Origin: Bacteroidales bacterium
Lineage (GTDB): Bacteria; Bacteroidota; Bacteroidia; Bacteroidales; GCA-2748055
NCBI GenBank assembly: GCA_029210725.1
Contig: JARGFM010000025.1
Coordinates: forward strand, 1-50,750
Direction of reading: 5' to 3'
Length of the DNA: 50,750 nt
Made by a program: the position numbers and the translations under genes
Shown: one piece after another, positions 1 through 50,750 of the stretch
Position numbering within the stretch: the first letter of the stretch is position 1
Layout of the letters: the number at the start of each line of letters is the position of its first letter
Notes under the pieces: generated by a model
Seen by the model: the letters and a program-made list of their open reading frames with translations, nothing else
The model's database searches: none
What the model was told of the DNA's origin: nothing

Positions 1-336
1 ACATTCAGGTGCCTGAAAACAGATCTACAATTACGACCGGTTTTTCACCAGAAGGATGAACGGGTAGAATCACATATATACCTGTCCATCCTGGCTTATC
101 AATTGGTGAACACCATAAGGCATATGACTAAAGCGAAAGGTATTACACATGACTGGAGGAATATAGTCAGGATAATGAATACCCAGACCATACAATCAAT
201 CATCCTGAATGGTGAGACAAAAAAGTTCAGCATCCGAAAACCCTCTAAACCTATTATGGAAGCTCTGGAAATATATCAGGCTACTCGAACAAAATCAATG
301 GTTCCTGATAAGAAAAAATATGTAGTGTACCATTAA
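1..336 (+). CDS. Transposase, C-terminal fragment (IS1634/IS4-like DDE)
   Basis: The frame is open from the first base of the window to a TAA at 334-336, so this is the last 111 residues of a longer protein cut by the window edge. It reads FRCLKTDLQLRPVFHQ, then ERVESHIYLSILAYQLVNTI, which matches the C-terminal signature of IS1634/IS4-type DDE transposases, where the last catalytic Glu lies just before this block. The remainder is a short basic tail. The catalytic residues are outside the window, so activity cannot be judged. No clear terminal inverted repeat was resolved downstream of the stop (337-420). The family assignment at superfamily level is solid; the exact IS family is inferred from memory of this signature. 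Confidence 0.8.
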   Translation, partial: TFRCLKTDLQLRPVFHQKDERVESHIYLSILAYQLVNTIRHMTKAKGITHDWRNIVRIMNTQTIQSIILNGETKKFSIRKPSKPIMEALEIYQATRTKSMVPDKKKYVVYH

Positions 337-427
337 TTTCTTAATCCGCTGAAATTAAGATAGATAATTTCGTAAATTACCAAGTTGGGTTAAGAAAGAT
401 TTAAATCAATTCCAAAGGTGGATTCGG

Positions 428-510
428 TTCCGGCGCGATTATTCGACTGCTGCGCAGTCTCATGAGCTCGAAAGCTTCGCTTTCTCGGTTCGAACTGTTC
501 TCATCGCGCC
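428..510. repeat. Palindrome-rich element with tRNA-like direct repeat
   Basis: Non-coding stretch just downstream of tRNA-Arg. It holds successive palindromes: gactgc-tgc-gcagtc (445-459), ctcatgag (459-466), gaaagc-ttc-gctttc (470-484) and gttcgaac (488-495). Both hairpins have 6-bp stems and 3-nt loops. Its left edge, 428-440, repeats exactly 13 bases of the tRNA 3' half (ttccggcgcgatt, also at 560-572, 132 bp apart). This could be a REP-like element or the scar of an element that used the tRNA gene as its target. No reading frame is supported. Confidence 0.5.
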
Positions 511-513
511 CCT

Positions 514-553
514 AAAACAAAAATGCCACCCTAAAGAGTGGCTTTTTTGTTTT
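514..553 (-). terminator. Bidirectional terminator downstream of tRNA-Arg
   Basis: Stem gccac (525-529) / gtggc (538-542) with an 8-nt loop is flanked by an A-rich run on the left (514-523) and a T run on the right (543-553), which extend the pairing. It can act as an intrinsic terminator in both directions. On the minus strand it would end the tRNA transcript; on the plus strand it would stop read-through from the transposase. Confidence 0.75.
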
Positions 554-556
554 ATG

Positions 557-630
557 TGATTCCGGCGCGATTCGAACGCGCGACCCACAGCTTAGAAGGC
601 TGTTGCTCTGTCCAACTGAGCTACGGAACC
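557..630 (-). tRNA. tRNA-Arg (anticodon TCT)
   Basis: On the minus strand the cloverleaf is complete. The acceptor arm is GGTTCCG pairing with CGGAATC (one G-T pair), followed by discriminator A. The D-arm stem is GCTC/GAGC. The anticodon stem ACAGC/GCTGT encloses the loop CTTCTAA, giving anticodon TCT, which reads AGA. The T-arm stem is GCGCG/CGCGC around TTCGAAT. CCA is not encoded. It reads Arg AGA codons. A terminator lies immediately downstream. Confidence 0.95.
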
Positions 631-697
631 GAGTTGCTTTTCGCGATGCAAAGATATAAAAAAGAATCCTTTTCTGAAGTGGTCCCGCTAATCCGGA

Positions 698-2473
698 CTA
701 TTGATTTCTGATCCAGTTGACCAGACCCTTCATTTCCAGAATCTCCAGCAATTTACCGGGTAGGGGCTCAAAACCGAATTGCTGCTTACCCACTTCTACA
801 ATACCTGCCGCAAAGTCAATGCCAACAGGGTCGCCCACCTGGTAAGCAACTACCGCTCTGGGTAAAACGATAAGCGCTAAGCCCTGGTTTACCGCAGCAC
901 GGTAAAAGATCCGGTTTACCGATTTCACGATAACGGCCTTCACTCCTTTATGGGCCAGACCCACTGCAGGATGCTCCCTGGAGCTTCCACATCCAAAATT
1001 ATCTCCGCCCAGTATGATATCACCGGCTCTGAGCTCTTCTGCAAAGCCGGGGTCAAAGCCCTTGAAAAGGTGAGGGAGGATGGCTTCAGGATCAGAACTC
1101 TGGATCTCATAGGTAAGGTTACCGGCAAACATCTGGTCGGTATTCAAATTGTCGATATCTCCGTAATTCCAGACCCCGTTTTTCCTGCGCCGGTCTCCCT
1201 CCTCAATACTTATACTTCCCGGTTGTGGCTTACGGAATGGGAATTTCTCCGTTCCCTTATCTGCTATTCTCGGATCAGTAATCTTCCCATGGATTACACT
1301 CAGGGCCACAGCTGCCGGAGAGGCCAGGTATATTTCGGCGTTCTTATTCCCCATTCTGCCCAGGAAATTCCTGTTGGCCGAGGAGATTACGCGCATATGG
1401 TCGGCCGGTATGCCCTGTCCCGTTCCCAGGCAGGGCCCGCAAGAGGAACTCAGCACATTGGCCCCTGCCTCCAGGAAAATGGTGATCAGACCCTCCTCAA
1501 TGGCCTGCTGATAGATTTCCCGGGATGCCGGGATTACCAGCAACTGAACCCCTGTTTTTACCTTTTTATTCTTAAGTATGGCCGCAGCCTCACGCAGATC
1601 CTCGATCCGGCCATTGGTACAGGTGCCAATCATTCCCTGGTGTATATCCAGACCGGAAACCTCGGACAGTCCCTTTACATGGTCCACATGATGGGGTGCA
1701 GCCACCAAGGGAAAAACTTCTCCAAGGTCGATCTCCAATTCTCTCTGGTAAGCAGCTCCCTCATCGGCCCATACCCCTTCCATTTCTTCTCCCAGAAAAT
1801 CATTCAGAACCTGGTCGGCTGGAAATACTGCATTTTTAGCCCCCATCTCGGAGGCCAGGTTAGCCAGGGTCATCCGGTCGGAAATATTCAGGGTCCGGAC
1901 CGCCTCCCCATGGTACTCAATAGACATATAATTGGCCCCGGCAGATCCCAGGATCCCGATAATCCAAAGGCTCAGGTCTTTTGCATAAACCCCCTGCTTC
2001 AGCCTGCCCGTGAGAGTGATTTTCATCGATTCGGGGACCCGGAACCAGGTCTCGCCCCTCAACCATAGTCCGGCGGCTTCAGTCCGGTCAATTCCGGCGG
2101 CCATGACATTGAAGGCTCCCGAGGTACAGGTATGGCTGTCACTCCCTAAGATCACCATTCCTGGTTTTGCATAGCGGGCCATCAGCTGGTGACAAATACC
2201 GCTCCCTGCATCGTGAAACTTTTTTACACCCTGCTCCGCCACAAAATCGCGAATGGACTGATAAGTGTTGGCCAGGGCTGCACTTGTTGGAGGAGCATTA
2301 TGATCCAGCACCACTACCAGCTGATCAGGGTCAGGAAGCGTTTGTCCGCCCATTTTCTCGAAGGTCTCTCGGATGCTGCCGGTATTATCGTGGGTCAGAA
2401 TCAGATCCGGGCGGTGGAAAACAATGGAACCGGCAGGGGCGCGGAAGATCTTTTCAACAAAGGTAGAGGGCAT
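698..2473 (-). CDS. Fused LeuC-LeuD-type hydro-lyase 1 (aconitase superfamily)
   Basis: A 591-residue protein joining a LeuC/aconitase large-subunit domain (about 1-410) to a LeuD-like small-subunit domain (about 432-591). The [4Fe-4S] ligands are visible as C285 (GTCTNGRI) and C345/C348 (CGPC). The swivelling domain carries GCGSSREH (494-501), the substrate-binding Ser-Arg motif. The family reversibly dehydrates and rehydrates hydroxy-acids such as 3-isopropylmalate, homocitrate, citrate or citramalate. The specificity loop, which reads YLR-type in LeuD, is LTYEIQSSDP here (453-462), so the substrate cannot be named. The gene is last of three on this strand, 49 bp after asnA. No leuA or leuB is nearby. 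The family is certain; the substrate is unknown. Confidence 0.85.
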   Translation of the reverse strand: MPSTFVEKIFRAPAGSIVFHRPDLILTHDNTGSIRETFEKMGGQTLPDPDQLVVVLDHNAPPTSAALANTYQSIRDFVAEQGVKKFHDAGSGICHQLMARYAKPGMVILGSDSHTCTSGAFNVMAAGIDRTEAAGLWLRGETWFRVPESMKITLTGRLKQGVYAKDLSLWIIGILGSAGANYMSIEYHGEAVRTLNISDRMTLANLASEMGAKNAVFPADQVLNDFLGEEMEGVWADEGAAYQRELEIDLGEVFPLVAAPHHVDHVKGLSEVSGLDIHQGMIGTCTNGRIEDLREAAAILKNKKVKTGVQLLVIPASREIYQQAIEEGLITIFLEAGANVLSSSCGPCLGTGQGIPADHMRVISSANRNFLGRMGNKNAEIYLASPAAVALSVIHGKITDPRIADKGTEKFPFRKPQPGSISIEEGDRRRKNGVWNYGDIDNLNTDQMFAGNLTYEIQSSDPEAILPHLFKGFDPGFAEELRAGDIILGGDNFGCGSSREHPAVGLAHKGVKAVIVKSVNRIFYRAAVNQGLALIVLPRAVVAYQVGDPVGIDFAAGIVEVGKQQFGFEPLPGKLLEILEMKGLVNWIRNQ

Positions 2474-2522
2474 AGCTAAGCAGTTATTGGATCAGCAGGA
2501 TTAACAGGATAAACCATTTCTT

Positions 2523-3557
2523 CTAAATAAGCTGAATACCGCAGCGGCGGCAATGATCCACCATTTCACCCGGCCAGATCGCCGACTGAACCTCTCCAAT
2601 ATGGGCTTTTCTCAGCAATTGCATGGCTGTGCGGGACTGCCCGATTCCCCCGCCAATGGAAGAGGGAAGCTCGTCGTTGAGAAGCCGCCTGTGAAACAGC
2701 AATTCAGCATCAGCCAGCTTGTTGGTGAGTTCCAGCTGGGTCATCAGCTCGGCCTTATTTACCCGGATTCCCATGGAAGTAAGCTCCACAGCACACTCCA
2801 GGATCTCGTTCCAGATAATAATGTCCCCGTTCATTCCCCGGTATCCGTCCACCGTTTCCGTACTCCAGTCATCATAGTCCGGGGCCCTTAAATCATGGGG
2901 TTTCCCATCTGGCAGGGTATACCCGATTCCAATGATGAAAACCGCACCGTGTTTCTCGGCTATCCTGTTCTCCCTTTCTTTAGGCGACAGGTCGGGATAC
3001 ATTTCAAAGAGCTGCTCCGAATGAATAAAAGTGATCTCCTCCGGCAGGACCGGTTCGAGATTGGCATGGAAAGTATGTATAAAAAACTCTGTCCTCTTAA
3101 TATTCTGCCAGACCCTTATCACGGCATCCTTCAGAGTATCCAGGGTTCGCTCTTCCGGATAGATGGCCTTCTCCCAGTCCCACTGGTCCACATAGAGCGA
3201 GTGAAGATTATCCAGCTCCTCATCAGGCCTGAGGGCGTTCATATCTGTATAGACCCCGTATCCCATGGAGATATCGTAATCCCTGAGCATCATCCGTTTC
3301 CACTTGGCCAGCGACTGAACCACTTCAGCCTGCTGTCCGCGCATATCCTTGATGGGGAACACCACCGGTTTTTCATAACCGTGCAGATCATCATTCAAAC
3401 CGGTACCTTTCAGCACAAAAAGCGGGGCAGTCACCCTGCGCAACCTGAAATCGGCCGAGAGTCCTGCCTCAAAATGGTCTTTCAACATCTGGAGAATTTT
3501 TTCTGTCTCCTTTAAAGTAATCAGGGATTTATACCCTTCTGGAATGATTAATCTCAT
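2523..3557 (-). CDS. asnA: Aspartate--ammonia ligase (asparagine synthetase A)
   Basis: A 344-residue protein of the class II aminoacyl-tRNA-synthetase-like AsnA family. It makes asparagine from aspartate, ammonia and ATP in the cytoplasm, without glutamine. The sequence is recognisable along its whole length: KGTGLNDDLHG near residues 51-61, a VVQSLAKWKR segment that binds substrate, and the C-terminal glycine-rich motif GGGIGQSR of the ATP site. Length is typical of the Bacteroidota form (about 345). It lies between the two fused hydro-lyases, 11 bp after the upstream one and 49 bp before the downstream one, so co-transcription is likely. A functional reason for this pairing is not obvious. 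Confidence 0.95.
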   Translation of the reverse strand: MRLIIPEGYKSLITLKETEKILQMLKDHFEAGLSADFRLRRVTAPLFVLKGTGLNDDLHGYEKPVVFPIKDMRGQQAEVVQSLAKWKRMMLRDYDISMGYGVYTDMNALRPDEELDNLHSLYVDQWDWEKAIYPEERTLDTLKDAVIRVWQNIKRTEFFIHTFHANLEPVLPEEITFIHSEQLFEMYPDLSPKERENRIAEKHGAVFIIGIGYTLPDGKPHDLRAPDYDDWSTETVDGYRGMNGDIIIWNEILECAVELTSMGIRVNKAELMTQLELTNKLADAELLFHRRLLNDELPSSIGGGIGQSRTAMQLLRKAHIGEVQSAIWPGEMVDHCRRCGIQLI

Positions 3558-3568
3558 AATCTTTTTTT

Positions 3569-5383
3569 TTAAAACAGTCCGTTATTCTGGTAAATTTCCA
3601 TCTGCACTTCCGAAAATGGAGTTGACTCCAGCATGATATTTTTAGTCACATTGCGTATGGCACCCGTTTCAAAATTCAGGCTGATCACATCCCCATCTTC
3701 CAGTTCCAGGGAGGCAATGCGGTCTGAATTCATAATGGGAAATGCTGCATTTATGGCATTTCTTTCATAAATAGCTCCAAACGATTCCGCCAGCACACAC
3801 CGGACATCCAGGGAGATGAAACAGTCTACGGCCTGCTGCCGCGAGCTTCCCGATCCGAAATTTTTACCTGTTACTACAATATCGCCTGGCTTCACTTTCT
3901 TCGCAAAGTCCTCATAACCCGAAAGATTTCCAAAAGTATACTGACCCATCTCCTCTATATCGGTGATGGAGAGATGCCTGTTGTGAAAGATCATATCAGT
4001 ATCAATATTATCCATGGGAATATACCAGGCCCGGCCCTCAATTTCATTGGGGCGGCCGGGGGTGCCGGCCGCGCGGGCCTTCTTTTTTGTTTCGGCCCTG
4101 TGGCCGGCAGCACTCCTGAATTCCCTTTTTTCCGGAACCTCAGGTAAAGCATCCACACTGGTAATATAACCTGCAAGCGCAGATGCGGCCACGACAGAAG
4201 GAGAAGCCAGGTATACCTCCCCTTGCCCCTGTTTTCCTGGAAAGTTCCGGTTCCCGGTACTTATAGTACACTCTCCAGGCCCGTTCTGGCCCACCTGACC
4301 CGCTGCACATCCGGCACATCCCGCATTGGAGACCAGGGCCCCTGCTTCCTTCAAGACATTAAGCAAGCCCTCTTCCATGCAGGCCTGCCAGACCCTGTCC
4401 GTGGCCGGTACAATCTTCAGGACCACACCCTCTGCCAAAACTCTTCCTTTCAAAACCTCGGCCGCGGCTCTCATATCTTCAATTCTTCCGTTGGTACAAC
4501 TGCCGATAAAGGCGGAATCGATCCACACCTTTTCGGCGGGCAGTTCAGCCGTATCATGGGGCTTTCCGGGAAGGGAGATCCTGGAGTTAAACCCGGAAAC
4601 ATCCACCTGATAGATCTTTTCATACTGGGCATCCGCATCGGCCAGCACCGGCTCCACTTTTTTCCTTGTCCTGGATTCACAATACCGGATCACTTCTTTA
4701 CTGGGATTGAAAAAAATAATAATGGCCCCCATCTCTGTCGCCATTGAAGCCACGGTGATGCGTTGATCCAGAGTTAGTTTTTCAGCTGCCTCCCCCACCA
4801 TTTCCACAGAACATCCCAGGAGGGTACTGGCCCCGAATTTGTCAAGGAGGTTCAGCACCATATCCTTAGCTGTCAGCCCGGAATCCATGGAGCTCTCCAG
4901 CACAATTTTTACACTTGGGGGTACCTTGAACCAGGTGGAACCCTTGTGCCAGGCGACGGCAATATCTTTATCGCCCATGCCCTGTCCAAAGGCTCCCACG
5001 GCGCCCAGGATATTGGCATGAGAATCGGTCGAAACCGCAGTAGATCCAGGATAGGAAAGGCCCTCCTCCATCAGAATATGGGTACCGATACCCTTATCAA
5101 TATCATAGACCTTAATCCCCTCTTTCCGGGCAAACTGCCTGCATCTGTGCTGATTTGCAGCATATTTCTGATCCGATCCCGTAGGATTGCAGTCAAATGT
5201 GAAAAAGGTGGAAGAAGGATCATCAATGGTCAGGTGATGCTCCTCCAGATGCCTGACCACATTGGCCCCTCCAAAATCACGTGCTGCACGTGCATCTATC
5301 CTCACATCCACAATTTCTCCGGGATGCACCTGATCCCGTCCGGAATGAGCTGCAAGAATCTTCTCAATAACCGTCATACCCAT
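3569..5383 (-). CDS. Fused LeuC-LeuD-type hydro-lyase 2 (aconitase superfamily)
   Basis: A 604-residue paralogue of the hydro-lyase at 698-2473 with the same large-then-small domain order. Cluster ligands are C296 (GSCTNGRI) and C356/C359 (CAGC). A Lys/Arg/Ala-rich linker (about 417-450) joins the domains. In the small domain the usual GxGSSREH motif reads GSGSSRQQ (510-517), and the specificity loop is HNRHLSITD (467-475), both different from the first copy. The two proteins therefore probably act on different substrates or at different steps. ATG at 5383 is used, although a second ATG two codons later is equally possible. It heads the three-gene minus-strand cluster and has a candidate promoter box at 5401-5408. 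Annotators may call it 3-isopropylmalate dehydratase, homoaconitase or aconitase; I cannot choose. Confidence 0.85.
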   Translation of the reverse strand: MGMTVIEKILAAHSGRDQVHPGEIVDVRIDARAARDFGGANVVRHLEEHHLTIDDPSSTFFTFDCNPTGSDQKYAANQHRCRQFARKEGIKVYDIDKGIGTHILMEEGLSYPGSTAVSTDSHANILGAVGAFGQGMGDKDIAVAWHKGSTWFKVPPSVKIVLESSMDSGLTAKDMVLNLLDKFGASTLLGCSVEMVGEAAEKLTLDQRITVASMATEMGAIIIFFNPSKEVIRYCESRTRKKVEPVLADADAQYEKIYQVDVSGFNSRISLPGKPHDTAELPAEKVWIDSAFIGSCTNGRIEDMRAAAEVLKGRVLAEGVVLKIVPATDRVWQACMEEGLLNVLKEAGALVSNAGCAGCAAGQVGQNGPGECTISTGNRNFPGKQGQGEVYLASPSVVAASALAGYITSVDALPEVPEKREFRSAAGHRAETKKKARAAGTPGRPNEIEGRAWYIPMDNIDTDMIFHNRHLSITDIEEMGQYTFGNLSGYEDFAKKVKPGDIVVTGKNFGSGSSRQQAVDCFISLDVRCVLAESFGAIYERNAINAAFPIMNSDRIASLELEDGDVISLNFETGAIRNVTKNIMLESTPFSEVQMEIYQNNGLF

Positions 5384-5400
5384 ATACTGCTGTTTATTTC

Positions 5401-5421
5401 CAAAGATAGCTACAAAGCTAT
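5401..5421 (-). promoter_or_regulatory. Candidate promoter and inverted repeat for the hydro-lyase/asnA cluster
   Basis: On the minus strand 5408-5401 reads TATCTTTG, an exact match to the Bacteroidota -7 box TAnnTTTG, 18 bp before the start codon. It overlaps the inverted repeat atagct-acaa-agctat (5406-5421), which could be an operator. No convincing -33 TTG was found. Confidence 0.4.
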
Positions 5422-5494
5422 TTGATTAAATATTTTCTAAAACATCTCTGTGTGATTTCACCTCTTTTTATAGTTTTACTCCAAATTCCTGCAA

Positions 5495-6712
5495 TTGCCT
5501 GAATCGATCCATCCAAACATCATCCGGCTTTACCTGATCAAAACCGCTAAATGGTTCATGCTCTACATGCCCATTGTAGTTCCATTCTACGAAAGTAACG
5601 GCCTTTCTATGAAAGACATAATGATCCTGCAGGCCGTTTACTCCATTGCCATAGTGGTACTGGAAGTGCCTTCAGGCTATCTGGCCGATGTGATCGGGCG
5701 CAGAAAGACCTTGATCATCGGCGCAGTATTCGGCACACTTGGATTCACCACCTATTCGCTAAGCTATGGATTTATGGGATTTCTCCTTGCTGAAATCATA
5801 CTGGGTTTTGGCCAGAGTTGTATTTCGGGAGCCGATTCGGCCATGTTATATGATTCATTGCTGGACAAGGGACAAGAAAAGAAATACACCCGGTTTGAAG
5901 GCAGGATCACGGCCCTGGGCAATGTAGCCGAGGCCCTGGCAGGAATTGCGGGGGGCTTTCTGGCCGGCATCACGATCAGGACCCCCTATATGGCTCAGAT
6001 TTTTGTGGCATTTATAGCACTTCCTGCTGCCATTACGCTAGTGGAACCCACACGCAAAATACCACTGATCAAGGCCAGGATTGGAGAAATCCTGCAAATT
6101 ACCAGGTTTGCCCTTTTTACAGACCGCCCCCTCAGGCGCAACATCCTTTTCAGCGCCATAACCGGAACTGCCACCCTGACCATGGCGTGGTTTGCTCAAC
6201 CCTTCTTCGAATATACAAAGATCGATATCGCGTGGTTCGGGATACTCTGGACGACTCTGAACCTGACGGTGGCTATCACTTCTTACACGGCACACAGGCT
6301 TGAAAAAAGACTGGGACAGAAAGGTTCCATTCTGCTCATAGCCACCCTGATTCCAATGGGATATCTGGCATTGAGCAGGTTTAATCTCCCCACCGGTCTG
6401 GTGGTGCTCTATCTGTTTTACCTGGTACGGGGCTATGCCACACCCGTTCTTAAAGATTATATCAACCGGATTACTGCTTCCCATATCAGAGCCACTGTAC
6501 TTTCGGTGAGAAATTTTATTATCCGCCTGCTCTTTGCATTGACCGGACCACTTCTGGGCTGGATAAAAGATGTCTATTCCCTGCCTCAGGCTCTTATGCT
6601 TGCAGGAATCATCTTCCTGATATTCAGCGGACTTACCGCTATTCTGTTTATCAGCTCAGGAAAGGAAATGAACCGGGAGAGAAACTATACTTCCAGAACC
6701 AGTCCATCATAG
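5495..6712 (+). CDS. Major facilitator superfamily transporter
   Basis: A 405-residue integral membrane protein with about 12 hydrophobic segments. The MFS loop 2-3 signature is seen as GYLADVIGRRKTL after the second segment (about residues 59-71), and the two halves are separated by a cytoplasmic stretch rich in Arg/Lys (about 186-208). It resembles the bacterial drug/unknown-substrate MFS branch; the substrate cannot be predicted. The start is the TTG at 5495, the only plausible start before the first transmembrane segment other than an internal ATG at residue 17. It is divergent from the hydro-lyase cluster. Its 3' end overlaps the convergent hydrolase gene by 28 bp. Confidence 0.85.
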   Translation: MPESIHPNIIRLYLIKTAKWFMLYMPIVVPFYESNGLSMKDIMILQAVYSIAIVVLEVPSGYLADVIGRRKTLIIGAVFGTLGFTTYSLSYGFMGFLLAEIILGFGQSCISGADSAMLYDSLLDKGQEKKYTRFEGRITALGNVAEALAGIAGGFLAGITIRTPYMAQIFVAFIALPAAITLVEPTRKIPLIKARIGEILQITRFALFTDRPLRRNILFSAITGTATLTMAWFAQPFFEYTKIDIAWFGILWTTLNLTVAITSYTAHRLEKRLGQKGSILLIATLIPMGYLALSRFNLPTGLVVLYLFYLVRGYATPVLKDYINRITASHIRATVLSVRNFIIRLLFALTGPLLGWIKDVYSLPQALMLAGIIFLIFSGLTAILFISSGKEMNRERNYTSRTSPS

Positions 6713-7446
6713 GCGGGCCGTATCTGCGGAGGAAGTTCCCTTTCCAGTTCCAAAGCCGGGCCCATCTGGTGAGAAATGTGGGTCAGGTAGCCCATTCGGG
6801 GACTTAATTCTTCCATTAATCTGACAGCTTCCGAAAGTGTGAAATGGGAGATATGCGGTTCCTTTCTTAAGGCATTAACCACCAGATATTTAACCCCGTA
6901 TAACTTCTCCTTTTCAGCCTCGGAAATATAATTCCCATCCGTCAGGTAGGCAAAATGCCCTATGCGAAATCCCAGTACAGGAAGGCGGTAGTGCATCAAG
7001 CGGATCGGTACAATCTCCAAGTCTCCGATTTTAAAGGGATCCTTTGACAGGGCATGCATCATCACCTGGGGCACTCCAGGGTACTTTTTCTCGGCAAAAA
7101 CATAAGGGAATCCATTTTTTAATGCACGCTTTACCCGGTCTTCCGCATACACATCCATGGGACTCTTCTGAATATAATTAAAGGCACGTATGTCATCCAG
7201 TCCGGCTATATGGTCGCGGTGCTCATGGGTATAAAGAACAGCATCCAGTTTAGAAACTCCTGCCCGGAGCATCTGTTGCCTGAAGTCCGGACCTGTATCG
7301 ATCACCACCACCTGCCCATCCTGTTCAATAAGTACAGAGGATCGCAGGCGCTTATCATGTTCATCTTCAGACATGCAGCTGGCACATCTGCATCCGATCA
7401 CCGGAACTCCCTGGGAAGTGCCGGTACCAAGAAAAGTAATTTTCAA
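6685..7446 (-). CDS. PhnP-like MBL-fold phosphodiesterase
   Basis: A 253-residue metallo-beta-lactamase-fold hydrolase. The metal-binding motif THEHRDH is at 73-79, with Asp in TGPDF (51-55), later histidines in HYRLP and SHFTL, and the C-terminal THISH. An N-terminal Cys cluster (IGCRCASC, 17-24) is typical of PhnP-type enzymes, which carry a structural zinc and cleave cyclic phosphodiesters such as phosphoribosyl cyclic phosphate. No other phosphonate genes are present, so the physiological substrate is uncertain; this type is common in Bacteroidota as a stand-alone gene. It is divergent from the methyltransferase at 7509 and convergent with the MFS gene, overlapping it by 28 bp. Confidence 0.85.
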   Translation of the reverse strand: MKITFLGTGTSQGVPVIGCRCASCMSEDEHDKRLRSSVLIEQDGQVVVIDTGPDFRQQMLRAGVSKLDAVLYTHEHRDHIAGLDDIRAFNYIQKSPMDVYAEDRVKRALKNGFPYVFAEKKYPGVPQVMMHALSKDPFKIGDLEIVPIRLMHYRLPVLGFRIGHFAYLTDGNYISEAEKEKLYGVKYLVVNALRKEPHISHFTLSEAVRLMEELSPRMGYLTHISHQMGPALELERELPPQIRPAYDGLVLEV

Positions 7447-7508
7447 ATGCTAAGTTATTGCATGACGCTAATCACGAAGTTATAACTATTTTTATTAATT
7501 CATTCTAA

Positions 7509-8222
7509 ATGCCGCCCATGAAAGGAGTTCTGTACCTGGTCCCAAATACCCTGGGAAATCCGGATACCGCTGTAACCATTCCCGAAGGAATCAAGGAACG
7601 GGTAAACCATATCAGCCTGTTTATTGTGGAAAATCTGCGAAACGCAAGGCGCTATTTAAAAAGCCTGAACCGGAAGATGGATATTGATTCCCTGACCTTT
7701 TTTGAACTGAATGAACATACACCGCCTGAAGATATTCCCTGTTTTCTGGATCAGGTCGAGAAGGGCCTGGATGCAGCCATCATCTCCGAAGCTGGCGTTC
7801 CTGGTGTGGCAGATCCGGGAGCGGTAGTGGTCCGGGTTGCACATGAGAGGGGAATCCGGGTGGTTCCTTTAACAGGACCCTCCTCAATTCTGCTGGCATT
7901 GATGGCTTCCGGATTGAACGGACAGTCGTTCTGTTTTCATGGCTATCTGCCGGTTAAAAGAGCGGAGCGGATCAGAAAAATCAGGGAGTTGGAGCAGTCC
8001 GTTTTACACAAGAATGAAACTCAGATGTTTATTGAAGCCCCTTACCGCAACGATGCTCTTCTGTCCGATATTCTGGAAACCTGCCACCCCTCCACACTCC
8101 TCTGTATTGCAGCTGATATTACCCTGGACTCTGAATTCATCTGTACCATGACGGCGGGCGCATGGAAAAAGAAAAAACCGGCCCTGCATAAAAGACCGGT
8201 TCTGTTTCTCATAGGAAAGTGA
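7509..8222 (+). CDS. RsmI-like SAM-dependent methyltransferase
   Basis: A 237-residue member of the tetrapyrrole-methylase/RsmI superfamily. The N-terminal half starts LYLVPNTLGN and contains EAGVPGVADPG (about 95-105), which corresponds to the DAGTPGISDPG SAM/active-site motif of RsmI, and LTGPSSILLALMASG. RsmI 2'-O-methylates C1402 of 16S rRNA. The altered motif and short C-terminus suggest the second, RsmI-related paralogue seen in Bacteroidota rather than RsmI itself. Two ATGs, at 7509 and 7518, are both possible starts. Its stop is only 4 bp from that of the convergent PPIase gene. Confidence 0.8.
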   Translation: MPPMKGVLYLVPNTLGNPDTAVTIPEGIKERVNHISLFIVENLRNARRYLKSLNRKMDIDSLTFFELNEHTPPEDIPCFLDQVEKGLDAAIISEAGVPGVADPGAVVVRVAHERGIRVVPLTGPSSILLALMASGLNGQSFCFHGYLPVKRAERIRKIRELEQSVLHKNETQMFIEAPYRNDALLSDILETCHPSTLLCIAADITLDSEFICTMTAGAWKKKKPALHKRPVLFLIGK

Positions 8223-8226
8223 AAGG

Positions 8227-9222
8227 CTACTGCTCCTGTCCCGGATCCTCCTCATCGGTATCCGGATCCACGCTAATCACCTCCACTTCAAATACCAGGG
8301 TTTCATAAGGAGGTATAGAGACATTCCCCTTACTGGAATAGTTTCCTGTCTCCCCATAGGCAAATTTATAGGGAATAATCAGGCGACCCTTTTCTCCCTC
8401 TTTAAATCTTTCCAGTCCCAGATGCCACCCTATGATGGGAGAGGTTTCTGCTTCATAATCCCCCACTTTGAACTGGTAATAACTATCCTCCGGGGATTCA
8501 TCAAAGACCCTTCCATCGGTCAGGTATCCCCTGTAGGCTACCGCTATGGTTGAATCCATCGCAACAGGAGGTCCATCCGTGGGTTCATCCACCACATAAT
8601 ACATGGTGATATCATTTTCCGCATTGTAAACCGTATCCACTCCCGGAATGGTATCGGTATAAGCCACTATTTTAGCCGCTTCATATTCCTCGATATCATC
8701 ACCCAAAACTTCCAGAAGAATCACTTCATATTTCAAAGACCTGTATGCCCCCACGCTTCCAGCATTCTTGGAACCGTAACCCAGTTCACTGGTAAACAGG
8801 AAAGTGGCTTCTCCCCCCTCCCGCATCATTGTCAACCCTTCGGTAAATCCTTCATTGTGCAAACCATTCCTGATCTTATAGGGTCCGTACAGGGCATCAT
8901 CATCCCCCAGGAAATTGTCATAGGCCACATTCTCAATGTATGTTTCGTAAACCACCTCATCAGGGATGGTATAGGCTACATGATTTACCAGAAGCCAGGC
9001 ACTGTCTCCGGGCATATCGCCGGTGCCTTCCTTATTCTCGATATAATAGAGACCGCTTGGCTGACGAACAGCATCGGGATAGTTAGCCGCCATAAAGATG
9101 CTGAAAAATCGCTGTTCCTGCTCCAAAGCGTCCTGATCCTCAGTTTCCTCCGTGCAGGAAGTCAACACAAGAAGGCCTGCTGCCAATAACAGAACGGATT
9201 GTATTTTTCTTAGATTCTTCAT
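8227..9222 (-). CDS. FKBP-type peptidyl-prolyl isomerase lipoprotein, two domains
   Basis: A 331-residue lipoprotein. The signal peptide ends in lipobox LTSC (Cys23) and is followed by an acidic linker. The first FKBP-like domain spans about 55-175 (GYGSKNAG, LKYEVILLEV) and the second about 205-320 (VAYRGYLTDGRVFDES, IIPYKFAYGE, PYETLVFEVEV). The C-terminal tail is Asp/Glu/Gln-rich. It should act as a foldase at the envelope. It lies 91 bp downstream of the gldI-like gene on the same strand with its own promoter candidate (9290-9297) and a purine-rich Shine-Dalgarno-like stretch before the ATG. Domain 2 looks closer to the classical FKBP consensus; domain 1 may be degenerate. Confidence 0.85.
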   Translation of the reverse strand: MKNLRKIQSVLLLAAGLLVLTSCTEETEDQDALEQEQRFFSIFMAANYPDAVRQPSGLYYIENKEGTGDMPGDSAWLLVNHVAYTIPDEVVYETYIENVAYDNFLGDDDALYGPYKIRNGLHNEGFTEGLTMMREGGEATFLFTSELGYGSKNAGSVGAYRSLKYEVILLEVLGDDIEEYEAAKIVAYTDTIPGVDTVYNAENDITMYYVVDEPTDGPPVAMDSTIAVAYRGYLTDGRVFDESPEDSYYQFKVGDYEAETSPIIGWHLGLERFKEGEKGRLIIPYKFAYGETGNYSSKGNVSIPPYETLVFEVEVISVDPDTDEEDPGQEQ

Positions 9223-9289
9223 TTTATCTTCTCCTCTTCAAACAGCTGTGCTTTATCAATTCAAACCTCACTGCATTTAAAATATTGTG

Positions 9290-9297
9290 CAAAATTA
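9290..9297 (-). promoter_or_regulatory. Candidate Bacteroidota promoter for the FKBP lipoprotein
   Basis: Minus-strand TAATTTTG matches the -7 consensus TAnnTTTG. A TTG lies 21 nt upstream at the -33 position, inside the end of the gldI-like gene. It predicts a leader of about 60 nt. Confidence 0.45.
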
Positions 9298-9313
9298 ATA
9301 TAATTAATGAACC

Positions 9314-9841
9314 CTAATCAACCTTCAGAACCTGCACATGATAAATCAGGACCATATTCCCGGGAATTTTTTCACGATCCCCGAAATTTCCGTGAGCCAG
9401 GTGCGGAGGAATGATAAATATGGCCTCTGCACCTTCAGACAAAAGTTGCAGGCCCTGCTCGACACCAGACTCCACTCCTCCCTTACCCACCACGATCTCT
9501 TTGGGCCGACTGACACTGGCTTCGTAACAGGGGGTGCCGTCCAGCAACATGGATTCAAAAGCATAGCGAACGCGCATATTTTCAGTAATCCGTCTCCCCT
9601 CTCCGGGGTTTTCCACCACAATCCACAGGCCCGAGGGTGTCACTTCAGCCTTCCATCCCACCCTCTCCAGGAAGGCCGATATCTGATCCTGGTGCCTTTG
9701 GTGCATATACTGATTGACCCGGATAAATTGTTCAGAAACCCGGTTGTCCGCTACCTCAGCGGGTTCCTGTACGGGTGGATCGCAGGCAGCGAGCATGAGA
9801 GCGATCATTACTACAAAGGTTTCCCTGCAAAGTCTACACAT
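9314..9841 (-). CDS. gldI: GldI-like FKBP-type PPIase lipoprotein
   Basis: A 175-residue lipoprotein with lipobox LAAC (Cys20) and a single FKBP domain in the C-terminal two thirds (VRYAFESMLLDGTPCYE, VESGVEQGLQLLSEG, IIPPHLAHG, LIYHVQVLKV). GldI is the peptidyl-prolyl isomerase lipoprotein of the gliding/type IX secretion gene set in Bacteroidota, and homologues are also common in non-gliding species. The start overlaps the end of the NrnA-like gene by 8 bp, indicating translational coupling, and this nrnA-gldI order is familiar in the phylum. No other gld genes are in the window, so the symbol reflects homology, not proven gliding. Confidence 0.75.
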   Translation of the reverse strand: MCRLCRETFVVMIALMLAACDPPVQEPAEVADNRVSEQFIRVNQYMHQRHQDQISAFLERVGWKAEVTPSGLWIVVENPGEGRRITENMRVRYAFESMLLDGTPCYEASVSRPKEIVVGKGGVESGVEQGLQLLSEGAEAIFIIPPHLAHGNFGDREKIPGNMVLIYHVQVLKVD

Positions 9842-10853
9842 CCTTAAGTAACTTTGAATACCCCGGAAGCAAAGATTCGAATCCGGCCAGAGTCTCCTTC
9901 ATGCTCAGAAAGGAGTCCCCCCCGGCCGCATTGATATGCCCCCCTCCCTGATAATGTTCCGAAGCCACCCGGTTCACAGGGAAATTGCCGCGTGACCGGA
10001 AAGATATTTTGATCCTGTCCTTTTTCTCGATAAAGAGGGCCGTAAACTTCACACCCTTTACCGAAAATGGAATATTTACAAAACCTTCTGTATCCCCCTT
10101 CCGGTGATTAAATCTTTTCAGTTCCTCATCGGTCAGGCTGATGTAGGCAGTATGAAACTGAGGAAGCACCACCATCTTTTCCTGCATGCAATAACCCTGC
10201 AGGCGAATCCGGTCTTCCGAAAAAGCATCGTATACATTGGAATAGATCCTGTCTTTCTCAATATCATACTGCATCAGTTCACCGACGATATGAAAAATCT
10301 CAGGATAGCTGCTGGCATAATTAAAATTGCCTGTATCTGTCATGATGGCCACATAAAGACAGGTGGCAATATCTTTGTCCATCAGATTTTCTTCAAATAC
10401 CTCCCGGAGGAACACGTAGATCATTTCGCCAACGGATCCTCGCCAGGTTTCAGAAATTAAGATATCAGTAAAATTATGCGGGTCCTGGTGGTGATCGATC
10501 AGTACTTTTTTTGCCTGTGATTTATGAAGGTGCTCTTCTACGCCGTTAAGACGTTTCGGATCGTTAAAATCCAGACAAAAAATCAAATCCGCACTCTCCA
10601 GGATTTCAATGGCTTTCTCCCGTTTATAGGCAAAAGTGGTGGAGTATTCTATTCCGGGGAGCCAACGCAGGAAGTCGGGCAATCCATCGGGGATAACCAC
10701 CTGCGCATTAATCCCCAGCTTGACCAGGGTCAGCGCCAGGGCCAGACTCGAGCCAATGGCATCTCCATCCGGATTGGCGTGGGTAAGCACTGCAACATGG
10801 GTGGACGACCCGATCCAATCACGAATGCTTGCTGCAACTCCCTCTTCTACCAT
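9834..10853 (-). CDS. NrnA-like DHH phosphoesterase (oligoribonuclease/pAp phosphatase)
   Basis: A 339-residue DHH-DHHA1 protein. Metal-binding motifs are THANPDGDAIGSS near the N-terminus, a central Asp in FCLDFNDP, the DHH signature LIDHHQDPHN and an Asp in IMTDTGNFNY. The C-terminal DHHA1 domain has the substrate loop GGGHINAAGG. Family members degrade nanoRNA or c-di-AMP products, and some dephosphorylate 3'-phosphoadenosine 5'-phosphate. The frame extends upstream to 10916, but the extra 21 residues do not match the family and would occupy the intergenic hairpin, so ATG at 10853 is preferred. It is coupled to the gldI-like gene downstream and divergent from ndk. Confidence 0.85.
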   Translation of the reverse strand: MVEEGVAASIRDWIGSSTHVAVLTHANPDGDAIGSSLALALTLVKLGINAQVVIPDGLPDFLRWLPGIEYSTTFAYKREKAIEILESADLIFCLDFNDPKRLNGVEEHLHKSQAKKVLIDHHQDPHNFTDILISETWRGSVGEMIYVFLREVFEENLMDKDIATCLYVAIMTDTGNFNYASSYPEIFHIVGELMQYDIEKDRIYSNVYDAFSEDRIRLQGYCMQEKMVVLPQFHTAYISLTDEELKRFNHRKGDTEGFVNIPFSVKGVKFTALFIEKKDRIKISFRSRGNFPVNRVASEHYQGGGHINAAGGDSFLSMKETLAGFESLLPGYSKLLKDV

Positions 10854-10887
10854 AGTTCCTGCATTGTTTGAGAGACCAAAGTTAAAA

Positions 10888-10920
10888 AATATTGAAAGGG
10901 GCTTAACAAAGCCCAATATT
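10888..10920. promoter_or_regulatory. Inverted repeat between nrnA-like gene and ndk
   Basis: A hairpin gggctt-aaca-aagccc (10899-10914) is bracketed by aatatt on both sides (10888-10893 and 10915-10920). It sits in the 100-bp divergent intergenic region, where it could be an operator or an attenuator-like hairpin; no family signature is recognisable. Confidence 0.35.
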
Positions 10921-10953
10921 ATTTGTTAATATGCATTGTTAAATCTGAAATTT

Positions 10954-11373
10954 ATGTCTGGAAACATCACATTCACCATCATCAAGCCCTATGCTGTCTC
11001 CGAAGGGCACATCGGACCGATCCTGAACAAGATTCATGCTGCCGGATTCAGAATCTCCGCCATGAGGATGCTCTGGCTGACCAGGGGAGAGGCAGAACGT
11101 TTTTACGAAGTCCATAAGGAGCGTCCCTTCTACAACGACCTGGTTGAATTCATGACCTCCGGTCCCATTGTGGTTGCAATCCTGCAAAAAGAGAATGCCG
11201 TGGCAGATTACAGGAAGTTAATCGGTGACACGGATCCCGAAAAAGCGGAAGAAGGCACCATCCGGAAGGAATTTGCAAGGAGCATGCGTGAAAATGCGGT
11301 ACATGGCTCGGATTCGGATGAGAATGCAAATGTGGAAGCCTCCTTCTTTTTCTCAGGCCTGCAAAGATTCTGA
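10954..11373 (+). CDS. ndk: Nucleoside diphosphate kinase
   Basis: A 139-residue NDK that balances nucleoside triphosphates by transferring the gamma phosphate through a phosphohistidine. The protein starts [10 protein letters not shown], keeps the nucleotide-binding Arg/Thr region ([18 protein letters not shown]) and has the active-site motif NAVHGSDS with His117. ATG at 10954 matches the family N-terminus; an in-frame TTG 18 bp upstream would add residues not seen in homologues. Its stop codon directly abuts the stop of the convergent DciA-like gene, with no bases between. Confidence 0.95.
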
Positions 11374-11664
11374 TTATCTGAGCACGACATCGTCAATTAC
11401 ATCCATTCCCGCTGCCTCATTGAGTTTTGGGATCAGAGATTCTTTGATCATACTCAACTCGTTTCTGACCACCGAGGAGTGCAGAGTCACATAAAGTTTC
11501 CGGTTTTGTATCCGGAGGGTCTTGGTTTTTTTGGCCACAGAGATACCCAGCAGATCTTTCCATGATTTCATCAGCCTGTACTCAGCAAGCCCCTTTTCCA
11601 GGCGGTTCGACTTCACAAACTGCTGAAGCAGCGTATCAATTTTCCGGACCTCTTTTCTCTCCAT
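11374..11664 (-). CDS. DUF721/DciA-like protein
   Basis: A 96-residue protein from ATG at 11664 (MERKEVRKIDTLLQ). It matches the small DUF721 family: a helical N-terminus with LLQQFVKSNRLEKGLAEYRL, then W-KDLLG and the beta-rich RIQNRKLYVTLHSSVVRNELSM end. DciA proteins load the replicative helicase in bacteria without DnaC/DnaI; the Bacteroidota homologue is assigned by similarity only. It follows recF with a single base between the recF stop and this ATG, so the two are probably co-translated as a replication/repair pair. The frame is open further upstream into recF, but that extension does not resemble the family. Confidence 0.75.
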   Translation of the reverse strand: MERKEVRKIDTLLQQFVKSNRLEKGLAEYRLMKSWKDLLGISVAKKTKTLRIQNRKLYVTLHSSVVRNELSMIKESLIPKLNEAAGMDVIDDVVLR

Positions 11665-11665
11665 C

Positions 11666-12778
11666 TTAGCTATGCATCTCTTCCAGCCTGGCTTCAGTGT
11701 TAATCCTGAAAACCTTATGATCGGCCGGTATTTCCTGCAGGATTCCCTGCAAACGCTGCTCATTGGTATCAGTTATAAATATCTGTCCGAACTGGTTTTC
11801 TGCCACCAGGCTGATGATCTGTTTAACTCTGACAGCATCAAATTTATCAAAAATATCATCCAGAAGGAGAATAGGGGGTAAGCCTGTCAGTTTTCGGATA
11901 AACTCAAATTCGGCAAGCTTCAGCGCCACCAGAAAGGTCTTCTGCTGACCCTGGGAACCACTCTTCTTCAGACTGTGCCCCCCCAGGTCCATACCCAGAT
12001 CATCTTTATGAATGCCAAAAGTGGTATACTGGATGATGCGATCCTTGTTCAGGGATGCCCTGAGGCCCTCCCTGAAGTCTTCCGTCTTCAGATGGGCCTC
12101 GTATGTAAGGTTTACCTGCTCCCGCTTACCTGAAATATAAGCGTGAAAAGAGTTAAAAACGGGCAGAAGCTCATTCACGAAGCGAATTCGCTCCTCAAAA
12201 ATCGGTTCTCCGTAACGGATCAGTTGTTCGTCCCATACCTCGATCATGCCAGGATCAAAATTCCGGCTTGCAGAAAAATCTTTGAGCAGACTGTTCCGTT
12301 GGCTCAGAGCCCGGTTATACTGGATCAGGTTTTCCAGGTATACCCGGCTGTACTGAGCGATCACTCCATTCATGAATTTCCTTCGCTCCTCGCTTCCCCC
12401 GTTGATCAGGATGGCATCGGCCGGAGAGATCATAACAAGTGGGATCAGTCCGATGTGATCGGAAAGCTTGGTATACTCTTTCTGATTCCGTTTGAACTGC
12501 TTTTTTTTCTGCTTTCTGATACCGCAATAAATATTCTCCTCTTTACCCATCCTCTCAAATACACCCTGTACCACCAGAAACTCCTCCTCATACTTTACAT
12601 TCTGACTATCGACAGGATTCAGATTGCTTTTGCAGAGCGACAGGTAATGGATCGCATCGAGGAGATTGGTCTTCCCAACTCCATTCTCCCCCACAAAACA
12701 GTTGATCTTTGCTGAAAGCGGGAGATCTGCCTGTTCATAATTCTTAAAATTGACCAGGGAAAGTGTTTTCAGATGCAT
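11666..12778 (-). CDS. recF: DNA replication and repair protein RecF
   Basis: A 370-residue SMC-like ATPase that helps load RecA at gaps. The N-terminus MHLKTLSLVNFKNYEQ is diagnostic, followed by Walker A (GENGVGKTN), the ABC signature region near SGSQGQQKTFLV and Walker B (LLLDDIFDKFD). ATG at 12778 is chosen; an in-frame TTG two codons upstream adds nothing conserved. The gene is followed directly by the DciA-like gene and is divergent from the TPR protein. The sequence TAATTTTG at 12789-12782 on this strand looks like a -7 box, but it lies almost on the start codon. Confidence 0.95.
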   Translation of the reverse strand: MHLKTLSLVNFKNYEQADLPLSAKINCFVGENGVGKTNLLDAIHYLSLCKSNLNPVDSQNVKYEEEFLVVQGVFERMGKEENIYCGIRKQKKKQFKRNQKEYTKLSDHIGLIPLVMISPADAILINGGSEERRKFMNGVIAQYSRVYLENLIQYNRALSQRNSLLKDFSASRNFDPGMIEVWDEQLIRYGEPIFEERIRFVNELLPVFNSFHAYISGKREQVNLTYEAHLKTEDFREGLRASLNKDRIIQYTTFGIHKDDLGMDLGGHSLKKSGSQGQQKTFLVALKLAEFEFIRKLTGLPPILLLDDIFDKFDAVRVKQIISLVAENQFGQIFITDTNEQRLQGILQEIPADHKVFRINTEARLEEMHS

Positions 12779-12832
12779 ATACAAAATTACTATTTTTGTA
12801 GCGCTACAAACGACATTTTTCCAAAAAAGGGT

Positions 12833-12840
12833 TACTTTTG
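12833..12840 (+). promoter_or_regulatory. Candidate -7 box for the TPR protein gene
   Basis: TACTTTTG matches TAnnTTTG and lies 33 bp before the chosen ATG at 12874. A second match, TATTTTTG, is at 12791-12798. No clear -33 element was found. Confidence 0.4.
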
Positions 12841-12873
12841 CGGAAGTTTTTGAAAACCAACAAAATTAGAGTG

Positions 12874-13569
12874 ATGTCGAAGAAAAAAAATGTGAAGCAG
12901 AGCGATAAGAATCTGGAAGGTATTGAACAAGCATTAACCCGTTCCGAGCAGTTCATTGAAGATAATCAGAAAACCCTCACTTTACTCCTGGGCGGTCTTA
13001 TTGTTATACTGCTCATCATCATAGGCGGAAACAGGTACTATTTGAAGCCACTCAACGAGGAAGCAGCTGCCGATATGTATTACGCAGAGCGTTTTTTCGA
13101 GATGGACTCTTTCAATCTGGCTTTAAACGGCTATGGAACCTACCCTGGTTTCCTGAATGTAATGGATGATTACGGTGTCAGTAAATCGGCCAAACTTTCA
13201 AGGTATTATGCGGGTGTATGTTACCACCAGCTGGGCGATCACGAAGCTGCGATAGAGCTTTTACGGAAATTTAAAACGGATGACCTGCTTGTGGGAGCTG
13301 CTAAATACAGCACTCTGGGTGATGCCTACGTGGAGCTGGGCGACCTGCAAAACGCAATTTCTTCTTATAATAATGGCATTGACAATTACGAAAATAATTT
13401 CTCCACTCCTATTATACTGAAGAAACTGGGTATCGTTTACGAGGAGCTTGGCAAGCTGGAGGAGGCTCTGATCACCTACCGGAGGATTGAATCCAGGTAT
13501 CCGGAAACTCCTGAAGGTAATGAGATCAAAAAATACATCGGAAGGGTAGAATCAAAGATGTCCCTGTAA
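12874..13569 (+). CDS. Membrane-anchored tetratricopeptide repeat protein
   Basis: A 231-residue protein with a charged N-terminus, one transmembrane helix (about 33-54, [18 protein letters not shown]) and a periplasmic-side TPR region. Repeats are visible around [39 protein letters not shown] and [21 protein letters not shown]. The architecture resembles YfgM/TPR_21 proteins, which act as chaperone-like scaffolds at the Sec translocon, but assignment to that family is only by layout. ATG at 12874 (MSKKKN) is preferred to an upstream TTG at 12838. It lies 25 bp before ribH, suggesting a shared transcript. Confidence 0.75.
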
Positions 13570-13594
13570 AACAACGTTTACATTATCACCTGTA

Positions 13595-14089
13595 ATGTCA
13601 TCCAGCCTGAAGAATCTGTCCGATCATGATCCGGCTTCCGTCCCCGACGGATCGTTCATGAAGTTTGGTATTGTTGTCTCCGAATGGAATGAGGAGATTA
13701 CGGCAGCACTGCTTGAAGGCACCCTGAAGACCTTGAAAAAACATGGTGTAAGAGAGGAGAATATAAGTACGAGAGCTGTCCCCGGGAGTTTTGAACTGCC
13801 CTATGGGTCCCGGATTGTGGCAGAACAATTCTCTCCTCATGCAGTCATTTGCCTGGGTTGTGTAATTCGGGGCGAAACCAGTCATTTTGATTATATCTGC
13901 CAGGGGGTCACCCAGGGAATTACCGAGTTGAATCTGGACTATGATATCCCCTTTATATTCGGGATATTGACCACAGAAAATAAACAGCAGGCCCTGGACC
14001 GGGCAGGCGGTAAGCATGGTAACAAAGGGGTTGAGGCTGCGGTTACCGCACTGAAAATGGCCGCATTAAGAAATGTTCTTTTGCACTAA
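13595..14089 (+). CDS. ribH: 6,7-dimethyl-8-ribityllumazine synthase
   Basis: A 164-residue lumazine synthase catalysing the penultimate step of riboflavin synthesis, and usually forming icosahedral or pentameric shells. Visible motifs are the substrate loop [24 protein letters not shown] with the catalytic His region, and [11 protein letters not shown] near the end. The first 20 residues ([20 protein letters not shown]) are extra relative to short homologues but common in Bacteroidota. It is downstream of the TPR gene and ends 18 bp before a strong terminator. Confidence 0.95.
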
Positions 14090-14107
14090 CTGTCTGAATA
14101 CTATATA

Positions 14108-14146
14108 ACAAAGGGACGTTTCTGGAAATGAGAAACGCCCCTTTGT
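14108..14146. terminator. Bidirectional intrinsic terminator between ribH and yidC
   Basis: A 16-bp stem (14108-14123 with 14131-14146, one mismatch) encloses a 7-nt loop. It lies in the 75-bp gap between the convergent ribH and yidC genes and should serve both. Confidence 0.85.
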
Positions 14147-14164
14147 TGTTTCCGTTCGCCTGTA

Positions 14165-16066
14165 TTAGCGGCTCTTTTTCTTTGGCTGCGGTTTTCGCCC
14201 ACCCAACGACTGCTGGTTCTGTTGCTGTTTCTGTATCGCTTCAAGGCGCTGTGCAAACTTCGATTTTTTGACCGGCTTATTCTGCTTTGAAGCAATTTTC
14301 CTCATGATCTTATCTTCATCGATAAACCTTTTAAAGATCAGGTTTTGCCCCAGGGTAATCACGTTGGCCAGGAAGTAATAGTAGGTCAGTCCTGCCGAGA
14401 AATTATTCAGAATAAACATAAACATCACCGGCATAATATACATCATGGTCTTCATACCCGGCATCTGACTGCTTCCTGCACCTGCCTGGTTATTATAACG
14501 CATGGAAAGCATGGTGGTCACTGTCATCAGAAGCGTGAAAAGACTTACATGGTCCCCATACATGGGGATATTCCAGGGCAGGTCCAGAATAGAATCATAG
14601 GTAGAAAGGTCATGTGCCCAAAGGAATCCCTCCTGGCGTAATTCGATGGAGGTTGGAAAGAAGCGGAACATGGCATACAGGATGGGGAACTGCAGCAACA
14701 TGGGGAGACATCCGCCCATCGGGTTGGCTCCGGCCTTTTTATAAAGATCCATGGTTGCCTGCTGCTTCTTCATGGCATCCTCCTTCCTGGGGTAACGTTC
14801 GCCGATCTCATCTACCTGAGGTTTCAGTAATCGCATTACCGCCTGCGACTTAAAGGAACGGTAAGTAAGAGGGAAAAGCGCCATTTTAATGATCAGGGTC
14901 AGCAAGAGGATAATGATCCCGAAATTCACGAAATAATTATCCAGCCAGTCAAAGATCGGGATAACCACAAAGGCATTGATCCAACGGATCATGGAGCCGC
15001 CAACTGTTACCACATTTTCAAGGCCCAGGTCGCCATAACTTTTAAGCGACTTGAATTTATTTGGCCCGAGATAGAGTTGCATCCCGATAAGCTGGTCTCC
15101 GGTACGATCGTAGGGCATATCGATAGAGCTGGAATAACGGCGCACATATTTACCCGGCTCACTAAAACGCTCCTGCAACATGAAGGCCCCGTCGAAGTAC
15201 TCATCGGCGACCAGGATGGTGGAGAAGAACTGATGGCTGAAGGCAATCCAGCTGATGCGGGTAGTCTCGGTTACCTCTTCCAGCTCCTTCTTGGACCGCG
15301 ATTTAAAACTCTCCACATCGCCGCCATGGTACTTATAGTAAAGAGTGGTGTACATGGCCTCATTCTGGTAACCCTTCTCCTGGGAAGGCGTATAGAAATC
15401 GAAATTGAACTCCATCCTGTCGGTACGATACTGATCCAACCCTTCGAAATGCATATCAAAATCGAGCATGTAATCCTCGTCAAACAGTCTGTATATATAG
15501 GAGATGGAAGCCGTTTCAGAGACATCCATCTTCATGGTAAGCTGCTGGTAGGAACGACCCTCATCACTGGTAAGTTTCTCGATGCTTGGCCGGAAATAGA
15601 GCTCACCGGTGTTGATACCCCTATTATCTGCAAAAAACTGCAGGGCAAAGATGGTGGAGTCTCCATCGAAAAGGTAAAGTGGAAGGGAATCATGTGTCTG
15701 ATACTTTTTCAGCTGAGCGGTATAGGGACGGCCCCCGAAAGTCGAGAAGGTGAGCTTCAGAATATCATTTTCAAGTACCACCTTCTCCTCCGTTCCGGAT
15801 GCGGCGTTCGCAAAATCGCCAAGCTCACCGGTTAATCTCTCGATCGACAGCGAATCACTATCCACCAGGGCTCCTGTATCACCGGCTGTAATCTGAGCCT
15901 GAGCCTGGCGGCTTGCCTCCATGGCCCTTACCTGCTCAACACGGGCAATGGAATCGAGTCTCTGGCGTTCGGCCATCTGGGCCTCCCGCTGGGGTTTGGT
16001 AAAGATACTGTAGCCCACAAGAAGCAGCCCGATAATACCCAGACCTATAATTGTATTTCTGTCCAT
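14165..16066 (-). CDS. yidC: Membrane protein insertase YidC
   Basis: A 633-residue insertase of the Bacteroidota type. The N-terminal transmembrane anchor (IIGLGIIGLLLVGYSIF) is followed by a large periplasmic beta-sandwich domain (about 60-350), and the C-terminal catalytic core (about 360-590) has five membrane segments, including FPLTYRSFKSQAVMRLL with the conserved Arg of the hydrophilic groove. The tail is Lys/Gln-rich (KKQQ-type), typical for ribosome binding. It inserts and folds inner-membrane proteins with or without SecYEG. It follows pyrG on the same strand with a 111-bp gap containing its own promoter candidate and a palindrome. Confidence 0.95.
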   Translation of the reverse strand: MDRNTIIGLGIIGLLLVGYSIFTKPQREAQMAERQRLDSIARVEQVRAMEASRQAQAQITAGDTGALVDSDSLSIERLTGELGDFANAASGTEEKVVLENDILKLTFSTFGGRPYTAQLKKYQTHDSLPLYLFDGDSTIFALQFFADNRGINTGELYFRPSIEKLTSDEGRSYQQLTMKMDVSETASISYIYRLFDEDYMLDFDMHFEGLDQYRTDRMEFNFDFYTPSQEKGYQNEAMYTTLYYKYHGGDVESFKSRSKKELEEVTETTRISWIAFSHQFFSTILVADEYFDGAFMLQERFSEPGKYVRRYSSSIDMPYDRTGDQLIGMQLYLGPNKFKSLKSYGDLGLENVVTVGGSMIRWINAFVVIPIFDWLDNYFVNFGIIILLLTLIIKMALFPLTYRSFKSQAVMRLLKPQVDEIGERYPRKEDAMKKQQATMDLYKKAGANPMGGCLPMLLQFPILYAMFRFFPTSIELRQEGFLWAHDLSTYDSILDLPWNIPMYGDHVSLFTLLMTVTTMLSMRYNNQAGAGSSQMPGMKTMMYIMPVMFMFILNNFSAGLTYYYFLANVITLGQNLIFKRFIDEDKIMRKIASKQNKPVKKSKFAQRLEAIQKQQQNQQSLGGRKPQPKKKSR

Positions 16067-16088
16067 TTTCAGCTTTTAAATTCAGGCA

Positions 16089-16096
16089 CAAAAGTA
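16089..16096 (-). promoter_or_regulatory. Candidate promoter for yidC
   Basis: Minus-strand TACTTTTG matches TAnnTTTG. A TTG lies 18 nt upstream, inside the inverted repeat at 16106-16130. The predicted leader is about 16 nt. Confidence 0.5.
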
Positions 16097-16105
16097 ATGG
16101 TTTCA

Positions 16106-16130
16106 CCTTGAAATCAATATAATTTCAAGG
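16106..16130. promoter_or_regulatory. Perfect 9-bp inverted repeat over the yidC -33 region
   Basis: ccttgaaat (16106-16114) and atttcaagg (16122-16130) are exact complements around a 7-nt centre. Neither side has a T run, so it is not an intrinsic terminator. Its position over the presumed -33 element suggests an operator. Confidence 0.45.
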
Positions 16131-16177
16131 AAAATCCGCCAGATATTGGTGAATAAACAGAGGATGGGTACAAACAG

Positions 16178-17794
<1,617 letters not shown>

Positions 17795-17826
17795 TCAGAT
17801 TTAGTTTCGGGGATAAAAGTAAAGAT

Positions 17827-19806
17827 TTAATTTTCATTTTCCATATCATCCAGGATACGGATTTTCTCCTCAAGAACTTCGATGCGCTTATGAGCGGCGT
17901 CAATTTTTTCCTGGAATCCCTGAATGGTCTCTTCCGAACTGTCGGATTGCTTGAAGAAGCCTATATTGTTTTCCCATAAACTCATATCATTCCGAAGCTG
18001 TTGAAGCTTGTTAAGCAGTTTATCCCTTTCAAAACTCAATTTCATTTCGGCCCTTGAAGCATTAGCAATACTGGTAATCCGGTAACGAAACCGGAACAGA
18101 CTGCGCTGCGACTCGTCCATGCCGAATCTCTCCAGCAGCTTGTCCTGAGACTGCCTGAACTGATCCTTGATCCACTCCTTCTTTCCGCTTGGCACATATC
18201 CAATGGCATTAAATCTTGTCTGGAATTCACTCAGAGCCTCCAGATTCTTCTTATGGTCCTTGTGAACGGTAAATGCATCCATTTCAGCCACAATAGCCTC
18301 CTTGGCCTTCATATTCTCTTCAAAAGTGGAATCAATATCTTCGAAATACCTGGATTTTTTATGAAAGAATGTATCACACGCGGCTCTGAACCTCCTCCAT
18401 AATCTGTCGGAATCCTTTCTGGGTACCGGTCCGATCTCTTTCCATCGCTTCTGAAGCTGTATCAGCTCGTTGGTTGTCTCCTTCCACTCCTGGCTTTTAC
18501 TAAGTGCTTCTGCCCGCTCCGCAATCTCCAGCTTCAGCCTGAGGTTCTCCTTCTGATCCTCATAGACTGCAGCATAAAATTTGGCTTTGTTTCCAAAAAA
18601 AACATCACATGCTGTCCGAAACCTGGAATAAATGGCATTGTTGTCTTTCTTGGGAGCATATCCAATGGTCTTCCACGTTTTCTGAATTTCCAGAACCTGG
18701 TTGGTCTTATCTATCCAGTCAGCATGAGTATCATACTCCCTGGCTGCAATTTGTTCGACCTTCCCGCACAGCATCAACTTTTTATCCAGATTTTCCTGCA
18801 AAGACTCTTTCAGCCTGGAATGATATTCCTGGTGTTTTTTGTTAATTACTGAGGTGGCCTGCTTGAAGCGCTCCCAGATCTCATCTCTGTTTTCACGGGG
18901 AACGGGACCAATCTCCCTCCAGCGCGTATGATTCTTCTGGAGTAGTTTAAAGGCATGAACAATGTTGGGATCCTTATCAAGATCTTCGCTTCGCTTACAG
19001 AGCTGGATTTTGAGTTCCAGGTTTTTTTTCAGATCCAGGGCGCGAAGGTCCCGGTTAATTCGAACGTAATCGTTGAATTTTTCAACAAAATAATTGTATG
19101 AGTCCCACAGGTCCTTCAGGTTCTGATGAGGTACCACACCTGCAGAAAACCATTGTTTCTGAAGTTCCTTGAACTTTTTAAAGGTTGTATCAAAACTTTC
19201 CTGACCCTCCATCAATATCCTGAATCCTTCCAGCACCTCCTGTTTTTTCTGAAGATTCTCCTTCTTGGATTTCTCAAGCTGCCGAGTAAACTCTGCCTTC
19301 AATCCTTTGTACTTGTACAACAACTCTTTCATTTCCGTCTCCACGGGCTCCTCGGCAGGTTTAAAATCTTCCAGATTTCCGCCCTCGTCCAGAAAGTTTT
19401 TCTTCTTTTCCTCCAGCACAGCATCCACCTTTTCATAAAAAACCTGCCTGATATCTTCCACCTCTTTCCTGATGTTCCCTGTGCCGGGTTTATCCAGCTT
19501 TTCTTTCAGGAGTTTGATCAGGACCTCTTTACTTAACAGTGCGTAGTTGACCTCCTCCTCTCCGGGTTCATCATCCTCCATATTAAAATCATGATCATAA
19601 GAAGCGTTTTTCAGCTCTTCTTCGCTGTCATCGATCAGGGCTTCAGTTCTGGGTTTGCCCCTGGAAGATTTTGGGGCGGGGGTATCAGAATGATTATCTA
19701 AATCTTTCTGTATTTCCTCATCCGGAGGTTTTGGATGCCTGATTTCTGATTCTTTATTTTCACTTAAGTGCTCCTTAAGAGGGTCTTTCGATTCAGAATT
19801 TTTCAT
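17827..19806 (-). CDS. DUF349 repeat protein
   Basis: A 659-residue, highly charged, helix-rich protein. The first 110 residues are acidic and probably disordered. A coiled-coil region follows, then five DUF349 repeats recognisable by the pattern W-x-IG-x-VPR then W-RF: QWFSAGVVPH, RWREIGPVPR, TWKTIGYAPK, RWKEIGPVPR and RFNAIGYVPS. A last coiled coil closes the protein (RIEVLEEKIRILDD). The family is common in Bacteroidota and its biochemical role is not established to my knowledge. It is upstream of pyrG on the same strand, with 38 bp between them. It is cytoplasmic, with no signal peptide. Confidence 0.8.
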   Translation of the reverse strand: MKNSESKDPLKEHLSENKESEIRHPKPPDEEIQKDLDNHSDTPAPKSSRGKPRTEALIDDSEEELKNASYDHDFNMEDDEPGEEEVNYALLSKEVLIKLLKEKLDKPGTGNIRKEVEDIRQVFYEKVDAVLEEKKKNFLDEGGNLEDFKPAEEPVETEMKELLYKYKGLKAEFTRQLEKSKKENLQKKQEVLEGFRILMEGQESFDTTFKKFKELQKQWFSAGVVPHQNLKDLWDSYNYFVEKFNDYVRINRDLRALDLKKNLELKIQLCKRSEDLDKDPNIVHAFKLLQKNHTRWREIGPVPRENRDEIWERFKQATSVINKKHQEYHSRLKESLQENLDKKLMLCGKVEQIAAREYDTHADWIDKTNQVLEIQKTWKTIGYAPKKDNNAIYSRFRTACDVFFGNKAKFYAAVYEDQKENLRLKLEIAERAEALSKSQEWKETTNELIQLQKRWKEIGPVPRKDSDRLWRRFRAACDTFFHKKSRYFEDIDSTFEENMKAKEAIVAEMDAFTVHKDHKKNLEALSEFQTRFNAIGYVPSGKKEWIKDQFRQSQDKLLERFGMDESQRSLFRFRYRITSIANASRAEMKLSFERDKLLNKLQQLRNDMSLWENNIGFFKQSDSSEETIQGFQEKIDAAHKRIEVLEEKIRILDDMENEN

Positions 19807-19915
19807 AACAGGTAGAGGATTAGTAGGTCGCCTAAGCTACAAATTAATGATTTTTCATGAAACAGGGTCCATTTCAGAAAAAAACTGTTTTATCTTCGTG
19901 TAAATGCAAAGCCAC

Positions 19916-20602
19916 ATGCGCATCGATATTATCACGGTGTTACCTCCCTTAATGGAAGGCCCCCTCAATCACTCCATTGTGAAAAGAGCCAGGGAAAAAG
20001 GGCTTGTTGAGATCCATGTTCACGATCTGAGGGACTTTTCTACTGACAAACACCGGAGAGTGGATGATTATGCCTTTGGGGGCGATGCAGGCATGGTCAT
20101 GAGTATCGAGCCCATCCACAGGGCCATTACTCAACTCACTTCACAACGGGAATATGACGAAGTTATTTACACTTCTCCCGATGGAATCCGGTTCGATCAG
20201 CCGGAAGCCAACCGACTGGCCCTGACTGAAAACCTGATCATCCTGTGTGGTCACTACAAAGGGATTGATCAGCGAATCAGGGATCACCTGATAAGCCGGG
20301 AGCTCTCCATAGGGGATTATGTGCTAACCGGTGGAGAGCTTGCTGCCGCTGTAATTACTGATAGCGTCATCCGTCTTCTTCCGGGAGCCATCTCCGATGA
20401 AACCTCTGCTCTGAGCGACTCCTTTCAGGACGGTCTGCTGGCTCCTCCTATTTATACACGGCCGGCAGAATACAAAGGATGGAAGGTTCCCGAAATACTT
20501 CTGTCGGGTCATGCGGCCAGAATTGACCAATGGAAACACGAACAGTCCCTGGAACGCACCCGCAAACTAAGGCCCGACCTTCTGAAAGGACAGAAGGAGT
20601 AG
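19916..20602 (+). CDS. trmD: tRNA (guanine-37-N1)-methyltransferase
   Basis: A 228-residue SPOUT-fold enzyme that methylates G37 in tRNAs, preventing +1 frameshifts. The N-terminus [11 protein letters not shown] fits the family; ATG at 19904 is a possible alternative adding four residues. The trefoil-knot SAM site is visible as [12 protein letters not shown] and the active-site loop as [13 protein letters not shown], followed by [11 protein letters not shown]. The C-terminal domain contains [24 protein letters not shown]. It stands alone, divergent from the DUF349 gene and convergent with the addB-like gene 27 bp away. Confidence 0.95.
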
Positions 20603-20629
20603 TTACCGGAAACTTGCCGGACTACAAGC

Positions 20630-23497
20630 TCATTCTATGATTTGTCTCTGGCAAAGCGATGCAAAATCGCAATAAGAGCATTTCTTATCATTATTTCTTT
20701 GCACATACGGGACATCCGGATCGAACAATCGCTGCAGGACCTCTTTCAAAAGCCTGAGGAATGGCTCTTCCAGGACCTCAAACGACTCAATTCTCCCCTC
20801 CTTCTTAAGGCTTGTCATGATCAGAGCAGGATCGAAGTGCTCCTCAAAAAGCTCTTTCATGGCATAGAGTCCGGGCATCACCTTCTCTTCGGCATAGACT
20901 TCTCCTACCAGCCAGGCATAAAACAGGGTTTGCATGGCTGCGCTGTTGCGGCTTACATGGTCTCTGTCGAAGAGAGATTCAAGCGTAGAAAACTTCTGAC
21001 TGCTCTGACCCGTTTTGTAGTCAATAACCCGGAGCAGGCCGTTCACCCGGTCGATCCGGTCAATTTTCCCGCCAAGGCGGACCTCCAGATGATCCTGCTT
21101 CACCTTAATATTCAGTTTACGCTGGTAGTTCATCTCGGCACTTACCAGTTCAAAAGGAGCTATGGCCAGGTCGGTCCGGATAATCTTTTCCAGATAGCGG
21201 AGCATCACCCGGAAAATAATAATATTCCTGCCTTCAAGCACTTCCTGCCTCCTTCCCTTATAATGGTGATCCCTGAAGACCCGGAGGAGAACCTTCCCGG
21301 GCCTGTCCGATTCCAAAAGTCCTGTCAGACCGTTCCGGGTCAGCTGAGCTCCGCCCAGATCGGCTATCTCTCTATACAGTTCTTTCAGCGTATCATGCAC
21401 CACAGTACCAAATCCAGCCGGATCGAGCTCCTCACTGATCTCATCCGCTTCCCCGATGCCGGCGATATACCTGAGATAAAACTTCAGGGAACAATCCATA
21501 TAGGTGTTTACCGCAGAGGGAGATAAAAATCGTCCCTCTTCCCCGTCTTTCAGATAACGCTCCAGCTTTATATCCGCCATCCGGGTATGCGGTATCTCCA
21601 GGTCCGGAATTTTTCGGGCCTTCACCTCCAGCCCGGGCCTGATTATCTCCAGCTTCCTGTTAAAAACCAACTGGTGGAGGTAACGGCTCATTTCTCCGGT
21701 ACGAATTCCTTCTGTACCCCCGTTGAACAAAAGGTCAACCCGCTCTGCTCTTTGAAGCAAACGATAGAAATAATAGGCATAAATGGCATCCATATCCTCC
21801 CTGGCAGGCATTCTGAATGCCAATCGCAGGGAATAGGGAATATTGGAGTTTGTCTCGTGGGCGGCCGGCATAAGCTCTTCATTCATGGAAAGCAGAATCA
21901 CATGTCTGAAATCAAGCAGGCGGGTCTCCAGAATTCCCATTAGCTGCAGTCCTGACAAGGGCTCGCCTTCGAAAGGAATCCGGAGGGCCCCCAGAGACTT
22001 TTTCAGCAAGCGTTCGAAGATCATCTCAGAAATGCCGGGGCGCCGGGTGATCATCCCTTCAAATTTATTCAGGTAGGTCAGGAGCTGAAAGATAAATGCC
22101 CGGTCCAGAGCATCCTGCATGGTTTCTTCCCTCCCGGAGAGGGCTTCCAGTATATGATTGAAAAGAGTTCTCAGGTAGCGAATCAAGCCGGCCGATCCAC
22201 CCACCTGTTTGAATATGACCTTTTCCAGCTCCCCGCTGAATACTTCCTGATCCACCAGGATGAGGTTGTTCCGCACCATATGAAGGCTCAGGTCTTCCGT
22301 TGAATCAGGCTTCATCTTCCTGTAATAGGGATGCAACAGGACTGCCATCACATCCCTGTGATAAAAGCGGACTTTCCCGCCGGAAGCTTTGCGGGTGTTA
22401 TGCTGCATGCGCAGCAGCTGATCTATAAAACTGTAGACCGGAGTATTTTTCATGGGATAGCCCATGGTCACATTGATCTCCCCGCTTCCCTCCGGAAGTG
22501 ACATCATGACCGGTAACAACAACTCTTCATCACAGAGAATCACAGCCGTATCTGTGCAATCGTGCCGTGTATCCGGCCCTTTTGACTCCAGAATCCTGTG
22601 CAGCGTTTTGGCCTGCAGAACATCTGTGGGGAGCTCAAAAATCCTTATTTCCTTATCCTTTTCCAAACCGCGGAAATCCTCCAGGCTTTCGGACGCAGGG
22701 AAGTGCTCCATATTGTCTCTTAAAAACCTTCCGGCCTCTTTTCCGGCCGTATCCGTGTAGAGATGGTCATAATCCCAGAAAAACTCCGCTCCGTGCTTCT
22801 GCATCCAGGAAAAAATCCGCTTTTCACATTGATTCAGGGCATTAAATCCTGCAATCACGGTAGGTCCTTCCCAGCCAAATTCCATCTCTCCCCCGGCTAT
22901 CCGCTCCGCGATCTGCCGGTACTGCATCCCCTGATACCCCTCCCCTCTCGCCGTAAGGACGCTCCTTAAACGCTTGTATAATTCAGGAAGCAGGACCCAG
23001 CTTCTGATAAACTGCTCCTTTTCGGGGGTCTGCCCGCCCCAGTGAAACCCGGTCCAGAATTGCCTGATAAACTCAAGCTGCTCAGGTTCCAGTCCCGCCA
23101 AAGGCTCTTCAAGCGCCTTCAGGTCGACCATGTTACGGAACAACATGTCCGCATCCACCAGGTATTTATCCAGCTCATCGAAATCCCTGAGCATCATTTC
23201 TCCCCAGAGATAAAATTCATCCAGTGAATCGGGCTGCTCTGCAAATCCGGAGTAAATATCGTAAAGGGTAAAAAACAGATCCAGGGGATCGGACCGTTCC
23301 AGAGAGCTCGTTTCATCAATAAAATCACTGATGGAATAGATCCGCGGTGCCCACCCGGTATTGGAAATATGCCTGGAGAGATGCCTTTGCAGAAAAAGCC
23401 CAGCACGTCTGTTTGGCAAAATGATGCGGGTATCACCCAGCTTATCGGAAGCTGTTTTAACAAGATGTATGGCCAGTGTTTCGAGCAGGGGCTTCAT
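20630..23497 (-). CDS. addB: AddB-like PD-(D/E)XK nuclease with Fe-S cluster
   Basis: A 955-residue protein. The N-terminal two thirds is an inactivated helicase-like region in which the Walker A site is degenerate (LPNRRAGLFLQRHLS). The C-terminal RecB-type nuclease has GKIDRIDR, then VIDYKTGQ with the catalytic Asp and Lys. Four cysteines for a [4Fe-4S] cluster are placed as in AddB: one before the nuclease (TYMDCSLKFYLRY) and three at the very end (CSYCDFASLC). It would partner with AddA to process double-strand DNA ends for RecA. Its ATG overlaps the stop region of the YhcC-type gene by one base. The symbol is by homology to AddAB-like proteins of Bacteroidota. Confidence 0.85.
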   Translation of the reverse strand: MKPLLETLAIHLVKTASDKLGDTRIILPNRRAGLFLQRHLSRHISNTGWAPRIYSISDFIDETSSLERSDPLDLFFTLYDIYSGFAEQPDSLDEFYLWGEMMLRDFDELDKYLVDADMLFRNMVDLKALEEPLAGLEPEQLEFIRQFWTGFHWGGQTPEKEQFIRSWVLLPELYKRLRSVLTARGEGYQGMQYRQIAERIAGGEMEFGWEGPTVIAGFNALNQCEKRIFSWMQKHGAEFFWDYDHLYTDTAGKEAGRFLRDNMEHFPASESLEDFRGLEKDKEIRIFELPTDVLQAKTLHRILESKGPDTRHDCTDTAVILCDEELLLPVMMSLPEGSGEINVTMGYPMKNTPVYSFIDQLLRMQHNTRKASGGKVRFYHRDVMAVLLHPYYRKMKPDSTEDLSLHMVRNNLILVDQEVFSGELEKVIFKQVGGSAGLIRYLRTLFNHILEALSGREETMQDALDRAFIFQLLTYLNKFEGMITRRPGISEMIFERLLKKSLGALRIPFEGEPLSGLQLMGILETRLLDFRHVILLSMNEELMPAAHETNSNIPYSLRLAFRMPAREDMDAIYAYYFYRLLQRAERVDLLFNGGTEGIRTGEMSRYLHQLVFNRKLEIIRPGLEVKARKIPDLEIPHTRMADIKLERYLKDGEEGRFLSPSAVNTYMDCSLKFYLRYIAGIGEADEISEELDPAGFGTVVHDTLKELYREIADLGGAQLTRNGLTGLLESDRPGKVLLRVFRDHHYKGRRQEVLEGRNIIIFRVMLRYLEKIIRTDLAIAPFELVSAEMNYQRKLNIKVKQDHLEVRLGGKIDRIDRVNGLLRVIDYKTGQSSQKFSTLESLFDRDHVSRNSAAMQTLFYAWLVGEVYAEEKVMPGLYAMKELFEEHFDPALIMTSLKKEGRIESFEVLEEPFLRLLKEVLQRLFDPDVPYVQRNNDKKCSYCDFASLCQRQIIE

Positions 23498-24444
23498 TAT
23501 CTTCCCGGTTTATAGTTTTTCCCCTGCCAGCTGTCGTGCTTGAGCAGCAGCTCTTCAAAAGCCCGTAAAACGCCGTCGTAACGGAGCCCCCAGCCCTCCC
23601 GGACCCCCATTCCCGGGGTCACCTCTCCGGCAATCCGCTCCACCACAAATGCCGGATTAAGCCGTTCCAGAATTTCCATGATCAGGTGAAGATATTCCTC
23701 CAGGGAAAAGAACTGGAAATCCTCCGCTTTTTCGACAAACTCCCGGGCCATGGCCGTTCCCCGGATAAGCTGTAACTGATGAAATTTAATATTATTAAGA
23801 GGCCAAGCTGACAGTTCGGAGGCCATAGCCAGAAAATCATCCCGGTCCTCGCCGGGAAGGCCGATAATGACATGCCCTCCGACCCGTACTCCGCGTGCAG
23901 CGGTCTCTTCAACCGCCCAGCGGCTTTTTTGCACATCGTGGCCCCGGTTAACCCGCAGAAGGGTCCTGTTGAACACCGATTCAATCCCGTATTCAACCAC
24001 CACATAGACCCGTTTCGATAACTCCCTGAAATAATCCAGGATAGCCCCATCCACGCAATCGGGCCTGGTGCCTACCACAATTCCGATCACTCCGGGAACA
24101 GCGAGGGCCTGATCATAGAGAGAACTCAGTACCTCCGGATCAGCATATGTATTTGTATAGGCCTGAAAATAGGCCAGGTAGCGGCTTGCTTTCCGGTATC
24201 GCCTTTTGTGGAAGGCCATGCCCTGCCTGATCTGCTCAGCTACAGACTTTTCAGGCCGATTATAGGATGGATTAAAGGCCCGGTTGTCGCAGAAGGTGCA
24301 GCCCCCCGTTCCACAGGTCCCGTCTCTGTTGGGACAGGTAAAACCTGCGTCAATAGTTATCTTCTGGACACGCTCCCCGAAATGCGTCCTGAAATAGTCG
24401 CTGTACGCATTCAATCTTCTCTCGGTTCCCCAGGGATACGCCAT
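23497..24444 (-). CDS. YhcC-type radical SAM protein (TIGR01212-like)
   Basis: A 315-residue radical SAM protein. The Fe-S motif is the family's unusual form, FTCPNRDGTCGTGGCTFC: a first Cys, then GC-x2-C ligands, rather than plain Cx3Cx2C. Later motifs are VGTRPDCVDG, EYGIES, VGGHVIIGLPGEDRDD and FHQLQLIRGT, all usual in YhcC homologues. The reaction is not known with certainty. The gene lies between the addA-like and addB-like genes with 3 bp and a 1-bp overlap, so all three must be co-transcribed. It is odd for it to split a nuclease-helicase pair. Confidence 0.85.
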   Translation of the reverse strand: MAYPWGTERRLNAYSDYFRTHFGERVQKITIDAGFTCPNRDGTCGTGGCTFCDNRAFNPSYNRPEKSVAEQIRQGMAFHKRRYRKASRYLAYFQAYTNTYADPEVLSSLYDQALAVPGVIGIVVGTRPDCVDGAILDYFRELSKRVYVVVEYGIESVFNRTLLRVNRGHDVQKSRWAVEETAARGVRVGGHVIIGLPGEDRDDFLAMASELSAWPLNNIKFHQLQLIRGTAMAREFVEKAEDFQFFSLEEYLHLIMEILERLNPAFVVERIAGEVTPGMGVREGWGLRYDGVLRAFEELLLKHDSWQGKNYKPGR

Positions 24445-24447
24445 AAC

Positions 24448-27400
24448 TTAGATTTTAACAGTTTTATCCAGCATCACATACCAGATGTATCCCTCCATAT
24501 GCTCAAAACCCATTTCTTCCAGTTTCTCCATGTAATTGCTGACCTGACTCTTATAAGCGCTTTTTTCAAGGTCACCAAATTTAAAATCAATCACCGTAAG
24601 CCGGTTCCCCTCAAGGATGACCCGGTCGGGACGGAGAATACTCTCGTCCCCGCACAGGAGGGTGCGCTCATTAAACACTCGCTTGTTCTCCCCTTCGGAG
24701 AACCACTCTTTGACCAGTGGTCCCGATAGTTTCCGGCGTATCAACCTCTCCAGTTCATTCCGCTCATTTCCGGGTATCTGTCCTTCTCTCTGCATGGCAT
24801 CCAGTACTCCGGCGAGATCCCTGCCATATACAATCCTGGAAAAGATCAGGTGCATCATATTGCCATACATACGCCCCGTCCGGAACACCCCTTCCTCATC
24901 CACAAAATACTGATCACTTCTGAGCCTCACTTTCACGGCACGCTTATCCCTGTTCACCGGATAGCTACGGAAGAGCCAGGGGTCCTTCTCAGCGCGCTTC
25001 CGGGAATAAGCAGGAAGTTCCCCAATGGTCAGTACATTGGCATCCACGCAGGTGTGAAGGGGAGCCGTACAGGGCTCTTCTCCAGGATTCTTGTTCAATA
25101 TCGCCTGCAAAAGGTCCCCGGTGCTTTTGACTCCGTGAACTTCCCGTTTGGGAATGCCGATATAAAGCAGGTCCCTGGCCCTGGTAAAAGCCACATACAT
25201 GAGATTTAGCTTGTCCATATAACCCTTCATTCTTTCCCGGTAGTACGATCGGGAAAATCGAGTATGGATCATTCTGGAGATGAATTTTACCGGAACGATG
25301 GGTATTCTGTCCAGGGGGGTCCCTTCCGTTTCGCACCATAGGACTTCCGAGTTGCGGTGCACCGTCGTTACTTCCCAGTCACAAAAGGGAACAATGACCG
25401 CCTTAAACTCCAGTCCTTTGGATTTATGTATGGTCAGGATCCTGAGGGCATTGGACTCTTCGGAGACAGAAATCGCTCGTTTGCTCCCATGCTGCTCCCA
25501 GTAATCCAGGAAATCCTTGATGCCAACCGGTTCTCTGCGGTGCAGATCGATGACGGTGTCCTGAAATGCCTGGATATAGGGAAGATCCTCCGCACGATCT
25601 CCCAGTGAAAACAGACTGATCAGCGATTCAATAAGCTCATACAGGGGCAATTGTTTCAACAATTCCCTCTCCTTCATGAAAGTCTCCGGAAAAAAGAGCT
25701 CAGTTGGGGTATCCGCCTGGTAAAGCTGATCCGTATCAATCTCAGCTCCCATTCCCAACAGGGAACATTGGTATTTTAGCAGCAGGTTATTGATCCGGTG
25801 ATCGGGCTGCACCAGGTATCGCAGCAGGGAAACAAGAATGGTCACCGAACTGTTCTGGACCAATAGCAGGGACTCATTGGAGATCAGCCTGAATTCTCCT
25901 GCATTCCCGCTCTGCCTGGCATGTTCCAGCAGTCTGTTTGCCACAGCCACCCCCTCTTTGCGGGTGCGAACCAGGATAGCTGTTTCTCCCGGCTCTATAC
26001 CTGTTTGACGGATCTCCTCTACCCAGCCCGGCAGGGCTTCCAGGACCTGGTCCCGGAAGGAAAGCTCCTCATCATCAAACAACAGTCCCCTGACAAATCC
26101 GCCTGTCTCCCGGCTCTGTTCCGGAATCTCCTGAACCACGTCCTTATATGCCAGCCTGAAGCGTTCTACCTCCAGCATCGCCTCATCCCTGGAAATGGGT
26201 GAGGCAAGCAGCTCCCTTTCAATCATTTCAGCAAGCAACTGTGAGGAAAGCCGGAAAACCGTATTGTTAAAGCGGATGATCTGTTCCCGGCTGCGATAGT
26301 TCCTCTTCAGTGTATCAATACGAACTTCCTGGTGGGCAAAATCTCTCTCCAGCTCCGTTGCAAGAATCTTCCAGTCTGAATTCCTCCAGCGGTAAATGGA
26401 CTGCTTCACATCCCCGACCACCAGGTTCTGCTGCCCTGCAGCCAGAGAGTTGTCCAGCAAAGGCCTGAAGTTATCGTATTGAAACAAAGAAGTATCCTGA
26501 AACTCGTCCAGCATAATATGATTATAACGGCTGCCTGTTCTCTCATACACGAAGGGAACCTGGTTTCCCCCGATGATCCCCCGGAGAAAACGACTCGAAT
26601 CGGCAATCAGGAAAAGATTTCTTTCCCGGGTATATTCACGTACATACTCCCAGGTATCAGCCAGGATTCCCAGGGTATAGAAACTGTCACGGACCATGGC
26701 CACGGTATTTAAATCCACCTGCAGGCGATATACCTCATTCAGCAGGGGCATCAGCTGATCTTCCGTAAGGGCCCTCATGGCAGAAGATGAGTCCTTTTTA
26801 AGCCATTTCTCAGATAGTTCCAGAGCCTGTAATTTCGATTCGCTGAAGGGAACGTCTTCCCCCTTTCCTGCAATCACAAAAAGGCTCGACGGAGATTTAC
26901 TTTTTAAATAGAAGTCCTCTGGTCCCAGGCCCAGGCTCTCCATTTGCTGAAGGGCCCTGTTTCCAATGGCCGACATTTCACGACGGGTTTGCTCTTCCAT
27001 TTGATTCAGCTCCCGGTAAAAAAAATCGAGGTTCTCCTTGCTAAGGAGTGAGATGTCATATTTCAGAAAAAGATTCTGGAACGACTCCTTGAAAAGCTGC
27101 ATGCCAAGCTGGATGATCTCCTCCCTGAAATTCCAGGATCTGGACTCCTCCATCCGCTCCTCGGCAAAACGGATCAACCAGGCCTGTAATTCCGGGCGAT
27201 TACCCAGATCCTGAAAAAGACGGTCCACCGCCAGGGAGAGTACCCGGGAGTGGTCCAGCTCCAGGTTATAGCCAGGCTGAATACCAATCTCTTTAGTGAA
27301 AGCCCGGATCACGGACTGGAAAAATTTATCGATGGTCCCCACGGAAAATCCGGAGTAGTCATTCAGTATGGTTTCCAGCAGTTCTCCCGCCCTCCTGCTG

Positions 27401-27660
27401 ATGGAGGCTTCATCCAGTCCGCTTGCCTTAACAAGCTGCCTCATCTCTTCCATAGGCTCGTCCTCCCGGTAATTCGAAAGTTTGGAAAGCCTGCTCAGAA
27501 TCCGGTGCTTCATCTCCCCCGCTGCCTTATTGGTAAAGGTAACGGCCAGAATATGCCTGTGAATGCCTTCCCGCTGAAAGAGCAATTTCAAATACTCCAT
27601 AGTCAGGGCAAAGGTCTTACCCGATCCTGCAGATGCTTTATATATGTTCAGGGGAGGCAT
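24448..27660 (-). CDS. addA: AddA-like UvrD-family helicase-nuclease
   Basis: A 1070-residue protein with all superfamily 1 motifs in order: Walker A ASAGSGKT (about 10-17), [10 protein letters not shown] (Ia), MLDEFQDTS (II), [12 protein letters not shown] (III), NYRSREQI (IV), [10 protein letters not shown] (V) and [14 protein letters not shown] (VI). The C-terminal nuclease domain carries RPDRV then VIDFKFG with the Asp-x-Lys core and a downstream Gln/Tyr. It unwinds and degrades DNA ends in recombinational repair together with AddB. It is first in the three-gene minus-strand operon, 60 bp from the divergent mnmA. Confidence 0.9.
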
Positions 27661-27696
27661 TATGTAAAGATAGAAATTGGATTCCTTAGAATTTCA

Positions 27697-27704
27697 TATT
27701 TTTG
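27697..27704 (+). promoter_or_regulatory. Candidate promoter for mnmA
   Basis: TATTTTTG matches TAnnTTTG in the 60-bp gap between addA and mnmA, with a TTG 17 nt upstream (27677-27679). The predicted leader before the TTG start at 27721 is about 10 nt. Confidence 0.45.
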
Positions 27705-27720
27705 TACCAAATTACAGACC

Positions 27721-28902
27721 TTGGCACTACGCGTTGTTGTTGGATTATCGGGAGGAGTGGATTCCAGTGTGGCCGCTTACCTGTTAAAGAAAGAGGCTTA
27801 CGAAGTTATCGGGCTATTTATGATCAACTGGCACGATAAGACCGGAGTGATAGATGCCGATTGCCCCTGGGATGAGGATGTGGTCTTTGCCGAACTGGTG
27901 GCCAGGAAACTGGATATTCCCTTCCATGTGGTAGACCTGAGTGAGCCTTACCGGGAACGGGTGATTGATTATATGTTTTCTGAATACCAGAAAGGCCGGA
28001 CCCCAAATCCGGATGTACTCTGTAACCGGGAGATTAAGTTTGATGCCTTTCTGGAAGCAGCTGAGGCTTATAAACCCGATTACGTGGCTACTGGTCACTA
28101 CTGCAGAAAGATGACCAGTATTCGGGAGGGAGTGGAGATCCAGCATCTCCTGGCCGGAGCGGATCCCAACAAGGACCAGAGTTACTTTCTCTGCCAGCTC
28201 TCGCAGGAACAGCTCGCCAGAACCCTGTTTCCCATTGGTCACCTGCATAAGCCAAAGGTCAGGCGGATTGCAAAAGAACAGGGGCTTGCCTCTGCCGGAA
28301 AAAAAGACTCGCAGGGAATCTGTTTTGTGGGTAAGGTGCACCTTCCGGTCTTTCTGCAGCAGAAACTAAAAGCCAGGGAAGGCAATATTTTTGAGATCCC
28401 GGCCGGACTGGCTCAATATACTGCGGAGAAACAGGATTTCGCGGACCTGGAAGCCATCAGTGCTCCCTGGCTTTATGCCAAAGAGGACGGAATCTGGACG
28501 GGCAAGCACCAGGGCGCTCACTTCTTCACGGTGGGGCAACGTAAAGGCCTGAATGTAGGCGGAAAAAAGGAGCCTCTTTTTGTAATTGCTACCGATGTGA
28601 AGGCCAACCGCATTTATGTGGGTCAGGGCCAATCCCACCCGGGACTCTATCGTCGTGGACTAAAGATCCTGCCTGAAGAAATCCACTGGGTCCGGCGCGA
28701 CCTGGAGATGCAGGCCGGGGAGAGCCGTGATTACCTGGTGCGCATCCGTTACAGGCAGGCCCTCCAGAAGGGCACCCTGCACAGAACAGATGCAGGTCTG
28801 TACATCACCTTTAAAGAGCCCCAGAGGGGAATTGCTCCCGGACAGTTTGCCGCCTGGTACGATGGGAATGAACTGCTCGGATCGGGAGTGATCAATGAAT
28901 AG
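27721..28902 (+). CDS. mnmA: tRNA-uridine 2-sulfurtransferase
   Basis: A 393-residue thiouridylase that makes 2-thiouridine at U34 of Lys, Glu and Gln tRNAs. The PP-loop is [15 protein letters not shown] at the N-terminus. The two catalytic cysteines are in [12 protein letters not shown] and DSQGICFVG, and [14 protein letters not shown] lies before the C-terminal barrel. The start is a TTG at 27721 (M-A-L-R-V-V-V-G); the frame is open far upstream through antisense addA sequence, which is not coding. It depends on a cysteine desulfurase/relay for sulfur, not present here. It is convergent with cysH, 7 bp apart. Confidence 0.95.
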
Positions 28903-28909
28903 AAAGCGT

Positions 28910-29629
28910 CTACTTTTTATGAAGGCCGCACTCTTTATGCAGCTCGTTTTCCCACCACCAGCGGCCGGAACGGATATCCTCCCCGGGTTCAACAGCCCGG
29001 GTACAGGGTTCACAGCCTATGCTGGGAAATCCCTGGTCGTGCAGCAGATTATAGGGAATATTATGCTCTTTGATATAGTCCCGGACCTCCTTTTCGGTCC
29101 AGTTAATCAGGGGGTTGATCTTCACCAGTCCGTTTGCCGCATCCCATTCCACCAGCTTGTTGAAAAATCTGGAAACCGACTGGTCTTTCCGCAGTCCGCA
29201 TATCCAGGCCAGCTTATCTTCGAAAGCCCGGGGCAATTGCGCCACCTTCCGGATGGAACAGCAAAGTTTCCTCTTCTCCACACTGTCATAAAACAGGTTG
29301 ATCCCGTTTTCTGCCACCATCTTCTCCACCTTTATTGCCTCCGGGAAATAGATCTTCATGCGAATTCCAAAATGCTTATTGGTGCGGGCAATCAGGTCAT
29401 AGGTCTCCGGAAAGAGCCTCCCGGTATCCAGAGTAAAAATCTCCGTGTCTTTCTTCTGACGAAGTACCATCTCTGTAAGGACCTGATCTTCCAGTCCGAG
29501 ACTGGTTGAAAGAACAAGATGCTCCCCAAAATGCCGGAGGAAAAAGCCTATTACTTCCGCAGGCCTTTTCTCCTTCAACTCCTCATTCCATTGTGCGATC
29601 TGCACCTCCAACTTAGCGCTTAATTCCAT
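28910..29629 (-). CDS. cysH: Assimilatory APS reductase (CysH, Fe-S type)
   Basis: A 239-residue phosphoadenylyl/adenylyl-sulfate reductase producing sulfite with thioredoxin-like electron donors in the cytoplasm. It has STSLGLEDQVL (40-51), the P-loop-like substrate segment and LDTGRLFPETY. The paired cysteines C123-C124 and C206-x2-C209 hold the [4Fe-4S] cluster that marks APS-using rather than PAPS-using enzymes. The catalytic Cys is C234 in ECGLH at the C-terminus. It lies 18 bp downstream of the MurU-like gene. A second, unrelated APS reductase (AprBA) lies about 8 kb away, so the two may work in different directions or conditions. Confidence 0.93.
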   Translation of the reverse strand: MELSAKLEVQIAQWNEELKEKRPAEVIGFFLRHFGEHLVLSTSLGLEDQVLTEMVLRQKKDTEIFTLDTGRLFPETYDLIARTNKHFGIRMKIYFPEAIKVEKMVAENGINLFYDSVEKRKLCCSIRKVAQLPRAFEDKLAWICGLRKDQSVSRFFNKLVEWDAANGLVKINPLINWTEKEVRDYIKEHNIPYNLLHDQGFPSIGCEPCTRAVEPGEDIRSGRWWWENELHKECGLHKK

Positions 29630-29647
29630 GCTGCTATATAAAAAATA

Positions 29648-30364
29648 TCAGGTATAAGACTCCATTTTTCCCATATCAGTCCAGCTATCCTGGTCGTGCC
29701 GGTACAGATGTACCGGATGCGTATTTGCCAGTTCCAGATAGAAAGGCATCAGGGGAAAGCGTTTCTCTTTGGGGAAAAGCTCAAAAATCCCGGGATCCAT
29801 GATATGAATGGCACTGAAAGCGATGGGCTTAAGTCCGTCTGGCGTGGTTCCGGAAAGAATGGTCTCCCCGGTCCGGTTATCGCGCCATCCCTTCAACAGG
29901 CCATCCGCACTCATCAACAGGCTGCGGGAGGTTACCCGCTGCTTGACCGCCAGGGTCGCTAAAGCCCCGCTGGCAAGATGATACCGGTACATAGCGCGGA
30001 GATCAATATTACTAAGGATGTCCACATTATATACCAGGAAAGGTTCCTTACCGAAAAAACTGGACGCATGGGCAATTCCGCCCCCGGTGTCGAGCAGTTC
30101 GTCCTTTTCATGGGAGAACTCGATTCCAATCCCGAAGTGATCCTTCTGTTTTACAAATTCCAAAATCATGTCGGCAAAGTGATGCACATTGATGATGATG
30201 GAAGTAAAGCCAGCCGCTTTTAACTTCAGTATAAGATGCTCGAGCAGGGGTTTGCCCTCCCATTCCAGCAGGGCTTTGGGTTTATGATCGGTCATCGGTC
30301 TCAGTCTGCTTCCGAGCCCGGCAGCCAGAATCATCGCTTTATTTTCTTTGGCTTGCAGCACCAT
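29648..30364 (-). CDS. MurU-like sugar-1-phosphate nucleotidyltransferase
   Basis: A 238-residue nucleotidyltransferase with the GT-A-like fold. The nucleotide-binding signature MILAAGLGSRLRPMT with downstream KPKALLEW is at the N-terminus, followed by ELLDTGGGIAHA and the metal Asp in VYNVDILSN. Length and motifs fit MurU (UDP-MurNAc-forming) or mannose-1-phosphate guanylyltransferase-like enzymes. The neighbouring MurNAc kinase-etherase fusion favours a cell-wall-recycling role, but the kinase AmgK that would feed MurU is not in the window. The ATG at 30364 lies inside the 3' end of the 46-residue gene, out of frame, so translation is probably coupled. Confidence 0.75.
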   Translation of the reverse strand: MVLQAKENKAMILAAGLGSRLRPMTDHKPKALLEWEGKPLLEHLILKLKAAGFTSIIINVHHFADMILEFVKQKDHFGIGIEFSHEKDELLDTGGGIAHASSFFGKEPFLVYNVDILSNIDLRAMYRYHLASGALATLAVKQRVTSRSLLMSADGLLKGWRDNRTGETILSGTTPDGLKPIAFSAIHIMDPGIFELFPKEKRFPLMPFYLELANTHPVHLYRHDQDSWTDMGKMESYT

Positions 30365-30471
30365 TTCTCTTTTGGGGATTGTCTGTCACATTTCTTACAA
30401 CGATATTCCATCTGCCTGTCCTGTATCTTTTCCTCAAGTCCATCCTCCTCCCTGCACATTCTTTTACTCAT
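30331..30471 (-). CDS. Small Cys-rich basic protein (46 residues)
   Basis: A short frame from ATG 30471 to TGA at 30331-30333 encodes 46 residues beginning MSKRMCREEDGLEEKI. It contains YRCKKCDRQ (Cys25, Cys28) and CCKPKK (Cys38, Cys39), a pattern suggesting a mini zinc-binding site, with a strongly basic C-terminus. A purine-rich AGAGGAACGG precedes the ATG. It overlaps the start of the MurU-like gene by 34 bp in another frame. I recall similar short proteins in Bacteroidales but know no function. It fills most of the otherwise empty 163-bp gap between the FadR-type regulator and the nucleotidyltransferase. Confidence 0.65.
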   Translation of the reverse strand: MSKRMCREEDGLEEKIQDRQMEYRCKKCDRQSPKEKWCCKPKKIKR

Positions 30472-30527
30472 CCGTTCCTCTTATGCAAAGAATAACGCAG
30501 CAGGAATAAAATTGTTTTTGGCTAAAC

Positions 30528-31256
30528 TCAGTTAAAATCCGGGTCCAGGTGGAGATCATAAATCTCCCGGGTCCGCTCCAGGTGCTCTCTCATGATCGAA
30601 TGGGCCTCCTTACCCTCTTTTTTCCGGAGGGCATCGACCAGAGCCTGGTGCGATTTCAGGGTATGAGTCTTCTCCCCTTCAATATTCCCGTAAATATAGT
30701 TCCTCATCCGGGGGAGTAAAGAGTAGATAGGTTCCATGGTAATCTGGACAATGGGATTCAGGGTGGCCTTGGTAATGGCCAGGTGAAAGTGATTGTCCAG
30801 ATCAGCCTCCTTTTGTGTGTTATCGGGATCGCAGAGTTCGAACTCTTTCAGGTTCCTGCTTAGCTCATCGATATCCCTGCTGGTCCTGTTCAGGGCTGCC
30901 AGTCTGGCAATTTCCGGTTCAAAAATACACCTCACCTCAATGATCTGCGAGAGAAGGTTCTTATCGAATTTCAAATCGTAGTAGAGATTCAGTGTATCGA
31001 TGGCGTCCTCAATAAGGATTTCGCTGACATACATCCCGCTTCCTTTCTGAATGCTTATCAATCCACGGGCACTCAGGCGTCTTAATGCCTCCCTTAAAGC
31101 GGTCCTGCTTACCCCAAAAGATTCACACATCTCACGCTCAGTGGGCAGTTTAGAACCTACCGGAAGTTTTTTCTCCCTGATGGCATTCTCGAGCGTTCGT
31201 TCGATGCGCTGACTCAGGGTGAGCTTGTTTCCAATATTTTGAAAAATATCATCCAT
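30528..31256 (-). CDS. FadR-subfamily GntR transcriptional regulator
   Basis: A 242-residue regulator. The winged helix-turn-helix is at about 22-80 with KLPTEREMCESFGVSRTALREALRRL and the wing GLISIQKGSGMYV. An all-helical FCD effector domain follows (about 95-235), with metal/ligand residues expected in the stretch containing DLDNHFHLAITKA and the HALV-type helix near SHQALVDAL. ATG at 31256 is preferred; an in-frame TTG lies at 31280. It is divergent from the MurK-MurQ fusion, with a candidate operator at 31303-31313, so it probably controls that gene, with an amino-sugar or sugar-acid as the likely ligand. Confidence 0.85.
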   Translation of the reverse strand: MDDIFQNIGNKLTLSQRIERTLENAIREKKLPVGSKLPTEREMCESFGVSRTALREALRRLSARGLISIQKGSGMYVSEILIEDAIDTLNLYYDLKFDKNLLSQIIEVRCIFEPEIARLAALNRTSRDIDELSRNLKEFELCDPDNTQKEADLDNHFHLAITKATLNPIVQITMEPIYSLLPRMRNYIYGNIEGEKTHTLKSHQALVDALRKKEGKEAHSIMREHLERTREIYDLHLDPDFN

Positions 31257-31298
31257 CACAAGCAGCTTAGATTGTTGCAATTTACAAATTTATTCAGG

Positions 31299-31313
31299 TA
31301 ATTTGTCATACAT
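31299..31313 (+). promoter_or_regulatory. Candidate FadR-type operator overlapping a promoter
   Basis: TTGTCATACAT (31303-31313) matches the FadR-subfamily consensus TNGTNNNACNA at all but the last base. It overlaps TAATTTG (31299-31305), a one-base-short variant of the Bacteroidota -7 box, 26 bp before the ATG of the MurK-MurQ fusion. A wider inverted pair TTGT/ACAA lies at 31274-31287. Confidence 0.45.
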
Positions 31314-31331
31314 CATTCATATTACTATACC

Positions 31332-32993
31332 ATGATACTGATTGCAGACAGCGGTTCCACCAAGACCGACTGGAGATTGATTAAGGGAGAGGAGATCCGC
31401 AGCATGTCGACCAGGGGCATCAATCCCTACCACTCGAGCAGGAAGGAAATTGAAGAGGAGCTTGATAAACTCGATTTTCAGGGTAATGAGCCTAACATCC
31501 ATGAGATCTATTTCTATGGATCGGGAGTCGCCAATGAAGCGATGAAAGATATTATACACAGCTCTCTTCAAAAGCGCATTGGGGTACACCCCTACATCCA
31601 GGTACAGGATGACCTGCTTGGGGTGGCACGCGCACTTTTCCAGGACAGAAGCGGCATTGCCTGCATCCTGGGAACGGGATCCAACTCAGGCCTGTATAAG
31701 GATGGAAAGATCTCGGATAAGGTTCCGGCCATGGGCTACTCCCTGGGTGATGAGGGGGGAGGTGCCGATATCGGAAAACGGCTGGTAAATGCCCTGCATA
31801 AGAGAAACCTGAGCGATGATCTGAGGGAGGCCATTATCAGGGAGGAGGGACTCTCCATAGACCAGATCCTTGAAAATGTCTATAACAAGCCGCATGCGAA
31901 CAGATACCTGGCATCCTTAAGTGAAATCGCTGCAAAGTATATGGAGCACGGGGAGATCAGGAAGATTGTCTATGCGGCTTTTGAAGATTTTATCGAAAAG
32001 AATATTTCCAAGTACAGCGAATTCGAGGATCTGGAAATTGGTTTTGCAGGATCTGTAGCCTTCTACTTTAAGGAGATCCTGACCGAGGTGATGGGTAAGC
32101 ATCATCTGAAAATCAGCCAGGTGATCCCCTCACCCATCGAAGGCCTGGTATCCTACCATAAAGAGGTCCATACCTCAGAGATGAATGGAACGGTCTCTAT
32201 CACCGAATCTGCCTCCCGGTACGATAACCTGGACCAGATGAGCGTCCGGGAGTTGCTGGAGAATATCAATCAGGAGGACAGCACGGTACACAAGGCGGTA
32301 CATACCATCATCCCCAAAATAGAGAAGCTGGTGGAAGGTATAATACCCAGAATCATGAAAGGAGGCCGTCTTTTCTATGTCGGGGCCGGGACCAGCGGGC
32401 GACTGGGTATTGTCGATGCGTCTGAAATCCCGCCCACTTTTGGTGTTCCCTATGATATAGTAATCGGTATTATTGCTGGTGGCGACAAAGCCATCCGTAA
32501 GGCCGTAGAATCGGCCGAGGATGACTTTCATGGGGCCTGGCGCGATCTGGCTAAATTCAAACCTGGCAAAAATGATGTGGTGATCGGGATCGCTGCTTCC
32601 GGCAGAACTCCCTATGTCATAGGGGCCGTTCAGGATGCCGGGAAACACGGCTTGCTTACCGCCTGTATTACCAACAATCCCAACACCAAACTGGCTGCTG
32701 CTGTGGATTTTCCACTGGTAGCCCTGGTGGGACCGGAATTTGTTACAGGCAGCACCCGGATGAAATCCGGAACTTCACAAAAATTGATCCTGAACATGAT
32801 CACCACCTCCACCATGATCAAACTGGGCCGGGTGAAGGGCAATAAAATGGTGGATATGCAGCTCACCAATGCCAAACTGGTCGAACGGGGTTCGAGAATG
32901 ATCAGTGAGGAGCTGGGCCTCGATATGGATGAGTCGAAAAGGCTCCTGCTGCTGCACGGATCGGTAAGGAAGGTGCTGGACAGTTTCAAATGA
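31332..32993 (+). CDS. murQ: MurNAc/GlcNAc kinase fused to MurNAc-6-phosphate etherase
   Basis: A 553-residue fusion. Residues 1 to about 285 are a BadF/BadG-type ASKHA kinase like MurK/NagK (ADSGSTKTDWRLI, CILGTGSNSGLY, GYSLGDEGGGADIG). Residues about 287-553 are a full MurQ SIS-domain etherase (SASRYDNLDQMSVRELLENI, YVGAGTSGRLGIVDASEIPPTFG with the catalytic Glu, GIAASGRTPYVIGA, TGSTRMKSGTSQK). Together they would phosphorylate MurNAc and cleave the lactyl ether to GlcNAc-6-P plus D-lactate in the cytoplasm. Standard MurQ is about 280-300 residues, so this is a true two-domain protein with no internal stop. It is divergent from the FadR-type gene. Its stop abuts that of qmoC. Confidence 0.9.
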   Translation: MILIADSGSTKTDWRLIKGEEIRSMSTRGINPYHSSRKEIEEELDKLDFQGNEPNIHEIYFYGSGVANEAMKDIIHSSLQKRIGVHPYIQVQDDLLGVARALFQDRSGIACILGTGSNSGLYKDGKISDKVPAMGYSLGDEGGGADIGKRLVNALHKRNLSDDLREAIIREEGLSIDQILENVYNKPHANRYLASLSEIAAKYMEHGEIRKIVYAAFEDFIEKNISKYSEFEDLEIGFAGSVAFYFKEILTEVMGKHHLKISQVIPSPIEGLVSYHKEVHTSEMNGTVSITESASRYDNLDQMSVRELLENINQEDSTVHKAVHTIIPKIEKLVEGIIPRIMKGGRLFYVGAGTSGRLGIVDASEIPPTFGVPYDIVIGIIAGGDKAIRKAVESAEDDFHGAWRDLAKFKPGKNDVVIGIAASGRTPYVIGAVQDAGKHGLLTACITNNPNTKLAAAVDFPLVALVGPEFVTGSTRMKSGTSQKLILNMITTSTMIKLGRVKGNKMVDMQLTNAKLVERGSRMISEELGLDMDESKRLLLLHGSVRKVLDSFK

Positions 32994-34094
32994 CTATTTT
33001 CTTCCGATGGAGCGTGCGTACAGCAGGGCTGTAATGCGATAGAAGATATGCCCCAGCTTGGTAAAAGGCAGGTACATAATCACAAACCATACGGCCACCA
33101 GGTGAAAAAAATAGAGGTGGTAAGCACAGTTCCAGTTGCCAAAACGGGCGGCTTCCACCAAAGTCCCGGACAGGGTCAGAAGACCGATGGCCACCAGCAG
33201 GAGCCAATCGGAATAGCTGCTCTTCCCAAATACTTTCTTATTAAAAAGCCTCTGCCCGACCATAAGGCCCAATCCAGTATAAATCATCAGCGAGGCCAGA
33301 TTCCCCATGATTTTAAAGGGATTTCTGATGGGAAGGGGGTAATTATGACTAATAGTGGCATAGATAGCGTAGATGGTGACCAGGATCAACAGGCTGAATC
33401 CGAAAAAGAGCAGCATATGGGCCAGCTTCCCGGATTTCCTCGACTGGCAGGCAGAGAAAGAGACATGGGAGAAAATCTCCCCCAGCACTTTAAAAACAGG
33501 AAGTTTCTTCATCCCGGATTCACCCGGAGGAGTCTGCCGTTTCATGTCTTTCCAGAACCTTCCGATACCAAGGGATGCCAGCAGATAAAAGAAGAAGGTC
33601 AGGGCAGAAAAACTTATATTCAGCAGGCCGTGTGGAAAAAAAGCTGAGTAATCGACCGCTCCTTCGGGTATCCTGAAAGTACCTCCCAGGACAAGAATTG
33701 CAGTAATCACAAACACGGGAACAGCAATGGCCAGAGGAAGCCAACGGGGTTCGCTTACCAGTCTGCCCAGGAAAGAAGGACGGGCATAGTGCAGGTAGGT
33801 CTTCTGACGAATGGCGGAAATCACGTCGGCGGGTTTTACACCCCGGGGGCAATAAGAGCTGCAATCGCCACACTGATAGCAGAGCCATATGTCCACGTTC
33901 CCGATCAGTTTTTCTTTCAGACCCCAGCCGGACCAGATCATCTCTTTTCGGGGAAAGGGGCGTTCCGCGGGTGCCAGTGAACAGACTGCCGAGCAGTTCC
34001 CGCATTGCATGCACTGATTCAGCCGGGATCCGCTCAGGCGGCTCAACTCCCTTTTAAACAGCAGGTCCGGTTGTATGGTAATAGTCTCTTTCAT
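32994..34094 (-). CDS. qmoC: Quinone-interacting oxidoreductase subunit QmoC
   Basis: A 366-residue membrane subunit. The N-terminal HdrC-like domain has two [4Fe-4S] motifs, C28-C31-C34-C38 and C72-C75-C78-C82, each ending in a Cys beside Pro or Ser. After residue 110 there are about six hydrophobic segments of HdrE/NarI-like cytochrome b type, with histidines at predicted membrane faces (for example KLAHMLLFFG, CAYHLYFFH) that could ligate haem. It links the menaquinone pool to QmoAB. It is slightly shorter than the Desulfovibrio protein as I recall it. It is last in the aprBA-qmoABC cluster, 35 bp after qmoB, and abuts the convergent murQ stop. Confidence 0.92.
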   Translation of the reverse strand: MKETITIQPDLLFKRELSRLSGSRLNQCMQCGNCSAVCSLAPAERPFPRKEMIWSGWGLKEKLIGNVDIWLCYQCGDCSSYCPRGVKPADVISAIRQKTYLHYARPSFLGRLVSEPRWLPLAIAVPVFVITAILVLGGTFRIPEGAVDYSAFFPHGLLNISFSALTFFFYLLASLGIGRFWKDMKRQTPPGESGMKKLPVFKVLGEIFSHVSFSACQSRKSGKLAHMLLFFGFSLLILVTIYAIYATISHNYPLPIRNPFKIMGNLASLMIYTGLGLMVGQRLFNKKVFGKSSYSDWLLLVAIGLLTLSGTLVEAARFGNWNCAYHLYFFHLVAVWFVIMYLPFTKLGHIFYRITALLYARSIGRK

Positions 34095-34129
34095 GTCCGC
34101 TCTAAGCTGGCATAGTTCTGTATCTAACC

Positions 34130-36244
34130 TTACATACTTTTAAATGGGTTGGGGCCGATCAGCTCCATCTCTTCCACATAATCGTTTATGATCTCACGTA
34201 TCTCGTGGTGCCCGGTGATCTCCACGAATTCAGTCCGGATCCGTTCGGGTTCAAGCATCATGGTCTCCAGGGTCTCCTGCAGATTCGCAGCGCGCTGTTC
34301 GGTCAGTTCACTGCCATGAATAAAGTGACATTGGTAATCATCACCTGGCTTGCAACCTATCTGCAGGATACCATCGTATCCGTGGGAGAGTGCATCGGAG
34401 ATCCAGACCTTGTTGATGGAACCCAGGCAGCGTACCGGGATAATCCTGACGAAGGGGCTGTAGCCAAGCCGGTGTATTCCTGCTTCATCCAGTGCCGGGT
34501 AGGCATCGTTTTCACAGACGAAAACCAGGATTCTGGGTTTTTCCTCAAACTCATCGGGTATATGCACAGCCTTGATCATGGCCGAAACACTATGGATATG
34601 GAAATCCGCAAAACCTATGACCCGCTCCGGACAGGAGCCCACACAGATGCCACACCTCCGGCAACGTGCCGGATTAGGCAGCGGAGTCCCTTTTTCGGTC
34701 TCATCATAACTACCGAAGGGACACTCCTCCGTGCAGCGCTTGCAATCGGTACAGCGCTCCATATACAGTTCCGGCCAGGTCATATCCCCGGATCGGGGAT
34801 GGAGCGCTTCTCCCCGCTTTACACACTCGATACTCTGGATGGCCTTCATCATGGCACCTGCACCATCCTCCCCGCTCATTTCCATATCCATAGGTGCCCT
34901 GACCGTACCAGCCGCAAAGATACCGGTACGCCTGGTCTCATAAGGAAAACAGATAAAATGAGAGTCGGAAAAATCATATTCCAGTTCGGGAAGTCCCTTT
35001 CCCAGGCGGTACTGCAGCTGAAGATCCGTGGTCGTATTGGGAACCATCCCTGTAGCAAGTACCACCATGTCGCAGGTAATCCGGATGTGGTTTCCCAGCA
35101 GCGACTGGCTTACTGTAAGCTCCATCTCGTTTCCCAGGTCAGAGACCGTACCGACCACCCCTTTGGTCATAAAAATTGCATCATCGGCCTGTACCATTTT
35201 GTAAAACTCCTCCTGAAACCCCATGGTACGGATATCCCGGTATATGATATAGACCTCGGCACCAGGATTGAGTTCCCTGACATAGAGGGCCTGCTTCAGG
35301 GCAGCACTACAACAGTAGGAAGAACAGTATGAAAGATGCCCGGGGTCCCTCGATCCGGCACATAATATAAACAGAACCCGGTCAGGAAGCTCTTGCTCCT
35401 GCACAAATTGCTCAAATTCTTCCAGTGTTTTCACCCGTGGAGAGCCATAGCCCAGCGACACAAGTTTCTCTGTATTATATGGTTTCCAGCCCGTCGCAGT
35501 AACCACAGCACCAACCTGCACTTCCTCTGCCCCTTTATGATCCAGTGAAACGCGAAAATTTCCAGGTTCCCCGGAGATGGATTCTATCCTGGTGTCCAGG
35601 TAGATCTTCACTCCGGGATGCTGCTCAAGCGCTTCTATCTTCTGAGCTATATCGGGCTCTTTCAGCCTGGAAGCTTCTTCACGCTCCGGAAACATTTTAA
35701 AGATCCTTCCGGCATAACCACCCAGCCTCCGGGATCTTTCCACCAGGTGAACCCGGTAACCTGCTTTTGCCCCTTCCAGGGCCGCTGTGATTCCGGCAAT
35801 GCCCCCACCCACCACCAGGATTTCCGGGGAGGTAGTTTCAGGAATATAGGGAGTATTTTCTTTCCTGGCTTCCAGCTTGGCCAGGATCATCCGTGTCTGA
35901 TCCTCTGCGCACATCTGTGTATCCTCCTGCCCGGGCTCCATCACCCAGGCCACCTGCTCTCTCAGGTTAATCCGCTCCAGCTGAACCCCGTCCATATTAA
36001 ATTCTGCACTTTTCACCCGGGGGGAGCAGGCCGCCACAGCCAGTCGGACGATCCCCATATCGAGAACCTTCCCCTTCAGCTCTGCCAATCCCGGTTCGGA
36101 ACAGAGTGAAGGGTGTTTGATACAGGTAAGCCCCTGATATGCCTCTGTGGCCGCATCCAGAAGTTTATCCACATCCAGGCTCTCACCAATGCTGCAACCG
36201 GTGCATACGGCCAGAGCCATATTTTTCCTTTCATTCCCAGTCAT
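34130..36244 (-). CDS. qmoB: Quinone-interacting oxidoreductase subunit QmoB
   Basis: A 704-residue HdrA-like flavoprotein. The N-terminal region has scattered cysteines (C14, C17, C41, C48). The FAD site is VVGGGIAGITAALEGAKAG (about 144-162). Ferredoxin motifs are C498-C501-C504-C508 and C528-C531-C534-C538. The C-terminal 135 residues form an MvhD/FrhD-like domain (VFVCENDAYPALD, VRCLGSI, QIGCKPGDDYQCHF) that distinguishes QmoB from QmoA and HdrA. Its ATG shares one base with the qmoA stop (TAATG), so translation is coupled. A second in-frame ATG lies eight codons on. It transfers electrons between QmoC and AprBA. Confidence 0.93.
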   Translation of the reverse strand: MTGNERKNMALAVCTGCSIGESLDVDKLLDAATEAYQGLTCIKHPSLCSEPGLAELKGKVLDMGIVRLAVAACSPRVKSAEFNMDGVQLERINLREQVAWVMEPGQEDTQMCAEDQTRMILAKLEARKENTPYIPETTSPEILVVGGGIAGITAALEGAKAGYRVHLVERSRRLGGYAGRIFKMFPEREEASRLKEPDIAQKIEALEQHPGVKIYLDTRIESISGEPGNFRVSLDHKGAEEVQVGAVVTATGWKPYNTEKLVSLGYGSPRVKTLEEFEQFVQEQELPDRVLFILCAGSRDPGHLSYCSSYCCSAALKQALYVRELNPGAEVYIIYRDIRTMGFQEEFYKMVQADDAIFMTKGVVGTVSDLGNEMELTVSQSLLGNHIRITCDMVVLATGMVPNTTTDLQLQYRLGKGLPELEYDFSDSHFICFPYETRRTGIFAAGTVRAPMDMEMSGEDGAGAMMKAIQSIECVKRGEALHPRSGDMTWPELYMERCTDCKRCTEECPFGSYDETEKGTPLPNPARCRRCGICVGSCPERVIGFADFHIHSVSAMIKAVHIPDEFEEKPRILVFVCENDAYPALDEAGIHRLGYSPFVRIIPVRCLGSINKVWISDALSHGYDGILQIGCKPGDDYQCHFIHGSELTEQRAANLQETLETMMLEPERIRTEFVEITGHHEIREIINDYVEEMELIGPNPFKSM

Positions 36245-37506
36245 TACTGCATCGCTTTTAGTGCCGCGGCCGTGGCATCTTTTACCGACGAAGAAACATC
36301 CATAGGCCGTTTACAACAGGCTGCGGGAATTATCCCGGAAGACTGTCCGGGCAGATAAAATCCATATTCGTTTATCTCTAATGCAGCTGAAACAGGAGCA
36401 GGTGTTAATCCCAAAGCCAGCACAACCATATCGAATGAATCCCGTCGCCTGGTACCAAGTGAAATATCTTCCAGTTCCAGAACGACTCCCCTCCCTCCTT
36501 CCGCAGGCAGAATCCGTCCCACCTTTCCCTTGGTAAGTATTATGCGCTCTTTTTCTTCCGCTTTCTTCAGCAGCTTTTCATTTCTGCCAGCAAGTCTAAT
36601 ATCGATATAAAAAATCTCCGCAGTCATCTCCGGATACTCCGCTTCCAGGCTTAAGGCATGTTTCAACGAGGCCGGGCAGCAGACAGTCGAGCAGTATGGC
36701 AGATGATTCATGTCCCGCGATCCTGCACACTGGATAAATGCAATGCGCGATGGCACCTTTCCATCCGATGGCCTGGTCAGCTTGCCATGCTCCCTGGTGC
36801 AGGTGGCCAGCATTCGTTCAAACTCCTGGTTGGTCACCACATCAGCCTCTTCCCGGTACCGGTAATTCTCCAGTTTTGCTGCATCGTAAAGGATCCATCC
36901 GGTGGCTACGATGATCTTCCCGACCTGGATCCCCACCTCTCCGGGCAAGGCATCCAGCTGGATGGCATCGTATTCACAAACTTCCAGACACTTCCCGCAA
37001 TCCTCCCCTTTACAGACATCCGGATCGATGCTGTACTTCATGGGAAAGGCCAGGCCGTTGTTTATATAGGCAGCTTTTTCCCCTGCGGTCCGGCCAATCT
37101 TTGCAGGCCTTTCCTCCGGGCATACCCCGGCACACTTGCCACAGGAGGTGCAATTGTTATTGATTAACCGGGGCTTCAGACGGATGTTCACCATATACCG
37201 GCCATCCGCGCCACACAGATCCTTCAGGCTCGCACCGGTATAATAAGTGATACGAGGATTAGAACGGATTCGCCTGTAGTTGATCTCCAATCCACAGGCC
37301 GGCGGACAAAGCTTGGGAAAATAGTTATTAAAGCGGGATACGTTGCCGCCCAGATAGTTCTCCTTTTCAATCAGCACTACCTGCTTTCCGGCCTCCGCCA
37401 GCTCCACAGCAGCGGTGATTCCGCTTATTCCACCTCCTAAAACTAAGGTTGGATAGTCCAAAGTAAATGCTCTTTTTATAATATTTCGCGTTTGATCATC
37501 TCCCAT
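36244..37506 (-). CDS. qmoA: Quinone-interacting oxidoreductase subunit QmoA
   Basis: A 420-residue HdrA-like flavoprotein. The FAD Rossmann motif LVLGGGISGITAAVELAEAG is at 21-40. The QmoA/HdrA hallmark CPPACGLEINY is at 67-77. Two [4Fe-4S] motifs follow, C119-C122-C125-C129 and C165-C170-C173-C177. A further Cys-rich segment (CAGSRD, CSTVCCPASLKHAL) is shared with HdrA and QmoB. The ATG at 37506 overlaps aprA by 31 bp; a TTG at 37461 (giving MDYPTLVLGGG) lies after the aprA stop and is the more family-like start. It forms the soluble Qmo part with QmoB and passes electrons to or from AprBA. Confidence 0.93.
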   Translation of the reverse strand: MGDDQTRNIIKRAFTLDYPTLVLGGGISGITAAVELAEAGKQVVLIEKENYLGGNVSRFNNYFPKLCPPACGLEINYRRIRSNPRITYYTGASLKDLCGADGRYMVNIRLKPRLINNNCTSCGKCAGVCPEERPAKIGRTAGEKAAYINNGLAFPMKYSIDPDVCKGEDCGKCLEVCEYDAIQLDALPGEVGIQVGKIIVATGWILYDAAKLENYRYREEADVVTNQEFERMLATCTREHGKLTRPSDGKVPSRIAFIQCAGSRDMNHLPYCSTVCCPASLKHALSLEAEYPEMTAEIFYIDIRLAGRNEKLLKKAEEKERIILTKGKVGRILPAEGGRGVVLELEDISLGTRRRDSFDMVVLALGLTPAPVSAALEINEYGFYLPGQSSGIIPAACCKRPMDVSSSVKDATAAALKAMQ

Positions 37507-39353
37507 TTGCCCGATTCAGGATCCCAGCGGCAATTGGCAAATGCTTCCCAGTCCTCTTTCATTCTTGGATAGTCCGTCCGGAAATAGTAGCCCGGCCAGC
37601 GGGTCTCTTCCCGGAAAAGCATGGTCCGGATATGAGATTCCGCCTGCCACATCCGGTGCACATTCTCCCAGCATCGCATAAGCTCATTCAGATCGGCGGC
37701 CGCCAGTTTCTCTGCATCTTCTTTCATAAACTGCAAATACTCCAGTCCCCTGGTCAGCAGCGCCCCGGAGGTCTTAAAGCCCACCGAAGCTCCCCCTGCA
37801 TATTCGTCCATGATCTTTTGGAGACGGAACATAAACATCCTGGGTTTAATGTAGTTAGGGTTTACATCCTCATCATTGGTATAAGCATGGTGCTCCTGGA
37901 AGGTCTTCAAGGGTTGCAGAACCCTCTCTTTCATTGCGGCTGTTTGCTCCTCACTGATTTCGAATGCTTCGGGATGGTCCACGCAGAATGCTATAGCCGC
38001 TTTGCCGGCAATCCGGCCTTCGGTGAAGGATCCGGATGAGAACTTATGAGAGGATGCACCGGCCGCGTCACCGGCCGCAAACAATCCTTTCACGGAGGTC
38101 ATATTATCATATCCCCAGTGGTGTTCCCCGGGAGCCAGATCTTTCGGACCACTTACCCAGGCCCCGGAGGCTCCTGAATGGGAGCTGATAAAGTAGGGCT
38201 CACAGGCTGATATTTCCGAAGGAGTCTCCTCAGGCATGATATTATGGGAAGCCCAGTTCAGAGCCTGGCTCACAGTCATATCCAGAAAATCTTCCCATGC
38301 TTCGGATTCCAGCTCCTTCATTTTTCTCCGGGACTCTTTCTCATCGGGTATCTCCGCTACAAGCTTCTGAATCGCTTCATCGGTACGCATATAAATGGGC
38401 CCGTTCCCTTCTTCCAGTTCCAGCAACATCAGATAATTCCGCAGATTTGCAGGCGTTGGTTTAGAGGTCCCGTAGGGGGCCCAGTTTTCAAGCTCCGACG
38501 ACCGTTTTTCCATATAATCCTCTCCTTTGGCATTGGTGGCCCTGGATTTAAAAAGAAGGAACCAGGCTCCCACAGGTCCGTAGGAGTCCTTAAAGCGGAC
38601 CGGGACAAAGCGAACTTCCTGGCAGGTCATCTCGGCCCCTGCTTTCAGTGTAAAGTAAGTGCTGGCCCCGCTGTTAAAGGGAGGATACCACGACCTTCCC
38701 AGTCCTTCCCCCACAGATCTGGGCCGGAATACATGAACCGCTCCCCCCATCACATCCAGGACCGCCTTGGCTTTGAATACATAGAAAACATTCTCCCTGA
38801 CACTGAAGCCCACAGCTCCCACGCAGCGATCCTCATACATCACCGGTTCGGTGATAAAGACTCGCTCGTAATAGGCACCATCCTCACCAAGCTCCTTCAG
38901 GGCGCTTTTTGCTGCTTCGGAAACAATATTTTTGTAGGATTCCCCGTGGATCATGATCTGCCACCGGCCTTCATTCACGTAGTTGCCCTCTTCATCCTTC
39001 CAGATGGGCAGGCCCCACTTCTCAAACAGATGAACGGAAGAATCCACATGACGGGCAATATTGGCCACCAAATCCTTCCGGGCAATTCCCATCAGGTCGT
39101 TCTTCACATAACTCACATAATCGTCCACGGTATTGTTTCCCTTGCTCAAGCCCAGGTAAAGGTTGATGGCCGACAGCCCCATAGCCACAGCTCCGCTGCG
39201 TTCCATGGCCGCTTTGTCGACCAGGGTCACACGCTGTTTATTCTTTTTTGCCCAGTAAGATGCTTCATAAGCTGCCCCGCAGGCCGCCATGCCACCACCC
39301 AAAATCAACAGGTCGGTTTCCACCACAAGGGTCTTAAAATTATCTGCATTCAT
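37476..39353 (-). CDS. aprA: Adenylylsulfate reductase, alpha subunit
   Basis: A 625-residue flavoprotein of the fumarate reductase superfamily, specifically AprA. FAD motifs are LLILGGGMAACGAAYEAS (15-32) and LFAAGDAAGASSHKFSSGSF (424-443). The APS-site signatures RFVPVRFKDSYGPVGAWFL (248-266) and ISSHSGASGAWVSGP (389-403) are both intact and place likely catalytic Arg253 and His392. These blocks are characteristic of AprA and absent from fumarate reductase or L-aspartate oxidase. It interconverts APS and AMP plus sulfite in the cytoplasm, with electrons through AprB. It lies 16 bp after aprB. The length is a little below that of the Desulfovibrio subunit. No sat gene is seen in the window. 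Confidence 0.96.
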   Translation of the reverse strand: MNADNFKTLVVETDLLILGGGMAACGAAYEASYWAKKNKQRVTLVDKAAMERSGAVAMGLSAINLYLGLSKGNNTVDDYVSYVKNDLMGIARKDLVANIARHVDSSVHLFEKWGLPIWKDEEGNYVNEGRWQIMIHGESYKNIVSEAAKSALKELGEDGAYYERVFITEPVMYEDRCVGAVGFSVRENVFYVFKAKAVLDVMGGAVHVFRPRSVGEGLGRSWYPPFNSGASTYFTLKAGAEMTCQEVRFVPVRFKDSYGPVGAWFLLFKSRATNAKGEDYMEKRSSELENWAPYGTSKPTPANLRNYLMLLELEEGNGPIYMRTDEAIQKLVAEIPDEKESRRKMKELESEAWEDFLDMTVSQALNWASHNIMPEETPSEISACEPYFISSHSGASGAWVSGPKDLAPGEHHWGYDNMTSVKGLFAAGDAAGASSHKFSSGSFTEGRIAGKAAIAFCVDHPEAFEISEEQTAAMKERVLQPLKTFQEHHAYTNDEDVNPNYIKPRMFMFRLQKIMDEYAGGASVGFKTSGALLTRGLEYLQFMKEDAEKLAAADLNELMRCWENVHRMWQAESHIRTMLFREETRWPGYYFRTDYPRMKEDWEAFANCRWDPESGKWEMIKREIL

Positions 39354-39369
39354 TGTTCAGAAATATTAT

Positions 39370-39783
39370 TTAGAGGGAATCGGGTTCTGTTCTCAGCACC
39401 GGCGATTTCAGATCCTCTGTTCCGGTGGTAAATCCGGCATCGGGATCAATGGATCCCTCAGGCTTTGTCCGGATCGGGAATTTGAAACGTTTAACTACCT
39501 TGTTCCTGAAGCGGACCGCCCACATGATGGAGTCGGAGCTTCTTAAGGGCTGCACCACCCCTCCCAGGGGCATGAAATCGGCGTAACCCCTGATTTCAAT
39601 GGCCTGGGTCGGACAGATCTTCACGCAGCTGTAGCATTCCCAGCACATATCCACAGCCCTGTTGAAGGCCTTGTTAGTCTCTCTATCCAGAACCATCAGA
39701 TCGTTGGGACAGATGTACTGGCAGGCAGTACGATCCTGCGCCTTGCAGCCATCGCACTTTTCATTGATTACAAAACTCGGCAT
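39370..39783 (-). CDS. aprB: Adenylylsulfate reductase, beta subunit
   Basis: A 137-residue iron-sulfur protein. Cluster cysteines are C10-C13-C21-C25 and C47-C50-C53-C57, the two-cluster arrangement of AprB including the eight-base-spaced third Cys of the first set. Trp48, immediately after C47, coincides with the Trp known in Archaeoglobus AprB to sit between the cluster and the AprA flavin. The C-terminal tail (FPIRTKPEGSID, DLKSPVLRTEP) is the arm that wraps AprA, though shorter than in Desulfovibrio. It is first in the cluster, with a candidate host promoter 22 bp upstream. Confidence 0.95.
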   Translation of the reverse strand: MPSFVINEKCDGCKAQDRTACQYICPNDLMVLDRETNKAFNRAVDMCWECYSCVKICPTQAIEIRGYADFMPLGGVVQPLRSSDSIMWAVRFRNKVVKRFKFPIRTKPEGSIDPDAGFTTGTEDLKSPVLRTEPDSL

Positions 39784-39804
39784 CGGTAGTTCGTTGTTGA
39801 ATCA

Positions 39805-39812
39805 CAAACATA
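39805..39812 (-). promoter_or_regulatory. Candidate Bacteroidota promoter for aprBA-qmoABC
   Basis: Minus-strand TATGTTTG matches TAnnTTTG exactly, 22 bp before the aprB ATG, in an AT-rich 83-bp gap after the ClC gene. No clear -33 TTG was found, so this is tentative. Confidence 0.45.
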
Positions 39813-39849
39813 ATTAATTAATACTTTAGAATTATTTTAAAATCAGGGT

Positions 39850-39865
39850 GCCGGTCTGACCCGGC
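39850..39865 (-). terminator. Weak hairpin after the ClC gene
   Basis: GCCGG-GTCAGA-CCGGC on the minus strand begins one base after the ClC stop and is followed by ACCCTGATTTT. It may partly separate the ClC and apr transcripts. The T tract is short and offset, so termination is doubtful. Confidence 0.3.
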
Positions 39866-39866
39866 G

Positions 39867-41639
39867 TCAATCGTCCGAGAAGTGCTTCAGCATCTCCCGG
39901 TAGGAGGAGAAAACCCTGGCACGGGAGACAAATCCAAGATACTTTCCGTTTTGAAGGACAGGGAGATTGAACCGGCCACTTTCTGAGAACTGCCTGGCCA
40001 CCTCCTCCATCTGGTCCGTACTTTCAATGACCCACTTGGGGGTATGCATCAAATCTCTGACCAGGGTATTGTCGTACATCTCCTGGTTGAACATGATGTG
40101 ACGGATATCGTCCAGTTTGACGATTCCTTTCAAATAATTCTTTTCATCCACCACCGGGTAGATGTTCCGGCTGGACTTGGTGATGATTTGGACCAGGTCC
40201 CTCAGCGTTTCTTCTTCACGGACTGTCCTGAAGTTGGTCTCCAGGAGATCCGAGACCTTCATCATCAGCAGGATATTACGGTCCTTGTGATGGGTCATCA
40301 GCTCCCCCCGCTTGGCCAGCTGTATCGTATAGACTGAATTCTTTACAAAATACCGGGTGGTGCCCAAGGAGATAGTAGAGGCAAGCATCAGAGGGAAAAA
40401 GAGTTCGTAGCCCCCGGTGATCTCTGCAATCAGGAAAATAGCGGTCAGGGGCGCATGAACCACTCCGGCAATCATTCCGGCCATCCCCACAAGCACCATA
40501 TTGCTCACCGAAACATCGATTCCAAACTGATTCAGTAAAAGTCCGAAAAGCATGCCTGTATTGGCTCCGATAAACAGTGTTGGCGCAAAAATGCCACCGA
40601 TGCCGCCGGCAGAGAATGTAACGGTGGTAGCCACCACTTTCAAAGCGATTATTAATAACATGTATACCGTCAGCAGGGCAAAGCTGTGCTGCCAGCCCTC
40701 AAAAAAACTGTTTTCAAAAAGAATGAAAAATTCTCCCCGGAGCTCCTGATTCACCACCTCGTAGCCCTCTCCGTACAGGGGAGGGAAAAACAGGATAATG
40801 ATCCCCAGAATCCCACCTCCCAGCAGCAAGCGTTTCCAGGGGCTCACAATTTTCTCAAAGAACCCGGATATTCTTATATAACTCTTTGTAAAATAGACGG
40901 AAAGCAGACCTGTGAGGATCCCCAGCAAAAGGTAAAAATGGATCTCTCCTATATGAAAGGGTTCGGTGAGCTTAAAAGAATACAGCACATTCTGGCCCAG
41001 AAAAAGGTAAGAAGTCACCGCAGCTGAGGCAGAAGCGATCAACAAGGGAATGATGGCCCACATGGTGAGGTCGAGCATAATCACCTCCAGGGCAAAAACG
41101 ATCCCGGCAATTGGAGCCTTGAATATGGCAGAGAGGGCACCGGCAGAAGCACAGGAAATCAGCAAGGCAACCTCTTTATAGCCCAGTTTAAAGGCCCTGC
41201 CTATATTAGAACCCACGGCACCCCCCGTAGCCACTGTTGGCCCTTCCAGTCCCACCGATCCGCCAAAACCCACGGTCAGTGCACTGGTTATGATGCTGGA
41301 GTAGAGGTTGTGCGAGCGGATGATTCCGTTGTTCTTTGAGATGGCGAATAGCACACCAGGTATCCCGTGTCCCACCGGACGCTTGTTGATATACTTTATA
41401 AACAGGAGGGTCAGGGTTATCCCGACAATGGGAATAATAAAGACATAATACCTGTTGTAATCACCCTGGAAACCGTTCTGCAATGCTTCGTGGATGAAGT
41501 GAACCAGGTTTTTGATAATCACTGCGGCAAGACCCACAGCCAGGCCCACAACAGCGGAAAGAATGTAAAGGAATCTATGACCAGATAAATACCTGATCCT
41601 AAATCTGTTGACCCTCTGAAAAAAGCTGTTTTCGGCCAT
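39867..41639 (-). CDS. ClC-family anion channel/transporter with CBS domains
   Basis: A 590-residue protein with a ClC membrane domain (about 20-440) and two CBS domains (about 450-580, from MKVSDLLE to SRARVFSS). Filter motifs are GHGIPGV (normally GSGIP), GLEGP with the gating Glu, and GGIFAP. At the position of the proton-coupling Glu203 of the E. coli exchanger the sequence is FALEVI, giving Val, as in vertebrate ClC channels; this suggests passive anion conduction rather than exchange. CBS domains suggest control by adenine nucleotides. It lies directly upstream of aprB on the same strand, 83 bp away. Which anion it carries is unknown. Confidence 0.88.
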   Translation of the reverse strand: MAENSFFQRVNRFRIRYLSGHRFLYILSAVVGLAVGLAAVIIKNLVHFIHEALQNGFQGDYNRYYVFIIPIVGITLTLLFIKYINKRPVGHGIPGVLFAISKNNGIIRSHNLYSSIITSALTVGFGGSVGLEGPTVATGGAVGSNIGRAFKLGYKEVALLISCASAGALSAIFKAPIAGIVFALEVIMLDLTMWAIIPLLIASASAAVTSYLFLGQNVLYSFKLTEPFHIGEIHFYLLLGILTGLLSVYFTKSYIRISGFFEKIVSPWKRLLLGGGILGIIILFFPPLYGEGYEVVNQELRGEFFILFENSFFEGWQHSFALLTVYMLLIIALKVVATTVTFSAGGIGGIFAPTLFIGANTGMLFGLLLNQFGIDVSVSNMVLVGMAGMIAGVVHAPLTAIFLIAEITGGYELFFPLMLASTISLGTTRYFVKNSVYTIQLAKRGELMTHHKDRNILLMMKVSDLLETNFRTVREEETLRDLVQIITKSSRNIYPVVDEKNYLKGIVKLDDIRHIMFNQEMYDNTLVRDLMHTPKWVIESTDQMEEVARQFSESGRFNLPVLQNGKYLGFVSRARVFSSYREMLKHFSDD

Positions 41640-41646
41640 AGATTGA

Positions 41647-41654
41647 CAAAATTA
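41647..41654 (-). promoter_or_regulatory. TAnnTTTG match upstream of the ClC gene
   Basis: Minus-strand TAATTTTG lies 7 bp before the ClC ATG, which would give an almost leaderless mRNA. It may instead be chance in AT-rich sequence. Confidence 0.25.
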
Positions 41655-41700
41655 ACATTTTACCCTGCAGAACAATGGGGAATGCTCAATTTAGAACTAT

Positions 41701-41708
41701 TATCTTTG
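41701..41708 (+). promoter_or_regulatory. Candidate promoter for the T9SS-sorted protein
   Basis: TATCTTTG matches TAnnTTTG, 49 bp before the ATG at 41758. Two near-identical 10-mers, gggtatcacg (41714-41723) and gggtattacg (41737-41746), follow with a 23-bp period in the predicted leader. Confidence 0.4.
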
Positions 41709-41757
41709 TTTACGGGTATCACGAAACATTGAACAAGGGTATTACGTTATTGTAAAG

Positions 41758-43278
41758 ATGAAGGGATTGAAACCATATCCGGCCCAACTGGTTCAGGCAC
41801 TATTCCTTGTACTCTTCTTCATTTTTCCTGTCCGGTCCGGGGCTCAGATCCTGCCCGATATTCCGGATCTGATCGTGGTAAGCGTTGACCACGCCGACAA
41901 TGGAGTTCTTATTAAATGGGAGCCCAGTGCCGACACCGGTATCCAGTTCTATCAACTGTGGAGGAGGAATCCCGACAGAACATTCTCCCAGCTCCTGGAA
42001 TTCTCTTCCAATATCCTTGAATTCAAACACATGAACAGTGGCTTGAGCAATCTCGCCTATGCGGTGACTGCCGAAACAAGCGATGGCAGAAGGAGTATTT
42101 TTAGCGATAATGTGCACCAGGCTGTAAACCTGTATATTAAGTTTGATTTATGTACACATACCAACACACTGACATGGACCAGCTATGAGGGCTGGGAAGG
42201 AGAGATTGCCGGATACAACATATACGGCGCCATTTCGGGGGAAGCCTTCCAGTTGCTCGATGCTGTCCAGGCGAGCACCAATACTTTCGAACATACCCAG
42301 GTGACCGGGAATGCTTCCTACACCTACTACATTGAGACGATCAATGCCCTCAGTCAGGATACCTCCCTCTCGGCTCTGGAAACAGTGGCAACACTCCTCC
42401 CCCAGGCCCCTTCCTCGCTGACGGTCGATCATGTGACTGTGGTGGATGAAGCCACTGTGGAGCTTCAGTTTACAGCAGATATCAGCGGACCGGTAAAAAG
42501 TTTCAGGGTTTTAAGGCGAAGCAATCCGAACACCCCGTATATGGAGGTGGAAACCCTCTGGAACATCAGTGAATCCAAACAAGTTATTCTGGATGAAGTT
42601 CCGACTTCAAACATGAGTTACCAGTACATCCTGCAGTCTGTCTTTCTGCCGGAATCATGTACCACCCCTCTGGTGCTTTCAGAATCCAATACCGGGAATA
42701 GTATATTACTGCTTAATGAGATCCACAACCAGATGCTTACCCTTAGCTGGACCCCTTATGAAAGCTATGAGCCGGGGCTCGCAGCCTATATGATACAGCG
42801 GAGAAACGGCAACGGGGATTTTGTTGATGTTGCAACAACCGGGCCACTCAGCACTCAGTGGCAGGAACCGGTAGAGTCGCTTCTGAACGGATTTCAGCCC
42901 GGCGAGGTGCAATACCGGGTTATCGCACTGAGTAATCCCGATGGATGGGGAGTGGAAGAGGCCAGTTATTCCAATATTACAGTGGCTACTGTGGAGACCC
43001 ATATGCAGGTGCCCACGGCCTTTACCCCCGGCAGTAATGATATGAATTTTGAATTTAAGCCACAGATGGACTTTGCCCCGCGGGAGTATCTGATGATGAT
43101 CATGGACCGAGGTGGCCGCAAGATGTTTGAAACGACCGACCCGGGCGATGGGTGGGACGGCCGGTTCCAGGGTGGCGAATTTGTGAATGAAGCCGTTTAC
43201 GTCTACTATATTCAGTATACCGATTATACCGGATTGTTCAGGACACTCACCGGGAACGTGACCGTGTTATATCCCTGA
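41758..43278 (+). CDS. Secreted fibronectin-III-like protein with type B T9SS sorting domain
   Basis: A 506-residue exported protein. The signal peptide (about 1-29) ends with RSGAQ. Four or so beta-sandwich, fibronectin type III-like repeats follow, each with W/Y core patterns such as GVLIKWEPSADTGIQFYQLWRR, NTLTWTSYEGWEGEIAGYNIY and LTLSWTPYESYEPGLAAYMIQ. The last 90 residues are a CHU_C/type B sorting domain: VPTAFTPGSND, then a GWDGRFQGG core and YVYYIQY with a final GNVTVLYP. Such proteins cross the outer membrane by the type IX system. The conserved FNRWG box is altered to MDRGGRKMF. It is divergent from the ClC gene. The function beyond surface location is unknown. Confidence 0.8.
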   Translation: MKGLKPYPAQLVQALFLVLFFIFPVRSGAQILPDIPDLIVVSVDHADNGVLIKWEPSADTGIQFYQLWRRNPDRTFSQLLEFSSNILEFKHMNSGLSNLAYAVTAETSDGRRSIFSDNVHQAVNLYIKFDLCTHTNTLTWTSYEGWEGEIAGYNIYGAISGEAFQLLDAVQASTNTFEHTQVTGNASYTYYIETINALSQDTSLSALETVATLLPQAPSSLTVDHVTVVDEATVELQFTADISGPVKSFRVLRRSNPNTPYMEVETLWNISESKQVILDEVPTSNMSYQYILQSVFLPESCTTPLVLSESNTGNSILLLNEIHNQMLTLSWTPYESYEPGLAAYMIQRRNGNGDFVDVATTGPLSTQWQEPVESLLNGFQPGEVQYRVIALSNPDGWGVEEASYSNITVATVETHMQVPTAFTPGSNDMNFEFKPQMDFAPREYLMMIMDRGGRKMFETTDPGDGWDGRFQGGEFVNEAVYVYYIQYTDYTGLFRTLTGNVTVLYP

Positions 43279-43323
43279 TACCAAAAAAAAATCCACTTAA
43301 TCATACTCTTTCTCTTAAATCAC

Positions 43324-43331
43324 TAATTTTG
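43324..43331 (+). promoter_or_regulatory. Candidate promoter for relA/spoT
   Basis: TAATTTTG matches TAnnTTTG, 31 bp before the ATG. A purine-rich gggggagg lies in the leader at 43333-43340, too far from the start to be a ribosome-binding site. Confidence 0.4.
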
Positions 43332-43362
43332 CGGGGGAGGTCCATCCGGACGAAAGACACAT

Positions 43363-45582
43363 ATGGAAGAACAGGTACTCATAGAAGAACAAAAGATTAA
43401 TAAGCTCCTTGAAGAGTTAATTCAAAACTGTTCCAACTGCAAGTCGGCCAAAGATGAAAAATTGATCCGGAAGGCATTCAAGATGGCCAATGAGGCACAT
43501 AAGGGCACACGGAGAAAGTCGGGTGAGCCTTTTATCATACACCCCCTGCAGGTAGCCCTTATTGTGAGCCAGGAGATAGGGCTGGGAGTCACCAGTACCG
43601 TATGTGCCATCCTGCATGATGTGGTGGAAGATACCGATCTGACCATGGAGGACATCGAGAATGCCTTTGGGAAGAAGATTGCATCCATCGTTGACGGTCT
43701 CACTAAGATTTCCGGAGTCTTTGACAAGGAATCCAACTCGCTTCAGGCTGAAAATTTCCGGAAAATGCTGCTCACTCTCTCCGATGATGTGAGGGTCATC
43801 TTTATTAAACTGGCAGACCGTTTGCACAATATGCGCACCCTCGGCTCTCTCCCCCGGAATAAGCAGATCAAAATTGCCGGTGAGACGATCTACCTGTATG
43901 CTCCACTGGCCCACAGGCTGGGCCTTCACATGCTAAAAACAGAACTGGAAGATCTCAGTCTGAAGTACAGGTACCCGGAAGTATACAACGAAGTATCCGA
44001 AAAAATAAAACTGACCGAAGAGCGCCGGCTGCACATGATCAACCACTTCTCCCTTCCCATCATTGATGCACTGGATAAGAACCACTTTACTTTCGATATT
44101 TCGGGAAGGCCCAAATCGATCTATTCGATCTGGCAGAAGATGCACCAGAAAAATGTCTCCTTCGAAGAGATTTACGACCTCTTCGCCATCCGTATCGTCT
44201 TCGAGCCTAAACCAGACGTTCCGGAGAAGACCCAATGCTGGAATATCTACTCCATCATCACGGATATCTATGCACCCAAGCCGGAACGGATCCGGGACTG
44301 GGTATCGACGCCCAAGGCTAATGGATATGAGGCATTGCATACTACGGTCATGGGGTCTAACGGGAAATGGATGGAGGTGCAGATCCGTTCCAGGCGAATG
44401 AATGAGATTGCCGAAAGGGGATTTGCAGCTCACTGGAAATACAAGGACAAGAGCTCCCCGGAATCGGAACTGGATAAATGGATCAAGCGAATCAGGGAGA
44501 CCCTGGAGACCCCGTCTGCAGATGCGCTGGAGTTTCTGGACGATTTTAAACTGAACCTCTTCTCGTCGGAGATCATGGTCTTTACCCCCAAAGGCCACAT
44601 CATCACTCTCCCGAAAGATGCCACAGCCCTGGATTTTGCCTACGAGATCCACACGGAAATCGGAAATAAAGCCATTGGAGCCAAAGTCAACCACCGGCTG
44701 GTCCCGCTCAGCCACATTCTGAGCAGTGGCGACCAGGTGGAGATTCTCTCCTCCGATGTACAGAAGCCTACCATGGAGTGGAATCAGTTTGTTACCACGG
44801 TCAAAGCCAAAAGCTCCATAAAAAATGCTCTGAAAGCGGAGACCAAAAACCGCACAGAGGTGGGGAAACAGATTCTGATCGACAAGCTGAAAGAACTCAA
44901 TCTGACCCCCAGTTCAAGAATCCTGAAGAAGCTGGTGCCAGCCTATGACTCCACACACAAGGACGAACTTTACTCAAAAATAGGAAGCGGAATCATCACC
45001 CTGGACGATCTGAAGGAGATACTCAGCAAGAACACCAAAAATAAATGGGTGAGAGTATGGGACCTGTCGGTGGGCCGGTCTCAGAAAAAAACAGAGAACA
45101 AAGAGAAATATGATTCCAGGGGGACCCTGATCCTGCGTGAAAGTGTTGGGAATGAAGAGAGTTCCTATTATCTGGCCAAATGCTGCAGCCCCATTCCAGG
45201 CGATGAGGTAGTTGCAGTGCGTCAGGATGATGGCACCGTACTGGTTCACCGGACCGACTGCAATACAGCGGTGAAGATTATGTCGAGCCAGGGAGACAAA
45301 CTGGTGGCAGCCAAGTGGACCCAGCACAAGGTACTCTCCTACCTGGCCAGGATCCAGATAAATGGCTGGGATCGTTTTGGTGTTTATAATTCCATCACAA
45401 ACACCATCACCAAAGAACTAAACATCAGCATGCGAACCATAAACCTGCATGGGCACGATGGGATTTTCAATGGCACCATTGACCTTTATGTACACAACAC
45501 TAAAGACCTTAATAACTTGATTTTAAACCTTATAAAGCTTCGTGGAGTGGAATCGGTGCACCGGGTTGATGTGAATGAGTAA
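43363..45582 (+). CDS. Bifunctional (p)ppGpp synthetase/hydrolase (Rel/SpoT)
   Basis: A 739-residue long RSH protein. The HD hydrolase domain is intact (HDVVED, 85-90), as is the synthetase domain (about 245-345) with GRPKSIYSIW and the G-loop GYEALHTTV (321-329). A TGS domain (about 415-475), a helical/zinc-finger-like region with CCSPIPGD and a C-terminal ACT domain (RIQINGWDRFGV, LIKLRGVESVHRV) follow. Both activities should be present, so it can make and remove the alarmone. It heads the familiar Bacteroidota order rel-fur-purA. Confidence 0.95.
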   Translation: MEEQVLIEEQKINKLLEELIQNCSNCKSAKDEKLIRKAFKMANEAHKGTRRKSGEPFIIHPLQVALIVSQEIGLGVTSTVCAILHDVVEDTDLTMEDIENAFGKKIASIVDGLTKISGVFDKESNSLQAENFRKMLLTLSDDVRVIFIKLADRLHNMRTLGSLPRNKQIKIAGETIYLYAPLAHRLGLHMLKTELEDLSLKYRYPEVYNEVSEKIKLTEERRLHMINHFSLPIIDALDKNHFTFDISGRPKSIYSIWQKMHQKNVSFEEIYDLFAIRIVFEPKPDVPEKTQCWNIYSIITDIYAPKPERIRDWVSTPKANGYEALHTTVMGSNGKWMEVQIRSRRMNEIAERGFAAHWKYKDKSSPESELDKWIKRIRETLETPSADALEFLDDFKLNLFSSEIMVFTPKGHIITLPKDATALDFAYEIHTEIGNKAIGAKVNHRLVPLSHILSSGDQVEILSSDVQKPTMEWNQFVTTVKAKSSIKNALKAETKNRTEVGKQILIDKLKELNLTPSSRILKKLVPAYDSTHKDELYSKIGSGIITLDDLKEILSKNTKNKWVRVWDLSVGRSQKKTENKEKYDSRGTLILRESVGNEESSYYLAKCCSPIPGDEVVAVRQDDGTVLVHRTDCNTAVKIMSSQGDKLVAAKWTQHKVLSYLARIQINGWDRFGVYNSITNTITKELNISMRTINLHGHDGIFNGTIDLYVHNTKDLNNLILNLIKLRGVESVHRVDVNE

Positions 45583-45637
45583 AATTCTCCCTTTATCTGT
45601 TCTAAATTAAAATTATTATTATCTTGCGATGTAATTT

Positions 45638-45654
45638 ATACTTAGACTAAGTAT
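45638..45654. promoter_or_regulatory. Perfect 17-bp palindrome over the fur start codon
   Basis: atacttag-a-ctaagtat: 8-bp arms around one central base. The last two bases are the first two of the fur-family ATG (45653-45655). Size and symmetry are those of Fur/PerR-type operators, so autoregulation is likely. Confidence 0.55.
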
Positions 45655-46108
45655 GGTGCAAGAGGAGACCAAAGAGACTGTCAAACAAATCTTCACAGAT
45701 TACCTGGAAAGAAAAGGGCACCGAAAAACGCCCGAACGCTATGCCATTCTGGATGAGATATACTCCCGGGACGGTCACTTTGATATAGAGTCGCTCTATA
45801 TCTTTATGAAGAACAAAAACTACCGGGTTAGCAGGGCCACATTATACAACACCATTGAATTACTGTTGGATTGCAGCCTGGTAGTGAAGCACCAGTTTGG
45901 TAAAAATATTGCCCAGTTCGAGAAGGCATACCGTTGCATGCAACACGATCACCTGATCGACATGGACTCGGGAAATGTGATTGAGTTTTGCGACCCCAGG
46001 ATCGAAGAGATTATCAAGACGGCATGCGAACTCAATAACTTTACACCCAGTCACCATTCGATTTATATCTACGGAAGGAGCAAGTTTGGCCAGGACGGGA
46101 ACAAATAG
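45653..46108 (+). CDS. Fur-family transcriptional regulator lacking the structural Cys pair
   Basis: A 151-residue Fur/PerR-type repressor. The winged-helix N-terminal domain contains [16 protein letters not shown] and [13 protein letters not shown] (recognition helix, about 59-71). The metal-binding half starts QHDHLI (97-102) and later has IEFCDP and SHHSIYIYG. In most Fur proteins HLIC-x2-C holds a structural zinc, but here the segment reads HLIDMDSG, so the CxxC is absent, and there is no C-terminal CxxC. Regulatory histidines remain. Signal metal or peroxide sensitivity cannot be deduced. It sits between rel and purA, with a palindrome overlapping its start. Confidence 0.88.
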
Positions 46109-46187
46109 GTACTGGTTTTTTTCTTAATTTTATCCGTGTTTAATACCGGCAACCCGGCAATTTTGTGCTAAAGAAATCTCGGAATTT

Positions 46188-47444
46188 ATGAAAATTGATG
46201 TTCTCTTAGGTCTCCAGTGGGGAGATGAAGGAAAAGGTAAAATAGTGGATGTATTAACCCCCCGCTACGATGTAATCACCCGGTTTCAGGGCGGCCCGAA
46301 TGCAGGACACACTCTGGAATTTAACAACATCAAGCATATCCTTCACAACATTCCGTCCGGGATTTTCAGGGAAGATAAGCTGAATATTATTGCCAATGGA
46401 GTGGTACTGGATCCCATTGTTTTCAGGCGCGAAATCGAATCGCTGGAAAACATGGGGGTAGATCTGACCAAAAACCTCTGGATCTCAAAAAAGGCTCACC
46501 TGATTCTGCCCACCCACAGAATCCTGGATGCGGCATCCGAAGCTGCCAAAGGCACGTCCAAAATTGGATCCACCCTGAAGGGAATCGGACCAACCTACAT
46601 GGATAAAACCGGACGTAACGGCTTAAGGGTAGGCGATATTGAGCTCAACTTCAGGCAAAAATATGAAGCACTTAAAGCCAAGCATATGCAATTGCTGAAG
46701 CTTTACGATTATGAATACAGCCTGGACGATGAGGAAAAGTTTTTCGAAGCTATTGAAGTCATCCGGAAATTCAAACGGGTCGACACGGAATATGAGATTT
46801 TTCGCTTCATGGAACAGGAGAAGAGTATCCTGGCCGAAGGTGCACAGGGAACCCTCCTTGATATTGATTTCGGATCCTATCCCTTTGTGACATCCTCCAA
46901 TACCATTTGTGCAGGCGCCTGTACCGGCATGGGTGTAGCCCCTTCTGCCATTGGAGAGGTTTATGGGATATTCAAGGCTTATTGCACACGGGTGGGCAGC
47001 GGACCTTTTCCCTCCGAACTGTTGGATGAGGAGGGTGAAAGGCTGAGGGACCTTGGAAAGGAGTTTGGATCTACCACCGGGCGGCCGCGCAGATGCGGAT
47101 GGCTTGACCTGGTAGCACTTAAGTATTCCCTGATGCTCAACGGAGTCACCCAGCTGATTATGACCAAAACCGATGTACTGGACACCTTTGATGTGATTAA
47201 AGTAGCCACGGCCTATTCGGTTAATGGTGAACTGACAGACCAGATGCCCTTTGATCTGAATGCCGAAGTCCTGCCTGTATACACAGAGATGACCGGATGG
47301 AATACCGACCTTACGGGAGTACGTTCCAAGGAACAGTTTCCCGGAGAGCTGAAGGAGTACATTGCCTTCCTGGAAAAGGAACTGAAGGTACCTGTGAAAT
47401 ATGTATCCGTAGGCCCCGACCGGGAGCAGATTATCGAGTTATAG
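46188..47444 (+). CDS. purA: Adenylosuccinate synthetase
   Basis: A 418-residue enzyme that joins IMP and aspartate with GTP in AMP synthesis. The N-terminus VLLGLQWGDEGKGKIVD is the catalytic/P-loop motif, followed by FQGGPNAGHT, GSTLKGIGPTYMDK and the GTP-site stretch TTGRPRRCGWLDL. It makes AMP precursors; AMP is a product of both APS reductases in this window, although that is only a metabolic link. It is 79 bp after fur and 48 bp before the acyl-CoA synthetase. Confidence 0.97.
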   Translation: MKIDVLLGLQWGDEGKGKIVDVLTPRYDVITRFQGGPNAGHTLEFNNIKHILHNIPSGIFREDKLNIIANGVVLDPIVFRREIESLENMGVDLTKNLWISKKAHLILPTHRILDAASEAAKGTSKIGSTLKGIGPTYMDKTGRNGLRVGDIELNFRQKYEALKAKHMQLLKLYDYEYSLDDEEKFFEAIEVIRKFKRVDTEYEIFRFMEQEKSILAEGAQGTLLDIDFGSYPFVTSSNTICAGACTGMGVAPSAIGEVYGIFKAYCTRVGSGPFPSELLDEEGERLRDLGKEFGSTTGRPRRCGWLDLVALKYSLMLNGVTQLIMTKTDVLDTFDVIKVATAYSVNGELTDQMPFDLNAEVLPVYTEMTGWNTDLTGVRSKEQFPGELKEYIAFLEKELKVPVKYVSVGPDREQIIEL

Positions 47445-47492
47445 TAACTATCTTCATATCTTTCCTTGTTCATACATTTCAATGATCTGCTT

Positions 47493-49403
47493 ATGAAATC
47501 ACTCGTTCAGTTTTTTGAAGAAAACGTTGATAAATATACCGATAGCCCTTATATGTGGGAGAAACACGATGGAGCTTACCGGTCTACTTCCTATGGCCAG
47601 ATGCGGGAACAGGTTTACCAGTTCGCTGCCGGCTTGATGAGCCTGGGGATCGAAAAGGGAGACCGCATAACCCTGCTTGCTGAGGGACGCACCTGGTGGG
47701 TGGTGGCCGAGATGGGCATGTTCTATCTGGGCGCCATCAATGTGCCCATTTCCATTCAGCTGAATGAACCCGCAGACCTGAAGTTCCGGATCAAACATTC
47801 CGAATCCAGAATGGTGGTGGTTTCCGCCAGCCAGGCCAGGAAAATAGAGACCATTAAAAAAGAGCTGCCACTCCTGGAGAAGATCATTCTGATGGACCCC
47901 AAAGAGGAGTACGGGAAGGATGAACTTTATATGGGGGACATCATGGAACAGGGAAGGAAACTCCTTGAAAAAGATCCGGAATCCTTTAAGAAAGTGTATG
48001 GATCCGTGAGCGGAGATGATGTGGCCAATATCTGCTACACTTCGGGCACCACCGCCGATCCAAAGGGAATTATGCTGAGTCATAATAACTATGCCTCCAA
48101 TACCGGGCAGGCGCTGACTGTTATCAGCATTCCGTCGGATTACCGGCTCTTTCTTTTCCTGCCCTGGGATCATAGTTTCACACATACCGCAGGCATCTTC
48201 ACAGTCATGGCCGTAGGAGCCAGCATGTATGCCCTGGAAATGGGTAAGAATGCCATCGAGACCACCAGGAACATTGGAAAGAATATTAAAGAGATCAAAC
48301 CGGACCTGATGTTCTCCGTACCCACCATTGCCAAGAACTTTCGCAACAACATTGAAAGCGGTGTGAGGGCCAAGGGGGATTTCACCTGGAAACTGTTCCA
48401 GACCGGGATGAAAATTGCCTACAGGTACAATGGCATTGCCTGGGACAAGGGGCGGGGCATGAAAGTTTTGCTCAAGCCCCTCTACGCCCTCTTCGATGCC
48501 GTGGTCTTCAAAAAAGTCAGGGTAGGACTGGGTGGAAACATGAAATTCTTTGTTGGAGGAGGCGCACTGCTTGACATTGAACTACAGCGCTTCTATTACG
48601 CCCTGGGGATCCCCATGTACCAGGGTTACGGGCTTACCGAAGCCAGTCCCATTATTAGTGCCAACAGCGTGGATGCTTACAAAATGGGCTCATCGGGAAA
48701 GATCCCGGAAAGCATGGAGGTGAAGATTTGTAATGACGAAGGGCTTGAGCTTCCTCCGGGGGAAAAGGGAGAGATCGTGGTCAGAGGCGAAAATGTAATG
48801 AAAGGTTACTGGAAAAACGAAGAAGCCACCGCGGAAACCATCAGGGACGGCTGGCTCTTTACCGGCGATATGGGCTACCTGGATCCGGATGGCTTTCTCT
48901 ATGTTCTGGGCCGCTACAAGAGCCTTCTTATTGCCGATGACGGGGAAAAATTCAGTCCCGAGGGAATCGAGGAATCCTTTACGGACCAGTCTGAATATAT
49001 CAGCCAGGCACTGCTGCACAACAATCAGAACCCTTATACCACCGCGCTGGTGCATCCCGGCAAAGATGCCCTGCTCAGGTTCCTGAAAGGGAAAGGGCTC
49101 TCAGCTGATTCAGAGGAGGGCATTGAAGCCTGCCTCACCTTGTTGGACAAGGAGATCAGGGAGTACCGGAAAAACGGGAAATACGGGGATCTGTTTCCCC
49201 AGCGCTGGATTCCGGCCAATATCGGGATCCTGGAGGAAGGATTTACCATTGAAAACAAATTAATGAATCCCACCTACAAGGTGATACGACCCAGGGTGGA
49301 GGAGCATTATAAGGAGCTGTTTGAGTACCTCTACACGGCTGAATCCAAGAAAGTGATTAATCCGCGTAATGTGGCGGCCATGAAAAAACTGCTCCGTGGA
49401 TAG
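47493..49403 (+). CDS. Long-chain acyl-CoA synthetase (AMP-binding)
   Basis: A 636-residue ANL-superfamily enzyme that activates fatty acids through an acyl-adenylate. Motifs are ICYTSGTTADPKGIMLSH (P-loop), YQGYGLTEASP (A5), WLFTGDMGYLDPDGFLYVLGR (A7) and a C-terminal Lys in NPTYKVIRPR (A10). The hinge segment reads GRYKSLLIADDGEKFSPEG, a variant of the usual GGENVPP type. ATG at 47493 is chosen; a TTG 27 bp upstream has no support. The 3' end overlaps the next gene by 8 bp. Chain-length preference is unknown. Confidence 0.9.
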   Translation: MKSLVQFFEENVDKYTDSPYMWEKHDGAYRSTSYGQMREQVYQFAAGLMSLGIEKGDRITLLAEGRTWWVVAEMGMFYLGAINVPISIQLNEPADLKFRIKHSESRMVVVSASQARKIETIKKELPLLEKIILMDPKEEYGKDELYMGDIMEQGRKLLEKDPESFKKVYGSVSGDDVANICYTSGTTADPKGIMLSHNNYASNTGQALTVISIPSDYRLFLFLPWDHSFTHTAGIFTVMAVGASMYALEMGKNAIETTRNIGKNIKEIKPDLMFSVPTIAKNFRNNIESGVRAKGDFTWKLFQTGMKIAYRYNGIAWDKGRGMKVLLKPLYALFDAVVFKKVRVGLGGNMKFFVGGGALLDIELQRFYYALGIPMYQGYGLTEASPIISANSVDAYKMGSSGKIPESMEVKICNDEGLELPPGEKGEIVVRGENVMKGYWKNEEATAETIRDGWLFTGDMGYLDPDGFLYVLGRYKSLLIADDGEKFSPEGIEESFTDQSEYISQALLHNNQNPYTTALVHPGKDALLRFLKGKGLSADSEEGIEACLTLLDKEIREYRKNGKYGDLFPQRWIPANIGILEEGFTIENKLMNPTYKVIRPRVEEHYKELFEYLYTAESKKVINPRNVAAMKKLLRG

Positions 49404-50523
49404 ATTCCCAACCAGGTGCGTTCATGCAGGCACCATAGCCGATGGGGTCCATATGGGAATCAACTCCCCCATTTATACCTCCACCTCATTCGGATATATC
49501 GATCAGCCGGATACCATTTATCCCCGTTATCTGAACACCCCCAATGAGAAGGCAGTGGCCGAAAAGATTGCCTCGCTCGAAAACACGGATAGTGCACTGG
49601 TTTTCAGTTCCGGAATGGCGGCCATCTCCGCTGTGCTCTTCTCCTTCCTGGGAAAGGGTGATCATGCAGTCTTCCAGAAAGGTCTTTACGGAGGCACTAC
49701 CCATTTTCTGGAAAGGGAATTTGAACGCTTTGGCATTGAATGTACCATAGCGTCCAGTCAATTGGCCGTCGACCTGGAGTCCTGCATCCGGGAAAATACC
49801 AGGCTGGTTTATATCGAAACCCCCTCCAATCCGCTGCTCCGTATCACAGATATTTTAGCCGTGGCCCGGATGGCAAAAAAACGGGGCCTGATATCGGTCA
49901 TTGATAACACCTTTGCTTCGCCGGTGAACCAGCAGCCTGCCGGATTGGGCATTGATCTGGTGGTTCACAGTGCCACCAAGTACATGGGCGGACACAGCGA
50001 TATCCAGGCCGGGGCCGTGGCAGGAAGGGAAGATCTCATGAAGCAGGTCCATCAAACCGGCTTAAATTTTGGCGGATCTCTGAATGCCATAACCCTGTAC
50101 CTGCTGGAACGCAGCCTGAAAACCATGTACCTGCGCGTGGAACGGATCAATGAAAATGCGATGAAACTGGCCCATTTCCTGGAAGCCCACCAGGCCGTCA
50201 GTCAGGTGAACTATCCGGGCCTCAGCGGGCATCCGGGGCATGAAATTGCTGCCAGGCAGATGACGGGTTTTGGCGGAATGCTCTCCTTCGAAGTCAGTGG
50301 TAAGGATGGAACAGGCTATCAGAAGAGGCTGAAACTGATCAAACCCTCCATAAGTCTCGGCGGACTGGAGTCCATCTGCAGTTCCCCGGCCCACACCTCA
50401 CACAGGCACCTGGGGCCTGAAGGGCGAAAAGAAGAGGGAATCTCTGAAGAGCTGATCAGGTTGTCGGTGGGCATTGAAGATGTGGAGGATCTGAAGGCCG
50501 ACCTGGAGCAGGCATTGAAATAG
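49396..50523 (+). CDS. Cys/Met trans-sulfuration PLP enzyme
   Basis: A 375-residue fold-type I PLP enzyme of the cystathionine gamma-synthase/lyase family. The start is GTG at 49396, overlapping the preceding gene by 8 bp. The PLP lysine is K195 in HSATKYMGGHSD, and other active-site segments are SSGMAAI, GLYGGTTHFL, ETPSNPLLRI and the C-terminal SPAHTSHR. The enzyme could be cystathionine gamma-synthase, a beta/gamma-lyase or methionine gamma-lyase; residues that discriminate cannot be called safely. It would connect inorganic sulfide or cysteine to methionine. It is last before the tandem repeat. Confidence 0.85.
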   Translation: MDRFPTRCVHAGTIADGVHMGINSPIYTSTSFGYIDQPDTIYPRYLNTPNEKAVAEKIASLENTDSALVFSSGMAAISAVLFSFLGKGDHAVFQKGLYGGTTHFLEREFERFGIECTIASSQLAVDLESCIRENTRLVYIETPSNPLLRITDILAVARMAKKRGLISVIDNTFASPVNQQPAGLGIDLVVHSATKYMGGHSDIQAGAVAGREDLMKQVHQTGLNFGGSLNAITLYLLERSLKTMYLRVERINENAMKLAHFLEAHQAVSQVNYPGLSGHPGHEIAARQMTGFGGMLSFEVSGKDGTGYQKRLKLIKPSISLGGLESICSSPAHTSHRHLGPEGRKEEGISEELIRLSVGIEDVEDLKADLEQALK

Positions 50524-50581
50524 ACCGGCACCTGTTTTCTTCATCGGGACACCCCGGGCGGCTTTTAGCGGGATTCAGCCC

Positions 50582-50750
50582 GGGATCCTGACCTGGGTTC
50601 TGCCCATGATCCTGACCTGGGTTCTGCCCATGATCCTGACCTGGGTTCTGCCCGGGATCCTGACCTGGGTTCTGCCCGGGATCCTGACCTGGGTTCTGCC
50701 CATGATCCTGACCTGGGTTCTGCCCATGATCCTGACCTGGGTTCTGCCCG
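50582..50750. repeat. 24-bp tandem repeat (at least seven copies, runs off the window)
   Basis: Seven complete 24-bp units (50582-50749) plus the first base of an eighth. They are identical except for the first two bases, GG or AT; the core is atcctgacctgggttctg. The unit order by these bases is GG, AT, AT, GG, GG, AT, AT, then G. Five of the six reading frames have no stop, but no start or homology supports a protein. The array follows the PLP-enzyme gene by 58 bp, and a GCCCGGG/CCCGGGC pair (50553-50559, 50578-50584) marks its left edge. Confidence 0.9.

What the first reader, a model, noticed from the sequence alone, without database searches (positions are those of the whole stretch)
32994..39783. 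Complete AprBA-QmoABC module in a Bacteroidota chromosome without sat or dsr nearby
All five subunits are intact, with every cluster Cys motif, the AprB Trp48 and the AprA substrate motifs present. The order aprB-aprA-qmoA-qmoB-qmoC is that of Desulfovibrio. They are embedded among ordinary Bacteroidota housekeeping genes, with coupled starts (TAATG between qmoA and qmoB). AprBA-Qmo is known from sulfate reducers and some sulfur oxidisers; a Bacteroidota carrier is unusual to my knowledge. Three roles are possible: quinol-driven APS reduction, reverse AMP-dependent sulfite oxidation conserving energy through Sat, or sulfite detoxification.
Basis: partly seen in the sequence, partly recalled or inferred. 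Interest (0 to 1): 0.88.

Follow-up and report, generated by a model that had tools for sequence, protein, structure and literature searches.

The report
Bacteroidales APS reductase without sulfate respiration
A bacterium from a group not known for sulfate breathing carries the complete machine that sulfate breathers use to turn activated sulfate into sulfite, but seems to lack the usual enzymes before and after it, so it may use the machine to make sulfite for its own purposes, perhaps for sulfur-containing membrane lipids.

Summary
aprB-aprA-qmoA-qmoB-qmoC (39783 to 32994, minus strand) is intact, with its catalytic and docking residues. It is not a lone oddity: 26 of 393 sampled genomes of the order carry AprA, in 12 families, 6 of 6 in the window's family. 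The 29 Bacteroidales rows in an AprA tree form one fully supported group. None of the 26 has Sat-type ATP sulfurylase (PF01747) or siroheme sulfite reductase (PF01077); six relatives outside this group, picked by eye, have sat near apr. The carriers instead have CysH (24 of 26) and mostly CysD (19 full length); cysH lies within 10.1 kb of aprA in 14 of the 24. So sulfite looks like an end or start point. My best reading, not shown, is menaquinol-driven reduction of CysDN-made APS to sulfite for biosynthesis; 23 of 26 carriers encode SulA, which builds sulfonolipids from cysteate. Weak points: SulA is common without Apr, and no known cysteate synthase turned up in the window's own genome. Sulfite oxidation in reverse remains a serious rival.

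The parts
39370..39783 (-). aprB, APS reductase beta subunit (two 4Fe-4S clusters)
   Evidence: TIGR02060 197.9 bits over 135.65; PF12139; K14, D17, W48 and 8 Cys present
37476..39353 (-). aprA, APS reductase alpha subunit (FAD)
   Evidence: TIGR02061 857.9 bits over 641.75; PDB 2fja/1jnr adenylylsulfate reductase subunit A, E 1e-228; active-site residues kept
36244..37506 (-). qmoA, HdrA-like flavoprotein of the Qmo complex; its ORF start overlaps the end of aprA, so the true start may lie a little further in
   Evidence: position between aprA and qmoB; HdrA-type models; homologues in the same place in relatives
34130..36244 (-). qmoB, HdrA-like flavoprotein with C-terminal FlpD/MvhD domain
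   Evidence: PF02662 131 bits; two CxxCxxCxxxCP motifs
32994..34094 (-). qmoC, HdrC-like Fe-S part plus membrane part
   Evidence: NF038018 350.8 bits over 300
28910..29629 (-). cysH, thioredoxin-type APS reductase; same APS-to-sulfite reaction by an unrelated enzyme
   Evidence: TIGR02055 251.9 over 235.3; on one contig with aprA within 10.1 kb in 14 of the 24 apr+ genomes that have cysH
39784..39866 (-). intergenic stretch upstream of aprB with a TATGTTTG box that fits the Bacteroidota -7 consensus (consensus recalled); no clear -33 box
   Evidence: sequence read; suggestive only

Best explanation
This is an AprBA-QmoABC module of the Qmo-linked (sulfate-reducer) type, apparently acquired once in the Bacteroidales and cut loose from sulfate respiration. 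Sulfate is activated to APS by the assimilatory GTP-driven CysDN, not by Sat. AprBA then most likely reduces APS to sulfite and AMP with menaquinol electrons delivered by Qmo, alongside the thioredoxin-driven CysH that does the same reaction. No siroheme enzyme was found to take sulfite on to sulfide, so sulfite is an end product used in biosynthesis, the best candidate use being cysteate and then capnine-type sulfonolipids. Shown: gene integrity, purifying selection, one group in the AprA tree, no Sat and no siroheme reductase match, and CysDN, CysH and SulA in the genome. Inferred: single acquisition, direction, electron flow and the fate of sulfite.
For: 0 of 26 apr+ genomes match PF01747 and 0 of 26 match PF01077; the same searches ring in 5 and 11 of 14 control genomes. 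CysH-type hits in 24 of 26; the two without are 72-75% complete. CysD and CysN of the window's genome are over the TIGR cut-offs. cysH and aprA share a contig within 10.1 kb in 14 of 24, in 6 families and in different arrangements. Both reductases look APS-specific: CysH by TIGR02055, AprA by the Gln said to clash with PAPS (PMC10322725 passages). SulA of the window's genome: 598 bits to PDB 28eh 'Cysteate-C-fatty acyltransferase' and 618 to 7u7h (named a 7-keto-8-aminopelargonate synthetase-like enzyme; it holds the SQLYAKSLPMP stretch of the SulA primer), against 253 for serine palmitoyltransferase; the Lys in YAKSLPM, which by the K281A primer is SulA Lys281, is kept. SulA in 23 of 26 apr+ genomes at E 1e-120. 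Archaeal-type cysteate synthase TIGR03844 over cut-off in 5 apr+ genomes. In apr+ genome G233, cysH-cysD-cysN is followed on the same strand by a threonine/cysteate synthase-like gene. Across the order SulA and CysH co-occur: 212 both, 63 SulA only, 26 CysH only, 92 neither of 393, and 214 of 238 CysH+ genomes lack PF01077 (not corrected for kinship). aprA pN 0.053 and pS 0.698 against G367. Precedent for an AprAB-like enzyme in assimilation: methanogen PAPS reductase (PMC10322725, passages).
Against: No known cysteate synthase in the window's own genome: its six PF00291 hits have as best models CysK, ThrC, a second ThrC, TrpB, a TrpB-like enzyme and a hydroxyaspartate dehydratase-like enzyme. 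CysH already does the reaction, so AprBA looks redundant. SulA is common without Apr (252 of 367 apr- genomes), so it does not explain Apr; 3 of 26 apr+ genomes show no SulA hit (G279 at 92% completeness, G307, G370), and 63 genomes have SulA with neither CysH nor Apr. Apr itself is absent from 214 of 238 CysH+ genomes. CysDN also feeds PAPS in some carriers: an APS kinase sits beside CysDN in G283 and is fused to CysN in G176. Five of the ten unlinked cysH+ genomes have room on the apr contig and still no cysH there (G279, G131, G233, G346, G283). The nearest rows outside the Bacteroidales in the AprA tree (support 93, not starred) include isolate UBA2156; a provisional genus of that label is reported with oxidative DsrAB only (PMC10591310 passage), which leans towards oxidation. 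Multihaem or other non-siroheme sulfite reductases were not searched.
Confidence: 0.43

Rival explanations
1. Reverse operation: AprBA oxidises sulfite plus AMP to APS, Qmo passes the electrons to menaquinone (for example on to fumarate reductase), and APS is removed by CysDN running backwards or by another route. Sulfite is an energy source or is detoxified.
For: The protein surroundings of the active site are almost identical in reducers and oxidisers (PMC2211403 abstract and passages). Qmo-type Apr also occurs in sulfur oxidisers of Apr lineage II (same passages). The nearest outside rows in the AprA tree include isolate UBA2156, and a genus of that label is reported with oxidative DsrAB. 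With no siroheme sulfite reductase, some sulfite removal route is plausible.
Against: Sat, the enzyme that makes ATP from APS in such oxidisers, has no match in 26 of 26. CysDN couples the forward reaction to GTP hydrolysis (established for E. coli, recalled), which disfavours reversal. CysH in the same cell would re-reduce the product in a futile cycle. No source of sulfite was found, but none was searched for.
Confidence: 0.3
2. Incomplete or disguised sulfate respiration: APS reduction serves as an electron sink and sulfite is excreted or reduced by a non-siroheme enzyme.
For: Qmo couples AprBA to the quinol pool as in sulfate reducers (family knowledge). Several carriers bear project labels that I recall as anoxic sediment or seep samples (CSMAG, SM23_62; labels, settings recalled).
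Against: No PF01077 match in 26 of 26. Sulfate activation costs two or more ATP equivalents and the menaquinol-to-APS step yields about nothing (potentials recalled), so stopping at sulfite loses energy.
Confidence: 0.12
3. Misassembly, contamination or a recent stray transfer from a sulfate reducer.
For: The genome is a draft of 70 contigs, and the named Bacteroidales relatives are metagenome assemblies.
Against: Same flanking genes in separate assemblies G007 and G367; 26 genomes in 12 families; one group at SH-aLRT 100.
Confidence: 0.02
4. Another role of the AprBA-Qmo redox pair, for example balancing the quinone pool against an APS/sulfite pool in both directions, or acting on a substrate close to APS.
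For: Qmo subunits diverge faster than AprA (outside the genus QmoA 42-53% identity, full-length AprA 72-85%), which would fit a changed redox partner.
Against: All APS-binding and electron-transfer residues looked at are kept.
Confidence: 0.13

Closest known systems
AprBA-QmoABC of sulfate-reducing bacteria and of Apr lineage II sulfur oxidisers
   Same: Gene set, gene order, subunit anatomy, active site, Trp48, Lys14/Asp17 loop
   Different: No Sat and no PF01077 match in the genome or in 25 other carriers; in six outside relatives picked by eye sat lies near apr, here cysH does
Kapabacteria UBA2268 and Chlorobia, Bacteroidota with a Dsr pathway
   Same: Same phylum in GTDB; an apr-based pathway is reported for them
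   Different: Those carry DsrAB (PMC10591310, PMC10494364 passages). Bacteroidetes-labelled rows L100, L107 and L109, whose class I did not determine, fall elsewhere in the AprA tree; L100 and L109 have sat beside apr, L107 was not scanned
Methanothermococcus thermolithotrophicus PAPS reductase (PDB 8a8o)
   Same: AprAB-like enzyme used for assimilation instead of respiration
   Different: That one reduces PAPS (PMC10322725 passages); the window AprA is far closer to A. fulgidus AprA (764 against 319 bits), keeps the APS signature Gln and has Qmo
CysDN-CysH assimilatory sulfate reduction
   Same: APS to sulfite with the same intermediates; cysH is 3.4 kb away
   Different: AprBA is unrelated to CysH and is expected to draw on quinol; no siroheme sulfite reductase completes the route

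Membership tests
Dissimilatory-type APS reductase AprBA | AprA and AprB equivalog profiles | tested here: met
   TIGR02061 and TIGR02060 over cut-off
Dissimilatory-type APS reductase AprBA | FAD/APS active-site residues, two 4Fe-4S clusters, AprB Trp48 | tested here: met
   residue roles from PMC2211403 and PMC10322725 passages, E141 recalled
Dissimilatory-type APS reductase AprBA | APS reduction or sulfite oxidation activity | not testable with these tools
   needs protein
QmoABC complex | QmoC equivalog; QmoA and QmoB HdrA-like, QmoB with MvhD/FlpD; cluster qmoABC after aprA | tested here: met
   NF038018 over cut-off, PF02662, order in relatives; no Qmo-specific model was listed for QmoA/QmoB
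Canonical dissimilatory sulfate reduction | Sat-type ATP sulfurylase | tested here: not met
   0 of 26 apr+ genomes, PF01747
Canonical dissimilatory sulfate reduction | DsrAB | tested here: not met
   0 of 26 apr+ genomes, PF01077
Apr/Sat sulfite oxidation (Apr lineage II oxidisers) | Sat running in reverse | tested here: not met
Apr lineage I (AprM type) | aprM instead of qmo, AprB without the elongated Lys14 loop | tested here: not met
   qmoABC present and K14/D17 present; aprM itself was not searched
Assimilatory sulfate reduction to sulfide | CysDN and CysH | tested here: met
Assimilatory sulfate reduction to sulfide | siroheme sulfite reductase | tested here: not met
Sulfonolipid (capnine) biosynthesis | SulA/CapB cysteate acyltransferase | tested here: met
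   G000 C40: 598 bits to PDB 28eh (cysteate-C-fatty acyltransferase), 618 to 7u7h, motif Lys kept; activity not tested
Sulfonolipid (capnine) biosynthesis | cysteate synthase (TIGR03844 or CapA type) | tested here: not met
   none among six PF00291 hits (E 1e-15) of the window's genome; TIGR03844 present in 5 other apr+ genomes
Sulfonolipid (capnine) biosynthesis | 3-ketocapnine reductase and lipid product | not tested
   no search made; lipid needs mass spectrometry

The most novel reading that the evidence does not exclude
A broad set of Bacteroidales has turned a respiratory enzyme pair into a biosynthetic one: a membrane-quinol-driven sulfite factory (CysDN, then AprBA-Qmo alongside CysH) whose product goes into cysteate and sulfonolipids. 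If so, apr and qmo genes in metagenomes are not evidence of sulfate respiration in this order.
Probability: 0.28. Interest if true: 0.85.

Novelty: new variant of a known kind. Interest (0 to 1): 0.62.

Why it matters
aprA is commonly used as a marker of sulfate reduction and sulfur oxidation (PMC5099947, start of abstract in the listing). Here a supported group of AprBA-Qmo sits in genomes without the Sat and DsrAB of the textbook pathways. A census built on dsrAB-carrying genomes (PMC10591310) would miss it by design, and an apr-based one could miscall it. The side result, that 214 of 238 CysH-bearing genomes of the order have no PF01077 match while CysH tracks SulA, suggests a testable answer to where these bacteria get the sulfite for sulfonolipids, lipids linked to inflammation in the passages of PMC11211663.

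Tried and rejected
A stray or chimeric block was rejected because separate assemblies share the flanks and the Bacteroidales AprA rows are one group. Classical sulfate reduction and Sat-linked oxidation were rejected for lack of Sat and PF01077. Reading direction from residues led nowhere. Other shared neighbours of apr exist (c7 to c10, c12 to c16 and others, mostly in 2-3 families each); the ones whose sequences I read look like housekeeping genes by eye, none plainly tied to sulfur, and they were not profiled. A defence-system scan of CysH and QmoB gave only a distant BrxP match to CysH. SulA as an explanation of Apr by co-occurrence is weak (23 of 26 against 252 of 367, p 0.04, not corrected for kinship). 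Strict vertical descent was not fully upheld: an 11-genome five-marker tree and the AprA tree agree on G098+G203, G125+G223 and G000+G007, but AprA puts G014 outside a group at 100/100 where the markers join it to the window's family at 99/99, and in that small AprA tree the window's family is not itself recovered with support; in the 95-row tree it is, at 83. In the passages read, a mud-volcano paper and a soda-lake paper named no apr in Bacteroidales.

The AprA tree is a quick one and I added no Apr lineage I or Chlorobia rows to it; it holds 23 of the 26 apr+ genomes (G052, G307 and G075 are partial and left out) plus six named Bacteroidales rows, one of which (L061) is titled Chlorobiota. 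15 of the 26 apr+ genomes were given to the PF00291 search, and not every hit was profiled.
Full report
1. Observation. The window is the whole of contig C25 of a 3.81 Mb, 70-contig, 98.6% complete draft. The five ORFs lie at the stated coordinates and in the stated order. AprB, AprA and QmoC exceed their NCBIfam equivalog cut-offs. QmoA and QmoB are HdrA-like and QmoB has the FlpD/MvhD domain. Aligned with A. fulgidus AprA (PDB 2fja/1jnr, 764 bits), the residues for FAD and APS are kept: L60, N64, E128, W222, R253, H392, and Q132, the position whose Gln is said to clash with PAPS (roles from passages of PMC2211403 and PMC10322725; E141 recalled). These seven are invariant in an alignment of 13 Bacteroidales AprA. 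AprB keeps W48 and the K14/D17 positions proposed to dock Qmo. aprA is under strong purifying selection (pN 0.053, pS 0.698 against G367, by a script of mine).

2. Surroundings. Upstream of aprB, on the same strand, is a ClC channel gene; two separate assemblies of the genus keep it (77 and 85% identity) and the four genes beyond it. A thioredoxin-type APS reductase, cysH, lies at 28910-29629, 3.4 kb beyond qmoC. Between them are a MurU-like gene, a GntR regulator and a protein with a MurQ-like C-terminal half.

3. Distribution. In 393 genomes of the order, 24 have AprA over cut-off; G307 and G075 have long fragments at contig ends, giving 26 in 12 families and 13 genera. No control genome is over the cut-off (0 of 14). 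All 6 sampled members of the window's family have it. qmoC follows qmoB in 15 of 16 fetched loci that run past qmoB, the exception being G279.

4. Descent. In a quick ML tree of 95 AprA rows, the 29 Bacteroidales rows are one side of a branch at SH-aLRT 100. Their nearest rows are isolate UBA2156 (titled Desulfobacteraceae), a Planctomycetota and a Myxococcales bin (93, not starred). Against five markers in 11 genomes AprA is broadly but not fully congruent; G014 conflicts with support. My reading, an inference: one acquisition, mostly vertical descent with loss, perhaps some transfer inside the order.

5. What is missing. PF01747 finds no Sat and PF01077 no siroheme sulfite or nitrite reductase in 26 of 26 apr+ genomes, 20 of which are at least 90% complete; the same searches ring in 5 and 11 of 14 control genomes. 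In six relatives outside the Bacteroidales group that I chose because an ORF of the right size and look lay near apr (L070, L071, L082, L087, L100, L109), that ORF is a Sat. This was a choice by eye, not a random sample; other outside loci were not scanned.

6. What is there. CysH-type hits occur in 24 of 26 and full-length CysD-type hits, judged by hit span, in 19 of 26; CysD and CysN of the window's genome are over their TIGR cut-offs. cysH and aprA share a contig within 10.1 kb in 14 of the 24, in 6 families and several arrangements. Of the other ten, five have apr on a contig under 7 kb or within 2 kb of an end (G098, G228, G153, G052, G367); the other five (G279, G131, G233, G346, G283) have longer apr contigs and cysH elsewhere. 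In G233 cysH, cysD and cysN are followed on the same strand by a PALP protein that resembles threonine synthase (170 bits, cut-off 303) and cysteate synthase (124 bits, cut-off 324.9); G279 has a 60% identical protein on a contig other than that of its cysH, cysD and cysN.

7. Fate of sulfite. The window's genome encodes a SulA-like enzyme (598 bits to PDB 28eh, cysteate-C-fatty acyltransferase; 618 to 7u7h; 253 to serine palmitoyltransferase). The Lys said to distinguish SulA from serine palmitoyltransferase (Lys281, PMC9304779 passages) is kept by position in the primer motif. Bacteroidota make cysteate from phosphoserine by CapA or with an archaeal-type cysteate synthase (PMC10191378 passage). 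The archaeal type is over cut-off in G103, G203, G271, G176 and G283. It was not found in the window's genome, whose six PF00291 hits have other best models; the threonine-synthase-range hits of G007, G125 and G223 of its family, and of G014, are ThrC. Over 393 genomes, SulA (E 1e-120) is in 275, CysH (E 1e-30) in 238 and PF01077 in 26. SulA and CysH co-occur (212 both, 63 SulA only, 26 CysH only, 92 neither; p 1e-24, not corrected for kinship), and 214 of 238 CysH+ genomes lack PF01077. So in most CysH+ genomes sampled the APS route seems to end at sulfite, unless a non-siroheme reductase, which I did not search for, goes further.

8. Mechanism. Shown: an intact, selected AprBA-Qmo module; CysDN, CysH and SulA genes; no Sat and no siroheme reductase match. 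Inferred: CysDN makes APS; AprBA-Qmo reduces it with menaquinol, CysH with thioredoxin; sulfite goes to cysteate and sulfonolipid. Respiration that stops at sulfite costs more than it yields (recalled energetics). Oxidation in reverse is chemically open but lacks Sat and would run against CysH. The UBA2156 row, whose label is also that of a genus reported with oxidative DsrAB only (PMC10591310 passage), speaks for oxidation. APS also feeds PAPS in some carriers (APS kinase in G283 and G176). Why 24 of 238 CysH+ genomes keep AprBA-Qmo as well is not explained.

9. Prior work. In the passages I read, Bacteroidota with a Dsr pathway are Chlorobia and Kapabacteria UBA2268 (PMC10591310, PMC10494364), and a 2018 study is cited there for Dsr-pathway genes in Bacteroidota without naming the class. 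The Zodletone study counts Bacteroidota among sulfate reducers (PMC9040765 passages). My seven paper searches, of which I saw the listings and opened thirteen papers for passages, showed no report of a Sat-less, Dsr-less AprBA-Qmo in Bacteroidales nor of CysH as the sulfite source for sulfonolipids; the library lacks most subscription papers and lists were capped.

10. Verdict. Confirmed observation; the interpretation shifts from a lone odd carrier to a variant spread over 12 families of the order, whose role is most likely sulfite supply (0.43), with sulfite oxidation the main rival (0.30).

Noticed in passing
order-wide sample, 393 genomes: CysH is in 238 genomes but PF01077 siroheme reductases in only 26, and CysH tracks SulA; assimilatory APS reduction in Bacteroidales may mostly stop at sulfite.
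   Followed up: partly
L211:5486-9911 (G233 C60): Run cysH-cysD-cysN-PALP on one strand, the last gene between threonine synthase and cysteate synthase in profile scores; a candidate new type of cysteate synthase.
   Followed up: partly
window 31332-32993: Protein with a MurQ-like C-terminal half and an N-terminal half that looks like an N-acetylglucosamine kinase, next to a NanR-like regulator and MurU; in other families MurU and a kinase-like gene (c6, read by eye) border apr-qmo.
   Followed up: no
L053 (G000 C57), L213, L214, L215: cysD-cysN lies beside SusC/SusD-type genes (SusD by Pfam in L213 and L214; by eye or by likeness in the others), as if sulfate activation were tied to an uptake locus.
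   Followed up: no
L039 (G279): qmoC is not found after qmoB although the contig goes on.
   Followed up: no
Bacteroidales apr loci: Outside the window's genus QmoA is only 42-53% identical to the window's, full-length AprA 72-85%.
   Followed up: no
L253:842-3193 (G000 C18): A second threonine-synthase gene beside a gene that looks like an ornithine-cyclodeaminase relative (read by eye), reminiscent of diaminopropionate synthesis pairs.
   Followed up: no
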